Part shown: positions 1-64,000 of the stretch, piece by piece
Position numbering within the stretch: the first letter of the stretch is position 1
Layout of the letters: every line of letters begins with the position of its first letter
Assembly: GCA_017483575.1 (NCBI GenBank)
Contig: JAFUWF010000001.1
Span: 36,241-100,240 of the forward strand
Direction of reading: 5' to 3'
DNA from: Bacteroidales bacterium
Lineage (GTDB): Bacteria > Bacteroidota > Bacteroidia > Bacteroidales > P3
Length of the DNA stretch: 64,000 nt
Made by a program: the position numbers and the translations under genes
The notes under the pieces: generated by a model
Told to the model about the DNA's origin: nothing
Database searches by the model: none
The model's input: the letters and a program-made list of their open reading frames with translations, nothing else

Positions 1-1491
1 GCTGCGGAGCCAGAGGGCGGTCTGTTCGGCGCAGTAGACGGAGCGGTGCTGGCCGCCGGTGCAGCCAAAGGAGACCTGCAGGGCGGTGAAACGGCGCTCG
101 ATGTACTTGTCGACGCTCTGGGCGACGAGGCGACGGACATTGTCCAGGAACTCGTGGACAGGAGGTTCTTTCTGAAGGAATTCGATGACGGGGCGGTCCT
201 TGCCGGTGTAGGTCTTGTATTCGGGGTAGCGGCCGGGATTGGGGAGGGCGCGGCAGTCGAAGATGAATCCGCCGCCGTTGCCGGTGGGGTCGTCGGGGAG
301 GCCCTGCTTGAAGCTGAAGCTTTGGACGGTGACGGTGAGCGGCGAATCGTTTGCCGTCGGCGAATTTGGCGAATTGTTCTTTTCGCTCAGTTCGCTCAGT
401 TCGCCGACAATCCGGTGCAGGTGCGGAAGGTCGGCGAAGATCTCGGGGTGGTCCTCGGCGAGGCGACGGAGGTTCTGAAGGGCCAGGGGGATGGACTGGA
501 GGAAGTACTCCTTGCGCTCGAAGATGCCGCGGTAGCCGTAGGCGCCGAGGGTCTGGAGGATGCGCAGGAGGAGGTAGGCCCGAAAGAGGTGGAGCCACTG
601 TCGGCGCTCCTCGCCCTTGATGCCGCGGACGCGGAGGTAGTGGTCCAGCAGTTCGTGGCGGATGGGTTCGGGGAGGTTGGACTTGGCGCTGTAGAGGATG
701 GAGGCCACATCGTACTGCGCGGCCCCGCGGCGGGCGCTTTGGAAGTCGATGTAAAATAATTGAGAATTGAGAATTGAGAATTGAGAATTATCGGGGTGCG
801 GCAGCGAATTTTCAATTTTCAATTTTCCATTTTCAATTACCATGATGTTGCGGGTCTGGAAGTCGCGGTAGAGGAGGTAGCGGGTGTCGGCCTGCAGGAG
901 CGTGTCTGCCAGACGGTTGAAGTCGTCCTCGAGGAGCTGCTCGTCGAAGGGGACGTGGGCGAGCTTGAGGTAGTGGTACTTGAAGTAGTTGAGGTCCCAG
1001 AGGATGGACTGGCGGTCGAAGTCGGCGCGGGGATAGGACCAGGAGAAGTCGAAGTCGGCGCCGGCCTGCTGAATGTCGGCGAGGTCGGCGAGGGCCTGCT
1101 TGTAGAGGGCGAGCATCTCGGCGTCGAATCCCCCACCCTGCCGTTGTTTCTCGTGCAGAAGCCCGTAGAGCGAGAGGTCGCCGAGGTCCTGCTGGAGGTA
1201 GCAGCGCTCGTCGGGGGCGACGGCGTAGAGCTCTGGGACACAGATGCCTTTGGCACGGAGGTGACGGTCGAGGGCGAAGAAGGCGCGGTTCTCGCGGAGG
1301 TCGTCGCCGACGGTGCCGATGGCGGACAGGCACGAGGTATGAGGTATAGGGTCGGAATGCTGACCTCCGACCTCCGACTGCCGACCTATCAGCCGGTAGT
1401 AACGACGCGAAGAGCCCTGGGCACCGATGGAGAGTATCTCGGTGCAGGGTTCGCCCGCCCACTGCTGGAAGAGCTTCTTGAGGCGTTCCAT
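1..1491 (-). CDS. APH-like kinase fused to RapZ C-terminal domain (3' end outside window)
   Basis: Read on the minus strand from ATG at 1491, the frame is open to the window edge (497 residues visible). The first about 310 residues resemble an aminoglycoside/choline-kinase-type phosphotransferase: LLYRDFQTRNIMV is the catalytic-loop motif and FYIDFQSARRG the metal-binding DFQ. After a repetitive linker, the last part is the RapZ C-terminal domain (VSFGCTGGQHRSVYCAE, glycine-rich anion-binding loop). This fusion is known in Bacteroidota; its substrate is not. Three low-complexity insertions lie in frame: about residues 33-50 (1336-1395), residues 218-245 (757-838) and the inter-domain linker (350-412). 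The start is 4 bp after the bactofilin stop, so it is the downstream gene of that operon. Domain calls are firm; cellular role is unknown. Confidence 0.85.
   Translation of the reverse strand, partial: MERLKKLFQQWAGEPCTEILSIGAQGSSRRYYRLIGRQSEVGGQHSDPIPHTSCLSAIGTVGDDLRENRAFFALDRHLRAKGICVPELYAVAPDERCYLQQDLGDLSLYGLLHEKQRQGGGFDAEMLALYKQALADLADIQQAGADFDFSWSYPRADFDRQSILWDLNYFKYHYLKLAHVPFDEQLLEDDFNRLADTLLQADTRYLLYRDFQTRNIMVIENGKLKIENSLPHPDNSQFSILNSQLFYIDFQSARRGAAQYDVASILYSAKSNLPEPIRHELLDHYLRVRGIKGEERRQWLHLFRAYLLLRILQTLGAYGYRGIFERKEYFLQSIPLALQNLRRLAEDHPEIFADLPHLHRIVGELSELSEKNNSPNSPTANDSPLTVTVQSFSFKQGLPDDPTGNGGGFIFDCRALPNPGRYPEYKTYTGKDRPVIEFLQKEPPVHEFLDNVRRLVAQSVDKYIERRFTALQVSFGCTGGQHRSVYCAEQTALWLRS
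755..838. repeat. inverted pair of 7-bp-period arrays inside the APH-RapZ gene
   Basis: The left arm (757-790) is AATTGAG x4. The right arm (807-838) is AATTTTC-type units, the opposite sense. Together with the 16-nt core they add about 27 residues in frame. Confidence 0.65.
1336..1395. repeat. inverted pair of 7-bp-period arrays near the start of the APH-RapZ gene
   Basis: Left GAGGTAT GAGGTAT; right CGACCTC CGACCTC CGACTGC CGACCTA, the opposite sense. Read in frame as RQSEVGGQHSDPIPHTS. Confidence 0.55.
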
Positions 1492-1495
1492 TGCC

Positions 1496-1903
1496 TTATT
1501 CCTCAGGGGCTTTTTCGTTGGCTGCCTGCTCGGCTTCGAGCTGCTGCTGCTTGCGCACCTCGTCGAGCATGCAGCACTTGCCGGTGAAGACGGCGCCGGG
1601 CTCGATGGAGAGCTTGTTGATGAGGATGTCGCCTTTGACGCGGGCGGTGTTGTGGAGAGAGAGGAGTTCCTTCACAGAGAGGTTGCCGTTGACGCAGCCG
1701 ATGATGTTGGCGTTGAGGCAGAGGATGTTGCCGTTGACAACACCGGTGTCGCCGACGACGATTTTTCCGTTGCTCTGGATATTGCCTTCGAGGGTTCCGT
1801 CGAGGCGGAAGTCGCCGCTAGCAGTGATGTCGCCCTTGATGACGGTGCCTTTGGTGATGATGTTGATTGCGTTGGGTGTGTCGGTTTCCATTGTTCTGGC
1901 CAT
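1496..1903 (-). CDS. bactofilin-family polymer-forming protein
   Basis: 135 residues. The core about 15-115 is a run of short beta repeats (ITKGTVIKGDITASGDFRLDG, NIQSNGKIVVGDTGVVNGNI, NANIIGCVNGNLSVKE) typical of the right-handed beta-helix of bactofilins, which self-assemble into membrane-associated filaments that scaffold envelope enzymes. The C-terminus is a charged Gln/Glu-rich tail. ATG at 1903 is used; a second ATG at 1891 (METDTPNA) is an equally plausible start. It lies 51 bp after porW/sprE and 4 bp before the APH-RapZ gene in the same transcription unit. Confidence 0.88.
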   Translation of the reverse strand: MARTMETDTPNAINIITKGTVIKGDITASGDFRLDGTLEGNIQSNGKIVVGDTGVVNGNILCLNANIIGCVNGNLSVKELLSLHNTARVKGDILINKLSIEPGAVFTGKCCMLDEVRKQQQLEAEQAANEKAPEE

Positions 1904-1954
1904 ATTGATTAATATTAAAATGAATTATTGCTTGTTTGTTTTTTTTTCGTTCGT

Positions 1955-4714
1955 TTATTGTTGTTTCACCAGGTAGCGTTCCATGAAGCGCAGGTAGGCG
2001 TTGACGTCCTTGCGGTTGTAGAAGGTGGCGTAGTTCTGGGTGGAGATGGGGAACTGCCGATGGTCGGAGTCGGCATACTGGCGCAGGGGGCTTTCTTCCT
2101 GCTGCAGGTGGCGCCAATAGCCGATGGCCTCGTCGGCGTCGACGAAGCGGTGGATGGTGATGATCTGTGTGGTGTCGGTGAAGAGGGCGGAGTTGACACC
2201 GTAGCCCTTGTTGGAATAGTATTTGGTGTTGAACTGGGCGAGCTTCATCTGGAGCTCGGTGGCCTTGATGGTGCGGTCGTTGACGACGACGACCACGAAG
2301 TACTGCTGGCCCTCGCGCTGGCGGTAGACCATGGACTCCGGAGGCAGGGGCTCCTCTTCCTCGGCAGAGGCCTGGGGTTTGGGGGTTGAGGCCTGCGGCT
2401 TCTCCCTGCGGACGCGCTGCTCGTCGGCCGAGGTGATTTCCTCGGAGGAGGCGAAAGTGGTGTCCAGCAGGATGTTGAGCTGGGCTTCGGCCAGGGGCTG
2501 TATGCTGTCGGTCTTGGGGAGGGCGGCGAGCTTGGAGAAGAGGCCGATGGCATCGGAACGGTTGCCCATGCGTGCCAGGGCGAGGCCCTTCCAGTAGCGG
2601 AACTTGTGGAGGGCGGGGTTGTCGGGGTAGACTTCCTCGGCCTCGTCGGCCAGGCTGACGACGGTGGAGAAGCGGTGGTTAGCATACTGGGTGTAGAGCT
2701 GTTCGTAGTCGGCCTCGATGCGGCGGGAGCGGCGGATGAGTTCCTTGTAGTACTCGTTGTCGCGGATGAGGTTGGCGAAGTCGCTGTCGGGGAAGCCCAT
2801 GAGGACCATGTCGCGGTAGTAGTTGGCCTGGGGGGTGTTGCCCTGACGGTCGTAGATGCGATAGAGCATGTAGAAGGCCTGCACAATCTCGGGATAGGCG
2901 GTGTAGTCCTTTGCCAGGCGGTGGTAGCACTCCAGGGCCCGGGGGATGTTGCCGATGCCGTCGTAGAAGATGTATCCGGCGTTGAGGAGGGAGATGGAGG
3001 TGAGGGAGTCGATGGAGTCGAGGTCCTGCTGCGTGGCGGGGAGGTCCTTGAGGTAGAAGGCCACGCTGTGGGGGTCGTTGGGGTCGCCGGAGGCGGATGC
3101 CTGGGACTTGGGGTCGGAGGCCTGGGAGGCGAGGGTATCGGCATCGGACTCCTCCTCGTCGGGGAGGTCGTCGAAGGCGAAGGTGGACATCTTGTTGGAG
3201 AGGAACCAGAGGTCCTCCAGGGAGCGCATGCCCCAGCGCTGGCGGAAGGTCTCTTTGCCCTTCTGGACGGTGTTGGGGGTGTAGAAATACCAGTCGCCGG
3301 TGAGGGTGTTCTGCTGCTGGCGGGCGTCGTTGCGGAGTTCCTCCAGGAGGGCGCGTTCCTTGGCTTCCTCTTCCTGGCGTTTGAGGTCCTCAATCTTCTG
3401 GTTGATGAGCTGCAGCCGTTCGGCTTCGGGCATGGAGGCCACGGCGAGGAGGGAGTCGCAACGAGAGTAGACGCGGGTGTAGGAGGCCAGCTCGGTGAGC
3501 ATCTCGTGGCGACGGCGGATGAAGTCGTAGCGGGGATAGTCGGCAGCGATGCATTGCATGGCGGTGTCGTAGTAGCGCTGGGCCAGGTCGTAGTTCTCGA
3601 AGACCTCGTACTGCACCTCGCCCATGCGGAGGGCCGACTGGGCACGCTGGGCTTTGTTGACGGTGGCCAGGGCCACGGAGAGGCGGTAGTTGTCGCAGGC
3701 CTTGTCGGGCTGCTTGACGCCGAGGAACATCTCGCCCTTGGCGAAGTAGATCTGGTCGCGATACTCCTCGTTCTTCTTGTCGGAGATCATGTCGTCCAGC
3801 TGGCGTTCGAGCTTGGCGATGTCGGTATGCTCGAGGTCGGCGCAGGAAGCCATGCCCAGCTTGGCGTTGAATTCGAGGACATAGGGCGGACGGTAGGAGA
3901 GCACCTGGTCGTAGTACTTGGCGGCGACGGAGCGTTTGTCCAGATGGCGGTAGATCTGGGCCATGAGGAACGCGAGGCGGGCCTTGGTGTAGCGGTCGGA
4001 GGAGGCGTCGATGGCTTCGTGGATGTACTCCACGGCCTTCTTGTACTTCTCCTGCGGCACAGTGGCTTCGACCATGGCGATGTAGAGCTTGTCGCGCTGG
4101 GAGCGGGAGAAGTTGCCCTTGGCCAGCCGCTGCACGAGCTGGTCGAGGGCGGCCTCGGCCTCGTCGTAGCGCTTCTCCATGGTCATGCAACGGGCCAGGA
4201 GGACGGCGCCCTCGTCGCCAGCATGGGTGCCGGCGAACTGCTGGATGAGGATGTCGCAGGTGTTGGAGGTGGAGACGTAGTCGTGCTTGTAGAAGGTGGC
4301 GTAGGCCGTCATGAGGTAGCACTCCTTGATGTAGGGCACGTGTTCGATGCCCTTGACAAAGATGCTGTGCTTCTGGATGCCCTTGACGCCTTTCTCGATG
4401 GCGCGGTCCATCTCGGGGTTGATGCTGCGTGCCAGCTCGTCGTCGCCGAGGTTTTCGGGGGCAAGGAAGCGCGTGTAGTCGTCGACGGCCGTCTGGCGGA
4501 GCTTGGCCTTGCCGGCCTTGAGGCTCTCGTTGCCGTTCCACCAGACGTTGTAGTGGCACGTGACGTTGTGGTACTGGATGTTGGTCCACTTGGCTTTCTC
4601 GGTGGAACATCCTGCCAAAAAGAGGAATGAAAAAGCAAAAACGAGAGAGAGGCTTGCGCAGGCGACCTGCGTAAGGCATCTACCATTTCTCATTTTTCCT
4701 TTTTTATTTCTCAT
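1955..4714 (-). CDS. PorW/SprE-like TPR lipoprotein of the type IX secretion system
   Basis: 919 residues from ATG 4714 (912 from ATG 4693, which has GGA just upstream). A lipoprotein signal ends in the lipobox LFLAGC with Cys36. The mature start (KWTNIQYHNVTCHYNVWWNGNESLK) matches the SprE/PorW family, needed for gliding or type IX secretion in Flavobacterium and Porphyromonas. The body is alpha-helical with repeated TPR-like segments (about 100-450, 600-800). The C-terminal module (QLKLAQFNTKYYSNKGYGVNS to IHRFVDADEAIGYW) is also typical of the family. Ser/Ala/Pro-rich in-frame insertions occur near residues 535-550 and 775-785, both encoded by 7-bp-period DNA. The signal-peptide core and start codon lie in the two arms of a simple-repeat element. 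It starts 5 bp after ychF. Confidence 0.75.
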   Translation of the reverse strand: MRNKKGKMRNGRCLTQVACASLSLVFAFSFLFLAGCSTEKAKWTNIQYHNVTCHYNVWWNGNESLKAGKAKLRQTAVDDYTRFLAPENLGDDELARSINPEMDRAIEKGVKGIQKHSIFVKGIEHVPYIKECYLMTAYATFYKHDYVSTSNTCDILIQQFAGTHAGDEGAVLLARCMTMEKRYDEAEAALDQLVQRLAKGNFSRSQRDKLYIAMVEATVPQEKYKKAVEYIHEAIDASSDRYTKARLAFLMAQIYRHLDKRSVAAKYYDQVLSYRPPYVLEFNAKLGMASCADLEHTDIAKLERQLDDMISDKKNEEYRDQIYFAKGEMFLGVKQPDKACDNYRLSVALATVNKAQRAQSALRMGEVQYEVFENYDLAQRYYDTAMQCIAADYPRYDFIRRRHEMLTELASYTRVYSRCDSLLAVASMPEAERLQLINQKIEDLKRQEEEAKERALLEELRNDARQQQNTLTGDWYFYTPNTVQKGKETFRQRWGMRSLEDLWFLSNKMSTFAFDDLPDEEESDADTLASQASDPKSQASASGDPNDPHSVAFYLKDLPATQQDLDSIDSLTSISLLNAGYIFYDGIGNIPRALECYHRLAKDYTAYPEIVQAFYMLYRIYDRQGNTPQANYYRDMVLMGFPDSDFANLIRDNEYYKELIRRSRRIEADYEQLYTQYANHRFSTVVSLADEAEEVYPDNPALHKFRYWKGLALARMGNRSDAIGLFSKLAALPKTDSIQPLAEAQLNILLDTTFASSEEITSADEQRVRREKPQASTPKPQASAEEEEPLPPESMVYRQREGQQYFVVVVVNDRTIKATELQMKLAQFNTKYYSNKGYGVNSALFTDTTQIITIHRFVDADEAIGYWRHLQQEESPLRQYADSDHRQFPISTQNYATFYNRKDVNAYLRFMERYLVKQQ

Positions 4715-4715
4715 T
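4615..4715. repeat. inverted pair of 7-bp-period arrays at the porW start
   Basis: The right arm (4684-4715) reads on the plus strand as ATTTCTC ATTTTTC CTTTTTT ATTTCTC. The left arm (about 4622-4652) is the opposite-sense purine version (GAATGAA AAAGCAA AAACGAG). The left arm encodes the FAFSFLFLAG part of the lipoprotein signal; the right arm carries the candidate start codons. Confidence 0.6.
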
Positions 4716-4718
4716 CTG

Positions 4719-5819
4719 TCAGACGTTGAAGCGGAAGTGCATGATGTCGCCGTCCTGGACAACGTAGTCCTTGCCCTCGACGGAGATCTTGCCGGCCTCG
4801 CGGCACTTGGCTTCGGAACCGAGGGATACGTAGTCGTCGTACTTGATGACCTCGGCACGAATGAAGCCACGCTCGAAGTCGGAATGGATAATACCCGCTG
4901 TCTGAGGGGCTTTCATACCCTTGCGGAAGGTCCAAGCACGGCACTCCTTGGGGCCGGCGGTGAGGAAGGTCTGGAGGTTGAGCAGGTGGTAGGCGGCCTT
5001 GATAAGGCGGTTGACGCCGCTCTCCTTGAGGCCCAGGTCCTCGAGGAACATCTGCTTCTCCTCGTAGGTCTCCAGCTCGGCGATGTCGGCCTCGATGCCG
5101 GCACCGATGACCAGCACCTCGGCCTGCTCGTCCTTGACGGCCTGGCGGACGGCGTCGACGTAGGCGTTGCCGTTGACCACCGACCCCTCGTCCACGTTGC
5201 AGACATAGAGCACGGGCTTGGAGGTGAGGAGCATGAGGTCGCGGGCCACCTCGGCCTGGTTCTCGTCCAGCTGCACGGTGCGGGCGCTCTTGCCCTCGAG
5301 GAGGGCGGCCTTGTAGAGGTCCATCACCTCGACGAGGCGCTTGGCATGGGCATCGCCGCCGGCCTTGCTTTTCTTGACCTCCTTCTCATAGCGGTTCTCG
5401 ATGGTTTCGAGGTCTTTGAACTGGAGTTCGAGGTCGATGGTCAGCTTGTCGCGCACAGGGTCGACGGTGCCGTCGACGTGGGTGATATTGTCGTCGTCGA
5501 AACAGCGGAGGACATGGATGATGGCGTCGCAGTTGCGTATGTCGGCCAGGAACTTGTTTCCGAGGCCTTCGCCCTTGGAGGCGCCTTTCACCAGACCGGC
5601 GATGTCGACAATCTCGACGGTGGCGGGAACGACGCTGGCGGGACGCTCAATCTCCACCAGCTTGGCCAGACGCTCGTCGGGGACGGTGATGACGCCCACG
5701 TTGGGCTCGATGGTGCAGAACGGGAAGTTGGCCGCCTGGGCCTTGGCGTTGCTCAGGCAGTTGAAAAGGGTGGACTTGCCCACATTGGGCAGTCCCACTA
5801 TACCACATTGGAGGCTCAT
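4719..5819 (-). CDS. ychF: redox-regulated ATPase YchF (Obg family)
   Basis: 366 residues, the usual YchF length. The P-loop is GLPNVGKSTLF (residues about 8-18). The family's altered G4 motif is seen as YVCNVDE in place of NKxD, which is linked to ATP rather than GTP preference. The C-terminal TGS-like domain ends VEGKDYVVQDGDIMHFRFNV. YchF binds ribosomes and is implicated in stress responses. The start (ATG 5819) overlaps the stop of the glycosyltransferase as ATGA, so the two are translationally coupled. Confidence 0.95.
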   Translation of the reverse strand: MSLQCGIVGLPNVGKSTLFNCLSNAKAQAANFPFCTIEPNVGVITVPDERLAKLVEIERPASVVPATVEIVDIAGLVKGASKGEGLGNKFLADIRNCDAIIHVLRCFDDDNITHVDGTVDPVRDKLTIDLELQFKDLETIENRYEKEVKKSKAGGDAHAKRLVEVMDLYKAALLEGKSARTVQLDENQAEVARDLMLLTSKPVLYVCNVDEGSVVNGNAYVDAVRQAVKDEQAEVLVIGAGIEADIAELETYEEKQMFLEDLGLKESGVNRLIKAAYHLLNLQTFLTAGPKECRAWTFRKGMKAPQTAGIIHSDFERGFIRAEVIKYDDYVSLGSEAKCREAGKISVEGKDYVVQDGDIMHFRFNV

Positions 5820-6748
5820 AATTCTTTTTCGATTAGGTATTGGTTGCGGGTAGGACTGTTGCGGCAGACGAGTTCGCTGACAAAACCTGCCAGGAAGAGC
5901 ATCGTGCCCATCAGGATGAAGAGCATGGAGAGGTAGAACCACACGCTGTTGGTGAGCGAAATGCGGCTGGCCAGACGCAGGCAGAGCACCACCACCAGGG
6001 CCACGAAGCCCACCAGGAACGACAGGCTGCCCACGGCGCCGAAGAAGTGCATGGGCTGTTTTCCGAACTTGGACATGAACATGATGCTGATGAGGTCGAG
6101 GTAGCCGTTGATGAAGCGGTTCATGCCGAACTTGGTGACACCAAACTCGCGCTTGCGGTGCTGGACCACCTTCTCCCCTATCTTGCCGAAACCGGCCCAC
6201 TTGGCGATGACGGGGATGTAGCGATGCATCTCGCCGTAGACCTCGATGCTTTTCACCACATCGCGGCGGTAGGCCTTGAGGCCGCAGTTGAAGTCGTGCA
6301 GCTTGATGCCACTGAGCATGCGGGTGGTGCCGTTGAAGAACTTCGACGGGATGTTCTTGGCCAGCTTGGAATCGTAGCGTTTCTTCTTCCATCCGGACAC
6401 GAGGTCGTAGTGGTCCTCCTTGATCATGCGGAAGAGTTCGGGCACCTCGTCGGGGCTGTCCTGGAGGTCGGCATCCATGGTGATGACCACATCGCCCTGC
6501 ACGGCACAGAAGCCGGTGTTGAGGGCTGCGGACTTGCCGTAGTTGCGACGGAACTTGATGCCACGATAGGCGGGGTTGGAGGCGTGGAGCTTCTCTATCA
6601 CCTGCCACGACTCATCCTTGCTGCCGTCGTCGACCATGACGACCTCGTAGCTGAAGCCGTGCTCCTTCATCACACGGTCAATCCATTCGGCCAGATGGGG
6701 CAGCGACTCGGCTTCGTTGTATAACGGTACTACAATTGAAATATCCAT
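5816..6748 (-). CDS. family 2 glycosyltransferase with two C-terminal TM helices
   Basis: 310 residues. The GT-A domain begins MDISIVVPLYNEAESLPHL with VDDGSKD and the DxD-like motif TMDADLQDSPD. C-terminal hydrophobic helices (about 235-260 and 270-295) resemble the DPM1/GtrB/ArnC group, which transfers sugars from nucleotide donors to polyprenyl phosphate at the inner membrane. DUF4199-GT2 pairs are common in Bacteroidota, as here (20 bp apart). It overlaps ychF by 4 bp. The sugar and acceptor cannot be read from sequence. Confidence 0.9.
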   Translation of the reverse strand: MDISIVVPLYNEAESLPHLAEWIDRVMKEHGFSYEVVMVDDGSKDESWQVIEKLHASNPAYRGIKFRRNYGKSAALNTGFCAVQGDVVITMDADLQDSPDEVPELFRMIKEDHYDLVSGWKKKRYDSKLAKNIPSKFFNGTTRMLSGIKLHDFNCGLKAYRRDVVKSIEVYGEMHRYIPVIAKWAGFGKIGEKVVQHRKREFGVTKFGMNRFINGYLDLISIMFMSKFGKQPMHFFGAVGSLSFLVGFVALVVVLCLRLASRISLTNSVWFYLSMLFILMGTMLFLAGFVSELVCRNSPTRNQYLIEKEL

Positions 6749-6768
6749 ATCTTATTATATTTTATTCA

Positions 6769-7287
6769 TTAATTATCCTTCTTCTGATGCACCGGCGACT
6801 TCTCGTTCCTGAACAGGATGGCGGCGAGGAAGGCACCGAAACCACCCAGCACGGTCAGTTTCACAGCCGACTCGATACCCCACCAGGCAGCCCAATAGTG
6901 CGCCGGCGCCGCAGCGTAAGCATCCTCTCCCCTCAGCGTTCGGGTGAAGAGCTCCGTCTGCTCAGGGACAGCACTACCGAAGGCCCAGATGAAAAGCCCA
7001 TAGAGCACGCTGGCCACCACGGAGATACCCAGTCCCAACAGCATCAGTTCCTTGAGGGTGGCCTTGCGGTCGGGGAGCACATTGCGGTAGAGCAGCGTGA
7101 AGAGGAACACCGCCACCAGCAGGATACCGTCGGTGATGTAGGCCTCCGGGCTCTCGGCGGGAATGCCCATCATATAGCGAACAAAGATATACAGCATCAG
7201 CACCAGCCCCGTGATAATCCCGAAGCGGAGGTAACCCTTGCGGTAGTTGCCATGTATCTCTGATTCGTATCTGTGAAAAAACTTCAT
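6769..7287 (-). CDS. DUF4199 membrane protein
   Basis: 172 residues with four predicted TM segments (about 20-40, 52-70, 82-105, 140-163) and a Lys-rich tail. Size, TM pattern and position directly upstream of a GT2 gene fit DUF4199, a Bacteroidota membrane family of unknown function. The start ATG 7287 follows a 7-bp-period array (7290-7322) that fills the gap to the AsmA gene. Confidence 0.7.
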   Translation of the reverse strand: MKFFHRYESEIHGNYRKGYLRFGIITGLVLMLYIFVRYMMGIPAESPEAYITDGILLVAVFLFTLLYRNVLPDRKATLKELMLLGLGISVVASVLYGLFIWAFGSAVPEQTELFTRTLRGEDAYAAAPAHYWAAWWGIESAVKLTVLGGFGAFLAAILFRNEKSPVHQKKDN

Positions 7288-7325
7288 AACTCTTAACTCT
7301 TATCTCTTTACTCTTATCTCTCACC
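7288..7325. repeat. 7-bp-period array between AsmA and DUF4199 genes
   Basis: On the plus strand the units are AACTCTT AACTCTT ATCTCTT TACTCTT ATCTCTC. It fills the whole junction, from just before the ATG of the DUF4199 gene to the stop of the AsmA gene. Confidence 0.6.
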
Positions 7326-10300
7326 TCACGTTGGCCTCCAACGCCTTACGGATATTGGCCTTGATTTCCAATGCCTTCTTCTCCGCCACTCCTTGCTTCT
7401 TCGGACGGAAGAGGTCGGCATAGATCACCTTGCCTAGGCTTATCTTGGGATTCAGTATGGAGCCCTTCACATCCACACCCACCTTGGCCAACAACGGGTT
7501 CTTCAGCAGTTCCAGGTGGTAGACACAGTCCTTGTTCACACTCTGGATGCCGGAGATGCACACCTGGTAGCTGCCCACACCGATAAGGAAGGGGAACACC
7601 TCCACTTCGCATCCGTGGCCGTCGTCCATGGCCGTCAGTTCCACACTCAGGCTGTCCACCTTGATTTTGTCGTCCTTGTCCTTCCAGCTCTTGAAGCGCA
7701 TCAGCTTGGCAATGGTGGCAATGTCCTTGTTGTCCATCACCACAAGGTTCTCGCCCGTGATGGCGGCGGCGCCCTTCAGGGTGGTGAGCTTGGGATGGTA
7801 GTAGGCATCCAGATAGGTCTGCGCGGCCAGGTGGAAGTTGGCGTTGCCGTCGAAAGCCGACAGCATGGGGACCAACGTATCCACCGCGGGAATCATATCC
7901 AGCAGTTCGTCAATCTCGATATCCAACAGGTGGAAATCCAGTTCGGTCCAGATGTGGCCCGGACGGTCAGTCTTGTAGAGCGCCGTCAGCTGCATTGTCG
8001 CGGCCTTGCAGACGAAGCCCATCTGGTCGAGAATGGCACGGCCGTTCTTGATGGTGAGGGTTCCGGCCACATCGTGCAGGTCGTTGCCAAAGGCAATGCT
8101 GCGCTTGATGTGCGTGTGCAACGTGACATCGACATTCTTGGGCACTATGAACGGATTGGCATCGGCAGGGACGGCATCCACCTCGCGAAGGGCCTCCAGG
8201 CTGTCGGGGTCGCTGCCCATACCGCTGAACATGTTCATTATCTGATCCACATCGGCATAGTCGGAGGTGAAATTGAGGTCGCCTTTCAGCATGGCTTTGT
8301 TGTCCATCCACTCCTCGAAGTTGTCCACCGTGCCGTAGAGCTCGAAGTCCGAATGTCCGAGGGTCACCTTTGCCTCGCGGATCTCTATCAGTTCGGGATT
8401 GTAACTCATATCGAAATCCCGCAGGCGCACAGCTTCGGGCAACTGGGGCATGTACACCAACGCATTGCGCGTCTCGGCGTTCAGACGGGGGTTGAACTTC
8501 TTCAACGCATCCTTCTGCAGGCTGTCCATACGCATACTGCCGTCCAACTTCAACTCCACGAGCGAGAATATCATCGAGTCCACCTTGGCCTCGGTCTCCC
8601 CCATTCCAATCTTGAACGAGGCGGCGAGCTGCTCTTTCATCATGTTGTTCACTCCGATGCTGATGTCCGGACTCTCCACTTCGGCGCTAATACCATTGCC
8701 CATCCGGGCTTTCAAGCTGCTTCCTTTCAGCTTCACATCGGCCATCCTGCCCTTGTGTTCCGTGGCAGGCAACTGCACCGCAATGTCGAGACTGGGGGCC
8801 GTGGCATGGATGGTGTCCAGGTCCACCTGCAGTCCCTTCAGCTTCACCGTGCCGCTGGCCGCAATCTTGTCGAAGGCCTGCTTCTTCAGCTGACTCATGG
8901 CAAACTTGGCGCTGAGGTCGACATCGGCATTGCCCTCCATTTGTATCTTCATATCCTTGGGAATCATGGGTTTGACATCCTCAAGCGGAAGTGTTCCTTT
9001 CACCTTGGCATCCACCTTCATGTCCCCCAGCAGGTCGTCGGCGCGTCCGCTGACGCTCAGTTTCGTACCCTGCGTCTGTGCCGTCAGGCTCTTTATCTGT
9101 GCGTTGCAAACACCTCTGGCACCGAGGTCGAGGTGTGCCGACACGTCGCCGTCAATCTTCTTTAACTTGTATGGCAACGCCGAGGGGTAGTAGAACTGGC
9201 CGTTCTTCAACCCGATGTGCGCATCCACCAGCGGCATCGTGCTGTCCGTCACGCTGCCAACGGCCGTGGCCTCGAGGGTCACCTTGCCGTCGACGTACAT
9301 GCCCTTCTTGAAACCCGCGTAGGCATCCGGCACAATGGCCAGCAGCGGCGCCACCTGCCATGCACCGTCGGTGCTCAGCTTCAGGTCCACCGTCAGCGGC
9401 AGCGTGTCGTTGGCCAGCTGGGCCGTTCCGGCAAGGTCGAGGGCGTAGTCGTCTATCTTCAACTCGGATTCTCCGAGCGTTATCTTCATTTGGTTCAAGT
9501 CGGCCTTGAACGGCATGTCCAGCGTCAGCAGGTCCCGGCCCGACTTCTGCAGCGTCTCGTTCACCATCTCGCTTCCGCTCACGGCAACCTTGCCCTTTTC
9601 CACCTTCAGTTTCAGCTTGCCATCCAGCAGGTCCATCGTTCCGTCGGCGTCCAGACGGGCTGTCCAGTCTTCGAGCGTTGCCTTCAAGGGATTTCCCGTG
9701 TAGGGGTTCCCGGCGTTCAGCATATCCATTTGGCAGACCTCTATCCACTGGCTGCCCAGCTTCACCTCGGCCTCCACCTTCTCGCCCTCCTTGCCGCCGT
9801 CCACGTCGGCCTTCAGGCCGTCGACATGGATAGCCAAGGTGTTCGTATCGTTCCATTGTACAAAAGAAAGCATCCTGGACTCCAGCCCCAGGTCCACGTC
9901 GCAGTCCGCGGGCAGCTCGCCGCTCAGCCATTCGGCCACTCGGCCGCTCATGTCCATATCCAAGCCATCAGCCTCGCAGCTCATTCCGTCACGGCGGTCG
10001 ATAAAGCTGGCCGCGACGTTTTTCAGCTTGATTTTCTTCAGGTCGATCAGTTCCGGCATGCTCGACGTGCTGCTCGTGTCCTCGCTCTCGCTCTGCGGGA
10101 AGATGTCGAAGTTTGTAGCGCCGTTGCCGGCGATATAGAGATTGGCCTCAGCATCCTCCAGAATCACCTGGTGCACAACGACCTTGTTCTCCTTGAGGAA
10201 GGCCTTCACATCGATGCCCACCGTCAGGCTCCCCACGAACGCCAGCGTGTCGCTGGGCGTAAACTCCGGGTCGCCGTCCCAGTCCTTCATGGGGTTGACA

Positions 10301-10536
10301 ATCACCACGCTGTCGATTCTCAGGCCCGCATCGGGGAACGTGGACAGCAACGTCAGGTCCACCTTGCCGAACCGCGCGTCGCAGGTGATGAAATTGCCCA
10401 CCAGGCCATTCACGATTTTGGTCAGCTTGCTCGGTGTGAACACCAGCCACAACGCCACAACCACCGTCACCACCACCAGGCCCAGCAGGCTTCCCAGGGT
10501 GATCCACGTAATCTTCCAACCTTTCTTGATAGCCAT
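7321..10536 (-). CDS. AsmA-family envelope protein
   Basis: 1071 residues. One N-terminal TM anchor (about 8-30) is followed by the AsmA start signature (FTPSKLTKIVNGLVGNFI, ARFGKVDLTLLSTFPDAGLRID). The rest is long beta-rich sequence with many alternating hydrophobic strands and no catalytic motif. The C-terminal AsmA_2 region runs about 800-1000. Such proteins form periplasm-spanning hydrophobic grooves thought to carry phospholipids between membranes; that role is inferred from the TamB/AsmA/YhdP family. It starts 3 bp after the stop of the upstream small lipoprotein gene. Confidence 0.85.
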   Translation of the reverse strand: MAIKKGWKITWITLGSLLGLVVVTVVVALWLVFTPSKLTKIVNGLVGNFITCDARFGKVDLTLLSTFPDAGLRIDSVVIVNPMKDWDGDPEFTPSDTLAFVGSLTVGIDVKAFLKENKVVVHQVILEDAEANLYIAGNGATNFDIFPQSESEDTSSTSSMPELIDLKKIKLKNVAASFIDRRDGMSCEADGLDMDMSGRVAEWLSGELPADCDVDLGLESRMLSFVQWNDTNTLAIHVDGLKADVDGGKEGEKVEAEVKLGSQWIEVCQMDMLNAGNPYTGNPLKATLEDWTARLDADGTMDLLDGKLKLKVEKGKVAVSGSEMVNETLQKSGRDLLTLDMPFKADLNQMKITLGESELKIDDYALDLAGTAQLANDTLPLTVDLKLSTDGAWQVAPLLAIVPDAYAGFKKGMYVDGKVTLEATAVGSVTDSTMPLVDAHIGLKNGQFYYPSALPYKLKKIDGDVSAHLDLGARGVCNAQIKSLTAQTQGTKLSVSGRADDLLGDMKVDAKVKGTLPLEDVKPMIPKDMKIQMEGNADVDLSAKFAMSQLKKQAFDKIAASGTVKLKGLQVDLDTIHATAPSLDIAVQLPATEHKGRMADVKLKGSSLKARMGNGISAEVESPDISIGVNNMMKEQLAASFKIGMGETEAKVDSMIFSLVELKLDGSMRMDSLQKDALKKFNPRLNAETRNALVYMPQLPEAVRLRDFDMSYNPELIEIREAKVTLGHSDFELYGTVDNFEEWMDNKAMLKGDLNFTSDYADVDQIMNMFSGMGSDPDSLEALREVDAVPADANPFIVPKNVDVTLHTHIKRSIAFGNDLHDVAGTLTIKNGRAILDQMGFVCKAATMQLTALYKTDRPGHIWTELDFHLLDIEIDELLDMIPAVDTLVPMLSAFDGNANFHLAAQTYLDAYYHPKLTTLKGAAAITGENLVVMDNKDIATIAKLMRFKSWKDKDDKIKVDSLSVELTAMDDGHGCEVEVFPFLIGVGSYQVCISGIQSVNKDCVYHLELLKNPLLAKVGVDVKGSILNPKISLGKVIYADLFRPKKQGVAEKKALEIKANIRKALEANVR

Positions 10537-10539
10537 GGC

Positions 10540-10926
10540 CTAGTCTATTTTTTCGAGTTTCGTTGAACGGTCGTAGATGTCCACCCAGCGCAGGGTCGTG
10601 GAGGATATCTCCTTGATGGTGTAACGCTTGGGGATGTAGATGCCGCCAAGTTCGCCACCGCCGCGGAACTCCGTCAGCAGCTGGTCGCCCTCGGAGAGGG
10701 TCCACGTGAAGTCGCCGTTGTCCTCGTCGCCTTCCTCCACCTCGCCGCGGTTCACCAGGTTGCCCGTGCCGTCGGCGTTGAAGGTCCAGTAGTATTCGCT
10801 ACCCGTCTTCACCCAATGGCCATAGAGCATCGTCGGATCCACATTCAGGTGGTCCTCTTCGCCTATGCAGGCCCAGAGCATGGTGGCCGCCAGGGCCATC
10901 ATCGTTATCCTGATTTTCTTTTTCAT
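10540..10926 (-). CDS. small lipocalin-like lipoprotein
   Basis: 128 residues. A lipoprotein signal has the lipobox MLWAC with Cys20. The mature part is short beta strands with WVKTG...YYWTFNADGTG, a pattern of Bacteroidota lipocalin-like proteins in which a Trp and a GxG turn open the barrel. No ligand can be inferred. It lies between hpt (22 bp) and the AsmA gene (3 bp), so it is co-transcribed. Confidence 0.65.
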   Translation of the reverse strand: MKKKIRITMMALAATMLWACIGEEDHLNVDPTMLYGHWVKTGSEYYWTFNADGTGNLVNRGEVEEGDEDNGDFTWTLSEGDQLLTEFRGGGELGGIYIPKRYTIKEISSTTLRWVDIYDRSTKLEKID

Positions 10927-10948
10927 CCTGAGTTTTAAACGTTAACCC

Positions 10949-11473
10949 TTAATCCACCTTCCACACATCCTTCAGTTCCCTACCCTCTTCGTCGTAGTCC
11001 ATGCCGTAGCCGACAATGAACTCGTCGCCGATTTCGCGGCCCACGTAGTCCACCTTGTAGCTGCCCTTGAAGGCTCCGGGTTTGAAGAAAAGGGTGCAAA
11101 CCCTGACACTGCGGGGACGCAGCGCCTTCAGCTCTTCGAGCATGTAGCCCATCGAGAGGCCCGAGTCCACCACATCCTCCACTATCAGCACATCCCTGCC
11201 CTCCACATTCTGCGGAAACGGCAGCTGGCCGGTCACCTTGCCGGTGCTGCTCATGCCGCTGTAGGAGGTGTACTTGACGAACCTCACCTCGCACGGCACC
11301 GTGAGCTTCCGCACCAGGTCGGCAGCAAAGAGGAAGGCTCCGGTAAGCACCGGACAGACAACCAGTTCGCCATCATGATAGTCGCGGCTCACCTCCTCGG
11401 CCAGCCGCTCCACCACCTGGGCAATCTCCCCTTCGGGGATGTACATCTTGAAGTCCTTGTCCTTTACCTTCAT
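10949..11473 (-). CDS. hpt: hypoxanthine phosphoribosyltransferase
   Basis: 174 residues, normal length. It has the PRPP-binding motif DVLIVEDVVDSGLSM and the flexible-loop region FVKYTSYSGMSSTG, and ends with the base-binding segment EFIVGYGMDYDEEGRELKDVW. It salvages hypoxanthine (and guanine) to IMP/GMP in the cytosol. It shares the transcription unit with pyrE, another PRPP enzyme. Confidence 0.95.
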   Translation of the reverse strand: MKVKDKDFKMYIPEGEIAQVVERLAEEVSRDYHDGELVVCPVLTGAFLFAADLVRKLTVPCEVRFVKYTSYSGMSSTGKVTGQLPFPQNVEGRDVLIVEDVVDSGLSMGYMLEELKALRPRSVRVCTLFFKPGAFKGSYKVDYVGREIGDEFIVGYGMDYDEEGRELKDVWKVD

Positions 11474-11510
11474 TGTTACGATTCTTAACCCATTATTCCT
11501 AACCCTTGGC

Positions 11511-12338
11511 TCACTCCTCCGCCTCCATCACCAGCCTCAGGCCGTAGAGCTCGTACTTGCCCGTAGGCAGGTACCAGCTACGATCGTAGACCGTACAGGC
11601 GGCGGAAGTGCTGTTGTAGTGCCCTCCGCGGAGCACACGGTTCTCGCCCTGCTTGGGGCCGCGGGGGTTCGTCTGGTCGTCGGGCGAATACTCTTCCACC
11701 CAGTCCTGGCACCACTCGGCCACATTGCCGCTCATGTCGTAGAGCCCCAACTCGTTGGAACCCAGACGGCCAACGGGATGCGTCGTGCCATCGCTGTTGA
11801 CGCAGTACCAGCCGTGGTTGTCCAGCTGATTGCGGTTGCATCCGGCATAGGGGTTCCGCTGACTGCGGCCACCGCCACGGGCGGCGTACTCCCACTCGGC
11901 CTCCGTGGGCAGACGGAAACGGCGCCCGGTCATCTGGCTGAGCCTCATGGCGAACTGCTGTGCCTCGTTCCACGAGACGCACTCCACCGGCAGGCTGTCG
12001 CCCTTGAACTTCGACGGGTTCTCCCCCATCACAGCCTTCCACGCCGCCTGCGTAACCTCGTAGCGACCAATGAAATAACCGTCCAGCGACACCCGATGCT
12101 CCGGGCGGGCCAGGGCGTAGGTCAGCTTCACACCCTTCGGGGTGGCATTGTTGCCCATCGTGAAACTGCCGCCTTCCACCCACACCATCGCCATCTCCAC
12201 ACCCTCGGCCACCTGCACTCGGACAACGCTGTCCTGGGCCCTCGAGAAATTAAAAAATGAAAAAGGAAAAAGGAAAAACAGGCTGACGCAAAACGTTAGC
12301 CAACGGCCATCTCTTTTGAACACAAAACTATTTTTCAT
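11511..12338 (-). CDS. secreted SUMF/formylglycine-generating-enzyme-like protein
   Basis: 275 residues with an N-terminal signal (cleavage probably after SRAQ, residue about 35). The FGE-sulfatase fold is clear: MVWVEGGSFTMGNN, GYFIGRYEVTQAAWKAVMG, RLPTEAEWEYAARGG, GLYDMSGNVAEWCQDW, RVLRGGHYN, YGLRLV. The paired cysteines of true formylglycine-generating enzymes are not evident near the C-terminus (only SAACTV), so catalysis is doubtful; many Bacteroidota members are structural, such as GldK/PorK. The hydrophobic signal core (FFLFPFSFFNF) is encoded by a 7-bp-period array. Confidence 0.82.
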   Translation of the reverse strand: MKNSFVFKRDGRWLTFCVSLFFLFPFSFFNFSRAQDSVVRVQVAEGVEMAMVWVEGGSFTMGNNATPKGVKLTYALARPEHRVSLDGYFIGRYEVTQAAWKAVMGENPSKFKGDSLPVECVSWNEAQQFAMRLSQMTGRRFRLPTEAEWEYAARGGGRSQRNPYAGCNRNQLDNHGWYCVNSDGTTHPVGRLGSNELGLYDMSGNVAEWCQDWVEEYSPDDQTNPRGPKQGENRVLRGGHYNSTSAACTVYDRSWYLPTGKYELYGLRLVMEAEE

Positions 12339-12362
12339 TTTTCATTTCTCATTTTCTTTTCA
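12243..12362. repeat. inverted pair of 7-bp-period arrays spanning the SUMF gene start
   Basis: The left arm (about 12246-12275, plus strand) is purine rich: AAAATGA AAAAGGA AAAAGGA AAAACAG. The right arm (about 12331-12362) is its opposite sense: TTTTTCA TTTTTCA TTTCTCA TTTTCTT. The unique DNA between them encodes the first residues of the signal peptide. The right arm fills the gap to pyrE. Confidence 0.65.
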
Positions 12363-12364
12363 TC

Positions 12365-13018
12365 TCACTCGCCGTGGTCCTTGCTCCACTGCTCGGGGTT
12401 GAGGCGCCATTTGGCCAGGCTCTCCATGGCCTCGGGGCGGATGTACTCGCGCTCCCTGGCAACGTCGATCAACGTATCGTAGTCCGTCAGCGTAAACAGC
12501 TCCACATCCTCGTTCTTGAAGTTGTCCGCAGCCACCTGCAGGCCATAGCTGAAGATGGCCACCATGCCTTTGACCACGCAACCCTTCTCGCGCAGGGCCT
12601 TCACGGCGATGAGCGAACTCTTGCCCGTGGACACGAGGTCCTCGATCACGACAACGGACTGACCCTCATGGATCTCGCCCTCGATCTGGTTCGTCAGGCC
12701 GTGGCTCTTCTGCTCCGAACGCACATAGACGAAGGGCTTGCCCAGCTCCTGGGCCACCAGGGCGCCCTGGGCTATGCCGCCCGTGGCAACACCGGCAATG
12801 ACATCCACATCGCCCCACGTGTCGCTCACTATCTCCGAGAAACGCTGGCGGATGAAAGTTCTGATCTCCGGATACGACAACGTGACCCGGTTATCACAAT
12901 AAATAGGTGATTTTCGGCCCGAGGCCCAGGTGAAAGGATGCTCCTCATTGAGCTTTACCGCTTTCACAGTCAACAGGAATTCGGCCGTCTGTGCGGCCAT
13001 GTCTTTGTTAGTAATCAT
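12365..13018 (-). CDS. pyrE: orotate phosphoribosyltransferase
   Basis: 217 residues from ATG 13018 (MITNKDMAAQTAEFLL). An upstream in-frame extension is AT-rich promoter DNA, so this start is preferred. It has the PRPP motif SVVVIEDLVSTGKSS and the orotate-loop region GVATGGIAQGALVAQELGKP. It makes OMP in pyrimidine synthesis. It is the first gene of the minus-strand run; a -7 element lies directly upstream. Confidence 0.95.
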   Translation of the reverse strand: MITNKDMAAQTAEFLLTVKAVKLNEEHPFTWASGRKSPIYCDNRVTLSYPEIRTFIRQRFSEIVSDTWGDVDVIAGVATGGIAQGALVAQELGKPFVYVRSEQKSHGLTNQIEGEIHEGQSVVVIEDLVSTGKSSLIAVKALREKGCVVKGMVAIFSYGLQVAADNFKNEDVELFTLTDYDTLIDVAREREYIRPEAMESLAKWRLNPEQWSKDHGE

Positions 13019-13022
13019 GCTG

Positions 13023-13030
13023 CAAAAATA
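13023..13030 (-). promoter_or_regulatory. -7 element of the pyrE promoter
   Basis: On the minus strand it reads TATTTTTG, a match to the Bacteroidota TAnnTTTG box, 5 bp before the ATG of pyrE. No exact TTTG was found at the -33 position, so the promoter is weaker in form than others here, and the transcript would be nearly leaderless. Confidence 0.5.
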
Positions 13031-13189
13031 CACATTTTTTTTAATATAATAAAAAAAACTTTTCAACCCCTGTTCCCAACCCCGTTTTTTCGACTCGATT
13101 TTTATCGTATTTCAGCAACAACGAAACCCTCTTCAGCCCCGACTTCGGAGCCCGAAAACAGGGGTCAAACAGGCCCTGAATTCGACCGT

Positions 13190-13330
13190 TCTTATATAGT
13201 ATACATATAGTATTCATATACTTCTCATATAGTATTCATATACAGTATATAAGAAGTATATGAGAAGTATATGAATACTATATGTATACTATATAAGAAC
13301 AGTCGAATAAAGTACCTATCGGGTGGGGGT
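13190..13330. repeat. AT-rich 11-bp-period palindromic repeat, copy 1
   Basis: This divergent gap between pyrE and the pyrophosphatase holds about 110 bp of 11-bp units such as ATATAGTATTC, ATATACTTCTC, ATGAGAAGTAT and ATGTATACTAT. The two halves are reverse complements around about 13248. The right flank AACAGTCGAATAAAGTACCT (13296-13316) recurs inverted beside copy 2 at about 27960. The rest of the gap (13067-13189, 13331-13477) has no gene that I can support. Confidence 0.75.
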
Positions 13331-13477
13331 TCAGGACCCTTGGGAACGGTTTTCGGGGACAGGAGAGCGGTTGGCGTTGCCGTTTCCGTTGTTGGACGGT
13401 TGGCCTGGCGTATCCGGAGGGAATCTTGGCGTTGGCGGCGCGGAACAGCGAAAAACAGGCATGGTGGAAAACTTTTT

Positions 13478-13508
13478 TTTGGTATTTTAACAAAAATACA
13501 TATATTTG
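13478..13508 (+). promoter_or_regulatory. promoter of the membrane pyrophosphatase
   Basis: -33 TTTG at 13478-13481 and -7 TATATTTG at 13501-13508, with a 19-bp gap. It is followed by a leader of about 40 nt. Confidence 0.7.
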
Positions 13509-13550
13509 TAGGTCGATTTGAAAACGAAATACAAACTAAAATTATTCAAT

Positions 13551-15968
<2,418 letters not shown>

Positions 15969-16015
15969 CCCCCCGATATGGAGCGCCGGCATCCTGCCGG
16001 CAAAACAATGAAAAC

Positions 16016-16069
16016 CGGACTGGCAGAAAGAAAAATTTTGCCAGTCCGATTTTTATTTGTATCTTTGCA
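16016..16069 (+). promoter_or_regulatory. terminator-promoter repeat, copy 1
   Basis: An inverted repeat CGGACTGGCA ... TGCCAGTCCG (16016-16049) followed by T-rich DNA looks like a terminator for the pyrophosphatase gene. The TTTG in its right arm (16037-16040), 19 bp, and TATCTTTG (16060-16067) form a perfect Bacteroidota promoter. The same unit recurs at 17138-17190. It drives the DUF3791/DUF3990 module. Confidence 0.75.
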
Positions 16070-16151
16070 CCGTCGTTCTGACCGAGGCCCGAACGGGATA
16101 TTGATGTCCAACAAAGGTTGATGGCGGGCGACAGGACATATTGAAAAGGAT

Positions 16152-16367
16152 ATGAGCAAATACGAGATACCGTTTCTTACGACTGCAATACAGGCTTTTG
16201 GGCAGCGCTTCGCGATGACGCGACAGGCGGCGTTCAACTACCTGCATCAGCATAAGGGACTAGCATTCCTGATAGAGTTCTACGATGTGGAACACCTGCA
16301 GTCGATGGATGAGACCGTCGACGACCTGCTCGTTATCTGCCAAAAGAACGGAGGCACACTCGCATGA
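16152..16367 (+). CDS. DUF3791 protein, first gene of a toxin-antitoxin-like module
   Basis: 71 residues, all alpha-helical in appearance. The pattern AFNYLHQHKGLAFLIEFYDVEHLQSMDETVDDLLVICQ fits DUF3791, a short family nearly always next to DUF3990. It overlaps the next gene by 4 bp (ATGA), which implies coupled, stoichiometric expression. No experimental function is known to me; antitoxin or specificity partner is an inference from context. Confidence 0.72.
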   Translation: MSKYEIPFLTTAIQAFGQRFAMTRQAAFNYLHQHKGLAFLIEFYDVEHLQSMDETVDDLLVICQKNGGTLA

Positions 16368-16852
16368 AACTATACCACGGCACAAACGCTGATATTGAAT
16401 CGATAGATATTAGCCAAGGTTTGATATACAAGGACTTTGGCAAGGGGTTCTATGCAACTCCTGACCGAGAGACTGCCGTCCGCATGGCACAAAAAAGAGC
16501 AAGACTCTTTGGCGGGACAGCGACACTGATAACCTATGAATTTAACGAAACAGCGCTACAGTCCGAATTGAATATCAAACAGTTCCCCGAGAAGGCCACG
16601 GTGGAATGGTTTCTGTTTGTAGACGCAAACCGAGACAGGAAAAACACTGAGCCTGTGCACTCTTACGACATTGTCATCGGACCGATTGCCAACGATGGCG
16701 TTGTGTTGCAATTGACCAACTACCGGGAAGGCATCTACTCCCCCGAACAGGCGGCCCGACTGCTGCAGGACAAATACCTTGACCAGCAATACTATTTCGG
16801 AACAGAAAGAGCCCTACGATACCTAAAAAAAACAAACTCCGAAGCAGTATGA
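16364..16852 (+). CDS. DUF3990 protein (ADP-ribosyltransferase-like fold)
   Basis: 162 residues. MKLYHGTNADIE, DFGKGFYATPDRETAVRMAQKRA and YDIVIGPIANDGV are the DUF3990 signatures. They parallel the H...Y...E/Q layout of ADP-ribosyltransferases (YHG at the start, GFY in the middle, a C-terminal acidic or polar turn). A toxin-like role is inferred from the fold and from overlapping, very small partners on both sides. Base composition is lower in GC than the flanking housekeeping genes, in line with transfer. Confidence 0.75.
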   Translation: MKLYHGTNADIESIDISQGLIYKDFGKGFYATPDRETAVRMAQKRARLFGGTATLITYEFNETALQSELNIKQFPEKATVEWFLFVDANRDRKNTEPVHSYDIVIGPIANDGVVLQLTNYREGIYSPEQAARLLQDKYLDQQYYFGTERALRYLKKTNSEAV

Positions 16853-17100
16853 ACCGACCCACACATCACCAGATAGCTACATACCTAACCGACTACGTCC
16901 TGAGTGAGTTGGTAAAGTACACCATGGAAGATACGGGTTGCAAGCTTGAAGATGCATTGGTAAAAGTCTATCAATCTCCAGTATTAGAGGCCTTGCAGGA
17001 TGAGGAAGGTGAGCTATATGTGCAAAGCCCTGCCTACATATATGATATGATGAACACCACTCCAGTATTTGTCTCTCAACGGGCAAAAGGAGCACTTTAA
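16849..17100 (+). CDS. small helical partner protein of the DUF3990 module
   Basis: 83 residues. The stretch TGCKLEDALVKVYQSPVLEALQDEEGELYVQSPAYIYDMM resembles short proteins found beside DUF3990 genes. It overlaps the DUF3990 gene by 4 bp. No catalytic motif is visible; it may be a second regulator or antitoxin. A second copy of the terminator-promoter repeat begins 37 bp downstream. Confidence 0.6.
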   Translation: MNRPTHHQIATYLTDYVLSELVKYTMEDTGCKLEDALVKVYQSPVLEALQDEEGELYVQSPAYIYDMMNTTPVFVSQRAKGAL

Positions 17101-17137
17101 TAGACCCCGACCGACATTATTTCCCACCATGTTTTTT

Positions 17138-17190
17138 CGGACTGGCAAAAGAAAAATTTTGCCAGTCCGTTTTTTGTTTGTATCTTTGCA
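17138..17190 (+). promoter_or_regulatory. terminator-promoter repeat, copy 2
   Basis: Nearly the same 53 bp as at 16016: inverted repeat CGGACTGGCA/TGCCAGTCCG, T-run, TTTG inside the right arm (17157-17160), 19 bp, TATCTTTG (17181-17188). The hairpin can end the DUF3990 transcript while the embedded promoter starts the methyltransferase transcript, giving a leader of about 275 nt. Confidence 0.75.
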
Positions 17191-17460
17191 GTCGCTTTCG
17201 AGAGCGAAAGCATGAGGAATGCCGGTGGCATTCCGAACAAGAAAAGCATTTGCTTATTCGGAGAACGTCCTTGAAGTTTGGCCACAGATAGACGCCTCTA
17301 CAGAATACAGCAGATGTCCACTTTATGTGGACTTCTGAATTGTCTGCAGAAGCGGGTTAGGCCAAACACCCAAGGACGTGGACAAGGATGATGTCCACGT
17401 TTTTAGTTACAGGGTGTTTGGGTTAGCTGTACGTTCACGAGGATTATGCTTTACGTACAA
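17191..17460 (+). ncRNA. highly structured leader or small RNA before the methyltransferase
   Basis: No supported ORF. Stem-loops seen by eye: GCTTTCG/CGAAAGC (17194-17211); GGAATGCC/GGCATTCC (17216-17234); CCGAACAAG/CTTATTCGG (17233-17261, one mismatch); GTCCAC/GTGGAC (17316-17332); a nested pair CCAAACACCC/GGGTGTTTGG (17362-17421) enclosing ACGTGGAC/GTCCACGT (17376-17400); TGTACGT/ACGTACA (17428-17459). GTTTGGCC (17276-17283) is also fully complementary to GGCCAAAC (17360-17367), so two foldings exclude each other. This is the shape of an attenuator or a separate structured RNA. No known RNA family was recognised. Confidence 0.55.
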
Positions 17461-17474
17461 CTAACAACGACCCA

Positions 17475-18494
17475 ATGGTTACAAGAACATCACGGCTGCA
17501 AGGCAGCAAACGAAAACGGGACGACGAATACTACACGTTGTTCCAGGACATAGCGGACGAAGTGAGCCACTACCTGCCCCAACTGCGAGGCAAGCGTATA
17601 CTGTGTCCCTGCGACTGGGATGAGAGCTACAACGAGGAGATTGTCTACAAGGAAGAGGGCTATGTGCTTGGGCGTGGACTGTTTGGTGCCGAAGGCACGA
17701 TCAAGAATATAGACATTGCGGGCACACGTGAGAAGATAGAGAAGCGGATGGACAGGGTGAAATGCCAGTTTGTCTACTATCTGCTCAACCAGGCCGAGGA
17801 GGCCGGCATCCGCTCCATCAGCGTCAGCGGCTACAATCCGCAGACTGGCGAGGGGGTGCGGTTCCAGGACATCGACTACAGTTATTATGATGTCATCATC
17901 ACCAATCCTCCGTTCAGCCAGTTCGACGAATTCATAGACCTGATGGTCAAAAACGGCAAAGAGTTTTTGGTCATAGGTCCGCAGACAGCACCTACGGAGA
18001 AAATCATCATCCGTCATTTCCAAGAGGGGAATATCCGCATCGGCTATCACTACCATCTGAGCGGTTTCAACCGTCCGGATGGCTCCACACTGCCCAAGCA
18101 ACACAACACGCCCCGCAGCTGCATGTGGTACACCAACCTTCAGGTGGATGCTGACGACAGGGAACTGACGCTGATGGCCTCGTATTACGACAATCCGGAG
18201 AAATATCCGAAATACGTGAACTACGATGCCATCGAGGTTCCAACGGTGGCAGATATACCCAACGACTATTATGGCGAGATGGGCATACCAGTTACTTTTA
18301 TGCAGAAGTACAATCCAAAACAGTTTGAGATTATTGGATCGAGTAGTCAATTAAGCAAACCACTGAAACCATTGGTAGAGGTTGATGCCGTTTATACGGG
18401 CGGTGGCCGTGGACGTTTTTATCTTGATGAAGGGAATAAGCACTATCGCAGGTTGTGGGACAGAATGGTAATCAAGCGCAGAAAGGAGGAATAA
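17475..18494 (+). CDS. EcoRI-family adenine-specific DNA methyltransferase
   Basis: 339 residues. The catalytic motif TNPPF is at residues 143-147. A CPCDWDES segment (about 45-52) and a NTPRSCMWYTNL block are typical of the EcoRI-methylase family. It would transfer a methyl group from SAM to N6 of adenine. EcoRI itself acts on GAATTC; the site here is not known. ATG 17475 is 15 bp after the structured leader and the gene lies 4 bp before a DUF262-HNH nuclease gene, which suggests a modification-restriction pair. Confidence 0.85.
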   Translation: MVTRTSRLQGSKRKRDDEYYTLFQDIADEVSHYLPQLRGKRILCPCDWDESYNEEIVYKEEGYVLGRGLFGAEGTIKNIDIAGTREKIEKRMDRVKCQFVYYLLNQAEEAGIRSISVSGYNPQTGEGVRFQDIDYSYYDVIITNPPFSQFDEFIDLMVKNGKEFLVIGPQTAPTEKIIIRHFQEGNIRIGYHYHLSGFNRPDGSTLPKQHNTPRSCMWYTNLQVDADDRELTLMASYYDNPEKYPKYVNYDAIEVPTVADIPNDYYGEMGIPVTFMQKYNPKQFEIIGSSSQLSKPLKPLVEVDAVYTGGGRGRFYLDEGNKHYRRLWDRMVIKRRKEE

Positions 18495-18498
18495 ACAA

Positions 18499-19599
18499 AT
18501 GAAAGTAAAGGAGCTATACGACAAAGTTGTCAACGGTATTATAATTAGCGACATTGAGTTGCAACGAAACATTGTCTACGATGCCGACAAGCAGGCAATG
18601 GTAATCGATAGCCTGTATAAAGGCATACCGCTTCCGGCATTCTATCTATGGCAGCGCGAAGACGGCAAGCTGGAGGTGCTTGATGGCAAGCAGCGCATCG
18701 AGGCCATCAAAAAGTTCAAGCAGGGCAACCTGTTGTACGAAGGCAAGTCGTGGAAGGCCTATGCTTACGAAAGCGACTTACAGCAGGTGGTTGATAACAC
18801 AGAACTCACAATGATTGTCTGTAGTGGCGACGAGAAGAAGAAGCGCGAGATATTCAAGCGCATCAATACGCTCGGTGTTGCTCTCTCCAAGTTCGAGGTG
18901 CTTAACGGTTTGTACCACGGCGAATATATCGAAGGACTGAACTACTACTTCGCCAACGACGCGAATGTCCGCAAGGTGTTGCCGAATGCCACCGTCGACC
19001 GTGGTGACAATAAGTACCACCTGCTTGAATACATATACTATGTGCGCAACAACAGCGTTTTTCCAAAACGTGGTGAACTGGACGATTATGTGCAGCAGCA
19101 CAAAGACGAGTCGTTCAATGACGATGTCAAGAAGATAAAACCCTATATCAGTTTCATTAGAGATGTGTTTGGCGATGCATCCAAGATTGGCAATGTGCTG
19201 AAGTTCAAACTTGCGGTGAAGTACATAAAAGACCGTGCCATTTGGTTGCAGCACAAAGACGCGATTTGCAAGGATTGCAACGCATTCATCAAGAGTGAGG
19301 GATACAAACTTTCACCCAGCAGAGAGGATGATATCGAGGCTATGATAGTCGGCATTGTGGGCAACTTACGCGTGGATTCCAAACGGCTATTCACGTCGGA
19401 TGACAAAGCGCAACTGCTTTCCACCCAAAAAAAGAATGAGCAAGGGCTTTATAAGTGTGCAAGATGTCACCAGCATTTTGAAGCCGACGAACTGACCATC
19501 GACCACATCAAGCCTTGGAGCAAGGGAGGGCGAACGGTACTGTCAAACGCCCAGTTGCTGTGCAGGGCATGCAATAGTGAGAAAGGGAACAAGGAGTGA
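18499..19599 (+). CDS. DUF262 (ParB/Srx-like) protein with C-terminal HNH nuclease
   Basis: 366 residues. The N-terminal DUF262 domain has the LEVLDGKQRIEAI motif (D62-GKQR). The C-terminal HNH domain has two CxxC pairs (CARCHQHF, CRACNSEKG) around DELTIDHIKPWSKGG with the metal-binding D335-H336. DUF262 domains resemble the NTPase/nuclease part of GmrSD-type restriction enzymes. Only 4 bp from the methyltransferase, it is the best candidate for the cognate endonuclease. Lower GC than the flanking housekeeping genes suggests transfer. Confidence 0.82.
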   Translation: MKVKELYDKVVNGIIISDIELQRNIVYDADKQAMVIDSLYKGIPLPAFYLWQREDGKLEVLDGKQRIEAIKKFKQGNLLYEGKSWKAYAYESDLQQVVDNTELTMIVCSGDEKKKREIFKRINTLGVALSKFEVLNGLYHGEYIEGLNYYFANDANVRKVLPNATVDRGDNKYHLLEYIYYVRNNSVFPKRGELDDYVQQHKDESFNDDVKKIKPYISFIRDVFGDASKIGNVLKFKLAVKYIKDRAIWLQHKDAICKDCNAFIKSEGYKLSPSREDDIEAMIVGIVGNLRVDSKRLFTSDDKAQLLSTQKKNEQGLYKCARCHQHFEADELTIDHIKPWSKGGRTVLSNAQLLCRACNSEKGNKE

Positions 19600-19659
19600 T
19601 TGTAAGGACTTCGCCGAAGGATTATCTAATGGTAATAGATCCCAGAAAGATTCCAAGAG

Positions 19660-19697
19660 CATCGGAGCGGCCGAATGGCCACTCCGATGTTTTGCCT
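19660..19697 (+). terminator. terminator after the DUF262-HNH gene
   Basis: Arms CATCGGAGCGGCC and GGCCACTCCGATG pair with one mismatch around GAAT, followed by TTTTGCCTTTTT. A near copy of the hairpin is at 19859. Confidence 0.7.
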
Positions 19698-19722
19698 TTT
19701 TAGGTACGGAGAAATAAAACAT

Positions 19723-19890
19723 TTTGTCGTATTCGAAAAACTGTGTACTTTTGCAGAAAATTTCGAATAGGAATATGGCGCAATATATTCAACGTTCTGT
19801 CTATCTGAACAAAATGTCCCTCTTTTAGACATCCGAAAGATTATAAATCCAAACGTAGCGGAGCGGCCTAATGGCCGCTCCGATGTGTAT
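19723..19890 (+). ncRNA. short predicted transcript with its own promoter and terminator
   Basis: A perfect promoter (TTTG 19723-19726, 19-bp gap, TACTTTTG 19746-19753) is followed about 120 nt later by a perfect hairpin CGGAGCGGCC/GGCCGCTCCG (19859-19882). Between them is one 17-codon ORF from ATG 19775 (MAQYIQRSVYLNKMSLF) after GGAAT. It may be a small RNA, a leader peptide or the remnant of a deleted gene. In the rest of 19600-20035 I see no gene. Confidence 0.45.
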
Positions 19891-20035
19891 TATTTTATGG
19901 TTTATGGGACGAAAAAAAACGAAAGACTGTCTCGACTGGTAACTTGATGACAATCACCGACGGCGCCGTAGGACTTTTGCTCGACGAAGATGCGTGAGCT
20001 TAAGAAATGTTAAAAAACCACTTCGGTAAACTTTT

Positions 20036-20068
20036 TTTGCGGTGCAAAGAAAATTTTTCGTATCTTTG
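20036..20068 (+). promoter_or_regulatory. promoter of atpD, inside an inverted repeat
   Basis: TTTG 20036-20039, 21-bp gap, TATCTTTG 20061-20068. The -7 box lies in the right arm of GCGGTGCAAAGA/TCTTTGCACCGC, so a cruciform or dimeric regulator site would cover it. Confidence 0.65.
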
Positions 20069-20106
20069 CACCGCAATTTTTGTAAATCAATACGCATACA
20101 TTATAG

Positions 20107-21612
<1,506 letters not shown>

Positions 21613-21616
21613 AGTT

Positions 21617-21717
21617 TAGGGGTTATAGGTTATGGGTTATTGACGCTACGCAGTCGAATTGACGACAAGATGACGCGCCAGCCCTCCATAACCTATAACC
21701 AATAACCAATAACCCTT
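21617..21717. repeat. inverted pair of 7-bp-period arrays between atpD and atpC
   Basis: The left arm (21618-21641) is GGTTATA GGTTATG GGTTATT. The right arm (21687-21715) is its opposite sense, CATAACC TATAACC AATAACC AATAACC, and ends 2 bp before the atpC ATG. The pair can form a long imperfect hairpin in the atpDC mRNA, and it displaces a normal Shine-Dalgarno region. Confidence 0.7.
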
Positions 21718-21954
21718 ATGAAAGTCAAGATAACCAAACCCGACACCTCGCTCTTCGATGGCGACGCGAAACTGGTGCAACTGCCCGGCGTGGGTGGCAA
21801 GTTCGAGATCCTCGAAAACCACGCCCCCATCATCTCGGCCCTCGCTGCCGGCGACATCCGCCTGGTGCTGCCCGACAGCAGCGAGCAGACCTTCGCCGTC
21901 CGCGGTGGCATCGTCAAAGGGCAACAGAACGATTTGCTGATACTGGTGCAATGA
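21718..21954 (+). CDS. atpC: F1Fo ATP synthase subunit epsilon (short form)
   Basis: 78 residues: only the N-terminal beta-sandwich (DTSLFDGDAKLVQLPGVGGKFEILENHAPIISALAAGDI), with no C-terminal helical hairpin. Short epsilon subunits are normal in Bacteroidota. It overlaps the next gene by 4 bp. Confidence 0.93.
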   Translation: MKVKITKPDTSLFDGDAKLVQLPGVGGKFEILENHAPIISALAAGDIRLVLPDSSEQTFAVRGGIVKGQQNDLLILVQ

Positions 21955-23084
21955 GAACACTGCTACACAACGCAATACTGAATGATAAGGCCGTCGACAT
22001 CACCCTCTGCGACGGCCTTATTGATAGTGTATCGACCGCAAGCTGCTCCCCTCAGTCAGCAGCGCTGACTGAGGAGTGTGCGTCCATCGACTGCTCCGGC
22101 CTCTCCGTCTTCCCCGGGCTGATGAACATGCACTCCCACGCCCCGATGACGCTCTTCCGCGGTTTGGGCGACGACCAGCCGCTGGACCGCTGGCTGAACG
22201 AATACATCTGGCCCGCCGAGCAGAAACTGACCGACGAGACAGTCTACCAAGGCACCCTGCAGGCCTGCCGCGAGATGCTCGCCTCGGGCACCACGGCCTT
22301 CAACGACATGTACTTCCACCTCCCTGCAATGGCGCAAGCCGTCCGCGACAGCGGCATACGGGCACAGCTGGGGCTGAACGTCTTCGGCGACGGCAACGAG
22401 CTGGACAGACTGAACACCATCATGCGCGAATGCGAGGGGGTACGCCTGTCCATCGCTCCGCATTCCGTCTACACCGTCAGCGCAAAAGGCCTCCGCCGCT
22501 GTGCCGATGCCTGCGTGGACCTGCACCTGCCCATGCACATCCACATGAGCGAGACGCAGAAGGAGGTGGACGACTGCCTGCGCGAACACGGCTGCCGCCC
22601 CTGGGAATACCTGGACAGACTAGGAATCCTGGACAAACTGGGCCCGAACATCATCGCCGCCCACTGCCTGCACCTCTCTGGCAACGAAATCAGGCTCATC
22701 GGCGACCGCCGCATCACCTGCGTCCACTGCCCCAACTCCAACCTCAAGCTCGGCAGCGGCTACCGCTTCCCCATGCTCGAACTCCTCGACGCCGGCGCCA
22801 ACGTGATGCTCGGCACCGACGGCAGCGCCAGCAGCAACAACCTGGACATGATCGAGGTGATGAAGACCGCCGCCCTGCTGCAGAAAGGCTGGCGCGGCGA
22901 CCCCACCGTCGTCCCCGCACAGCAGATACTCACCCTCGCCACCGGCGGCCACACCGTAGCTCCCGGCCAGCCCGCCTGCCTCTTCCTGGCACCGGTCAGG
23001 TCGGTGAGCGACCTCGTCTACGCCACCCACGGCGAGAGCGTAGCCATGACCCTCGTCGACGGCAAAATTGTATACAGAAAATGA
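21951..23084 (+). CDS. amidohydrolase, MTA/SAH deaminase-like
   Basis: 377 residues. Metal ligands are in PGLMNMHSHAPMTLFRG (about 55-71), MHIHMSETQKEVDDC (His about 195) and AAHCLHLS; the late Asp is in LGTDGSASSNNLDM. The layout matches the ATZ/TRZ group that includes 5-methylthioadenosine/S-adenosylhomocysteine deaminase. Residues about 33-45 (SCSPQSAALTEEC) are encoded by a palindromic repeat shared with the tolC-like gene. It overlaps atpC by 4 bp and the next gene by 4 bp. Confidence 0.82.
   Translation: MRTLLHNAILNDKAVDITLCDGLIDSVSTASCSPQSAALTEECASIDCSGLSVFPGLMNMHSHAPMTLFRGLGDDQPLDRWLNEYIWPAEQKLTDETVYQGTLQACREMLASGTTAFNDMYFHLPAMAQAVRDSGIRAQLGLNVFGDGNELDRLNTIMRECEGVRLSIAPHSVYTVSAKGLRRCADACVDLHLPMHIHMSETQKEVDDCLREHGCRPWEYLDRLGILDKLGPNIIAAHCLHLSGNEIRLIGDRRITCVHCPNSNLKLGSGYRFPMLELLDAGANVMLGTDGSASSNNLDMIEVMKTAALLQKGWRGDPTVVPAQQILTLATGGHTVAPGQPACLFLAPVRSVSDLVYATHGESVAMTLVDGKIVYRK
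22043..22080. repeat. palindromic repeat inside the deaminase gene
   Basis: A perfect 10-bp inverted repeat CTCAGTCAGC / GCTGACTGAG (22051-22073). The 17-mer GCTGACTGAGGAGTGTG (22064-22080) recurs exactly, inverted, at 29220-29236 in the efflux gene. Confidence 0.65.
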
Positions 23085-24643
23085 AGAAGATTCTATTTGC
23101 AATAGCACTTATAACCCTCGCCTCCTGCTCCGGCAACCGCCACGACGACAAGATGATCTTCCGCTACAACGAGAGCGCCGGCATCGCCACCCTCGACCCC
23201 GCCTTCGCCAAGGACCAGAGCATCATCTGGGGCTGCCGCCAGCTCTACAACGGCCTCATCCAGCTGGACACCAACCTCGAGGTGCAGCCCTGCATCGCCA
23301 AGCGGTGGGCCATCAGCGACGACGGCCTCACCTACACCTTCACCCTGCGGGACGACGTCCGCTTCCACAACGGCCGCACCGTCAACGCCCAGGACTTCGC
23401 CTACAGCTTCCACCGCATCGTCGACCCCTCGGTGGCATCGCCGGGAGCCTGGATATTCAGCGACGTGGAGGACTTCCGTGCCACCGACGACACCACCTTC
23501 ACCATCCGCCTCCGCGAGCCCTTCGCCCCCTTCCTCTCCATGCTGGGCATGGTCTATTGCTCCGTGGTGCCACGCGAGGTGGTGGAGCAATACGGCAAGG
23601 ACTTCCGCAAGCACCCCTGCGGCACGGGACCCTTCCGCTTCCAGTACTGGAAAGAGGGTGTGAAACTGGTGCTGCGCAAGAACCCCGACTACTTTGAGCG
23701 CGACGACAACGGCACTCCCCTGCCCTACCTCGACGCCGTCGCCGTCACCTTCATCGTGGACCGCCACACGGTCTTCCTGGAGTTCGTCAAGGGCAACCTG
23801 GACTTCATGAACTCCCTCGACGCCAGCTACAAGGACGAAATCCTCACCCTCGACGGACAGCTGAAGGACAAATACGCCGATCGTATCGACATGACCAGCA
23901 CCCCCTACCTCAACACCGAGTACCTGGGCTTCGACATGGAGAAGACCTCCAGCCCGCTCCACGACCGCCGCCTGCGGCAGGCCATCTGCTACGGTTTCGA
24001 CCGTCGCAAGATGATGCGCTACCTACGCAACAACATCGGCGCCCCCGGCGTCGGCGGCTTCATCCCCCACGGCCTGCCGGGCTACAGCGACTGCGGCTAC
24101 GAGTACAACCCCGAACGCTCCAAGCAACTCCTCGCCGAGGCTGGCTACCCCGACGGCAAAGGGTTGCCCAAACTGAAGCTCTCCACCACCTCCAACTACC
24201 TGGACCTCTGCAAATACATACAGCAACAACTGGGCCTCCTCGGCATCGACATTCAGGTGGACGTCAACCCTCCGGCGGCCCTGCGCGAACAGATGGCCCA
24301 GGGCAAGTGCGAATGGTTCCGCGGCTCGTGGGTGGCGGACTACCCCGATGCCGAGAACTACCTCTCGCTCTTCTACGGTCCCAACCGCACACCCGCAGGC
24401 CCCAACTACACACGCTTCAGCAACCCCACGGTTACCAAGCTCTACACCCAGGCCCGCAGCTGCACCGACCCCGCGGAGCGCACGCGCCTCTACCAGACCA
24501 TCGACAGTCTGGTGATGCAGGAAGCCCCGGTCATGGTGCTCTACTATGACCAGATTCTACACTTTACACACAAGAATGTCAGCGGATTGCGCAGCAACGC
24601 CATGAACAACCTGGACCTGCGCTACGTAACGATTTCGCGATAG
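23081..24643 (+). CDS. oligopeptide-type ABC transporter substrate-binding lipoprotein
   Basis: 520 residues. Signal MKKILFAIALITLASC with lipobox Cys16. The SBP_bac_5 family start is FRYNESAGIATLDPAFAKDQ, with RWAISDDGLTYTFTLRDDVRFHNG and DFAYSFHRI. It binds peptides or similar ligands outside the inner membrane. No permease or ATPase genes follow, so its partners are elsewhere. The ATG overlaps the deaminase stop (ATGA). Its 3' end overlaps convergent lpxH by 22 bp. Confidence 0.9.
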   Translation: MKKILFAIALITLASCSGNRHDDKMIFRYNESAGIATLDPAFAKDQSIIWGCRQLYNGLIQLDTNLEVQPCIAKRWAISDDGLTYTFTLRDDVRFHNGRTVNAQDFAYSFHRIVDPSVASPGAWIFSDVEDFRATDDTTFTIRLREPFAPFLSMLGMVYCSVVPREVVEQYGKDFRKHPCGTGPFRFQYWKEGVKLVLRKNPDYFERDDNGTPLPYLDAVAVTFIVDRHTVFLEFVKGNLDFMNSLDASYKDEILTLDGQLKDKYADRIDMTSTPYLNTEYLGFDMEKTSSPLHDRRLRQAICYGFDRRKMMRYLRNNIGAPGVGGFIPHGLPGYSDCGYEYNPERSKQLLAEAGYPDGKGLPKLKLSTTSNYLDLCKYIQQQLGLLGIDIQVDVNPPAALREQMAQGKCEWFRGSWVADYPDAENYLSLFYGPNRTPAGPNYTRFSNPTVTKLYTQARSCTDPAERTRLYQTIDSLVMQEAPVMVLYYDQILHFTHKNVSGLRSNAMNNLDLRYVTISR

Positions 24644-25377
24644 TCCTTTAGCTCCACCGCCCCGTCGGACGTCATCACGGCGAAGTTCCTGTTGTGCAGC
24701 CAGTCGCCCACATTGACGTAGGTGCAACCGCCACCGAGGTCGCGCGTCAGCGGTGTGTGGCGGTGGCCGAAGATGCAGTAGTCCAAATGCTCCTTCTGCA
24801 GGCGTTCTTTGCAGTAGATGACGATGCCCTCGCGGTCGTCGCCCAGGTAGTGCAGCATGTCGTGCTTGGCATGCTTGCGCTTGTTGCTGTCGCTCCAACG
24901 GTGGGCGATGCCAAAGGTGAAGGCCGACGGCAGCATCTTGAAAAGCTTCTGGCAGAAACGGCTACGGAAGAAAACGCGGACAAAATCGAACCAGCGATCC
25001 ACATGCCCCAGGCCGTCGCCGTGGCCTATCAGCACACGCTTGCCGCAGAGCTCCATCACCACGGGGTCGTTGTGGAGGATAACGCCCATCTCCTCCGTCA
25101 GGTAGTCGAACATCCACATGTCGTGGTTGCCGATGAAGAAATGGATTTCCACCCCCCTGTCCGCCAACTCGGCCAGCTTGCCCAGCAAGCGCACATGGCC
25201 TCGGGGCACGAGGTAGCGGTAGGTGAACCAGAAATCGAAAATGTCGCCCAGCAGCATCAGCTGCCTGCAGTCGGGCGCCATCTCGTCCAGCAGACGGCAG
25301 AGCAGCAGCTCGCGCTCCCTGGAGTCCGAGCAGCTGCCCAGATGCGAATCTGTAATAAAGTAGACTTTATCTCTCAA
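24622..25377 (-). CDS. lpxH: UDP-2,3-diacylglucosamine diphosphatase (lipid A synthesis)
   Basis: 251 residues. Calcineurin-like metallophosphoesterase motifs: FITDSHLGS, LLGDIFDFWF, FIGNHDMW, LIGHGDGLG, FGHRHTP. It cleaves UDP-diacylglucosamine to lipid X at the inner membrane. The only start that keeps MRDKVYFITD is TTG at 25377, and that TTG is part of a 7-bp-period array (AATTGAG units); the ATG further upstream is followed by stops. Confidence 0.9.
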   Translation of the reverse strand: MRDKVYFITDSHLGSCSDSRERELLLCRLLDEMAPDCRQLMLLGDIFDFWFTYRYLVPRGHVRLLGKLAELADRGVEIHFFIGNHDMWMFDYLTEEMGVILHNDPVVMELCGKRVLIGHGDGLGHVDRWFDFVRVFFRSRFCQKLFKMLPSAFTFGIAHRWSDSNKRKHAKHDMLHYLGDDREGIVIYCKERLQKEHLDYCIFGHRHTPLTRDLGGGCTYVNVGDWLHNRNFAVMTSDGAVELKDYREIVT

Positions 25378-25406
25378 TTTTCAATTCTCAATTTTCAATT
25401 TTCCAT
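25373..25406. repeat. 7-bp-period array that supplies the lpxH start
   Basis: On the plus strand: CTCAATT TTCAATT CTCAATT TTCAATT TTCC. It fills the gap between lpxH and the envC-like stop. Confidence 0.6.
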
Positions 25407-26642
25407 TCACCTTAGCCATAACCTTGGATTCTGCGAGGCGGTGCCTTTCCAGAGCTGGAAGGAGAACTCAGCCGTGCCGTCGCTGTTGGTATAGACGGTG
25501 CCCAGGTTCTGCCCCGTGGTCACCTTGCGGCCCTCGCTGACGCTGACAGAGCCCATGTTGGCGTAGACCGTCAGGTAGTCGCCATGACGGACAATGATGC
25601 CTTTGGTACCGTTGGGGCAGGTGAAGACACGCGTCACCGTACCGCCGAAGACACTCTTCACAGCGGCGCCGGAGGCACACACGAGGTCGATGCCGTTGTT
25701 CATGTTCTGACCGCCGGAGGAATGGGTGTACTTGCCGTATTCGCGTGCCACCTTGGTGTAGTTCACCGGCCACGGGAGACGGCCCTTGTTGGAGGCGAAG
25801 TCGTTGCTCAGCGCCACCTCAGCGGCACTGGGGGCGGAAGCGTTGCCGCTCACCTTGCTGCCGTTGCTGCCTGTGGTCTGCTGCTGCTTCTTGGCGTTGC
25901 GGGCTTTGGCAATCTCCTCGTTGATGATGCGCTGGATCTGCTGCTGCAACTCACGCTTCTGCTTCTCCTTTTTGGCAATCTGGTTCTGCAGGCTCTTCTC
26001 CTGCTGCTTGCTGTTTTTCAGCTCCTTCTGGCGTGTCTTCTGCTCGCTGGCCAGCTCGGCCTTCTGCTTGCGGTGCTGCTCCACGAGGTTGGTCTGCTCG
26101 CGCTGCTGGCGGCGCAGCTCCTCGCCTACATCGCTCAGCTCCTGCTCCTTCTGGTGGATGAACATGGCCTGGCGACGGCGGTAGCGGCTGTAGTCGCGGA
26201 AATACTTGGTGCGCAGATAGGCGTAGTTGTAGCTCTTGGTGTCGAGAACGAGGACCAATTTGTCTAGGTTGCCGCGCTCACGGTAGAGGGCGCGGACCAC
26301 CTTGCCGTACTCCAGCTTCATGCTGTCCACCTGTCCGCGGATGAGGGCGATGCTGTCCTCGGTCTCCGCCATGCGGATATTCAGCAGGTTCAACTGACCA
26401 TTGAGGTTGTTGATCAGCTTGGTGCGCTCGGCAATCTTCTTCTCCAACAGGTTCAACTGTTGCTGCCCGGCCTTGCTGTTCTTCTTGGCCTTGCTCAGCT
26501 GGCTGTTGAGGTTCTTGATCTCCTGCTCCACCTTCGCCTTGTCCTTCTCCAGCTGCTTCTTGCTTTGAGCCGATGCTGCTTGCGGTGCAGCCGCAAGCAG
26601 CATCAGCATCAAGCTACCAACTAAGAATCTTCTTGAAGTCAT
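25407..26642 (-). CDS. EnvC-like murein hydrolase activator (degenerate M23 domain)
   Basis: 411 residues from ATG 26642. A signal peptide (cleavage near ASAQ) is followed by two long coiled coils (about 30-130 and 165-265) and a C-terminal LytM/M23 fold (about 300-411). The zinc ligands of active M23 peptidases are replaced: NNGIDL for HxGxD, VYANM for YAHL, FSFQLW for HFEI. So it should activate an amidase rather than cut peptidoglycan. It overlaps the 3' end of pfkA by 29 bp on the same strand. Confidence 0.88.
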   Translation of the reverse strand: MTSRRFLVGSLMLMLLAAAPQAASAQSKKQLEKDKAKVEQEIKNLNSQLSKAKKNSKAGQQQLNLLEKKIAERTKLINNLNGQLNLLNIRMAETEDSIALIRGQVDSMKLEYGKVVRALYRERGNLDKLVLVLDTKSYNYAYLRTKYFRDYSRYRRRQAMFIHQKEQELSDVGEELRRQQREQTNLVEQHRKQKAELASEQKTRQKELKNSKQQEKSLQNQIAKKEKQKRELQQQIQRIINEEIAKARNAKKQQQTTGSNGSKVSGNASAPSAAEVALSNDFASNKGRLPWPVNYTKVAREYGKYTHSSGGQNMNNGIDLVCASGAAVKSVFGGTVTRVFTCPNGTKGIIVRHGDYLTVYANMGSVSVSEGRKVTTGQNLGTVYTNSDGTAEFSFQLWKGTASQNPRLWLR

Positions 26643-27843
26643 ACTCTTCGGGGTTGGCAACGTACTTGCGGGCGGCCTCGTAGTCGGCAGGGGTGATGTA
26701 GTCCATGATGTCGTTCACGTAGGACATCACCTTGTTGCTGTTGACGTTGACCAGACGCGGCGGAATCTTGCCCGTCTCGGGATCCTGCAGGTCCTTCAGG
26801 TAGAGGGGACTGACCGTACCCTGATGGTCCACATAGACCATGCAGCCCGTGGCACCCTGGTTGAAGAGGGTGTGCACGCCCATGCCCATCAACGAGCAAT
26901 AGGTCAGGTCGAAAGCGATGGGGGTATGGCAACGGATCTCGTAGCCTATCTCCACGGGACGCGTCTTCACCTTCAGGCCGATCTCTTTGGCCTTGCGCTC
27001 CAACAAGTCGTTGAAAATATGGGCCTTGCTGACCTTGCCGAGCTCCGGATGGCCGTGCTCGTCGTAGCTGAAGTGGATACCGCTGTTCTTGATCTCCTCG
27101 TCGCTCAGCGAGTGGAACACGCCCTCGCTGATCATGGCGGCACCATAGTTGATGCCCATGATCTTACGCTTGATGATGCAGGAAATGACCATGTTGATAA
27201 TCTTCTCGACGGTGATCTCGGTCTTGTTGAAGAACTCGGGGATGATGACCATCGGGTAGTGACAGGCACCGGCGATACCGAGAGCCAAGTGGCCGGCCGA
27301 GCGGCCCATGGCGCTGACAACGAACCAGTTCTCGCTCGTGCGGGCATCCTCCATCACGGCGGTGGCCAGCACGCAACCCTGGGCTTTGGCGCTATTGTAG
27401 CCGAAGGTAGGACTGCTGTTCGGCAACGGAAGGTCGTTGTCGATGGTCTTCGGCACATGGATGTTGGCAATGGGATAGTGCTTGTCTGCCAAGAACTTGG
27501 CAATGCGGTTGGCCGTCGACGCGGTGTCGTCGCCGCCAACGGTGACCAGAAGCTTCACCTCGTTGTCGGTGAAAAACTTGAGGTTGAACCTCTGCTCGAA
27601 ATCCTCAGCCGTAGGTTTGAAACGGCTCATCTTCAGAATCGAGCCACCCTTGTTGAAAATCTCGTCGGCAGTCAGGAAATCCAGGTCCTGCATACGGGGG
27701 TTGTCCGTGAACAGGGCGCTGTATCCGCCGTGCAGGCCGATGACACGATAACCATCGCGAAGGAACGTTTTGGCCACCGAGGCCACCACCGTATTCATTC
27801 CAGGAGCGGGACCGCCGCCCGTAAGTATAGCTATGCTTTTCAT
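26614..27843 (-). CDS. pfkA: 6-phosphofructokinase, PPi-dependent type
   Basis: 409 residues from ATG 27843 (MKSIAILTGGGPAPGMN). GGDDT has Asp106 where ATP-type enzymes have Gly, and PKTIDNDL follows; Asp at this place and Lys in the second motif mark PPi-dependent enzymes. It makes fructose 1,6-bisphosphate, reversibly if PPi is used. The phosphate-donor call is an inference from these two motifs. Its promoter is directly upstream. Confidence 0.9.
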   Translation of the reverse strand: MKSIAILTGGGPAPGMNTVVASVAKTFLRDGYRVIGLHGGYSALFTDNPRMQDLDFLTADEIFNKGGSILKMSRFKPTAEDFEQRFNLKFFTDNEVKLLVTVGGDDTASTANRIAKFLADKHYPIANIHVPKTIDNDLPLPNSSPTFGYNSAKAQGCVLATAVMEDARTSENWFVVSAMGRSAGHLALGIAGACHYPMVIIPEFFNKTEITVEKIINMVISCIIKRKIMGINYGAAMISEGVFHSLSDEEIKNSGIHFSYDEHGHPELGKVSKAHIFNDLLERKAKEIGLKVKTRPVEIGYEIRCHTPIAFDLTYCSLMGMGVHTLFNQGATGCMVYVDHQGTVSPLYLKDLQDPETGKIPPRLVNVNSNKVMSYVNDIMDYITPADYEAARKYVANPEEYDFKKILSW

Positions 27844-27869
27844 AATAATAAATGTTTTAAAACAAAGTG

Positions 27870-27901
27870 CAAAGATACGAAGAAATACGCATACCGCCAA
27901 A
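27870..27901 (-). promoter_or_regulatory. promoter of pfkA
   Basis: Minus strand: TTTG at 27901-27898, 20-bp gap, TATCTTTG at 27877-27870. The leader is about 20 nt. Confidence 0.7.
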
Positions 27902-27949
27902 TTTATTTTTCAACAGCCGTCTCCCAGGCTCCAAACAGGGCTCCAAACA

Positions 27950-28092
27950 GGGGTTTGAGAGGTACTTTATTCGACTGTTCTTATATAGTATACATATAGT
28001 ATACATATACTTCTCATATACTTCTTATATACAGTATATGAATACTATATGAGAACTATATGTATACTATATGTATACTATATGAGAACGGT
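27950..28092. repeat. AT-rich 11-bp-period palindromic repeat, copy 2
   Basis: In the divergent gap between pfkA and the tolC-like gene. About 110 bp of 11-bp units (ATAGTATACAT, ATACTTCTCAT, ATGAATACTAT, ATGAGAACTAT) that are self-complementary around about 28037. The left flank AGGTACTTTATTCGACTGTT (27959-27978) is the reverse complement of the right flank of copy 1. 28093-28205 is G-rich with no gene. Confidence 0.75.
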
Positions 28093-28209
28093 GCTTCTGG
28101 ATAGCAGTCTGGTGGGGGTCGGATGGGGGGATGAGTGGATTCTAATGGATGTTGGAGATGTGGTTGTCAGGGTGTTGTGGAGTTTAACATTATTTTAAGA
28201 TTGTGAGGG

Positions 28210-28240
28210 TTTGAAGGTTGGAAAAAGTTTTGTATTTTTG
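28210..28240 (+). promoter_or_regulatory. promoter of the efflux operon
   Basis: TTTG 28210-28213, 19-bp gap, TATTTTTG 28233-28240; the ATG is at 28274. Confidence 0.65.
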
Positions 28241-28273
28241 CAGGCTGTTTTGAATGGATAAAAGAAGTATAGA

Positions 28274-29845
28274 ATGGACAAGAAGATATTGATAGTCAGT
28301 GCTTTGCTAACAATTACACTCTTCAGTCAGGCGCAAGCGCCTGCCAGCTCCGACACATTCCTCCGCCCTTCGGGCACCTCCCCTAACATAGGGGAGAAGT
28401 TGGATAGTGCCGCCGTGTGGACGCTGGAGGGGTGCAAGGCGTGGGCACTGGAGGCCAACAAGGGCTTGAAGGTGGCAGAAGAGAAGGTGACGGAGAGCGA
28501 GGCCATGGAGAAAGCGGCCCTGTGGCAGATGCTGCCGAAGGTGAGCGCCAACGGCACCTACAACTGGATGGAGCGGAGCGTGAACCTGCTGAGCGACGAA
28601 CAGAAAGAGCGCCTGAACAACCTGGGTCCGACGGTGGCACAAGGCGTCGGTTCGGCGTTGCAGAATGAGTTCGGCAACCTGCCCATCGGGGGCGACCTCA
28701 TTGCGCAGGCGCTGACGAATATGCTGGCCGGGTCGGATTTCATGAACACCATCAACGGCGTGGGCCAAAGGATCACCGATGCGCTGGAGACCGACACGAG
28801 GAATGTGATGGCAGGTACCGTGACGGTGACGCAGCCCGTCTTCATGGGCGGCAAGCTGTGGGCCCTGCACAAGAGCGCCAGCCTGATGGCCGAACTGAGC
28901 GGCATGGAATACGACAAGAAGCGCGAGGAGATCATGATCGGCGTGGAAGAGGCGTACTGGCAGGTGGTGAGCGTGAAGCACAAGAAGGAGCTTGCCGAGC
29001 AGTATGCCGCCTTGCTGGACACGTTGACCAAGGATGTGGAAGAGATGGTGGCTGCCGAGGTGGCCACGAAGGGCGACCTGACGAAGGTCAGCGTGAAGCG
29101 CAACGAGGCCCAGATGAACCTCACCAAGGCCCGCAACGGCCTGGTGCTGGCGAAGATGCTGTTGGCGCAGAGGTGCGGGCAGCCGCTCTGGAGCGAGTTC
29201 GACGTGGAGGATGTTCTGTCACACTCCTCAGTCAGCCTGACGGCCGACAGCTCCCCTAGCTTAAGGGAGCAGGAAGACGGCGACATCGTGATGGATTCGG
29301 TCTACAGCCGTCGGCGGGAAATGCGTATGCTGGGCATTGCCGACAGCGTGGCGATGCAGGGAGTGACCATTGCGCGGAGCACACTGTTGCCCAATGTGGT
29401 GGCGACGGGAGGCTACCTGGTGAGCAAACCGAACCTCTTCAACGGCTTCGCCAACGAGTTCGGTGGCACGTTTTTTGCCGGTGTGGTGGTGAATGTGCCG
29501 ATACTGCATCCCGGCGGCATCTACTCGCTGAAGGCCGCGAAGGCCAAGAGGCGCGAGGCGCAGTGGCAGATGGAAGAGGCGAGGGAGATGATAGAGCTGC
29601 AGGTGAAGAAGGTTAGCTACGAGCTGGAACTTGCCGAGAAGAAACTGACCGAAGCCGAGAGCAACCTGGCGAATGCCGAGGAGAACCTGCGCCTGGCCAA
29701 CGAGAGCTTCCATGCCGGCGTGGTGAGCAGCAGCGACCTGATGGCCGCGCAGACCGCCTGGATGCAGGCCAAGAGCGAAGTGGTGGACGCCGAAATCGAA
29801 ATCGAGATGAGCAAGGTGTACCTGAAGCAGGCGTTGGGAGAATGA
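28274..29845 (+). CDS. TolC-family outer-membrane efflux protein
   Basis: 523 residues. Signal peptide MDKKILIVSALLTITLFSQAQA, then two outer-membrane-efflux repeats with long helices (about 60-290 and 345-520) such as EEAYWQVVSVKHKKELAEQYAALLDTL. It forms the outer-membrane channel of the exporter encoded downstream. Two in-frame insertions (residues about 17-45 and 315-335) are encoded by palindromic repeats and probably lie in loops. First gene of a six-gene plus-strand operon. Confidence 0.9.
   Translation: MDKKILIVSALLTITLFSQAQAPASSDTFLRPSGTSPNIGEKLDSAAVWTLEGCKAWALEANKGLKVAEEKVTESEAMEKAALWQMLPKVSANGTYNWMERSVNLLSDEQKERLNNLGPTVAQGVGSALQNEFGNLPIGGDLIAQALTNMLAGSDFMNTINGVGQRITDALETDTRNVMAGTVTVTQPVFMGGKLWALHKSASLMAELSGMEYDKKREEIMIGVEEAYWQVVSVKHKKELAEQYAALLDTLTKDVEEMVAAEVATKGDLTKVSVKRNEAQMNLTKARNGLVLAKMLLAQRCGQPLWSEFDVEDVLSHSSVSLTADSSPSLREQEDGDIVMDSVYSRRREMRMLGIADSVAMQGVTIARSTLLPNVVATGGYLVSKPNLFNGFANEFGGTFFAGVVVNVPILHPGGIYSLKAAKAKRREAQWQMEEAREMIELQVKKVSYELELAEKKLTEAESNLANAEENLRLANESFHAGVVSSSDLMAAQTAWMQAKSEVVDAEIEIEMSKVYLKQALGE
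28322..28397. repeat. palindromic repeat near the 5' end of the efflux gene
   Basis: Three small palindromes in a row: AGGCGCAAGCGCCT (28329-28342), GCCCTTCGGGC, and CTCCCCTAACATAGGGGAG (28378-28396, 8-bp perfect arms). It is related in wording to the element at 29219. Confidence 0.55.
29219..29272. repeat. palindromic repeat inside the efflux gene, second copy
   Basis: Contains CACACTCCTCAGTCAGC (29220-29236), the exact reverse complement of a 17-mer in the deaminase gene at 22064-22080, followed by ACAGCTCCCCTAGCTTAAGG. It is translated in frame as SHSSVSLTADSSPSLREQE. Confidence 0.6.
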
Positions 29846-29893
29846 GAGGCATGGAGTCGTGGAGTCGTGAAGTCGTGAAGTCGTAAAGAGTGA
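29846..29893. repeat. 8-bp-period array after the efflux gene
   Basis: Units GGAGTCGT GGAGTCGT GAAGTCGT GAAGTCGT between the stop of the TolC-like gene and the HlyD-like gene. Confidence 0.55.
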
Positions 29894-29914
29894 TAATAAA
29901 AAACAGACAATATT

Positions 29915-30898
29915 ATGAAAGAGAACAATAAGACATTGTTTGCGGGATTGGCGGTGGTGATTGCCGCTGTGGGCATCGTGGCCCTGGTGGGCCTGTTCGC
30001 CATTCATGAGCCCAAGGAGGTGATTATGGGCGAGGTGGATGCCTCGGAGTACCGCGTGAGCAACAAGGTTCCGGGCCGCATCGACAGCCTGTATGTGAAG
30101 GAAGGCGACCATGTGAAGGCCGGCGACACGCTGGCGCACATCAGCAGTCCGCAGGTGGAGGCCAAGATGATGCAGGCCGAGGCCGTGAAGAACGCCGCCA
30201 GCGCCCAGAGCCGCAAGGCCAAGGGTGGCGCCCGCGAGCAGCAGAAGCAGATGGCCTACCAGGTGTGGCAGAAAGCCAAAGCCGCCGTGGAGGTCTACAA
30301 GAAGAGCTACGACCGTGTGAAAGGACTGTACGAGAAGGGCGTGGTGAGTGCGCAGAAGTTCGACGAGGTGGAGGCGCAGTACAAGGTGGCGCAGGCCGAC
30401 TGTGCCGCCGCGGAGCAGCAGTACCTCCTGGCCAAGGAGGGAGCGCAGCAGGAGGACATAGCAGCCGCGGCAGCCCTGGTGAACCAGGCCGGCGGCGCTG
30501 TGGCCGAGGTGCAGAGCTACCTGGACGACAGCTACCTCATTGCCCCCAGCGATGGCGAGGTGGTGGAAATCTTCGCCAAACTGGGCGACCTCATTGGTAC
30601 CGGCAGCCCCGTGATGAGCATCCTCAACATGGACGACAGCTGGATGTTCTTCGCCGTGAGGGAGGACCTGCTGAACGACATGAACACCGGCGACACGCTG
30701 CAGATACGCCTGCCCGCCCTGGGCAAGGAGGCCTACCCCTGCCAGGTGCGCCGTATCCAGGCCATGGCAAGCTATGCCACATGGCGCGCCACGAAAACCA
30801 ATGGACAGTACGACGTGAAGAGCTTCGACGTGAAGGTGGTGCCGCTGCAGCATATCGAGGGCCTGCGCCCGGGCATGACAGCGATTGTGGAGAGGTAA
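29915..30898 (+). CDS. HlyD-family membrane fusion protein
   Basis: 327 residues. One N-terminal TM helix (about 9-30), the biotinyl-lipoyl-like half motif RVSNKVPGRIDSLYVKEGDHVKAGDTLAHI, a coiled-coil hairpin (about 85-195), the second half motif DDSYLIAPSDGEVVEIFAKLGDLIGTGSPV, and a beta-barrel domain. It bridges the inner-membrane permeases and the TolC channel. Confidence 0.93.
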   Translation: MKENNKTLFAGLAVVIAAVGIVALVGLFAIHEPKEVIMGEVDASEYRVSNKVPGRIDSLYVKEGDHVKAGDTLAHISSPQVEAKMMQAEAVKNAASAQSRKAKGGAREQQKQMAYQVWQKAKAAVEVYKKSYDRVKGLYEKGVVSAQKFDEVEAQYKVAQADCAAAEQQYLLAKEGAQQEDIAAAAALVNQAGGAVAEVQSYLDDSYLIAPSDGEVVEIFAKLGDLIGTGSPVMSILNMDDSWMFFAVREDLLNDMNTGDTLQIRLPALGKEAYPCQVRRIQAMASYATWRATKTNGQYDVKSFDVKVVPLQHIEGLRPGMTAIVER

Positions 30899-30920
30899 GA
30901 GGTATGAGGTAAGAGGTATG
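30891..30920. repeat. 7-bp-period array joining hlyD-like stop and permease start
   Basis: Units GAGGTAA GAGGTAT GAGGTAA GAGGTAT. The first GGTAA carries the TAA stop of the HlyD-like gene and the last GGTATG carries the ATG of the permease. Confidence 0.65.
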
Positions 30921-32090
30921 AGTTTGAAGTGGTATAGGTCCATATTAAGAGTGTTCCAGAGGGAATGCCGGCGGGTGATCAACCAGCCACGCTACCTGAT
31001 ACTGTTGACAGCGGGTGCGGTGCTGACGTTCGTCATCTTCGCCACAATGACCGGTGCGGGCCAGCCGCAGCGGTTGCCCGTGGGAGTGGTGGACCTGGAC
31101 GGCAGCTACCTGTCCAGGCGTATCTGCCACGAGCTGGACGCCACCTCGGGGGTGCAGGTGCATGCGGTGTACAACAACCACATGGAGGCCCGCCGGGCCA
31201 TGCAGCGGGGCGAGATATTCGCCTTCTATGAGATACCCAAGGGCACGTACAACGAGGTGCTGCAGTTCAAGGCTCCGAAGTTCGTGCTCTACAACAACTC
31301 GGCCTACCTGCTGGCAGGCACGCTGTGCTACAAGCAGCTGGCCACCATGGGCATGTTGGCCACGGGTGCCGTGCAGCGCGAGGTGCTGAGGAAGAAGGGC
31401 TACGACGAGGACCAGATAATGGGCCTGATACAGCCGGTGGCCTTCGAGACAAGGAACATCAGCAACCCCTGGATCAACTACGGCATCTACCTGATGACGA
31501 CGCTGATACCGGCGGTGATGGCCTTCCTGGCATTGATGCACACGGCCTTCGCCCTGGCCACGGAGCGCAGGCAGAAGACGGTGAAACGGTGGATGCAGAA
31601 AGCCGGGGGCAACGGAATGTACGCCCTGCTGGGCAAGATGTTGCCGTACACACTGTGGTACACCCTGCTGACGCTGATAGCCAACGTCATCATGTTCGGC
31701 TTCATGGGCTTCCCGATGGAGGGCAGCTGGACCCTGATGGTGCTGAGTACGCTGCTGCTCATCTTCGCGGCGCAATGCGCGGGAGTGTTCATCAGCAGCT
31801 GCATCAACGACCCTTCGCTGGCCATGAGCGTGTGCACGCTGTACAGCGCCATGAGCTTCTCGCTGAGCGGTTTCTCGTTCCCGATAGAGAGTATGTCGCA
31901 CATCTTCCAGAGCTTCTGCTGGCTGTACCCGATAAGACACTACTTCCTGAACTACCGCGAGATTGCCATCTACGGCAATGGCTTCGCCAGTTGCTGGCCC
32001 CACTTCTGCGCCCTGCTGGCCTTCGGGCTGATGGTGGTGGTCAGCGCCGCAGTACTGAATTGGCAAACACGTAAAAACACCGCGCAATGA
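30918..32090 (+). CDS. ABC-2-type permease (YhhJ-like), first of two
   Basis: 390 residues from ATG 30918. One N-terminal TM helix (about 25-43), a large extracytoplasmic domain, then five TM helices (about 195-385), the ABC2_membrane_3 plan. It is coupled to the next permease by an ATGA overlap. No ATPase gene is in the operon. Confidence 0.88.
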   Translation: MSLKWYRSILRVFQRECRRVINQPRYLILLTAGAVLTFVIFATMTGAGQPQRLPVGVVDLDGSYLSRRICHELDATSGVQVHAVYNNHMEARRAMQRGEIFAFYEIPKGTYNEVLQFKAPKFVLYNNSAYLLAGTLCYKQLATMGMLATGAVQREVLRKKGYDEDQIMGLIQPVAFETRNISNPWINYGIYLMTTLIPAVMAFLALMHTAFALATERRQKTVKRWMQKAGGNGMYALLGKMLPYTLWYTLLTLIANVIMFGFMGFPMEGSWTLMVLSTLLLIFAAQCAGVFISSCINDPSLAMSVCTLYSAMSFSLSGFSFPIESMSHIFQSFCWLYPIRHYFLNYREIAIYGNGFASCWPHFCALLAFGLMVVVSAAVLNWQTRKNTAQ

Positions 32091-33283
32091 ACAAGCTGAG
32101 ACGAAACCTATATGATATCTGGCTGGTGCTGAGTGCCGAAGTGCGCCACGTGTTTTCGGACAGCACGGTGCTGCTCATCTTCTTCATCGGCCCCCTGCTC
32201 TACCCCCTCATCTTCTGCTACATGTACAAGACCGAGAACGTGGAGAACCTGCCGGTGGCGGTGGTGGACGAGGCGGTGTGCAGCGAAAGCAAACGCTTCA
32301 TCCACAAGCTGGATGCCACCCCGGAAATCAACGTTGAATACAAATGCTGCAACATGTCGGAAGCCGAGGAGCTGCTGAAGGACAACAAGATACACGCCAT
32401 CTTCTACTTCCCCAAGGACTTCTCGCAGCGGCTGGCCAGCATGCAGACAGCCCATATCGGCGTTTTTGCCGACATGAGTTCGTTCTACTACTACAAGGCG
32501 GCGCTGCTGGGAAGCAACGCGGTGCTGATAGACGAGATGCACACCATCGAGCTGGAGCGCTACGGGATGGCGGGGCTGACGGGCGAGGACGCCAAGATAC
32601 AGCTGCAACCCGTCTCCGACGAGGAGATCACGGCCTTCAACCCCACGGGTGGCTACGGCAGTTTCTTCCTGCCGGCGCTGTTTGTGCTGGTGGTGCACCA
32701 GACGCTGTTCCTGGGCATCTGCCTGCTGTGTGGCGACGCCAGGGAGAACAAGCGCTCGCTGATGCTCATCCCGGCCCGTCTGCGCACGCGCAGCATCCAC
32801 CGCGTGGCCATGGGCCGCGCCTTGTGCTATCTGCTCATCTACACTCCCATCTGCATCATGACCATGTGGTTCATCCCCCGTTGGTTCCAGCTGCCGCAGC
32901 TGGGCAACCTCTACAACATCCTCATCTTCCTGCTGCCGTTCCTGCTGGCGGTCATCTTCTTCGGAATGACGGTTGGCAACCTCTTCGTGAGGCAGAAACT
33001 GTCGCCCATGGTCTGCTTCGCCTTCTTCAGTCTGGTGCTGTTCTTCCTGACGGGCATGGTGTGGCCGCAATGCAGCATGCCGAAGTTCTGGCTGTGGTTC
33101 AGCTACCTCTTCCCCTCCACCCCTGGCGTACAGGGATTCATTAAGGTCTCCTCCATGGGGGCCTCGCTGGCCGATGTGCGCAGCGAGTACCTGACGCTGT
33201 GGATCCAGGCCGCCGTCTACTTCTCCACGGCCGTCTTCTCGCTCATCCTCATCAAGAAGTACAAGTTCTTTAACGCTAAATAG
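32087..33283 (+). CDS. ABC-2-type permease (YhhJ-like), second of two
   Basis: 398 residues with the same plan as its upstream neighbour: one TM helix (about 22-42), a periplasmic domain with NLPVAVVDEAVCSESKRF (the family's VAVVD motif), then a block of five or six TM helices. The two probably form a heterodimer in the inner membrane with the HlyD- and TolC-like proteins. The substrate is unknown. Confidence 0.88.
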   Translation: MNKLRRNLYDIWLVLSAEVRHVFSDSTVLLIFFIGPLLYPLIFCYMYKTENVENLPVAVVDEAVCSESKRFIHKLDATPEINVEYKCCNMSEAEELLKDNKIHAIFYFPKDFSQRLASMQTAHIGVFADMSSFYYYKAALLGSNAVLIDEMHTIELERYGMAGLTGEDAKIQLQPVSDEEITAFNPTGGYGSFFLPALFVLVVHQTLFLGICLLCGDARENKRSLMLIPARLRTRSIHRVAMGRALCYLLIYTPICIMTMWFIPRWFQLPQLGNLYNILIFLLPFLLAVIFFGMTVGNLFVRQKLSPMVCFAFFSLVLFFLTGMVWPQCSMPKFWLWFSYLFPSTPGVQGFIKVSSMGASLADVRSEYLTLWIQAAVYFSTAVFSLILIKKYKFFNAK

Positions 33284-33286
33284 CGC

Positions 33287-34372
33287 ATGAGTGAGGAATT
33301 GAAGCAGCGGGACAAGGGGATGTGGCCCCGCCGTAGGAGAGAGTGGTACAAATACCGGGCTAACGTCGAGCCGTTCAATAGTACACGCGGCATATGGATA
33401 GCGACCATTTCGGCCCTCACGGTGTCGGCGATGATGATTCTTTTCTCCTATTCGACCCGCCGCGATTCATTCTCGCCGTTCCTGAACCCATTGTACCTGA
33501 CAATCAGCAATAATATCCTGTACAATCTGCTCTATGCGTTCGACTTCTGGACTCAACGACGCTCTTTCACGTCGCAAATACAAAGCGAGATTGTCTGCAT
33601 CACCGGGTCGGTGCTGATTACATTCAACTTTGCCTTCCTCTCCTTCAAGCTGGAGAAGGTTCTTTTCCATCGCGCGTCGTTCCCTCTCCCCACCTTCTTC
33701 ACGGCAGCCCTGATGGCAGGCGTGACGGCATACCTCATGACCCAACTGCTTAAAAACATCAACCAGCGCCAGCGAATAATCATAGAGAACGAACAACTAC
33801 AGACAGAGAACCTGCTGAGCCGCTACCAGACGCTGCAGCAGCAAGTGCGTCCACACTTCCTGTTCAATACGCTGAACACCCTCGACGGCCTTGTGGGCAA
33901 CGACGACGAGGGCGCGCGAAAATATATCGCCCAGTTGGCCGACATCATCCGCTACACGATGAACAAGCCGCAGGAGGTGACCCTGGAAGACGAACTGGCC
34001 TTTACGCGTGCCTACCTTTACATGATGCAGATACGCTACGGGGCGGAGCAACTGAAGGTGGAGGAACGGGTGGACCCGACGTTCCTTGCGGCCAATCTGC
34101 CGGCCATCAGCGTGCAGATGCTGGTGGAAAACGCCATCAAACACAATATCATCTCGAAGCGCCATCCGCTCTCCATCAGTATCCACACTACGGAGGACGG
34201 CCAGCTCGTTGTCAGCAACGCCTTCCAGCCGCGCGTCGACCGCGAGAAGAGCGACAACGGCACCGGGCTCCATAACCTCGCCACGCGCTATCGGCTTCGC
34301 TATCACCGCGAAATCTCCGTTCTGCAGGACGAGAAAACCTTTTCCGTGACCATTCCCCTTATCATACCATAA
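33287..34372 (+). CDS. LytS/YehU-type sensor histidine kinase
   Basis: 361 residues. Four TM helices (about 35-150), then the His_kinase domain with QVRPHFLFNTLNTLDGLV (phospho-His in RPHFLFN) and an N box VEKNAIKHN-like segment (VENAIKHNI), then GTGLHNL. It lies 3 bp after the permease gene and is paired with a LytTR regulator. It may sense export stress or the exported substrate. Confidence 0.92.
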   Translation: MSEELKQRDKGMWPRRRREWYKYRANVEPFNSTRGIWIATISALTVSAMMILFSYSTRRDSFSPFLNPLYLTISNNILYNLLYAFDFWTQRRSFTSQIQSEIVCITGSVLITFNFAFLSFKLEKVLFHRASFPLPTFFTAALMAGVTAYLMTQLLKNINQRQRIIIENEQLQTENLLSRYQTLQQQVRPHFLFNTLNTLDGLVGNDDEGARKYIAQLADIIRYTMNKPQEVTLEDELAFTRAYLYMMQIRYGAEQLKVEERVDPTFLAANLPAISVQMLVENAIKHNIISKRHPLSISIHTTEDGQLVVSNAFQPRVDREKSDNGTGLHNLATRYRLRYHREISVLQDEKTFSVTIPLIIP

Positions 34373-34402
34373 AACTTCCCCAAAACTAAAACACAAACAA
34401 TT

Positions 34403-35197
34403 ATGACTACAATCAACCGAATCGTCATCATCGAAGATGAAGCCATCGCCGCCGCCAACCTGCAGCGGATGCTGAAAGCGGAGTTGCCGCAAGTCCACGT
34501 GGAGGCCATTCTGGAGTCCATCGAGGAAAGCATCGAGTATTTCTCCTCTCACAAAGAGCCGGACCTCCTCCTGGCCGACATCCACCTGGCCGACGGCCTG
34601 GCCTTCTCCATCTTCGACTCTGTGTCCATCACATGCCCGGTCATCTTCACGACGGCCTACGAGCAGTACGCCCTCAACGCCTTCAAGATGAACACCGTGG
34701 ACTACCTGCTGAAGCCCCTCCATGCCGCCGACCTCCATCGTGCCCTCCTGAAGCTGGAGAACATTCTCAACGTCTCCAAACAGCATTCAGATATTCCTCC
34801 CGCCAAAGGGAGTCTTGTGGAGCCATCGCCTTCCGCTCCCAAAGGTCAGGCATCCTCTTTCAAGAAACATTTCCTCATCCCTGCCAACAACCATCTGATA
34901 CCCATCGAGGTGAAGCAGATTGCATGCCTATATGTGGAGGACCGTATCACGCGCGCCATCCTCCTCGACGGACGCGAGCAGATTATGGACGGGCCGCTCG
35001 ACGCCATCATGACGCAGCTCGACCCCGACACCTTCTTCCGCGCCAATCGCCAATACATCATCTCCCACAGCGCCATCCGGGACATCTCCGTCTGGCCTGT
35101 ATCCAAATTGGCCATCAACCTCTCCGTTCCCACGCCCTCGCGCATCATCATACCCAAGGCACGCGTCCGCGAATTCAAGGAGTGGTATACGAAATAA
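34403..35197 (+). CDS. LytTR-family response regulator
   Basis: 264 residues. The receiver domain (about 6-120) has IEDE acidic pocket, phospho-acceptor LLLADIHL (Asp about 57), switch T/Y and Lys (LLKPL). The LytTR DNA-binding domain is about 150-264. The linker (residues about 130-150) is encoded by repeat-like DNA at 34795-34860. Likely regulates the exporter operon it ends. Convergent with adk, 9 bp apart. Confidence 0.93.
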   Translation: MTTINRIVIIEDEAIAAANLQRMLKAELPQVHVEAILESIEESIEYFSSHKEPDLLLADIHLADGLAFSIFDSVSITCPVIFTTAYEQYALNAFKMNTVDYLLKPLHAADLHRALLKLENILNVSKQHSDIPPAKGSLVEPSPSAPKGQASSFKKHFLIPANNHLIPIEVKQIACLYVEDRITRAILLDGREQIMDGPLDAIMTQLDPDTFFRANRQYIISHSAIRDISVWPVSKLAINLSVPTPSRIIIPKARVREFKEWYTK

Positions 35198-35206
35198 AAG
35201 ATAAGA

Positions 35207-35848
35207 TTACAGTTTCATCAGGCGTTCGAGGGTCTGGCAGATGCGGGTGTTGGTCTCGGCAATCTCGCCTGAGCCGTCGACGGTGACCAGGAGACCGGAG
35301 ACCCGGTAGTAGTCCAGGACCGGTTGGGTCTGGAGGTCGTAGAGTTCTATGCGATGGCGGATGACCTCCTCGGTATCGTCGGCACGGCCCGAGATGGCGG
35401 CACGTTCGTGGATGCGATGTACGAGCTCGTCGCGCGGCACGTCGATGGCCACCACACAGTCTATCTTCCTTTGCAGTTTGCCGAAGAGGAACTCGAGGGT
35501 CTGTGCCTGCTGCACGGTACGGGGGAATCCGTCGATGATGCACCCTTCGGGGCGGTGCGGTTCGCCCTTGCGCTCGCGGTCCCAGGGGTCGATGCTGGCA
35601 TCGGGGTTGGGGAGCGTGGAGCGGTTGGCGAGTGCGCGGGCCAGCAGCGCAACCACGATGTCGTCGCCCACAAGGTCGCCGCGGTTCATAATGGCCTGTG
35701 CCCGTTGTCCGAGGGGTGTGCCGGCGGCAACTTCCTGTCGCAGGAGGTCGCCGGTGGAGATGTGGAGGAAGTCGTACTTCTCTGCCAGGAGCTTTGCCTG
35801 GGTGCCTTTGCCGGCGCCGGGGGCGCCGAAGATGACAATATTTATCAT
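35207..35848 (-). CDS. adk: adenylate kinase
   Basis: 213 residues from ATG 35848 (MINIVIFGAPGAGKGTQAKLLAEKY). It has the P-loop, the NMP-binding region, the LID motif GRADDTEEVIRHR and DGFPRTVQQAQ. Catalyses ATP + AMP to 2 ADP. The LID has no zinc cysteines. It follows the TerC gene by 4 bp. Confidence 0.97.
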   Translation of the reverse strand: MINIVIFGAPGAGKGTQAKLLAEKYDFLHISTGDLLRQEVAAGTPLGQRAQAIMNRGDLVGDDIVVALLARALANRSTLPNPDASIDPWDRERKGEPHRPEGCIIDGFPRTVQQAQTLEFLFGKLQRKIDCVVAIDVPRDELVHRIHERAAISGRADDTEEVIRHRIELYDLQTQPVLDYYRVSGLLVTVDGSGEIAETNTRICQTLERLMKL

Positions 35849-35852
35849 ATTT

Positions 35853-36812
35853 TTATGCGCGTTGTGGTTTCTTGATGGCCATCGACAGCACAATGCTCAC
35901 CACCAGTATACCCAGTATCACCGCCAGCGACGCCAGCGTCGGCATGTGCCAACCGAAGAATTCGCCGCCAATCATCTTCACTCCGATGAACGTCAGCAGC
36001 ACTCCCAATCCGTAGTGCAGCAGCCAGAAGCGGTCGGCCACATCGCTCAGCAGGAAGAACAGCGACCGCAAGCCCATGATGGCGAAGATGTTGGACGTAT
36101 AGACTATCACCGGGTTCTTCGTCACCGAGAACACGGCGGGAATGGAATCGACAGCAAAAACAATGTCCGAGAACTCTATCACCAGCAGCACCAGGAAGAG
36201 CGGCGTCATCTTGCCGGCATGGAAGAAGTCGTGTCCGTGGCTCTCACTCGTCACAGGAAAATGCTTCGAGGCAAACTTCACCACAGGGTGGTTCGCCGTG
36301 TCCACCTCCTCGTCGCCCTTGTCGCGGAACATCTTCACGCCGCTGTAGATCAGCACCGCACCGAATACCGCCAGCACCCAGGAGAACTTGGTCACCAGCG
36401 CACCCAGGGCGAAGATGAAGATGAACCTCAGCACGATGGCTCCGAAGATGCCCCAGAAGAGCACCCTGTGGTAGTACTCCTTCTTGATGCCGAAGCTCAC
36501 GAAAATCATAATCATCACGAAGATATTGTCTATCGAGAGACTCTCCTCGAGGAAGTAACCCGCGAGGAACTCGCTCGTCATCTCGCCTCGATAGGCCTTG
36601 AGGTCCGTCACCCCCGCATCCGGTGGCATCATCCAATCGCCAAAGAAGTAGACCAGAACAGCGAAAGCCATCGCCAGCCCCACCCAGATGCCTGTCCACA
36701 TAGCGGCCTCCTTCACGCTCACCACCTTGTCCTTCTTGTGGAACACGAAGAGATCCAGGATCAGCATCACCACCACGAAGACCATGAAAATGCTAAAAAA
36801 CAGTACGTTCAT
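35853..36812 (-). CDS. TerC-family integral membrane protein
   Basis: 319 residues from ATG 36812. About nine TM helices. Typical motifs are FLAGYFLEESLSIDNIFVM and LVVIEFSDIVFAVDSIPAVF, with the conserved acidic residues of TerC/Alx proteins. These are implicated in manganese export and metal loading of secreted proteins; the old tellurite name is not a proof of resistance. Divergent from the chromate-transporter genes, 83 bp apart. Confidence 0.92.
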   Translation of the reverse strand: MNVLFFSIFMVFVVVMLILDLFVFHKKDKVVSVKEAAMWTGIWVGLAMAFAVLVYFFGDWMMPPDAGVTDLKAYRGEMTSEFLAGYFLEESLSIDNIFVMIMIFVSFGIKKEYYHRVLFWGIFGAIVLRFIFIFALGALVTKFSWVLAVFGAVLIYSGVKMFRDKGDEEVDTANHPVVKFASKHFPVTSESHGHDFFHAGKMTPLFLVLLVIEFSDIVFAVDSIPAVFSVTKNPVIVYTSNIFAIMGLRSLFFLLSDVADRFWLLHYGLGVLLTFIGVKMIGGEFFGWHMPTLASLAVILGILVVSIVLSMAIKKPQRA

Positions 36813-36895
36813 ATACAATATTTTTTTTCGTTTCGAGTTATTGTTTTTGTACACGCATCCTGCCTGCAGAAAAAACAAGAATAAGAACGACAAAC

Positions 36896-37438
36896 ATGGT
36901 TAAATATTGCACACTCTTCACAACTTTTTTCAAAATCGGTGCCTTCACCATCGGCGGCGGCTACGCCATGATACCCCTCATCCAGCGCGAAGTCGTTGAG
37001 CGTCACCGCTGGATGGACGACGGCGACTTCCTCGACTCCCTCGCCGTCGCGCAGACCATGCCGGGCATCCTGGCCGCCAACATTGCCGCCCTCGTGGGCC
37101 AGCGGCTGCTGGGCACTCGCGGCGCGCTCCTCGCCGTTTTCGCCAATATCCTCTCCCCCGTCCTCTCCATCCTCCTCATCTCCATCCTCTTCTCGCGCTT
37201 TGCACACCTCGCCCCTGTCCAGCATGTCATGTTCGCCCTCCGTCCGGCCGTCGTGGCCCTCATCGCCGCCTCCGTCGTCGTCCTGGCCCGTCGCTCCCAC
37301 CTTGCATGGCGCAACTGCTGGATTCCCCTTCTCGCCTGCCTCCTGATTGTCCTCCTCGGCGTCAGCCCCGTCCTCATACTCCTCGCTGCCATCGCCGGCA
37401 GCTGCCTCTACACCAAACTCTCCCCGAAAAAACACTAA
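36896..37438 (+). CDS. chromate transporter (CHR) half, N-type
   Basis: 180 residues, five or six TM helices, with the CHR signature TFFKIGAFTIGGGYAMIPLIQREVVERHRWM and VAQTMPGILAANIAALVG. One half of a split short-chain CHR pair that works with the next gene. Substrate in an anaerobe is uncertain. Its TAA stop lies in a 7-bp array. Confidence 0.9.
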   Translation: MVKYCTLFTTFFKIGAFTIGGGYAMIPLIQREVVERHRWMDDGDFLDSLAVAQTMPGILAANIAALVGQRLLGTRGALLAVFANILSPVLSILLISILFSRFAHLAPVQHVMFALRPAVVALIAASVVVLARRSHLAWRNCWIPLLACLLIVLLGVSPVLILLAAIAGSCLYTKLSPKKH

Positions 37439-37477
37439 CCACTGACCACTAACCACTGACCACTGACCACTAAAAAA
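37434..37477. repeat. 7-bp-period array between the two CHR genes
   Basis: Six units: CACTAAC CACTGAC CACTAAC CACTGAC CACTGAC CACTAAA. The first TAA is the stop of the upstream gene and the array ends next to the next ATG. Confidence 0.65.
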
Positions 37478-38104
37478 ATGTTCCTCCAGCTCATATCCAC
37501 GTTCCTGCTCATCGGCCTGCTGACCTTCGGCGGTGGATACGCCATGATTGCCCTCATCCAGGACCAGGTCGTCCTGCAGCACCATTGGCTCAGCGCGACG
37601 CAGTTCGCCGACATCCTGGCCATCTCGCAGGTCACCCCCGGTCCCGTAGGCATCAATACCGCCACCTTCACTGGCTATACCGTTGCCCTCCAGGCCGGCT
37701 ACCCCCAGGCTGTCGCCGTTCTCGCAGCCCTCCTTGCCTCCCTCGCCGTCCTCGCGCTGCCTCTCACGCTCATCCTTCTCGTTGGCCGCTGGCTCGCCGC
37801 ACACCGCCAGAACCCTTATGTCGCCGCCCTCTTCCCCGTCCTCCGCCTCGTGGTCATCGGGCTCATCGCCGCCGCTGCCATCTCCCTCATGCCCACCGCC
37901 TTCGCTCCGGTTCCCAACAGTGTCAACATTTCAATTCTCAATTCTCAATTCTCAATTTTCAATTTAATAATCTTCGCCGTCGTATTCACACTTTCCGTCC
38001 TGCCGAAGAAATGTTTTTCCGCTCTCCACTCCCCGCTCTCCGCTCTCCAATCCCCCATCGCCCTCATCATCCTCACTGCCCTCGCCGGGCTGCTACTCTA
38101 CTAA
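37478..38104 (+). CDS. chromate transporter (CHR) half, C-type
   Basis: 208 residues. Signature LTFGGGYAMIALIQDQVV and ADILAISQVTPGPVGINTATFTGY. Partner of the upstream CHR half. An in-frame 7-bp array (37931-37965) encodes ISILNSQFSIFNL just before the last hydrophobic segment, lengthening a loop compared with the usual about 180 residues. Confidence 0.88.
   Translation: MFLQLISTFLLIGLLTFGGGYAMIALIQDQVVLQHHWLSATQFADILAISQVTPGPVGINTATFTGYTVALQAGYPQAVAVLAALLASLAVLALPLTLILLVGRWLAAHRQNPYVAALFPVLRLVVIGLIAAAAISLMPTAFAPVPNSVNISILNSQFSIFNLIIFAVVFTLSVLPKKCFSALHSPLSALQSPIALIILTALAGLLLY
37929..37968. repeat. in-frame 7-bp-period array inside the CHR gene
   Basis: Units TCAATTC TCAATTC TCAATTC TCAATTT TCAATTT. 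Same wording as the arrays at 757, 25373 and 55193, in the opposite sense to the last. Confidence 0.65.
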
Positions 38105-38457
38105 GTAACTGTTTTGATTTTATCGTTGATAATCACGAACCGCCCACTCAACGCCCTCCCTCAACTCCATGTTGATGTTCGCACGGATAGACCTGCCGTA
38201 ACGGCCATCATACGAACAACAGGAACTCTGGAGACCCACGCCCTCAGCCTGTTCTTCTTTTCATAAAGATTCTTATAGCAAGTTGACTTTCAGACAAATA
38301 ATAAACATCATAAACAAATAGACTGACGTTTTCATAGCATTTGTTAAAAAATAATTTGCGAAAATCCATTTTTTTTTGCTATCTTTGCACCTTGAGAGTG
38401 AACAAGTGCAGACATGAAAACCATAGAAATTAATAAAACAAAACAATAATATATAAT
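38105..38457 (+). promoter_or_regulatory. gap with the butyrate kinase promoter
   Basis: 353 bp without a gene. The promoter is TTTG 38355-38358, 21-bp gap, TATCTTTG 38380-38387, giving a leader of about 65 nt. I see no other feature in 38105-38340. Confidence 0.65.
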
Positions 38458-39549
38458 ATGAGCAACAAAAAATACACGCTGGTAATCAATCCTGGTGCCA
38501 CATCGACCAAAGCCGCCATCTACGAGGGCGAAACCGAAGTTTTTACCGAGAACCTCTCCCACCCCATCGAGGAGATCCAGAAGTTTAAGGAAGTCGCCGA
38601 CCAGTTCGACTACCGCAAGACCGCCATTCTCGACATGGTGAAGCGCCACGGCGTAAGCACCGACGAAATCGCCGTCGTCATGGGCCGCGGTGGCCTCACC
38701 CGTCCCTGCGAGAGCGGCTGCTACCGCGTCAACGACCTGATGAAGGAAGAATGCCACGCCGGTATCCAGGGCAAGCACGCCTGCAACCTCGGCGCCCTTA
38801 TCAGCGACGCCATTGCCAAGGAAATCGGCCTCGAGTGCGCCTACATCGCCGACCCCGGCATCGTGGACGAACGTCCGGAGTACGCCAAAATCAGCGGCCA
38901 CCCCGTGTTCGACCTCGACCCCTCGCACGAGGGTGTTATCTGGCATTGCCTGAACCAGAAGATGACCGCCAAGCTCTATGCCCGCGAGCTCGGCAAGAAA
39001 TATGAAGACCTCAACCTCATCATCGCCCACATGGGCGGCGGCGTCAGCGTGGGCGTGCACGAGCACGGTCGCTGCGTCGAGGTGAACCGTGCCCTCTGCG
39101 GCCTCGGTGCCTTCTCCCCCACCCGTTGCGGAAGCATCAACGCCTCCAAGCTCATCGAGGTGGCCACCAGCGGCAAATACACAGAGGCCCAGCTGAAGAA
39201 GATGGTCACCGCCGAAGGCGGCTTCGTGGCCTACCTCGGCACCAACGATGCCTACGAGGTCGAGAAACGCGCCCTCGCCGGCGACGAGAAGTGCAAGCTC
39301 CTCGTGGACGCCTTCTGCTATCAGGTGGCTATGGAAATCAGCCGCTTGGCCGCTGTGGTCAACGGCAAGGTGGATGCTATCCTCCTCACCGGCGGCATCG
39401 CCTACAGCAAGCCTTGGATGGCTCAGATTACCGAGAAAATCGACTGGATTGCCCCCGTCAAGGTCTACAAGGGCGAGAACGAGATGCTGGCCCTCGCCAT
39501 CTGTGGCAAGGAAGTACTCGACGGCGTCGAAGTGAAAGAGTATAAATAA
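38458..39549 (+). CDS. buk: butyrate kinase
   Basis: 363 residues, normal length for the acetate/butyrate kinase family. Motifs VINPGATSTKAAIYEG (phosphate 1), IAHMGGGVSVGVHEHGR and LTGGIAYSK. It converts butyryl phosphate + ADP to butyrate + ATP in fermentation, or acts on branched acyl phosphates. No phosphotransbutyrylase gene is adjacent, so the partner is elsewhere. Confidence 0.93.
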   Translation: MSNKKYTLVINPGATSTKAAIYEGETEVFTENLSHPIEEIQKFKEVADQFDYRKTAILDMVKRHGVSTDEIAVVMGRGGLTRPCESGCYRVNDLMKEECHAGIQGKHACNLGALISDAIAKEIGLECAYIADPGIVDERPEYAKISGHPVFDLDPSHEGVIWHCLNQKMTAKLYARELGKKYEDLNLIIAHMGGGVSVGVHEHGRCVEVNRALCGLGAFSPTRCGSINASKLIEVATSGKYTEAQLKKMVTAEGGFVAYLGTNDAYEVEKRALAGDEKCKLLVDAFCYQVAMEISRLAAVVNGKVDAILLTGGIAYSKPWMAQITEKIDWIAPVKVYKGENEMLALAICGKEVLDGVEVKEYK

Positions 39550-39555
39550 GAGACA

Positions 39556-40323
39556 ATGAAAAAAAATATTGTTATTGCTGCCATGGGTGTGGCGCTGCTC
39601 TGCGGCGCCACCGTCCAGGCACAGGACATTACCATCAAGAAGGGCAAGGTGACCATGACCGAGGCCCAGTACAACGAACTGAAGGCCAAAGCCGAGGCTT
39701 ACGACCAACTGCGGGCGGCCCCTGCCACCTTCAACGACTCGGCCTCCTATGCCATCGGGCGCGACATCTACAACCAGTGGAATGCCCAGCAGCTGGGCAT
39801 CGACGGCCGCATGGCCGGCCTGGCCATGATGGAGTGCGCCGTAGCCCAGCCCCGCTTCGGCGACGACGTGGCCATGCCCCTGCTTCAGCGCTTCCAGCGC
39901 GCCTTCGAAGAGCGCAGCCAGGCCGCCGGACGCGAGAACATCGAGAAGGGCGAGAAGTTCATGAAGGAAATCAGCAACAACAAGTCGGTCTACACCACCA
40001 AGAGCGGCCTGAAATACCGCAAGCTGAAGGACGGCAACGGCAAGCACCCCACGGGGACCGACCGCGTCAAAGTGCACTACACCGGCAAGCTCATCGACGG
40101 CACGACCTTCGACAGCAGCGTGGACCGTGGACAGCCCATCACCTTCGGCCTGAACGAGGTCATCCCCGGATGGACCGAAGGCCTCCAGCTGATGGACGAA
40201 GGCTCGAAGTACATGCTCTACATCCCCTACAATCTGGGCTACGGCATGCGCGACATGGGCAATATCCCCGCCGGTTCCACCCTCGTATTCGAGGTCGAAC
40301 TGATTGAAATCAACCCTAAATAG
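39556..40323 (+). CDS. FKBP-type peptidyl-prolyl isomerase (exported)
   Basis: 255 residues. Signal MKKNIVIAAMGVALLCGATVQAQ, an N-terminal helical dimerisation region (about 60-150), then an FKBP domain: VKVHYTGKLIDGTTFDSSVDRG, EVIPGWTEGLQLMDEG, YIPYNLGYG, STLVFEVELIEI. It folds periplasmic or surface proteins. The stop (TAG) is 1 bp before the GTG start of aroC. Confidence 0.92.
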   Translation: MKKNIVIAAMGVALLCGATVQAQDITIKKGKVTMTEAQYNELKAKAEAYDQLRAAPATFNDSASYAIGRDIYNQWNAQQLGIDGRMAGLAMMECAVAQPRFGDDVAMPLLQRFQRAFEERSQAAGRENIEKGEKFMKEISNNKSVYTTKSGLKYRKLKDGNGKHPTGTDRVKVHYTGKLIDGTTFDSSVDRGQPITFGLNEVIPGWTEGLQLMDEGSKYMLYIPYNLGYGMRDMGNIPAGSTLVFEVELIEINPK

Positions 40324-40324
40324 T

Positions 40325-41251
40325 GTGAACACTTTCGGAAAAAGATTCCGCCTGACTACCTACGGCGAGTCCCACGGGCTCGCCGTAGGTGGCATTATAG
40401 ACGGTTGCCCTTCGCAGCTGTCCATCGATTTCGAGGCCATAGAGGCCGACCTGCGGCGGCGTTCCTCCGGCGCCCCACGCCAGGAAGAGGACCGGGTAGA
40501 ATGGCTCTCCGGCATCAAGGACGGCATCACCCTCGGCACCCCCATAGCTTTCTGCATCCGCAACCACAACGCCCGTCCGGACGACTACGCCACGCTGGAG
40601 CACCTCTATCGTCCGGGCCACGCCGACTACACCTATGAGGCACGTTTTGGCGTGCGCGACCACCGCGGCGGCGGCCGCGCATCGGCACGCGAGACGGTGG
40701 CACGCGTTGTTGCCGGTGCCATCGCCAAGCAAGCCATCGGGCCTGTATCCATTCACGCCGAGGTGGACACCCTCGGCCCTGAAGGCGACACCCGCGGGGG
40801 CATCGTGAATTGCCGCATCGACGGCCTCCGGGCCGGCGTGGGCAACCCCATCTTCGGCAAATTGGGAGCTCTGCTGGCGCAGGCCATGATGTCCATCCCG
40901 TCAGCCATAGGCTTCGAGATGGGTGCAGGTTTTGCTGCCGCAAGGATGAAAGGCAGCGAGTTTGTGGACCGGTGGGCACCTCATCCATTCAGCCACTCGG
41001 CCACTCGGCCACTCACCACAACCAACCATTGCGGTGGCGTGCAAGGGGGCATTAGCAACGGCATGCCCGTGGAGTTCCGCGTGGCCTTCCACCCCGTGGT
41101 GACGTTGCCTTCGGAGGTGGAATGTCTGTCTGACGAGGGAACACTTGTGCCCACAACTATCGTTGGACGGCACGACAGCTGTCAGGTGCTACGCACTCCC
41201 GTCATCGTAGAGGCTATGGCAGCCCTGACGCTTGCCGATTTGCTTGTATAA
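40325..41251 (+). CDS. aroC: chorismate synthase, compact form
   Basis: 308 residues from GTG 40325 (VNTFGKRFRLTTYGESHG), chosen because it matches the family start. Catalytic and FMN motifs are kept: TYGESHGLAVGGIIDG, DHRGGGRASARET, CGGVQGGISNGMP, GRHDSC. It makes chorismate from EPSP with reduced FMN. It is about 45 residues shorter than usual: the segment after GPVSIHAEV that normally contains a helical stretch is missing. An 8-bp-period array (40985-41015) encodes PFSHSATRPL in frame before the NHCGG motif. Confidence 0.9.
   Translation: MNTFGKRFRLTTYGESHGLAVGGIIDGCPSQLSIDFEAIEADLRRRSSGAPRQEEDRVEWLSGIKDGITLGTPIAFCIRNHNARPDDYATLEHLYRPGHADYTYEARFGVRDHRGGGRASARETVARVVAGAIAKQAIGPVSIHAEVDTLGPEGDTRGGIVNCRIDGLRAGVGNPIFGKLGALLAQAMMSIPSAIGFEMGAGFAAARMKGSEFVDRWAPHPFSHSATRPLTTTNHCGGVQGGISNGMPVEFRVAFHPVVTLPSEVECLSDEGTLVPTTIVGRHDSCQVLRTPVIVEAMAALTLADLLV
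40984..41017. repeat. in-frame 8-bp-period array inside aroC
   Basis: Units CAGCCACT CGGCCACT CGGCCACT CACC. Replaces the usual loop before the conserved THTNHSGG-type motif. Confidence 0.55.
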
Positions 41252-41269
41252 CAAAAAAATATTTGGATT

Positions 41270-42037
41270 ATGAAATACAAACTTAGAACATTCATCTGCC
41301 TAAGCCTGCTCCTGCTTGGCGCCAGCGCATGCAAGCACGACGGCTTCACCATCGAAGGCACCATCGAAGGGGGCGCAGGCAAGAGCCTATGGATCGAGGA
41401 GATTGCTCCCGAAGGGCCCATTTTTATCGACTCCATCCGCATGGATGCCAACGGCCACTTCAAATACCGCTACAACCCGCCTTACAAGAGCCTCTACAAC
41501 CTTCACACAACGGAGAACAACTATATTGTGACCCTGCCGTCAAACGGCGAGCGCATCGAAGTGACGGGCAAATACGACAACCTTTCGCTGACCTACAATG
41601 TGAAAGGCTCGACGGAGAGCGCGCTCCTGTGGCAGCTCCAGCAGTACACCAACGATGGCTCGAAGATTCTTTTTGCCCTGGTGGATTCCGTGAACCACTA
41701 CGATGCCCTCCTGGCGGCAAAAGAAATCGACAACGCCACCTACGACGCGCTGAAGGCCACCATGGACTCCATCTATCATGCCACCTTTGTGGAGCAGCAG
41801 GAGTATGTTTGTCGCTTCGTGGAGGAGAACGCCGGGTCGCTTTCGGCGCTGATTGCGCTCTACAAGCCGTTCAACAACCGCGCCCTCATCGACCCGCGCG
41901 ACCCTGTGAGCATCGAATATTTCGACCTGGTGCTGGAAGGCCTGCAACGCGAACTGCCCGACAATCCGCACACGCTGCACTTCAAGAACACCACGGAGCA
42001 CCTGCGGAGCGCGCTGGCGCGGCAGGAAGAGCAATAA
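41270..42037 (+). CDS. DUF4369 lipoprotein without thioredoxin domain
   Basis: 255 residues. Lipobox LGASAC (Cys21). FTIEGTIEGGAGKSLWIEEI and GHFKYRY are the DUF4369 start, a domain that in Bacteroidota usually precedes an AhpC/TSA thioredoxin fold. Here the protein ends (ARQEEQ) before any CxxC, so it is a DUF4369-only or truncated form. A terminator follows at once. Confidence 0.78.
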   Translation: MKYKLRTFICLSLLLLGASACKHDGFTIEGTIEGGAGKSLWIEEIAPEGPIFIDSIRMDANGHFKYRYNPPYKSLYNLHTTENNYIVTLPSNGERIEVTGKYDNLSLTYNVKGSTESALLWQLQQYTNDGSKILFALVDSVNHYDALLAAKEIDNATYDALKATMDSIYHATFVEQQEYVCRFVEENAGSLSALIALYKPFNNRALIDPRDPVSIEYFDLVLEGLQRELPDNPHTLHFKNTTEHLRSALARQEEQ

Positions 42038-42038
42038 A

Positions 42039-42076
42039 AAGAAAGGCATCCGGTTCGGATGCCTTTCTTTTTTTTA
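42039..42076. terminator. bidirectional terminator
   Basis: Perfect 12-bp arms GAAAGGCATCCG / CGGATGCCTTTC (42041-42067) with A- and T-runs outside. It serves the DUF4369 gene on the plus strand and gcvP on the minus strand. Confidence 0.9.
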
Positions 42077-42089
42077 CCTTGCGGTTTCT

Positions 42090-44939
<2,850 letters not shown>

Positions 44940-44982
44940 ATTATTTGTTTTAATAAATATATCTGTATTAAACTTTTCTTTC

Positions 44983-46539
44983 TTACTGAGCCCTCATAGG
45001 TGAATCCAATGCACCCCAAGCGTTGTCACTCCCCATAAAGAAGCGGCAACGCAACACACGGCGCACAGTCTCAATGCGGACGATATAACTGCCGGCAGGC
45101 AGACGCTTCATGTTGACGCTACCTTTGCGGCCGTTTCCGGAATAGACACATTCGCCCGCCTGGTTGAAGAGCGATACCGAAACAACCTTCTCACTCTTCG
45201 GGAAGTTCCATTTCAGTCGCTTGCGGTCCTTGTCGAAGGTCACCTCTTTCAGGTCGTTGATGGTGATGGCCACCTCCTGAAGGTCGACCGTGTCGCGGAT
45301 AACCTTGTAGCCATCCTTGTAGATGGTGTCGACACGATAGATTGTATCGTGGAATATCAGCGTTCCCGAAGGACGCGTCATTGCCACATAGTTCTCGTTG
45401 CCCTTGGGCAGGAAGGTACGGGGGTTGTCGCGATTGCCGTCGTTCCAGCCGTCGAAACCGAAACCGGCGGCACAAACAGCCGTCAGCCGCACGCTGTCGC
45501 CCAAACCATATTCGCCGGCACCCGTCACGATGCCCGCTTCGGGATTGTCCATCGAGCCGCTAATGGCGAAGGTGCAACTACCGAAGGTCTCGAACGTCCC
45601 AAGCCTCTTCCAGAAACCGGATTTTTCGTAGAGACGCTTGCTCACGCAGGGCACACTGAACTTCGCCGTCTTCGGAATGTCGGAGAAGGTGGTAACCACA
45701 ATCTCGGGCGGATACATCGGATTGACTTTCACCTGTTTCAATCCCACACAATGGTAGAACGCGCGGCCACCGATGTGCTTCACCGAAGCACCGATGATGA
45801 CCGATTTCAACGAGTGGCATTGGTGGAATGCACATTCGCCGATGCTCTCCACGCCGTCCGGTATCGTCACTCCGCCTCCAAGACTGCTGCAGTAGGCGAA
45901 AGCATATTTGCCCACATACGCCAGCGACGAAGGCAGAACGAGGGAGTCGCTGATGGCATCCACTCCACAGAAAGCGTAGTCGGGGATGCGGCGCACGTCC
46001 TCGTCCACCGTCACCTTCCTCAGGCTACGGCAGTTGCCAAAGACCGTCATGCTCACCGAACCTCCCATATACTCGCAATCCCTGGCGCGGAACAACACTT
46101 CCGTCAGCGCCGAGCATCCATAGAATGCCGAAGCGCCGATACGGACCACATTCGCTCCGATACTCACTTTCCCTTTCATACCGCTGCAACCGTAGAAAGC
46201 ATAGGCTCCGATTTCTCGCACCGTCTCGGGCATCACCACAAGTTGCATCTTGCTGCAACCCGAAAAAGCCCTGTCTCCTATCGCCGTAACGGCATACTCC
46301 GTCCCTTTCCATTTCACCTTGGCAGGGATAATCACCGCTCCCGAAGGCTGGCGGTGACCGTAGTAGTGGTTCGTTCCTCCCGTCCTCGGCGGCACAACCT
46401 TCACGTAGCGGTTCTGCACATCCGTGACGTTGAAGAACAAGGAATCGCCGTTGCTCAGCCTGATTCCAAAATCGTATGCTTTGGCTTCCAAGGCGAATAC
46501 GCCCATCAGTAACAATGCAATGGCGATTCCTTTTTTCAT
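44983..46539 (-). CDS. secreted BspA-type leucine-rich-repeat protein with T9SS-like C-terminus
   Basis: 518 residues. Signal MKKGIAIALLLMGVFALEAKA; LRR_5 repeats (about 75-290) with units like RAFSGCSKMQLVVMPETVREIGAYAF; an InlB B-like bacterial repeat (VTGAGEYGLGDSVRLTAVCAAGFGFDGWN, about 345-375); a C-terminal sorting-like domain (VSLFNQAGECVYSGN to LPAGSYIVRIETVRRVLRCRFFM, about 435-500). It is probably exported by the type IX system and attached to the cell surface. Binding target unknown. 43 bp upstream of gcvP on the same strand. Confidence 0.8.
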   Translation of the reverse strand: MKKGIAIALLLMGVFALEAKAYDFGIRLSNGDSLFFNVTDVQNRYVKVVPPRTGGTNHYYGHRQPSGAVIIPAKVKWKGTEYAVTAIGDRAFSGCSKMQLVVMPETVREIGAYAFYGCSGMKGKVSIGANVVRIGASAFYGCSALTEVLFRARDCEYMGGSVSMTVFGNCRSLRKVTVDEDVRRIPDYAFCGVDAISDSLVLPSSLAYVGKYAFAYCSSLGGGVTIPDGVESIGECAFHQCHSLKSVIIGASVKHIGGRAFYHCVGLKQVKVNPMYPPEIVVTTFSDIPKTAKFSVPCVSKRLYEKSGFWKRLGTFETFGSCTFAISGSMDNPEAGIVTGAGEYGLGDSVRLTAVCAAGFGFDGWNDGNRDNPRTFLPKGNENYVAMTRPSGTLIFHDTIYRVDTIYKDGYKVIRDTVDLQEVAITINDLKEVTFDKDRKRLKWNFPKSEKVVSVSLFNQAGECVYSGNGRKGSVNMKRLPAGSYIVRIETVRRVLRCRFFMGSDNAWGALDSPMRAQ

Positions 46540-46570
46540 CTCTACTACTATTTTATATTATTATTTTTTT

Positions 46571-48193
<1,623 letters not shown>

Positions 48194-48211
48194 ATTAACT
48201 TTATTTTTTTT

Positions 48212-48310
48212 TTACGACAACCTTGACTACCAAGACAACGTGCAAAGCAACCCTACCGGCGCTTGCTGCGCCGGCAAAGGTTGTCTCTGTTGTCTCTGTT
48301 GTCGTTCATA
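48212..48310. repeat. inverted 9-bp-period arrays around a hairpin between ppdK and pckA
   Basis: Right arm (48281-48305): TTGTCTCTG TTGTCTCTG TTGTCG. Left arm (48218-48250): opposite-sense ACGACAACC, AAGACAACG, AAGCAACC. The core is the hairpin CCGGCGCTTGCTGCGCCGG (48257-48275). The gap holds nothing else. Confidence 0.65.
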
Positions 48311-48313
48311 CAT

Positions 48314-51088
48314 TTATTTCTCACGGGCTTCTTTGATAGCGGCCTGGGCGGCGGCGAGGCGGGCCACGGGCACGCGGAAGGGCGAGCAGCTCACGTAGTT
48401 CATGCCGTTCTTGTAGAAGAACTCGGCAGCCGTGGGATCGCCACCGTGCTCACCGCAGACGCCGCACTTGAGGTTGGCGCGGGTCGAGCGGCCACGCTCG
48501 ATACCAATCTTCACCAGCTCGCCGACGCACTCGCGGTCGAAGTTGTTGAAGGGGTCGGCGGGGATAATCTTCTCGTCGACATAGGTCTTCACAATGGCGT
48601 TGACGTCGTCGCGGCTGAATCCGAAGGTCATCTGCGTCAAGTCGTTGGTACCGAAGCTGAAGAACTCGGCCACCTCGGCAATCTGGTTGGCCACGAGGGC
48701 GGCGCGCGGAATCTCGATCATGGTGCCGAACTTGTATTCGAACTGCATGCCGTACTTGGCCTCGACCTCGGCTTTGACGCGGCTGGCGAGGGCTTTCTGG
48801 TGCTTGAGCTCGGCGGCGTTGATGGTCAGCGGTACCATGATCTCGAGCATCGGGTGCATGCCTTCCTTCAGCAGCTCGCAGGTGGCACTGAAGAGGGCGC
48901 GGAACTGCATCTCGGTGATTTCGGGGTAGATGATGCCCAGACGCACACCGCGGAGACCCATCATGGGGTTCACTTCGTGCATGCTCTCGATGCGGGCGTG
49001 CAGCTTCTCAAACTCGATGCCGCGGGCTTTGGCCACCTCGCGCTGCTTCTCCTCGGTCTGGGGGACGAACTCGTGCAGCGGGGGATCCATCAGGCGGAAG
49101 GTCAGGGGCTTGCCGTCCATCACCTTCAGCGTGCCTTTGGCGCTCTCGCGGACGTAGGGCTCCAACTCGGCCAGGGCGGCGATGCGGGCCTCGAGGGTGT
49201 CGGCGAGAATCATGTTGCGCAGCTTCTCCAGGGGCACCTCGCTGTTCTCGCCATAGAACATGTGCTCGATGCGGAACAGACCGATACCTTCGGCTCCGAA
49301 ATCGAGGGCCTTCTGGGCGTCGGCGGGGTTGTCGGCATTGGTGCGGACACCCATCTTGCGGTATTTGTCAACCAGGGCCATGATACTCTTGAACTGCGGA
49401 GTGTCGACGCTCGTGTCGATGGTCTTCACCTGCTCGGCATAGACATAGCCCTTGGTGCCGTTGAGGGAGATGATGTCGCCCTCGTGGAACACCTTGCCGT
49501 TGATGGTCACGGTCTTGGCCTCGTTGACGCTGACAGTCTTCTTGCCATAGGCGTCGGTGGATACAGAGGCCTCGTCGGCATTGATCTTGACGGCGTCGCA
49601 ACCCACCACGCAGCACTTGCCCCATCCGCGGGCCACAAGGGCGGCGTGGCTGGTCATACCGCCACGGGCGGTGAGGATACCATCGGCGGCACGCATGCCC
49701 TCGACGTCCTCGGGGTTGGTCTCCTCGCGGACGAGGATGTTCTTGATCTTAGCCTCGTGGTATTCCATGGCCTTCTCGCTGGTGAGGGCGATGACACCCA
49801 CGGCACCGCCAGGACCGGCGGGCAGACCCTTGGCCAGCACGTCGAAGTTCTTCTCGTCCTTGGCGTCCAGGATGGGGTGCAGCAGCTCGTCGAGCTGGTT
49901 GGGGGCTATGCGCATCACGGCCTCCTGCTCGTCGATCATGCCTTCCTTCAGCATGTCGAGGGCCATCGTGACGGCGGCCATACCCGTGCGCTTGCCAACG
50001 CGGCACTGCAGCATGTACAGCTTGCTGTCCTGGATGGTGAACTCGATGTCGAGCATGTCGTGATAGTTCTTCTCGAGGATATTGCGGATGTCGCAGAGTT
50101 CCTTGTAAGTCTCGGGCATGAGCTCCTGCATGGACTTCATGTCCTTGTTCTTCTCGTTCTTGGTCTCGTCGTTGAGGGGGCTGGGGGTACGGATACCGGC
50201 CACGACATCCTCGCCCTGGGCGTTGACGAGCCACTCGCCGTAGAACTGGTTGGCGCCGGTGGCTGGGTCGCGGGTGAAAGCCACGCCGGTGGCGGAAGTG
50301 TCGCCCATGTTGCCGAAGACCATGGCCTGCACGTTGACGGCGGTGCCCCAGTCGTCGGGGATGCCCTCAATCTTGCGGTAGCTGACGGCCTTCTTGCCGT
50401 TCCAGCTCTTGAAGACGGCCTTGATGCCGCCGACCATCTGCTCGCGGGCATCGTCGGGGAATTCGGTGCCGAGCACCTCCTTCACGCGCACCTTGAAGGC
50501 ATCGGCAAGCTTCATCAGGTCCTCGGCGGTGAGCTCGGTGTCGCTCTTGTAGCCCTTGACGGCCTTGTACTCGTCGAGCATGTCGTCGAGCTGCTTGCGG
50601 ATGCCCTTGCCGTCGGCGGGTTCAATGCCTTCGGCTTTCTCCATGACGACGTCGGCGTACATCATAATCAGACGACGGTAGGAGTCGTACACGAAACGGG
50701 GGTTGTTGGTCTTCTTCAGCATGCCGGGGATGGTCTTGCTGCTGAGGCCGATGTTGAGGACGGTGTCCATCATGCCGGGCATGGAGGAGCGGGCGCCGGA
50801 GCGGCAGGAGACGAGCAGGGGGTTCTCGGCATCGTCATATTTCATGCCCATGATTTTCTCGATGTTCTCAACACCCTTCCAAACCTCGTCCATGAGGCCC
50901 TGGGGCAGCTGGCAGCCGTTGGCGTAGTAGGCGGTGCAGCACTCGGTAGTGATGGTCAATCCGGCAGGCACCGGCAGACCCAGGAGGCACATCTCGGCCA
51001 AGTTGGCGCCTTTGCCTCCAAGAAGGTTTTTCATGTCAGCTTTTCCCTCGGCAGTCTTGCCGCCGAACGTGTAAACGTACTTTGTCAT
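48314..51088 (-). CDS. ppdK: pyruvate, phosphate dikinase
   Basis: 924 residues. ATP-grasp start KYVYTFGGKTAEGKADMKNLLGGKGANLAEM, catalytic His in GGMTSHAALVARGWGKCCVVG, and the C-terminal PEP-binding barrel with GLFRIEHMFYG and GTNDLTQMTFGFSRDD. It interconverts pyruvate + ATP + Pi and PEP + AMP + PPi, so it links to the pyrophosphatase and PPi-type phosphofructokinase in this window. First gene of the ppdK-pckA unit. Confidence 0.97.
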   Translation of the reverse strand: MTKYVYTFGGKTAEGKADMKNLLGGKGANLAEMCLLGLPVPAGLTITTECCTAYYANGCQLPQGLMDEVWKGVENIEKIMGMKYDDAENPLLVSCRSGARSSMPGMMDTVLNIGLSSKTIPGMLKKTNNPRFVYDSYRRLIMMYADVVMEKAEGIEPADGKGIRKQLDDMLDEYKAVKGYKSDTELTAEDLMKLADAFKVRVKEVLGTEFPDDAREQMVGGIKAVFKSWNGKKAVSYRKIEGIPDDWGTAVNVQAMVFGNMGDTSATGVAFTRDPATGANQFYGEWLVNAQGEDVVAGIRTPSPLNDETKNEKNKDMKSMQELMPETYKELCDIRNILEKNYHDMLDIEFTIQDSKLYMLQCRVGKRTGMAAVTMALDMLKEGMIDEQEAVMRIAPNQLDELLHPILDAKDEKNFDVLAKGLPAGPGGAVGVIALTSEKAMEYHEAKIKNILVREETNPEDVEGMRAADGILTARGGMTSHAALVARGWGKCCVVGCDAVKINADEASVSTDAYGKKTVSVNEAKTVTINGKVFHEGDIISLNGTKGYVYAEQVKTIDTSVDTPQFKSIMALVDKYRKMGVRTNADNPADAQKALDFGAEGIGLFRIEHMFYGENSEVPLEKLRNMILADTLEARIAALAELEPYVRESAKGTLKVMDGKPLTFRLMDPPLHEFVPQTEEKQREVAKARGIEFEKLHARIESMHEVNPMMGLRGVRLGIIYPEITEMQFRALFSATCELLKEGMHPMLEIMVPLTINAAELKHQKALASRVKAEVEAKYGMQFEYKFGTMIEIPRAALVANQIAEVAEFFSFGTNDLTQMTFGFSRDDVNAIVKTYVDEKIIPADPFNNFDRECVGELVKIGIERGRSTRANLKCGVCGEHGGDPTAAEFFYKNGMNYVSCSPFRVPVARLAAAQAAIKEAREK

Positions 51089-51146
51089 CTTAGTTTAATG
51101 TGTTTGTTATTAATATATTATTAAATTTCTTTTCATTTTAGAAAAT

Positions 51147-51178
51147 GCAAAGATACAAAAAAGCCCCAACATGACAAA
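51147..51178 (-). promoter_or_regulatory. promoter of ppdK
   Basis: Minus strand: TTTG near 51178, 19-bp gap, TATCTTTG near 51148-51155. Coordinates are good to about 1 bp. Confidence 0.65.
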
Positions 51179-51254
51179 ATATTTTTTTCAACAACATGTA
51201 CAAAAGATATAAAAATATCGAATAGACAACTTTTAACACTTTATTTAACATTCC

Positions 51255-51390
51255 ATCCCCACCCCTCTCCCACCCCTCCCGGTCCGCCAACCCTCCCTTT
51301 TCCCTCCACCCTCCCACGAAGTCCCGCCATGGTGGGACTTGGTAGGGAGTTGATAGGGAGTTGGTAGGGAGATGGTAGGGTGATTATTTA
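51255..51390. repeat. 11-bp-period array with CT-rich opposite arm in the ppdK-xerD gap
   Basis: Right arm (51339-51382): TTGGTAGGGAG TTGATAGGGAG TTGGTAGGGAG ATGGTAGGGTG. Left arm (about 51257-51316) is CT-rich (CCACCCCTCTCC, CCTCCACCCTCCC). Between them is the hairpin AAGTCCCGCC/GGTGGGACTT. 51391-51534 has no gene that I can support. Confidence 0.6.
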
Positions 51391-51534
51391 TCTGATTATG
51401 TATTTATTGCGACGTTCGGAAGGGCTTTCTGGCCGTTTGATGGGGAACTGTTGGCATTTTTAGCGTATTTCGATATGGGAGAATAAGAAAAGAGTGGCCC
51501 TGCAGAAATGGTCATTTCGATATATAAACATCGG

Positions 51535-52449
51535 TTATCTCTTATAGTGGGGATGATAGGTGGCGATGGTGTTGCGGAGGGTGTCGCGGGTGAGGTGGGT
51601 GTAGATTTCGGTGGTGGAGATGCTTTCGTGGCCCAACATCTCCTGCACGGCACGGAGGTCGGCACCGTTCTCGACGAGTTCGGTGGCGAAGGAGTGGCGG
51701 AGGGAGTGGGGGCTGACATGCTTCTGGATACCCGCCTCGGAGACAGCGTCTTGCAGGAACATGAAGACGAAGTTACGCGAGAGGTGGCTGCCGCGACGGT
51801 TGAGGAAGACGTATTTCTCTTCGCCGGGTTTGATGTCGAGGTGCGAGCGGACGTTGTGGATGTAGGTGAGCATCAGCTCGAGGGCGCGCGGGTTGATGGG
51901 CACCCAGCGCTGCTTGTCGCCCTTGCCGGTGATGAGAAGGGCCTGTTCCTGCTCGTAGATGTTTGACAGCTTGAGGTTTACCAATTCCGATACTCGCAGG
52001 CCGCAGCCGTAGAGCACCTCGACGATGACGTAGTTCCGGAACTGGTCGGGGAGGCTAAGGTCGAAGGTCTCCTGGATTTTCGTAATGTCCTCGTCGGTAA
52101 GCACATCGGGCAGGTGCTTGGGGCGCAGCGGGAGGTCCAGGAGGTCGGCAGGACTGTCCTTGATGGCGTCCTCGACGACGAGCATGTGGAAGAACATGCG
52201 CCATCCGGCAATCATGCGTCGCTGAGAGGTGGGAGCGATGCCGGTATCGTTCAGTTGCGCAAGGAGTTGCTGCAGTTGTTCGAGGCTTACGTGCTCGCTG
52301 TCCACCCCCTGCTCGGACATGAACCGGGCCATATGGTCGAAGTCCCTCAGGTAGGCCTGCACGGAGTTGTCCGCCAGGCCTTTCTCCAGCCGGAGGTAGG
52401 AGGCAAAGTCGCGACGGTTGCGTTGCCAAGTGGGGCGGATGTCGTCCAT
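51535..52449 (-). CDS. xerD: tyrosine recombinase XerD
   Basis: 304 residues from ATG 52449. N-terminal SAM-like core-binding domain (about 10-95) and catalytic domain with CGLRVSELVNL (R), HSLRHSFATELVENGADLRAVQEMLGH (H-R-H) and TEIYTHL (nucleophile Tyr). Length and sequence fit the chromosome-dimer-resolution recombinase rather than an island integrase. 2 bp after mtgA. Confidence 0.9.
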   Translation of the reverse strand: MDDIRPTWQRNRRDFASYLRLEKGLADNSVQAYLRDFDHMARFMSEQGVDSEHVSLEQLQQLLAQLNDTGIAPTSQRRMIAGWRMFFHMLVVEDAIKDSPADLLDLPLRPKHLPDVLTDEDITKIQETFDLSLPDQFRNYVIVEVLYGCGLRVSELVNLKLSNIYEQEQALLITGKGDKQRWVPINPRALELMLTYIHNVRSHLDIKPGEEKYVFLNRRGSHLSRNFVFMFLQDAVSEAGIQKHVSPHSLRHSFATELVENGADLRAVQEMLGHESISTTEIYTHLTRDTLRNTIATYHPHYKR

Positions 52450-52451
52450 GG

Positions 52452-53291
52452 TTATTTTTCCTTCTTCAAGTACCACTTAATGAAATCGATTATACCTTCC
52501 TGGTTCTTATATTTTTCCAGTTTCTTTGGGTCGGGGTTGTCGAGGTCCACCATGCCCCAGGAAAAGCGGCTCTGGATGTCGGCCGTGCGGCGACGGAAGT
52601 AGGGCGAGGCGTGCGAGGGGTTGCGCTTCAGGGGGGCCGGGAGGGTGGCGGCGAGCTGGGAGGCCTCCTTGCGGCTGAGGGTCTTGGCGGAGTGGCCGAA
52701 GTAGTGCTGTGCTGCGGCCTCGGCGCCATAGATGCCGTCGCCGAACTCTATGATATTCAGGTATACCTCCATGATGCGGCGTTTGCTCCAGAAGGTCTCG
52801 ATCAGCACCGTGTAGTAGGCCTCGGCGCCTTTGCGGAGGAGGGTGCGGCTGTGCGGGAGGAAGGCGTTTTTGGCCGTCTGCTGGCTGATGGTGCTGCCGC
52901 CGCGGAAGCGTTTGCCGCTTTCGTTTTCCCGATAGGCAATCTTCATCTGCTTCACATCGAAGCCGTGGTGATACATGAAAAGGCCGTCCTCGGAGTAGAC
53001 AACGGCGGTGACGAGATTGTTGGAGATGTCGTCGAGGGAGACGTAGTCGCGTTCGAAGCGTACGGAGCGCTCGTCGTCGGTGAGTTGCTGGAAGAAACGC
53101 TGCACCATGAGGGGTGTCAGCGGCGGGTTGAAGACCGCGCCCAGCAGCACCTGAAGGATGGTGAAAAGCCAGAGGCCCACAACGGAAATCCAGAGGATGC
53201 GAACAATCCTGCGGACGGCACCAATCTCCCTCCAGGGTCTGAGGAGACGGCGTTTCCGCTGCACGGCTGTGTGTGTGTCTTTTGTTGTCAC
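52452..53291 (-). CDS. mtgA: monofunctional peptidoglycan glycosyltransferase
   Basis: 279 residues from GTG 53291 (no upstream ATG fits). One TM helix (about 30-50), then a GT51 domain: EDGLFMYHHGFDVKQM (catalytic Glu), RGGSTISQQTAKNAFL, KRRIMEVYLNIIEFGDGIYGAEAAAQHYFG. It polymerises lipid II into glycan strands in the periplasm. Confidence 0.93.
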   Translation of the reverse strand: MTTKDTHTAVQRKRRLLRPWREIGAVRRIVRILWISVVGLWLFTILQVLLGAVFNPPLTPLMVQRFFQQLTDDERSVRFERDYVSLDDISNNLVTAVVYSEDGLFMYHHGFDVKQMKIAYRENESGKRFRGGSTISQQTAKNAFLPHSRTLLRKGAEAYYTVLIETFWSKRRIMEVYLNIIEFGDGIYGAEAAAQHYFGHSAKTLSRKEASQLAATLPAPLKRNPSHASPYFRRRTADIQSRFSWGMVDLDNPDPKKLEKYKNQEGIIDFIKWYLKKEK

Positions 53292-53347
53292 GACGGTTTT
53301 TTTTTTGCCGGAATAACGCCCCGCGGAGAAAAATATTGTTCCAAATA

Positions 53348-53379
53348 TTTGGTTATGTGAAAAAATATTAGTACTTTTG
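53348..53379 (+). promoter_or_regulatory. promoter of gapA
   Basis: TTTG 53348-53351, 20-bp gap, TACTTTTG 53372-53379; leader about 45 nt. Confidence 0.7.
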
Positions 53380-53410
53380 TAAAATCAATAAACAACAAAA
53401 AAATTTATAA

Positions 53411-54439
<1,029 letters not shown>

Positions 54440-54448
54440 CGTCCATAT

Positions 54449-55195
54449 ATGCTGTTAGATAATAAGACTGCAATCGTGACCGGTGCCACTCGTGGCATCG
54501 GTCACGCTATTGCTGTACGGTTCGCCAAGGAAGGTTGCAACGTGGCCTTCTGCGGCCGCTCGCGCGGCGAGAAGATGGTTGCCGTGGAGCAGGAACTCCT
54601 CGCCCTTGGCGTGAAGGCCAAGGGCTATGCCTACGACGTGGCCGATTATGATTCCGCACAAGCCTTTGTGAAGGAAGTCCTGACGGATTTCGGCCAGGTC
54701 GACATCCTGGTCAACAATGCCGGCATCACCGACGACAGCGCTGTGAAACGCATGACCGAGGAACAGATGGACCGCGTGATGCACACCAACCTCGGCTCCG
54801 TGTTCTGCATGACCAAGGCCATCCAGCCGTCGATGTGGAAGCAGGGCTTCGGCTCCATCGTCAACATCGGCTCCGTGGTAGGCATCGCGGGCAACTACAA
54901 CCAGGCCAACTATGCCGCCTCGAAGGCCGCCATCATAGGCTTCAGCAAGAGCTGCGCCAAGGAGTTCGCCGCCCGCAACATCCGCGTCAACGTGGTGGCC
55001 CCGGGCTTCGTGGAGACCGAGATGACCGCCGAGGTGCCGCCGGAGTTGATGAAGACCTGGACCAGCCGCATCCCCATGAAGCGCGCCGGCAAGCCCGACG
55101 AGGTGGCGCAGGCCTGCGTCTTCCTGGCCAGCGACATGTGCCCCTACATCACCAGCGTCGTCCTCCCCATTTGCGGAGGAATGGAAGACGCGTGA
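54449..55195 (+). CDS. short-chain dehydrogenase, 3-oxoacyl-ACP reductase-like
   Basis: 248 residues. NAD(P)-binding TGATRGIGHA, NNAG, Ser in NIGSVVGIAG, catalytic Tyr/Lys in NYAASKAAIIG. FabG is the best match in size and sequence, but it is outside a fatty-acid cluster, so the exact substrate is uncertain. It is likely co-transcribed with gapA. The TGA stop merges into a 7-bp array. Confidence 0.85.
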   Translation: MLLDNKTAIVTGATRGIGHAIAVRFAKEGCNVAFCGRSRGEKMVAVEQELLALGVKAKGYAYDVADYDSAQAFVKEVLTDFGQVDILVNNAGITDDSAVKRMTEEQMDRVMHTNLGSVFCMTKAIQPSMWKQGFGSIVNIGSVVGIAGNYNQANYAASKAAIIGFSKSCAKEFAARNIRVNVVAPGFVETEMTAEVPPELMKTWTSRIPMKRAGKPDEVAQACVFLASDMCPYITSVVLPICGGMEDA

Positions 55196-55235
55196 GAATT
55201 GAGAATTGAGAATTGAAAATTGAGAATTGAAAATG
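55193..55235. repeat. 7-bp-period array joining SDR stop and receptor start
   Basis: TGAGAAT TGAGAAT TGAGAAT TGAAAAT TGAGAAT TGAAAAT G: the first TGA is the stop of the SDR gene and the last ATG starts the next gene. Confidence 0.7.
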
Positions 55236-56135
55236 TCCATCAAATCCACTAAAACCATCAAGCCCATCCTGTTGATGGGCTTTGTCTTGTGCTTCGCCGC
55301 ATGCGGCGGAGGAACCCGCCAGCCGGAGGCCACAACCGACACCGTCACCGACGACTACGGCCGCACCGTCGTCGTTCCCGCACAGCCGCAGCAAGTGGTC
55401 AGCCTCTCCCCTGCCGTAACGGAGATCATGTTCGCCCTCGGCGCCGGCGACCTCCTCGTGGGCCGCACGGACTTCTGCGAGTACCCTGCCGAAGCGGCAC
55501 AGATACCCTCCATCGGCGGCATCAGCAACCTCAACATCGAGAAGATTCTCTCTCTCAATCCCGACCTCGTCATCAGCGGCTCCATGGTGAGCCGCAAGGC
55601 CACCGACCAGATGGACCAGATGGGCACCCCGATGGTGTGCGTGATTGAGAAACCCCGCTTCGAGGCCCTCTACGACAACATCCGCGCCATCGGCCGCCTG
55701 GTAGGCAAGGAGCACGAGGCCGACTCATTGAATGCGTTATTGAGCAAACGAATTAACGAATTAACGAATTCACAAATTAACGAATTCACAAATTCACCGA
55801 AGATGTACTACGTCGTCGGCTTCGGCCCCACGGGCAACTTCACAGCCGGCGGAAACACCTTCATCAACGACATCATACGCATGGCCGGCGGCCACAACAT
55901 TGCCGAGGACGTGGAGGGCTGGAGCTACAGCCTCGAAGCCCTCGTGGGCGAAGACCCGGACTACATCATCGTCCGCCGCGAGGACAGCGCCGCCTTCTGC
56001 AACATGAAGCCCTACGACCGCCTCAGCGCCGTCCGCCAGGGCCACGTCATCGGCATCGTCAGCGGCACCCTCGACCTTCAGGTCCCCCGCAACATCGACG
56101 CCATCCTCTACCTCCGCCAGCGCATGAGCGACTGA
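55233..56135 (+). CDS. BtuF/FepB-like substrate-binding lipoprotein
   Basis: 300 residues from ATG 55233. Lipobox LCFAAC (Cys24). Helical-backbone metal-receptor fold: VVSLSPAVTEIMFALGAGDLLVGRTDFCEYPAEA, IEKILSLNPDLVIS, DPDYIIVRRED. It binds cobalamin, haem or a siderophore; sequence does not tell which. No permease follows. An in-frame 8-bp array (55749-55798) encodes RINELTNSQINEFTNSP between the two lobes. Confidence 0.87.
   Translation: MSIKSTKTIKPILLMGFVLCFAACGGGTRQPEATTDTVTDDYGRTVVVPAQPQQVVSLSPAVTEIMFALGAGDLLVGRTDFCEYPAEAAQIPSIGGISNLNIEKILSLNPDLVISGSMVSRKATDQMDQMGTPMVCVIEKPRFEALYDNIRAIGRLVGKEHEADSLNALLSKRINELTNSQINEFTNSPKMYYVVGFGPTGNFTAGGNTFINDIIRMAGGHNIAEDVEGWSYSLEALVGEDPDYIIVRREDSAAFCNMKPYDRLSAVRQGHVIGIVSGTLDLQVPRNIDAILYLRQRMSD
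55746..55800. repeat. in-frame 8-bp-period array inside the receptor gene
   Basis: Units GAATTAAC GAATTAAC GAATTCAC AAATTAAC GAATTCAC AAATTCAC. It includes two GAATTC sites. Confidence 0.65.
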
Positions 56136-56165
56136 CGCTCCCCATGGCAGCATGCTGACGGGCCA

Positions 56166-56540
56166 TCACTCATCGTTCTTGGCGTTGGGGACAGCGAAGA
56201 TGACCGTCAACGCTCCGACGGCGCCGGCGGCAAGCACTATGGGGCGTGCCACCGAAGAGGCGGGAATGAAGACAAACGCCGAGAGGAGCACGAAAAACAC
56301 CATCACGCCCACGGCACCGGCCTTCTGGGTGACGGTCATGCCCCCGTGCTTGTGGTAGGAACGGATATACTTGCCCAGCCAGGAGTCGAGCAGCCATTGC
56401 TGCAGACGCGGCGACGAGCGGTAGAAAAGCCACGATGCCAGCAGCAGGAACGGAGTCGTGGGGAGGCCCGGCACAATCACGCCCAGCACCCCCAGGCCCA
56501 CACAGATTAGTCCGATGACGATATAGATTGCTCTTTTCAT
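56166..56540 (-). CDS. DUF454 (YbaN) inner-membrane protein
   Basis: 124 residues. GLICVGLGVLGVIVPGLPTTPFLLLASWLFYRSSPR is the DUF454 signature, with three TM helices. Function unknown. It overlaps the frameshifted gene upstream by 4 bp. Confidence 0.85.
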   Translation of the reverse strand: MKRAIYIVIGLICVGLGVLGVIVPGLPTTPFLLLASWLFYRSSPRLQQWLLDSWLGKYIRSYHKHGGMTVTQKAGAVGVMVFFVLLSAFVFIPASSVARPIVLAAGAVGALTVIFAVPNAKNDE

Positions 56541-57305
56541 TGTTGAATGCTTTTATTGTTTTCTGTCCATAACGTATCGGTGGCATATCCGTTCCACTTC
56601 GACTCCAGACTGCATGCACACCTGCGGACGACGGGACGGTCGGGATACAGCTCCCTATACAAGGGGACGCGGTTCTCCAAGTGCATGCCGCCCCGAGGGT
56701 GGCGATTGTCGTTAAGCCTCATTCCGAGCACCAGGGCGGGGTGGTGCAGCGGTGGCCGCCAGCCGTCGTAAAGGCAGTATTCCGTATGATAAAGGAATTT
56801 CATCCCCGCGATGCGCTCCGTCATCGGGTTGCCGTCGGGCACACGTCCTTCGTCGTAGGCCTTGCAGGCAGAGCCATAGCCTTTGCCGCAGCCTATGGCA
56901 AACAGCACACAAACCAATACCCCGGCCAGGTACCACCACCTGGCGGCGGCGAACAGGGGACGCACCATATTGCGCCACACGAGCAGGAACAGGAACCACA
57001 GCGGCACGGGCAAGAGCCACAGTCCATCCGCCGAGGAACATGCACCAGTAGACATACACGCACGTGCTGATGCCGCACAGCAAGGCATTCACACCCCTCA
57101 GCCGCGTCTGCTCCAGCCACGTGAAACCGACGACGTTCAGAAAAGCGACGGCCTGCACGATGGCGGCCCAAACCACGGGACGGCAGAAGCCCGCATTGCT
57201 GGCAATGTTGCCACAGATGCAGATGGCCACCAGCAGCAGATTGACGCCCGGCACAACCCTGTGCCAGAAAACATTATAATCTTTAGGCTTGGTAACTTTC
57301 TTCAT
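56537..57305 (-). pseudogene. frameshifted membrane-protein gene
   Basis: The 5' frame from ATG 57305 gives about 95 residues with three TM helices (MKKVTKPKDYNVFW to CMFLGGW). The reading then continues in another frame with a TM helix (LWLLPVPLWFLFLLVW), a further helix ending VLFAIGCGKGYG, and a soluble tail to 56537. The frames meet near 57020-57030 at GGATGGA, a likely 4-bp duplication; without it a single 255-residue protein is restored. No family was recognised. It may be a true mutation, a phase switch or a read error. Confidence 0.6.
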
Positions 57306-57387
57306 TTTGTCAGTTTATTACACCACATTAACGTCCATATTCCTCTTTTATTGTCCAAAGTATGCAGAGGCACTACACCATTCTTAT

Positions 57388-57475
57388 AAAAAAAAGACGA
57401 CGGAAACATCTCTGTTTCCGCCCTCTGGAATGTTTTTCACAACGGAATAATCCTTATTGTGAATTGCTTAAAAAG
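57388..57475 (-). ncRNA. tracrRNA of the type II-C CRISPR system
   Basis: On the minus strand, CTTTTTAAGCAATTCACAAT (57475-57456) is the anti-repeat: it matches the reverse complement of the 5' part of the CRISPR repeat over about 20 nt, with only G-U changes and one terminal mismatch. Downstream are a small GGATTATTCC hairpin and a terminator hairpin GGCGGAAACA/TGTTTCCGTC ending in eight U (57420-57388). The promoter is exact: TTTG 57511-57508, 19 bp, TATTTTTG 57488-57481. It is about 88 nt long and divergent from cas9. Confidence 0.85.
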
Positions 57476-57480
57476 TGCTG

Positions 57481-57511
57481 CAAAAATACAACTTTTCCAA
57501 CATATGACAAA
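57481..57511 (-). promoter_or_regulatory. promoter of the tracrRNA
   Basis: Minus strand TTTG (57511-57508), 19-bp gap, TATTTTTG (57488-57481). It ends 7 bp before the -33 box of the cas9 promoter, so the two are nearly back to back. Confidence 0.75.
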
Positions 57512-57517
57512 ATAAAT

Positions 57518-57548
57518 TTTGCTATCCATTGAAAAACACGTATCTTTG
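57518..57548 (+). promoter_or_regulatory. promoter of cas9
   Basis: TTTG 57518-57521, 19-bp gap, TATCTTTG 57541-57548; the ATG is at 57572, a leader of about 17 nt. Confidence 0.75.
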
Positions 57549-57571
57549 CATTCTCAAACTTACTTGTTATT

Positions 57572-60500
57572 ATGGCAAAAATACTAGGGCTGGATCTCGG
57601 AACAAATAGCATTGGATGGGCTATTGTTGACAATGAAAAGAAGCACATTGACGCAGCTGGTAGCCGTATCATACCTATGGATGGCGACCGCATGAGCAAA
57701 TTTGAAAGCGGAGGCTCTGTTTCATACACAGAAGACCGTACAAAAGCACGTGGAACACGCCGCCTGCATGAGCGATTCCTTCTACGCCGCGAACGCCTGC
57801 TGCGCGTATTGAACATCATAGGTTTTCTGCCCGAGCATTTCGCCTCTCAACTGGACCGATATGGGAAACTGCCTGCCGAAAAAGAGCCTAAACTGGCATG
57901 GCGTGAAGGCAAGGACGGCAAACTGGAATTCCTGTTTACGAGCTCATTTAGGGAGATGGTACAAGAATTCCGTGCAGCAGGGATAGAGGGCAACCTCCCC
58001 TACGACTGGACGATATACTACCTTCGGAAAAAGGCACTGACATATCCTCTCTCGAAAGAAGAACTTGCATGGGTACTGCTACAATTCAACCAAAAGCGAG
58101 GCTACTTTCAACTACGCGGCAAACAGGACGAGCTGGACAGGGATACAGAAAACAAGAAAGACGAGAAGAAATATTGCGAGCTGCTGGTCACCAATGTTGA
58201 GCCGACTGGAGTAAAAGACAAAAAGGGCTATCCTTGGTACAGTATCACCCTTGAAAACGGCTGGATTTTCCAAAGACCATTCCGCACCGAACCAGACTGG
58301 AAGGGTAAAACCCGAAGCTTCATCGCTACATTCAAATTGGACAAAGACGGCAATCGCAAGGACGAGCAACCCAGACTGAGCGCACCGAGCGAAGACGACT
58401 GGGGACTTCGGAAAATCAAAACCGAACATGATATAGAAACATCAGGACTGACCATCGGAGAATTCATTTACAACACACTGCTTCACTCGCCCGCGCAGAG
58501 GATTATCGGAGAGAAAGTCCGTGTCGTCAAACGCGAGCTATACCTCACGGAACTGCACCGCATCCTCGACAAGCAACGCGAGTTCATGCCAGAACTTAAT
58601 GACCGAGGCCTGTACAATCTATGTATTGAATCCCTGTACCCAAGCAACGACGCCTATCGCAACAGCATCGCCAACCGCGACTTCACCTATCTGCTGGCCG
58701 ACGACATACTCTTCTACCAGCGTCCCCTGAAGAGCAAGACCAGTCTAATCTCCGATTGCCCTTATGAGAAATACACACAAACCACTAAGGACGGGGAACC
58801 AAGAATGAGAGACGGGAAACCTGTGGTTAAACCATGTAAATGCATCGCAAAATCCCATCCTTTGTTCCAGGAGTTCCGTTTATGGCAATTTCTCTACAAC
58901 CTCAAACTATATTGCGACGATGTCGACACAACCGCTCGATTTCTTCCCGACAACGACGCCTATACCGCCCTCTTCGACCATCTGACCCAAACGAAAGAAA
59001 TAGACCAAACCACCCTATTCCGCTATTTCAAGATAGGTAAAAAAGAGACCACTCACTACCGCTGGAACTACGTCACCGATCGTAAATATCCTTGCGGTGA
59101 AACCAGAACGATATTGCTGGACGGCATACGCAAGGCAGGTCTGCCCGATTCGTTTTTAACAACTGAGAATGAACTCCAACTGTGGCACATTCTATACTCG
59201 GTCGACATTCCCGCACAGTACGAAAAAGCTTTGTACACCTTTGCAACAAAGCAAGGCCTGAATGAGTCAGAACGCAAGGTGTTTGTCGATGCTTTCCGAC
59301 AACTGACGGTTTATAAGGAAAAAGACTACGGTGCCTACTCGGCCAAAGCCATCGGTCGCCTGCTGCCTGTGATGCGCCGAGGTAAATATTGGAATCAAAA
59401 CGCCATAGACAGTAGGGTCCAAGAGCGCATCAAGCATCTGATTACCGGCGAAGTGGATGACACCTTGCCCCCAACGGCACGCAAAGCATTGGCTGGCATC
59501 ACCGATATCAGCCAATGTCAAGGCTTGTCCACTTGGCAGGCCTGTTACCTCGTCTATGGCCGCCACTCCGAAGCATCAGACAGCAAGCCCTGGAGAACAC
59601 CTGAGGATATAGATGCATACCTTGACAACTTCCGCCACAACTCACTGAACAACCCCGTGGTGGAGCAGGTCGTCACCGAGAGTCTCCGTGTGGTGCGCGA
59701 CATCTGGCGGCAACATGGCAAACCCGACGAAATCCATATCGAACTTGGCAGAGAGTTGAAGAAGACCAAGGCCGAACGCGAAAGCCTCTCTCTGTCCATC
59801 GCTGAAAATGAAGCCACCAACCAGCGCCTACGGCTGATGCTTCTCGAACTGATGAACCCCGACTGCCAAGTGGAGAATGTACGTCCGCAATCGCCGTCGC
59901 AGATGGAGCTGCTGAAGATATATGAGGACGGCGTAATGCGTCGACCCGAAAAGGACATCTTCGAGAACGAGAGCGAGCGGCAGGACATCGAGGACATCCG
60001 CAAACGCTTTGCCGCCGCAAAGAACCAACCCACTCATTCCGAAGTGCTACGCTACAAACTGTGGCTCGACCAGAAATACATCTCCCCCTACACCGGCCGC
60101 CCCATCCCGCTAGGCAAGCTCTTCACACCAGCCTACCAAATCGAGCACGTCATCCCGCAAAGCCGATGGTTCGATGACTCACTCTCCAACAAAGTGATAT
60201 GCGAAGCCGAGGTCAACCAACTGAAAGACCGTGAACTCGGACACGAATTCATCATGGGCCACCACGGCGAGCGAGTGCAGCTAAGCCTTGGCGGCACGGT
60301 AGAGATTCTGTCGGTTGAGGCTTACGAGAAACTGGTGGCAGACCTGTTCGCCAACAACCGCGCCAAGCGCATGAAACTGATGCTCGACGACATACCGGAA
60401 GACTTCAACGCCCGTCAGATGAACGACAGCCGATACATCAGCCGCCTGATGATGCACCTGCTCTCCAACATCGTACGCACTGAAGACGAAGAGGGCAACC

Positions 60501-62104
60501 GCGAAGAAAGTGTCACCTCCAAGAACGTCATTCCCTGCAACGGTGCCATCACCGACCGCCTGAAACGCGACTGGGGCATCGGCGACGTGTGGAACCGCAT
60601 CATCCTGCCCCGCTTCGAGCGTCTCAATACCCTGACATGCACTACCGACTATACCACAACCACCGCCAACGGCCACACCATTCCCACCGTTCCTCTCGAA
60701 CTGCGGCAAGGCTTCAACAAGAAGCGCATCGACCACCGCCACCATGCCATGGATGCCATCGTCATCGCCTGCACCACTCGCGACCATGTCAGCCTACTCA
60801 ACAACGAATCCTCGCACGACGGAAACCGACGCTACGACCTGCAACACAAGTTGCGGCACATCGAATACTACCCTGACCATGACGGCAACCGCCATGAGAA
60901 ATTCACCGACTTCATCAAGCCTTGGCCAACCTTCACCGAGGACACCTATCATGTCCTGCAAGGCATCGTGGTCAGCTTCAAACAGAACCTACGCGTCATC
61001 AACAAGACCACGAACCGCTATTCCATCATCAGCAACGGAAAACGAACAACCGTCAAACAGGAGAAAGGCGACAGCTGGGCCATCCGCAAACCGCTGCACA
61101 AAGAGACCGTATTCGGCGAGGTCAACTTGCAGCTGAAGAAGAAAGTACCTATTAAAAAGGCTCTGGAGAACATCAACAGTATTGTCAGTCGTGAGTTGAA
61201 AGAGAAAATCAAGGATAAGAAACAACTTGGCTATACCGACAAGCAGGTCATTGAATTCCTCGAAAAGAACAAAGACGTCTGGAGCGAAGCTGCCGATGGA
61301 AAGGTGGAGGTCTACTACTATACTGCAGACACGGGCGACCGTTACTTCGCCACCCGCAAAGACCTGCTCTCACTGATGAAAGACGCCACCACCATACCCG
61401 CTGCCGAGAAGGCCATCGCCAGCATTACAGACAGCGGCATACGCTCCATCCTAATGGCACACTTGGTCGCCGAGGGAAGTCCGAATGAAGCTTTCTCCGC
61501 CGACGGATTGGAGCGCATGAACCACAACATACAGCAACTCAACGGAGGACGGCCTCACATGCCCATCAAGAAGGTACGCGTCTTCGAGCAGGCCAACAAG
61601 TTCAGCGTGGGCCATTCCGGACAGAAAGCCACCAAGTTTGTCGAGGCAGCCAAGGGCACCAACCTCTTCTTTGTCATCTACACCAACGAGAAAGGCTCTC
61701 GCGGATATGCCACCGTTCCCCTCAATATTGTCATCGACCTACAGAAGCAATATAAGAAGTTTTGGCGGGAGTACCTGGCAGAACGGCTGGTGGCCGAAGG
61801 TCTGATGTCCGCCAAAGACAGCCTGCTGTACATTCTATCACCAGGCGATTTGGTATATGTGCCATACAAAGAAGAAGTATTAGACAGCACACTGTTAAAC
61901 AAGTCTCACATATACAAGATAGTTTCTTTCACTGGCAACTATTTACACTGCACACCTGCCAGCTCAGCCAGTGTTATAGTGAACAAGGTAGAATACGAAG
62001 CCCAGAACAAAATGGAGACTACGATAGATAAACAATACGGGATAAAGAAGTTCTGCATCCCCATCCAAGTAGACCGCCTCGGCAACATTATCAAAATCGG
62101 ATAG
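57572..62104 (+). CDS. cas9: type II-C CRISPR endonuclease Cas9
   Basis: 1510 residues, long for a II-C Cas9. RuvC-I ILGLDLGTNSIGWAIVD (Asp8); Arg-rich bridge helix RRLHERFLLRRERLLRVL (about 66-83); RuvC-II IHIELGRE (Glu724); HNH QIEHVIPQSRWFDDS (His859) with NKVICEAEVNQLK; RuvC-III DHRHHAMDA (His1057-1058, Asp1061). All catalytic residues are present, so it should be active as an RNA-guided nuclease with the adjacent tracrRNA. The C-terminal about 400 residues would hold the PAM-interacting part; the PAM cannot be read. cas1 starts 4 bp later. Confidence 0.97.
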   Translation: MAKILGLDLGTNSIGWAIVDNEKKHIDAAGSRIIPMDGDRMSKFESGGSVSYTEDRTKARGTRRLHERFLLRRERLLRVLNIIGFLPEHFASQLDRYGKLPAEKEPKLAWREGKDGKLEFLFTSSFREMVQEFRAAGIEGNLPYDWTIYYLRKKALTYPLSKEELAWVLLQFNQKRGYFQLRGKQDELDRDTENKKDEKKYCELLVTNVEPTGVKDKKGYPWYSITLENGWIFQRPFRTEPDWKGKTRSFIATFKLDKDGNRKDEQPRLSAPSEDDWGLRKIKTEHDIETSGLTIGEFIYNTLLHSPAQRIIGEKVRVVKRELYLTELHRILDKQREFMPELNDRGLYNLCIESLYPSNDAYRNSIANRDFTYLLADDILFYQRPLKSKTSLISDCPYEKYTQTTKDGEPRMRDGKPVVKPCKCIAKSHPLFQEFRLWQFLYNLKLYCDDVDTTARFLPDNDAYTALFDHLTQTKEIDQTTLFRYFKIGKKETTHYRWNYVTDRKYPCGETRTILLDGIRKAGLPDSFLTTENELQLWHILYSVDIPAQYEKALYTFATKQGLNESERKVFVDAFRQLTVYKEKDYGAYSAKAIGRLLPVMRRGKYWNQNAIDSRVQERIKHLITGEVDDTLPPTARKALAGITDISQCQGLSTWQACYLVYGRHSEASDSKPWRTPEDIDAYLDNFRHNSLNNPVVEQVVTESLRVVRDIWRQHGKPDEIHIELGRELKKTKAERESLSLSIAENEATNQRLRLMLLELMNPDCQVENVRPQSPSQMELLKIYEDGVMRRPEKDIFENESERQDIEDIRKRFAAAKNQPTHSEVLRYKLWLDQKYISPYTGRPIPLGKLFTPAYQIEHVIPQSRWFDDSLSNKVICEAEVNQLKDRELGHEFIMGHHGERVQLSLGGTVEILSVEAYEKLVADLFANNRAKRMKLMLDDIPEDFNARQMNDSRYISRLMMHLLSNIVRTEDEEGNREESVTSKNVIPCNGAITDRLKRDWGIGDVWNRIILPRFERLNTLTCTTDYTTTTANGHTIPTVPLELRQGFNKKRIDHRHHAMDAIVIACTTRDHVSLLNNESSHDGNRRYDLQHKLRHIEYYPDHDGNRHEKFTDFIKPWPTFTEDTYHVLQGIVVSFKQNLRVINKTTNRYSIISNGKRTTVKQEKGDSWAIRKPLHKETVFGEVNLQLKKKVPIKKALENINSIVSRELKEKIKDKKQLGYTDKQVIEFLEKNKDVWSEAADGKVEVYYYTADTGDRYFATRKDLLSLMKDATTIPAAEKAIASITDSGIRSILMAHLVAEGSPNEAFSADGLERMNHNIQQLNGGRPHMPIKKVRVFEQANKFSVGHSGQKATKFVEAAKGTNLFFVIYTNEKGSRGYATVPLNIVIDLQKQYKKFWREYLAERLVAEGLMSAKDSLLYILSPGDLVYVPYKEEVLDSTLLNKSHIYKIVSFTGNYLHCTPASSASVIVNKVEYEAQNKMETTIDKQYGIKKFCIPIQVDRLGNIIKIG

Positions 62105-62108
62105 CCTT

Positions 62109-63400
<1,292 letters not shown>

Positions 63401-63430
63401 AACAGGATTCAGAAAACGGCCACCACAAAC

Positions 63431-63465
63431 AAAAAATCCCGCCCAAACAGGCGGGATTTTTTTAG
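63431..63465. terminator. terminator after cas2
   Basis: AATCCCGCC / GGCGGGATT arms with flanking A- and T-runs. It would stop the cas transcript, and on the minus strand it could stop the crRNA precursor. Confidence 0.85.
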
Positions 63466-63514
63466 CCTTTGACCCTATTTGAAACATTGTACATCACATA
63501 CTTACCCATATCGT

Positions 63515-64000
63515 GATGTCAAAGAGCTATTATCAATGTTTCCTTTTCAAGCAATTCACAACGCAGAACACTTCCCTCGATGCGCGCGGAGGATGTCAAA
63601 GAGCTATTATCAATGTTTCCTTTTCAAGCAATTCACAACGCAATCAATGTACCTCGATAGCGACGACAGATGTCAAAGAGCTATTATCAATGTTTCCTTT
63701 TCAAGCAATTCACAACCAGTAGCCGAGCTATATTCGGCATCTCATGATGTCAAAGAGCTATTATCAATGTTTCCTTTTCAAGCAATTCACAACACGAGGA
63801 ACAATCAAGTAACGGGTTTATTTGATGTCAAAGAGCTATTATCAATGTTTCCTTTTCAAGCAATTCACAACCGCGAGGACGACGGGAGTGCATGCTTTAT
63901 GATGTCAAAGAGCTATTATCAATGTTTCCTTTTCAAGCAATTCACAACACTACAACCTCAAGTCCTACAGTCACCAGGGATGTCAAAGAGCTATTATCAA
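63515..64000 (-). CRISPR. type II-C CRISPR array (continues past the window)
   Basis: Six full 48-bp repeats plus 22 bp of a seventh: starts at 63515, 63592, 63669, 63746, 63824, 63901, 63979. Plus-strand repeats begin GATGTCAAAGAGC and end CAATTCACAAC and are identical. Spacers are 29, 29, 29, 30, 29 and 30 bp. Pairing with the tracrRNA requires the minus-strand repeat (GTTGTGAATTGCTTG...), so crRNAs are read from right to left, towards cas2, and the leader or first promoter lies beyond the window or inside repeats. Confidence 0.98.

Follow-up and report, generated by a model that had tools for sequence, protein, structure and literature searches.

The locus and its features

The leader described here lies on the + strand of a 64,000-nucleotide stretch of DNA from a Bacteroidales bacterium (the window; assembly of 1,958,866 bases, 77.67% complete), where it occupies positions 17190-17474, up to the ATG of a methyltransferase gene at 17475. 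A promoter box precedes it, and no further TAnnTTTG box is present in 17200-17475. The features of the locus are as follows.

17181..17188, + strand: promoter box TATCTTTG, TAnnTTTG type, from the sequence; the box is also found 5' of the RNA in relatives
17192..17234, + strand: two variable 5' hairpins (17192-17211 and 17216-17234) outside the conserved core, from the fold
17245..17254, + strand: P0 hairpin AGC-AUUU-GCU, from the family alignment and fold; loop UU in 60/60 members
17255..17259, + strand: pseudoknot strand UAUUC, with its partner GAAUA at 17303-17307 across P1, from duplex energies, fold and helix comparison
17265..17283, + strand: strand A, the 5' side of P1 (17265-17273 and 17276-17283) with invariant AA at 17274-17275, from alignment and fold
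17293..17354, + strand: P2 (17293-17303 with 17344-17354) enclosing P3 (17311-17321 with 17327-17337), from covariation and fold
17355..17379, + strand: strand B, the 3' side of P1, pairing with A or C, with invariant GG at 17355-17356 and CC at 17369-17370, from fold and switch tests
17372..17404, + strand: hairpin T, terminator-like, with a U-run at 17400-17404 and 13 bp in the full fold, from alignment and fold
17412..17421, + strand: strand C, predicted to pair with B once transcribed and to displace A, from duplex energies and partition function
17422..17465, + strand: hairpin D before the start codon (17422-17433 with 17454-17465), from the fold; in relatives generally no stronger than in shuffles
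17475..18494, + strand: EcoRI-family adenine methyltransferase (PF13651), by family match
18499..19599, + strand: nuclease with GmrSD N-terminal (GmrSD_N) and HNH domains, by family match

On the 5' side of the leader lie a DUF3990 gene and a small partner (16364-17100), the partner being matched only by PADLOC models (PDC-M13). DUF3990-like gene pairs are also seen by eye 3' of two other RNA copies in the window's own genome (L202 and L205). Two similar GC-rich terminator-like hairpins (CGGAGCGGCC...GGCC..CTCCG), about 190 nt apart, follow the nuclease gene at about 19660-19695 and 19853-19890. A 20-codon ORF starting at 17212 in the window, a candidate for a leader peptide, is missing, by eye, in the homologue L005.

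Fold of the window leader

The + strand of the leader folds at -113.2 kcal/mol (z -8.05), and none of 200 shuffles was as good, more structure than expected by chance; the - strand gave z -11.04, again with 0/200 shuffles as good. The pairings, the 10-bp and 8-bp arms and the promoter box quoted in the first-pass annotation are present exactly as given. Its two mutually exclusive pairings are real, the first being understated: GTTTGGCC (17276-17283) pairs with GGCCAAAC (17360-17367), and this 8-bp helix is continued by ACGTCCTTG (17265-17273) with CAAGGACGT (17371-17379), so that helix P1 (17265-17283 with 17360-17379) comprises 17 bp in two helices around an internal loop. In the second pairing, part of the 3' strand of P1 pairs instead with 17412-17421 and encloses the terminator-like hairpin. 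This nested hairpin has outer arms of 10 bp (CCAAACACCC, 17362-17371, with GGGTGTTTGG, 17412-17421) and inner arms of 8 bp (17376-17383 with 17393-17400), and it is mutually exclusive with P1. A short pseudoknot between 17255-17259 and 17303-17307 crosses P1.

When each pairing is forced on the full leader, A-B has an energy of -110.1 and B-C of -113.2 kcal/mol, the pseudoknot not being counted. The predicted fold changes with the 3' end of the RNA, from A-B at 17406 to B-C at 17421, 17430 and 17474. Hairpin T and P1a have AAGGACGU in common in the window, and T is predicted to exclude P1. In the window, hairpin T also pairs with its own U-run, a trait known from intrinsic terminators.

A large family of structured RNAs in Bacteroidota

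A search with the methyltransferase yielded 35 homologous loci from uncultured Bacteroidales, Prevotella and relatives, many of them from rumen or ruminant-stomach samples by title. The covariance model R1 detected the RNA at E < 1e-5 in 20 of the 33 loci scanned (L006 and L009 were left out), one of them (L023) being partial at a contig end. Among the 13 loci without the RNA, five are titled Patescibacteria-type, Bacilli or unclassified bacteria, and eight have methyltransferases with 52-60% identity. The leaders of 52-60% identical methyltransferases (L025-L030, L037, L038) look similar by eye and have the AGCATTCGCTATTATTTCG start, with E 0.18 at best when scanned with filters off by R2, a second model built from an alignment of 60 members; they are perhaps a distant subfamily. 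In L016 the methyltransferase is 85% identical and its leader, at 38.8 bits, ranks as a distant member; it looks as though this leader had been replaced and yet retained.

Beyond these loci, R1 matches were obtained in 31 of the 120 genus genomes and, in the order, in 36 of 393 genomes sampled (21 of 206 genera), with at most five places per genome (both at E 0.01). R2 matches 36 of 395 sampled genomes of the phylum in 18 of 171 genera (E 0.001), including other orders and classes, and finds six places in the window's own genome. No Rfam 15 family (4227 families) reaches its gathering score over the RNA in the window or in 40 related loci; at E up to 5, three matches (E 1.2 to 4.2) fall in 17000-17600, none of them within the leader core and each far short of the gathering score. 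A blastn search of phage and plasmid collections with 17100-17600 gave no match, and an exact 19-mer of the commonest P0 form occurred 0 times in viral contigs, one exact word being a weak test. The leader is a member of a large, apparently undescribed Bacteroidota family of structured RNAs, and no description of it was found among the titles, abstract openings and passages of open-licence papers.

Some members have unusual neighbours. In L099 a DUF805b motif (RF02914, 1701-1736) lies directly 3' of the family member, before a small secreted-like protein. A different-looking structured leader elsewhere in the genus, in L004 from 1501 (G036) and in L053 (G092), begins with the same ~39 bases (hairpin TCGCTTTCGAGAGCGAAAGC and AAGAAAAGCATT) as some window-type leaders, and in L004 it precedes a lipoprotein-like ORF. 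In L102 an apparent second, partial copy of the RNA is seen by eye in tandem, ~100 nt downstream of the first.

Covariation, strand and conserved core

The compensatory changes that the first-pass annotation had proposed to seek by covariance search in homologous leaders were found. In 18 leaders aligned with MAFFT, 94.6% of cells are paired against 88.8% in shuffles, and both sides change in 18 of 45 pairs against 8.0 in shuffles. In 60 members aligned to R1, paired cells amount to 92.7% against 68.0% in shuffles and 34-40% in slid controls, and both-side changes occur in all 45 pairs (653 such cells against 190 in shuffles), numbers that lean upward because the structure guided this alignment and relatives enter the count as separate sequences. 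Together with the switch tests described below, these two alignments indicate that the two exclusive folds are kept by compensatory change, in agreement with the attenuator or riboswitch logic originally proposed.

Counted across all 45 pairs of the 60 members, G.U cells number 188 and A.C cells 52. Since A-C could form a wobble only with the opposite strand as the RNA, this ratio, with the position of the promoter box, places the RNA on the + strand; the 18 close members alone (G.U 32, A.C 25) would not decide the strand. A TAnnTTTG box lies within 250 nt 5' of the RNA in 51 of 60 members, against 18 when the opposite strand of that stretch is read and 6.9 expected from shuffles, and within 200 nt upstream in 42 of 58 members of a partly different set (L113-L172). 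An RNA on the minus strand was considered for the z of -11.04 and for two A-C mismatches in P2 of the window copy, which would be G.U on that strand, and is rejected on the same 188 G.U and 52 A.C cells.

The strong folding of both strands might also reflect an element acting at the level of DNA, such as an insertion target or recombination site that travels with mobile cassettes and works through its fold as single-stranded DNA. That restriction systems and lipoproteins occur side by side behind the family is reminiscent of mobile cassettes. The excess of G.U (188) over A.C (52), the promoter box, the kept spacing to the gene and the lack of arrays in the listed places, save what may be, by eye, a partial second copy in L102, make such an element very improbable. 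An integron attC-like site was likewise ruled out by eye from the order of the arms and the lack of arrays in the listed places.

Comparison of the members shows a core of P0, P1, P2, P3 and a pseudoknot, together with a terminator-like U-run hairpin that has bases in common with P1. In the pseudoknot, the UUAUUC that follows P0 is predicted to pair with a GAAUA(A) located in the P1 loop. The longest helix of the pseudoknot has a mean length of 6.82 bp (5.02 in shuffles), with 40 different helices among 60 members; the best 5% of a member's own shuffles is reached in only 19 of 60, and the helix of the window itself is 5 bp. The mean duplex energies are -7.6 for own, -6.14 for swapped and -4.35 for shuffled partners. 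Several unpaired bases are nearly invariant, namely UU in the P0 loop (60 and 60 of 60), AA in the internal loop of P1 (59/59 and 60), CC opposite AA (60 and 57 of 60) and GG before strand B (58 and 60); lying within covarying helices, they are what a binding site would be expected to look like. The U-run after hairpin T is kept (mean 6.1 T in the best 7 nt of 60 members) and is interrupted in some close homologues.

Predicted switch between alternative pairings

Strand B is predicted to pair better with its own downstream sequence (mean duplex energy -17.35) than with that of other members (-12.15) or with shuffles (-10.2). In partition functions of the RNA up to the U-run, the probability of P1b exceeds 0.5 in 59 of 59 members (L083 of the 60 could not be scored). 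Once the next 60 nt are added, P1b is retained in 15 of 59 members, and in 41 of 59 strand B finds a partner downstream. Over all 60 members, such downstream pairing occurs with 41 of 60 own sequences, against 28 of 1200 shuffled (2.3%) and 44 of 480 swapped ones (9.2%). When the 59 members are sorted by hand according to the first gene, the flip is seen in 33 of 35 restriction-linked members against 8 of 24 others, a count that ignores relatedness, 12 of the 35 being close kin of the window. Comparison of the predicted folds shows, in this sense, that strand C after the U-run takes B from P1 in nearly all restriction-linked members scored.

Of the 59 members, 18 show no downstream pairing of B, chiefly members that precede secreted proteins. 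A subfamily with P0 like AAAGCGUUUUAGCUUU (L090, L094, L096, L099, L101, L102, L105-L107, L110, L111) mostly precedes secreted or lipoprotein-like genes, and in the fold test it is without the strand C switch. In several members of this AAAGCGUUUUAGCUUU type, a repeat of the 5' strand of P3 is seen by eye in the loop of the 3' hairpin, which suggests another alternative pairing.

For RNA ending at the U-run, the mean probability of hairpin T is 0.40, and it exceeds 0.5 in only 25 of 59 members, so that termination is not the default in the model. The switch might instead act on translation, with no transcript end at all, the B-C pairing and hairpin D near the AUG opening or closing access of the ribosome. 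Hairpin D of the window ends 9 nt before the ATG, its 5' end is common to an extended B-C pairing, and strong hairpins end near the ATG in several relatives by eye. Against this, the U-run after hairpin T is kept, and the fold of the 45 nt before the start codon is close to that of shuffles (mean -5.34 against -4.44 kcal/mol, sd 3.07), and therefore hairpin D is not a general feature of the family. A translational switch is considered unlikely, and the next reading in line after attenuation of transcription.

Genes behind the leader

For the analysis of downstream genes, 60 loci were fetched out of 101 rows (40 in the table of the genus and 61 in that of the order, rows that include the window twice and three reverse-strand echoes); the rows not fetched comprise eight places of the window type in the genus and, from the order, mostly places of lower rank. 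An ORF of at least 60 codons, chosen mechanically from ATG and longest first, starts within 320 nt 3' of the RNA in 59 of 60 loci (median 64 nt, range -2 to 292), and a second promoter-like box lies between RNA and gene in only 2 of 59.

DNA methyltransferase or restriction-like proteins of types I, II, IIG and III are encoded by 32 of the 59 first genes, and the remainder is mixed. Among the 32, 28 were assigned by their own family match, two of these (L132, L139) only to ResIII, and the rest by likeness to L120 (L119), by a match just below the cut-off (L125) or by likeness to L125 (L129 and L134, both without a PADLOC match at 1e-20). The Pfam tally over the 59 first genes is N6_Mtase 11, C5 methylase 4, N6/N4 methylase 4, D12 3, and one each of Tsp45I, EcoRI methylase, the MmeI target-recognition domain and DarT; by comparison, genomes of the genus hold about three PF02384 matches each (191 in 59). 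Other first genes encode an HKD-Snf2-like helicase (L131), a dynamin-type GTPase (L156), an EVE-like protein just below the cut-off (L149) and, by eye, HTH-like small proteins (L117, with no Pfam match, and L122) and many secreted or lipoprotein-like proteins. Within the window's own genome, one copy precedes an N6/N4 DNA methylase (L203) and one a methyltransferase-fold protein (L202). Behind the RNA, L142 and L147 have a related pair of proteins of unknown function and then a long gene with a similar start; the L147 protein has no Pfam match and the L142 protein no PADLOC match.

Restriction of the leader to EcoRI-type methyltransferases, to which the first-pass annotation had tied it, is excluded, these being one of many contexts. 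In the phylum sample, no restriction gene is seen by eye as the first ORF in 15 places in genomes other than the window's, where the RNA precedes mostly small secreted-like or unknown proteins, some places being without a nearby ORF; the restriction link is thus so far seen in Bacteroidales. In the reciprocal direction, the RNA was found on the strand of the gene in 0 of 30 top canonical HsdM-type loci, with 1500 nt of flank searched, so that an RNA further up the operon would be missed; one weak match (L233, E 0.0062) lies on the opposite strand to the gene in the table. It follows that most such systems do without the RNA.

The compact core, its own promoter box, the terminator-like end and the several copies per genome might also suit an independent small RNA, an option named in the first-pass annotation, of ~215 nt, with its 3' end at the U-run (~17405) and working in trans or through binding to a protein of the system, with read-through into the gene. 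Against such an RNA stand strand C, which lies beyond the U-run and coevolves with B, the rarity of a promoter-like box before the gene and the fixed spacing to very different genes, and it is judged improbable. A cis-acting leader is favoured over it by its position, by the second box being confined to 2 of 59 loci, by the terminator-like hairpin and by the coevolving strand C beyond T.

Proposed mechanism

With moderate confidence, the leader can be regarded as a cis-acting, bistable, riboswitch-like transcription attenuator of a broad Bacteroidota family. When the polymerase is at the U-run, the core would compete with the terminator T. Stabilization of the core, presumably through a small ligand or protein that contacts the invariant AA, GG and CC, would allow transcription to continue, and its destabilization would end the transcript at ~17405. 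Because strand C comes after the U-run, it would matter only in read-through transcripts, where it would take B from the core, which would be undone once C is made. The leader would thereby set expression of the whole operon and not the ratio of the two enzymes. A timing of the methyltransferase against the nuclease, as first suggested, does not follow, because both genes lie behind the leader and its relatives precede other kinds of genes, namely type IIG and type I/III systems and secreted proteins.

A further possibility, put forward tentatively, is that the family is a new class of common RNA sensor, for a ligand or a protein, that turns defence operons on and off for restriction types I, II, IIG and III and other DNA-defence genes across Bacteroidales. 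Such a sensor switch would act, for example, upon infection or entry into a new host. Safe switch-on of restriction-modification systems in a new host and their later tuning are known mainly for control proteins. Antisense RNAs are described for a few such systems (PMC3874152). One fold before many restriction types would mean a shared, host-read DNA-defence signal in a phylum abundant in gut and rumen, and the family is large, with a defined switch point and nearly invariant bases.

Relation to known systems

JUMPstart- and EAR-type leaders are RNA elements before long, horizontally moving operons, like the leader family here. Unlike these, as far as compared by Rfam scan only, the leader family has its own terminator-like hairpin and an alternative pairing. 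JUMPstart appears in a table of Weinberg 2010 (PMC2864571), passages of which describe other Bacteroidota motifs. The crcB and pfl motifs treated there are riboswitches with intrinsic-terminator platforms, in which, as in the leader, a helix of the conserved core competes with a predicted terminator and near-invariant unpaired bases lie inside covarying helices (PMC2864571). Unlike these motifs as they appear in those passages, the leader family is without an Rfam match, its first genes are largely restriction-modification or defence-like instead of coming from a single metabolic pathway, and its extra strand beyond the U-run is predicted to undo the core.

According to passages of a review on restriction control, antisense RNAs transcribed from reverse promoters control the EcoRI and Eco29kI restriction-modification systems (PMC3874152). 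Control of the operon would likewise be at the RNA level here, and the methyltransferase of the window is also of the EcoRI family; in contrast to the antisense RNAs, the leader is a sense RNA, and its fold precedes many unrelated restriction systems. The word riboswitch is absent from the accessible text of that review (PMC3874152), as is the word restriction from that of a transcriptome paper on B. thetaiotaomicron (PMC7366714). A flavobacterial transcriptome study reports 64 structured 5' regions, some without an Rfam match (PMC9723704), and members of the leader family could be among them; parts of the family may also be among the candidates listed in PMC8040213. Flavo-1 (RF01705) and Bacteroidales-1 (RF01693) are also computationally found structured RNAs of Bacteroidota, and neither matches the leader RNA. 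Flavo-1 occurs in one fetched region (L213), ~3.5 kb from a family member.
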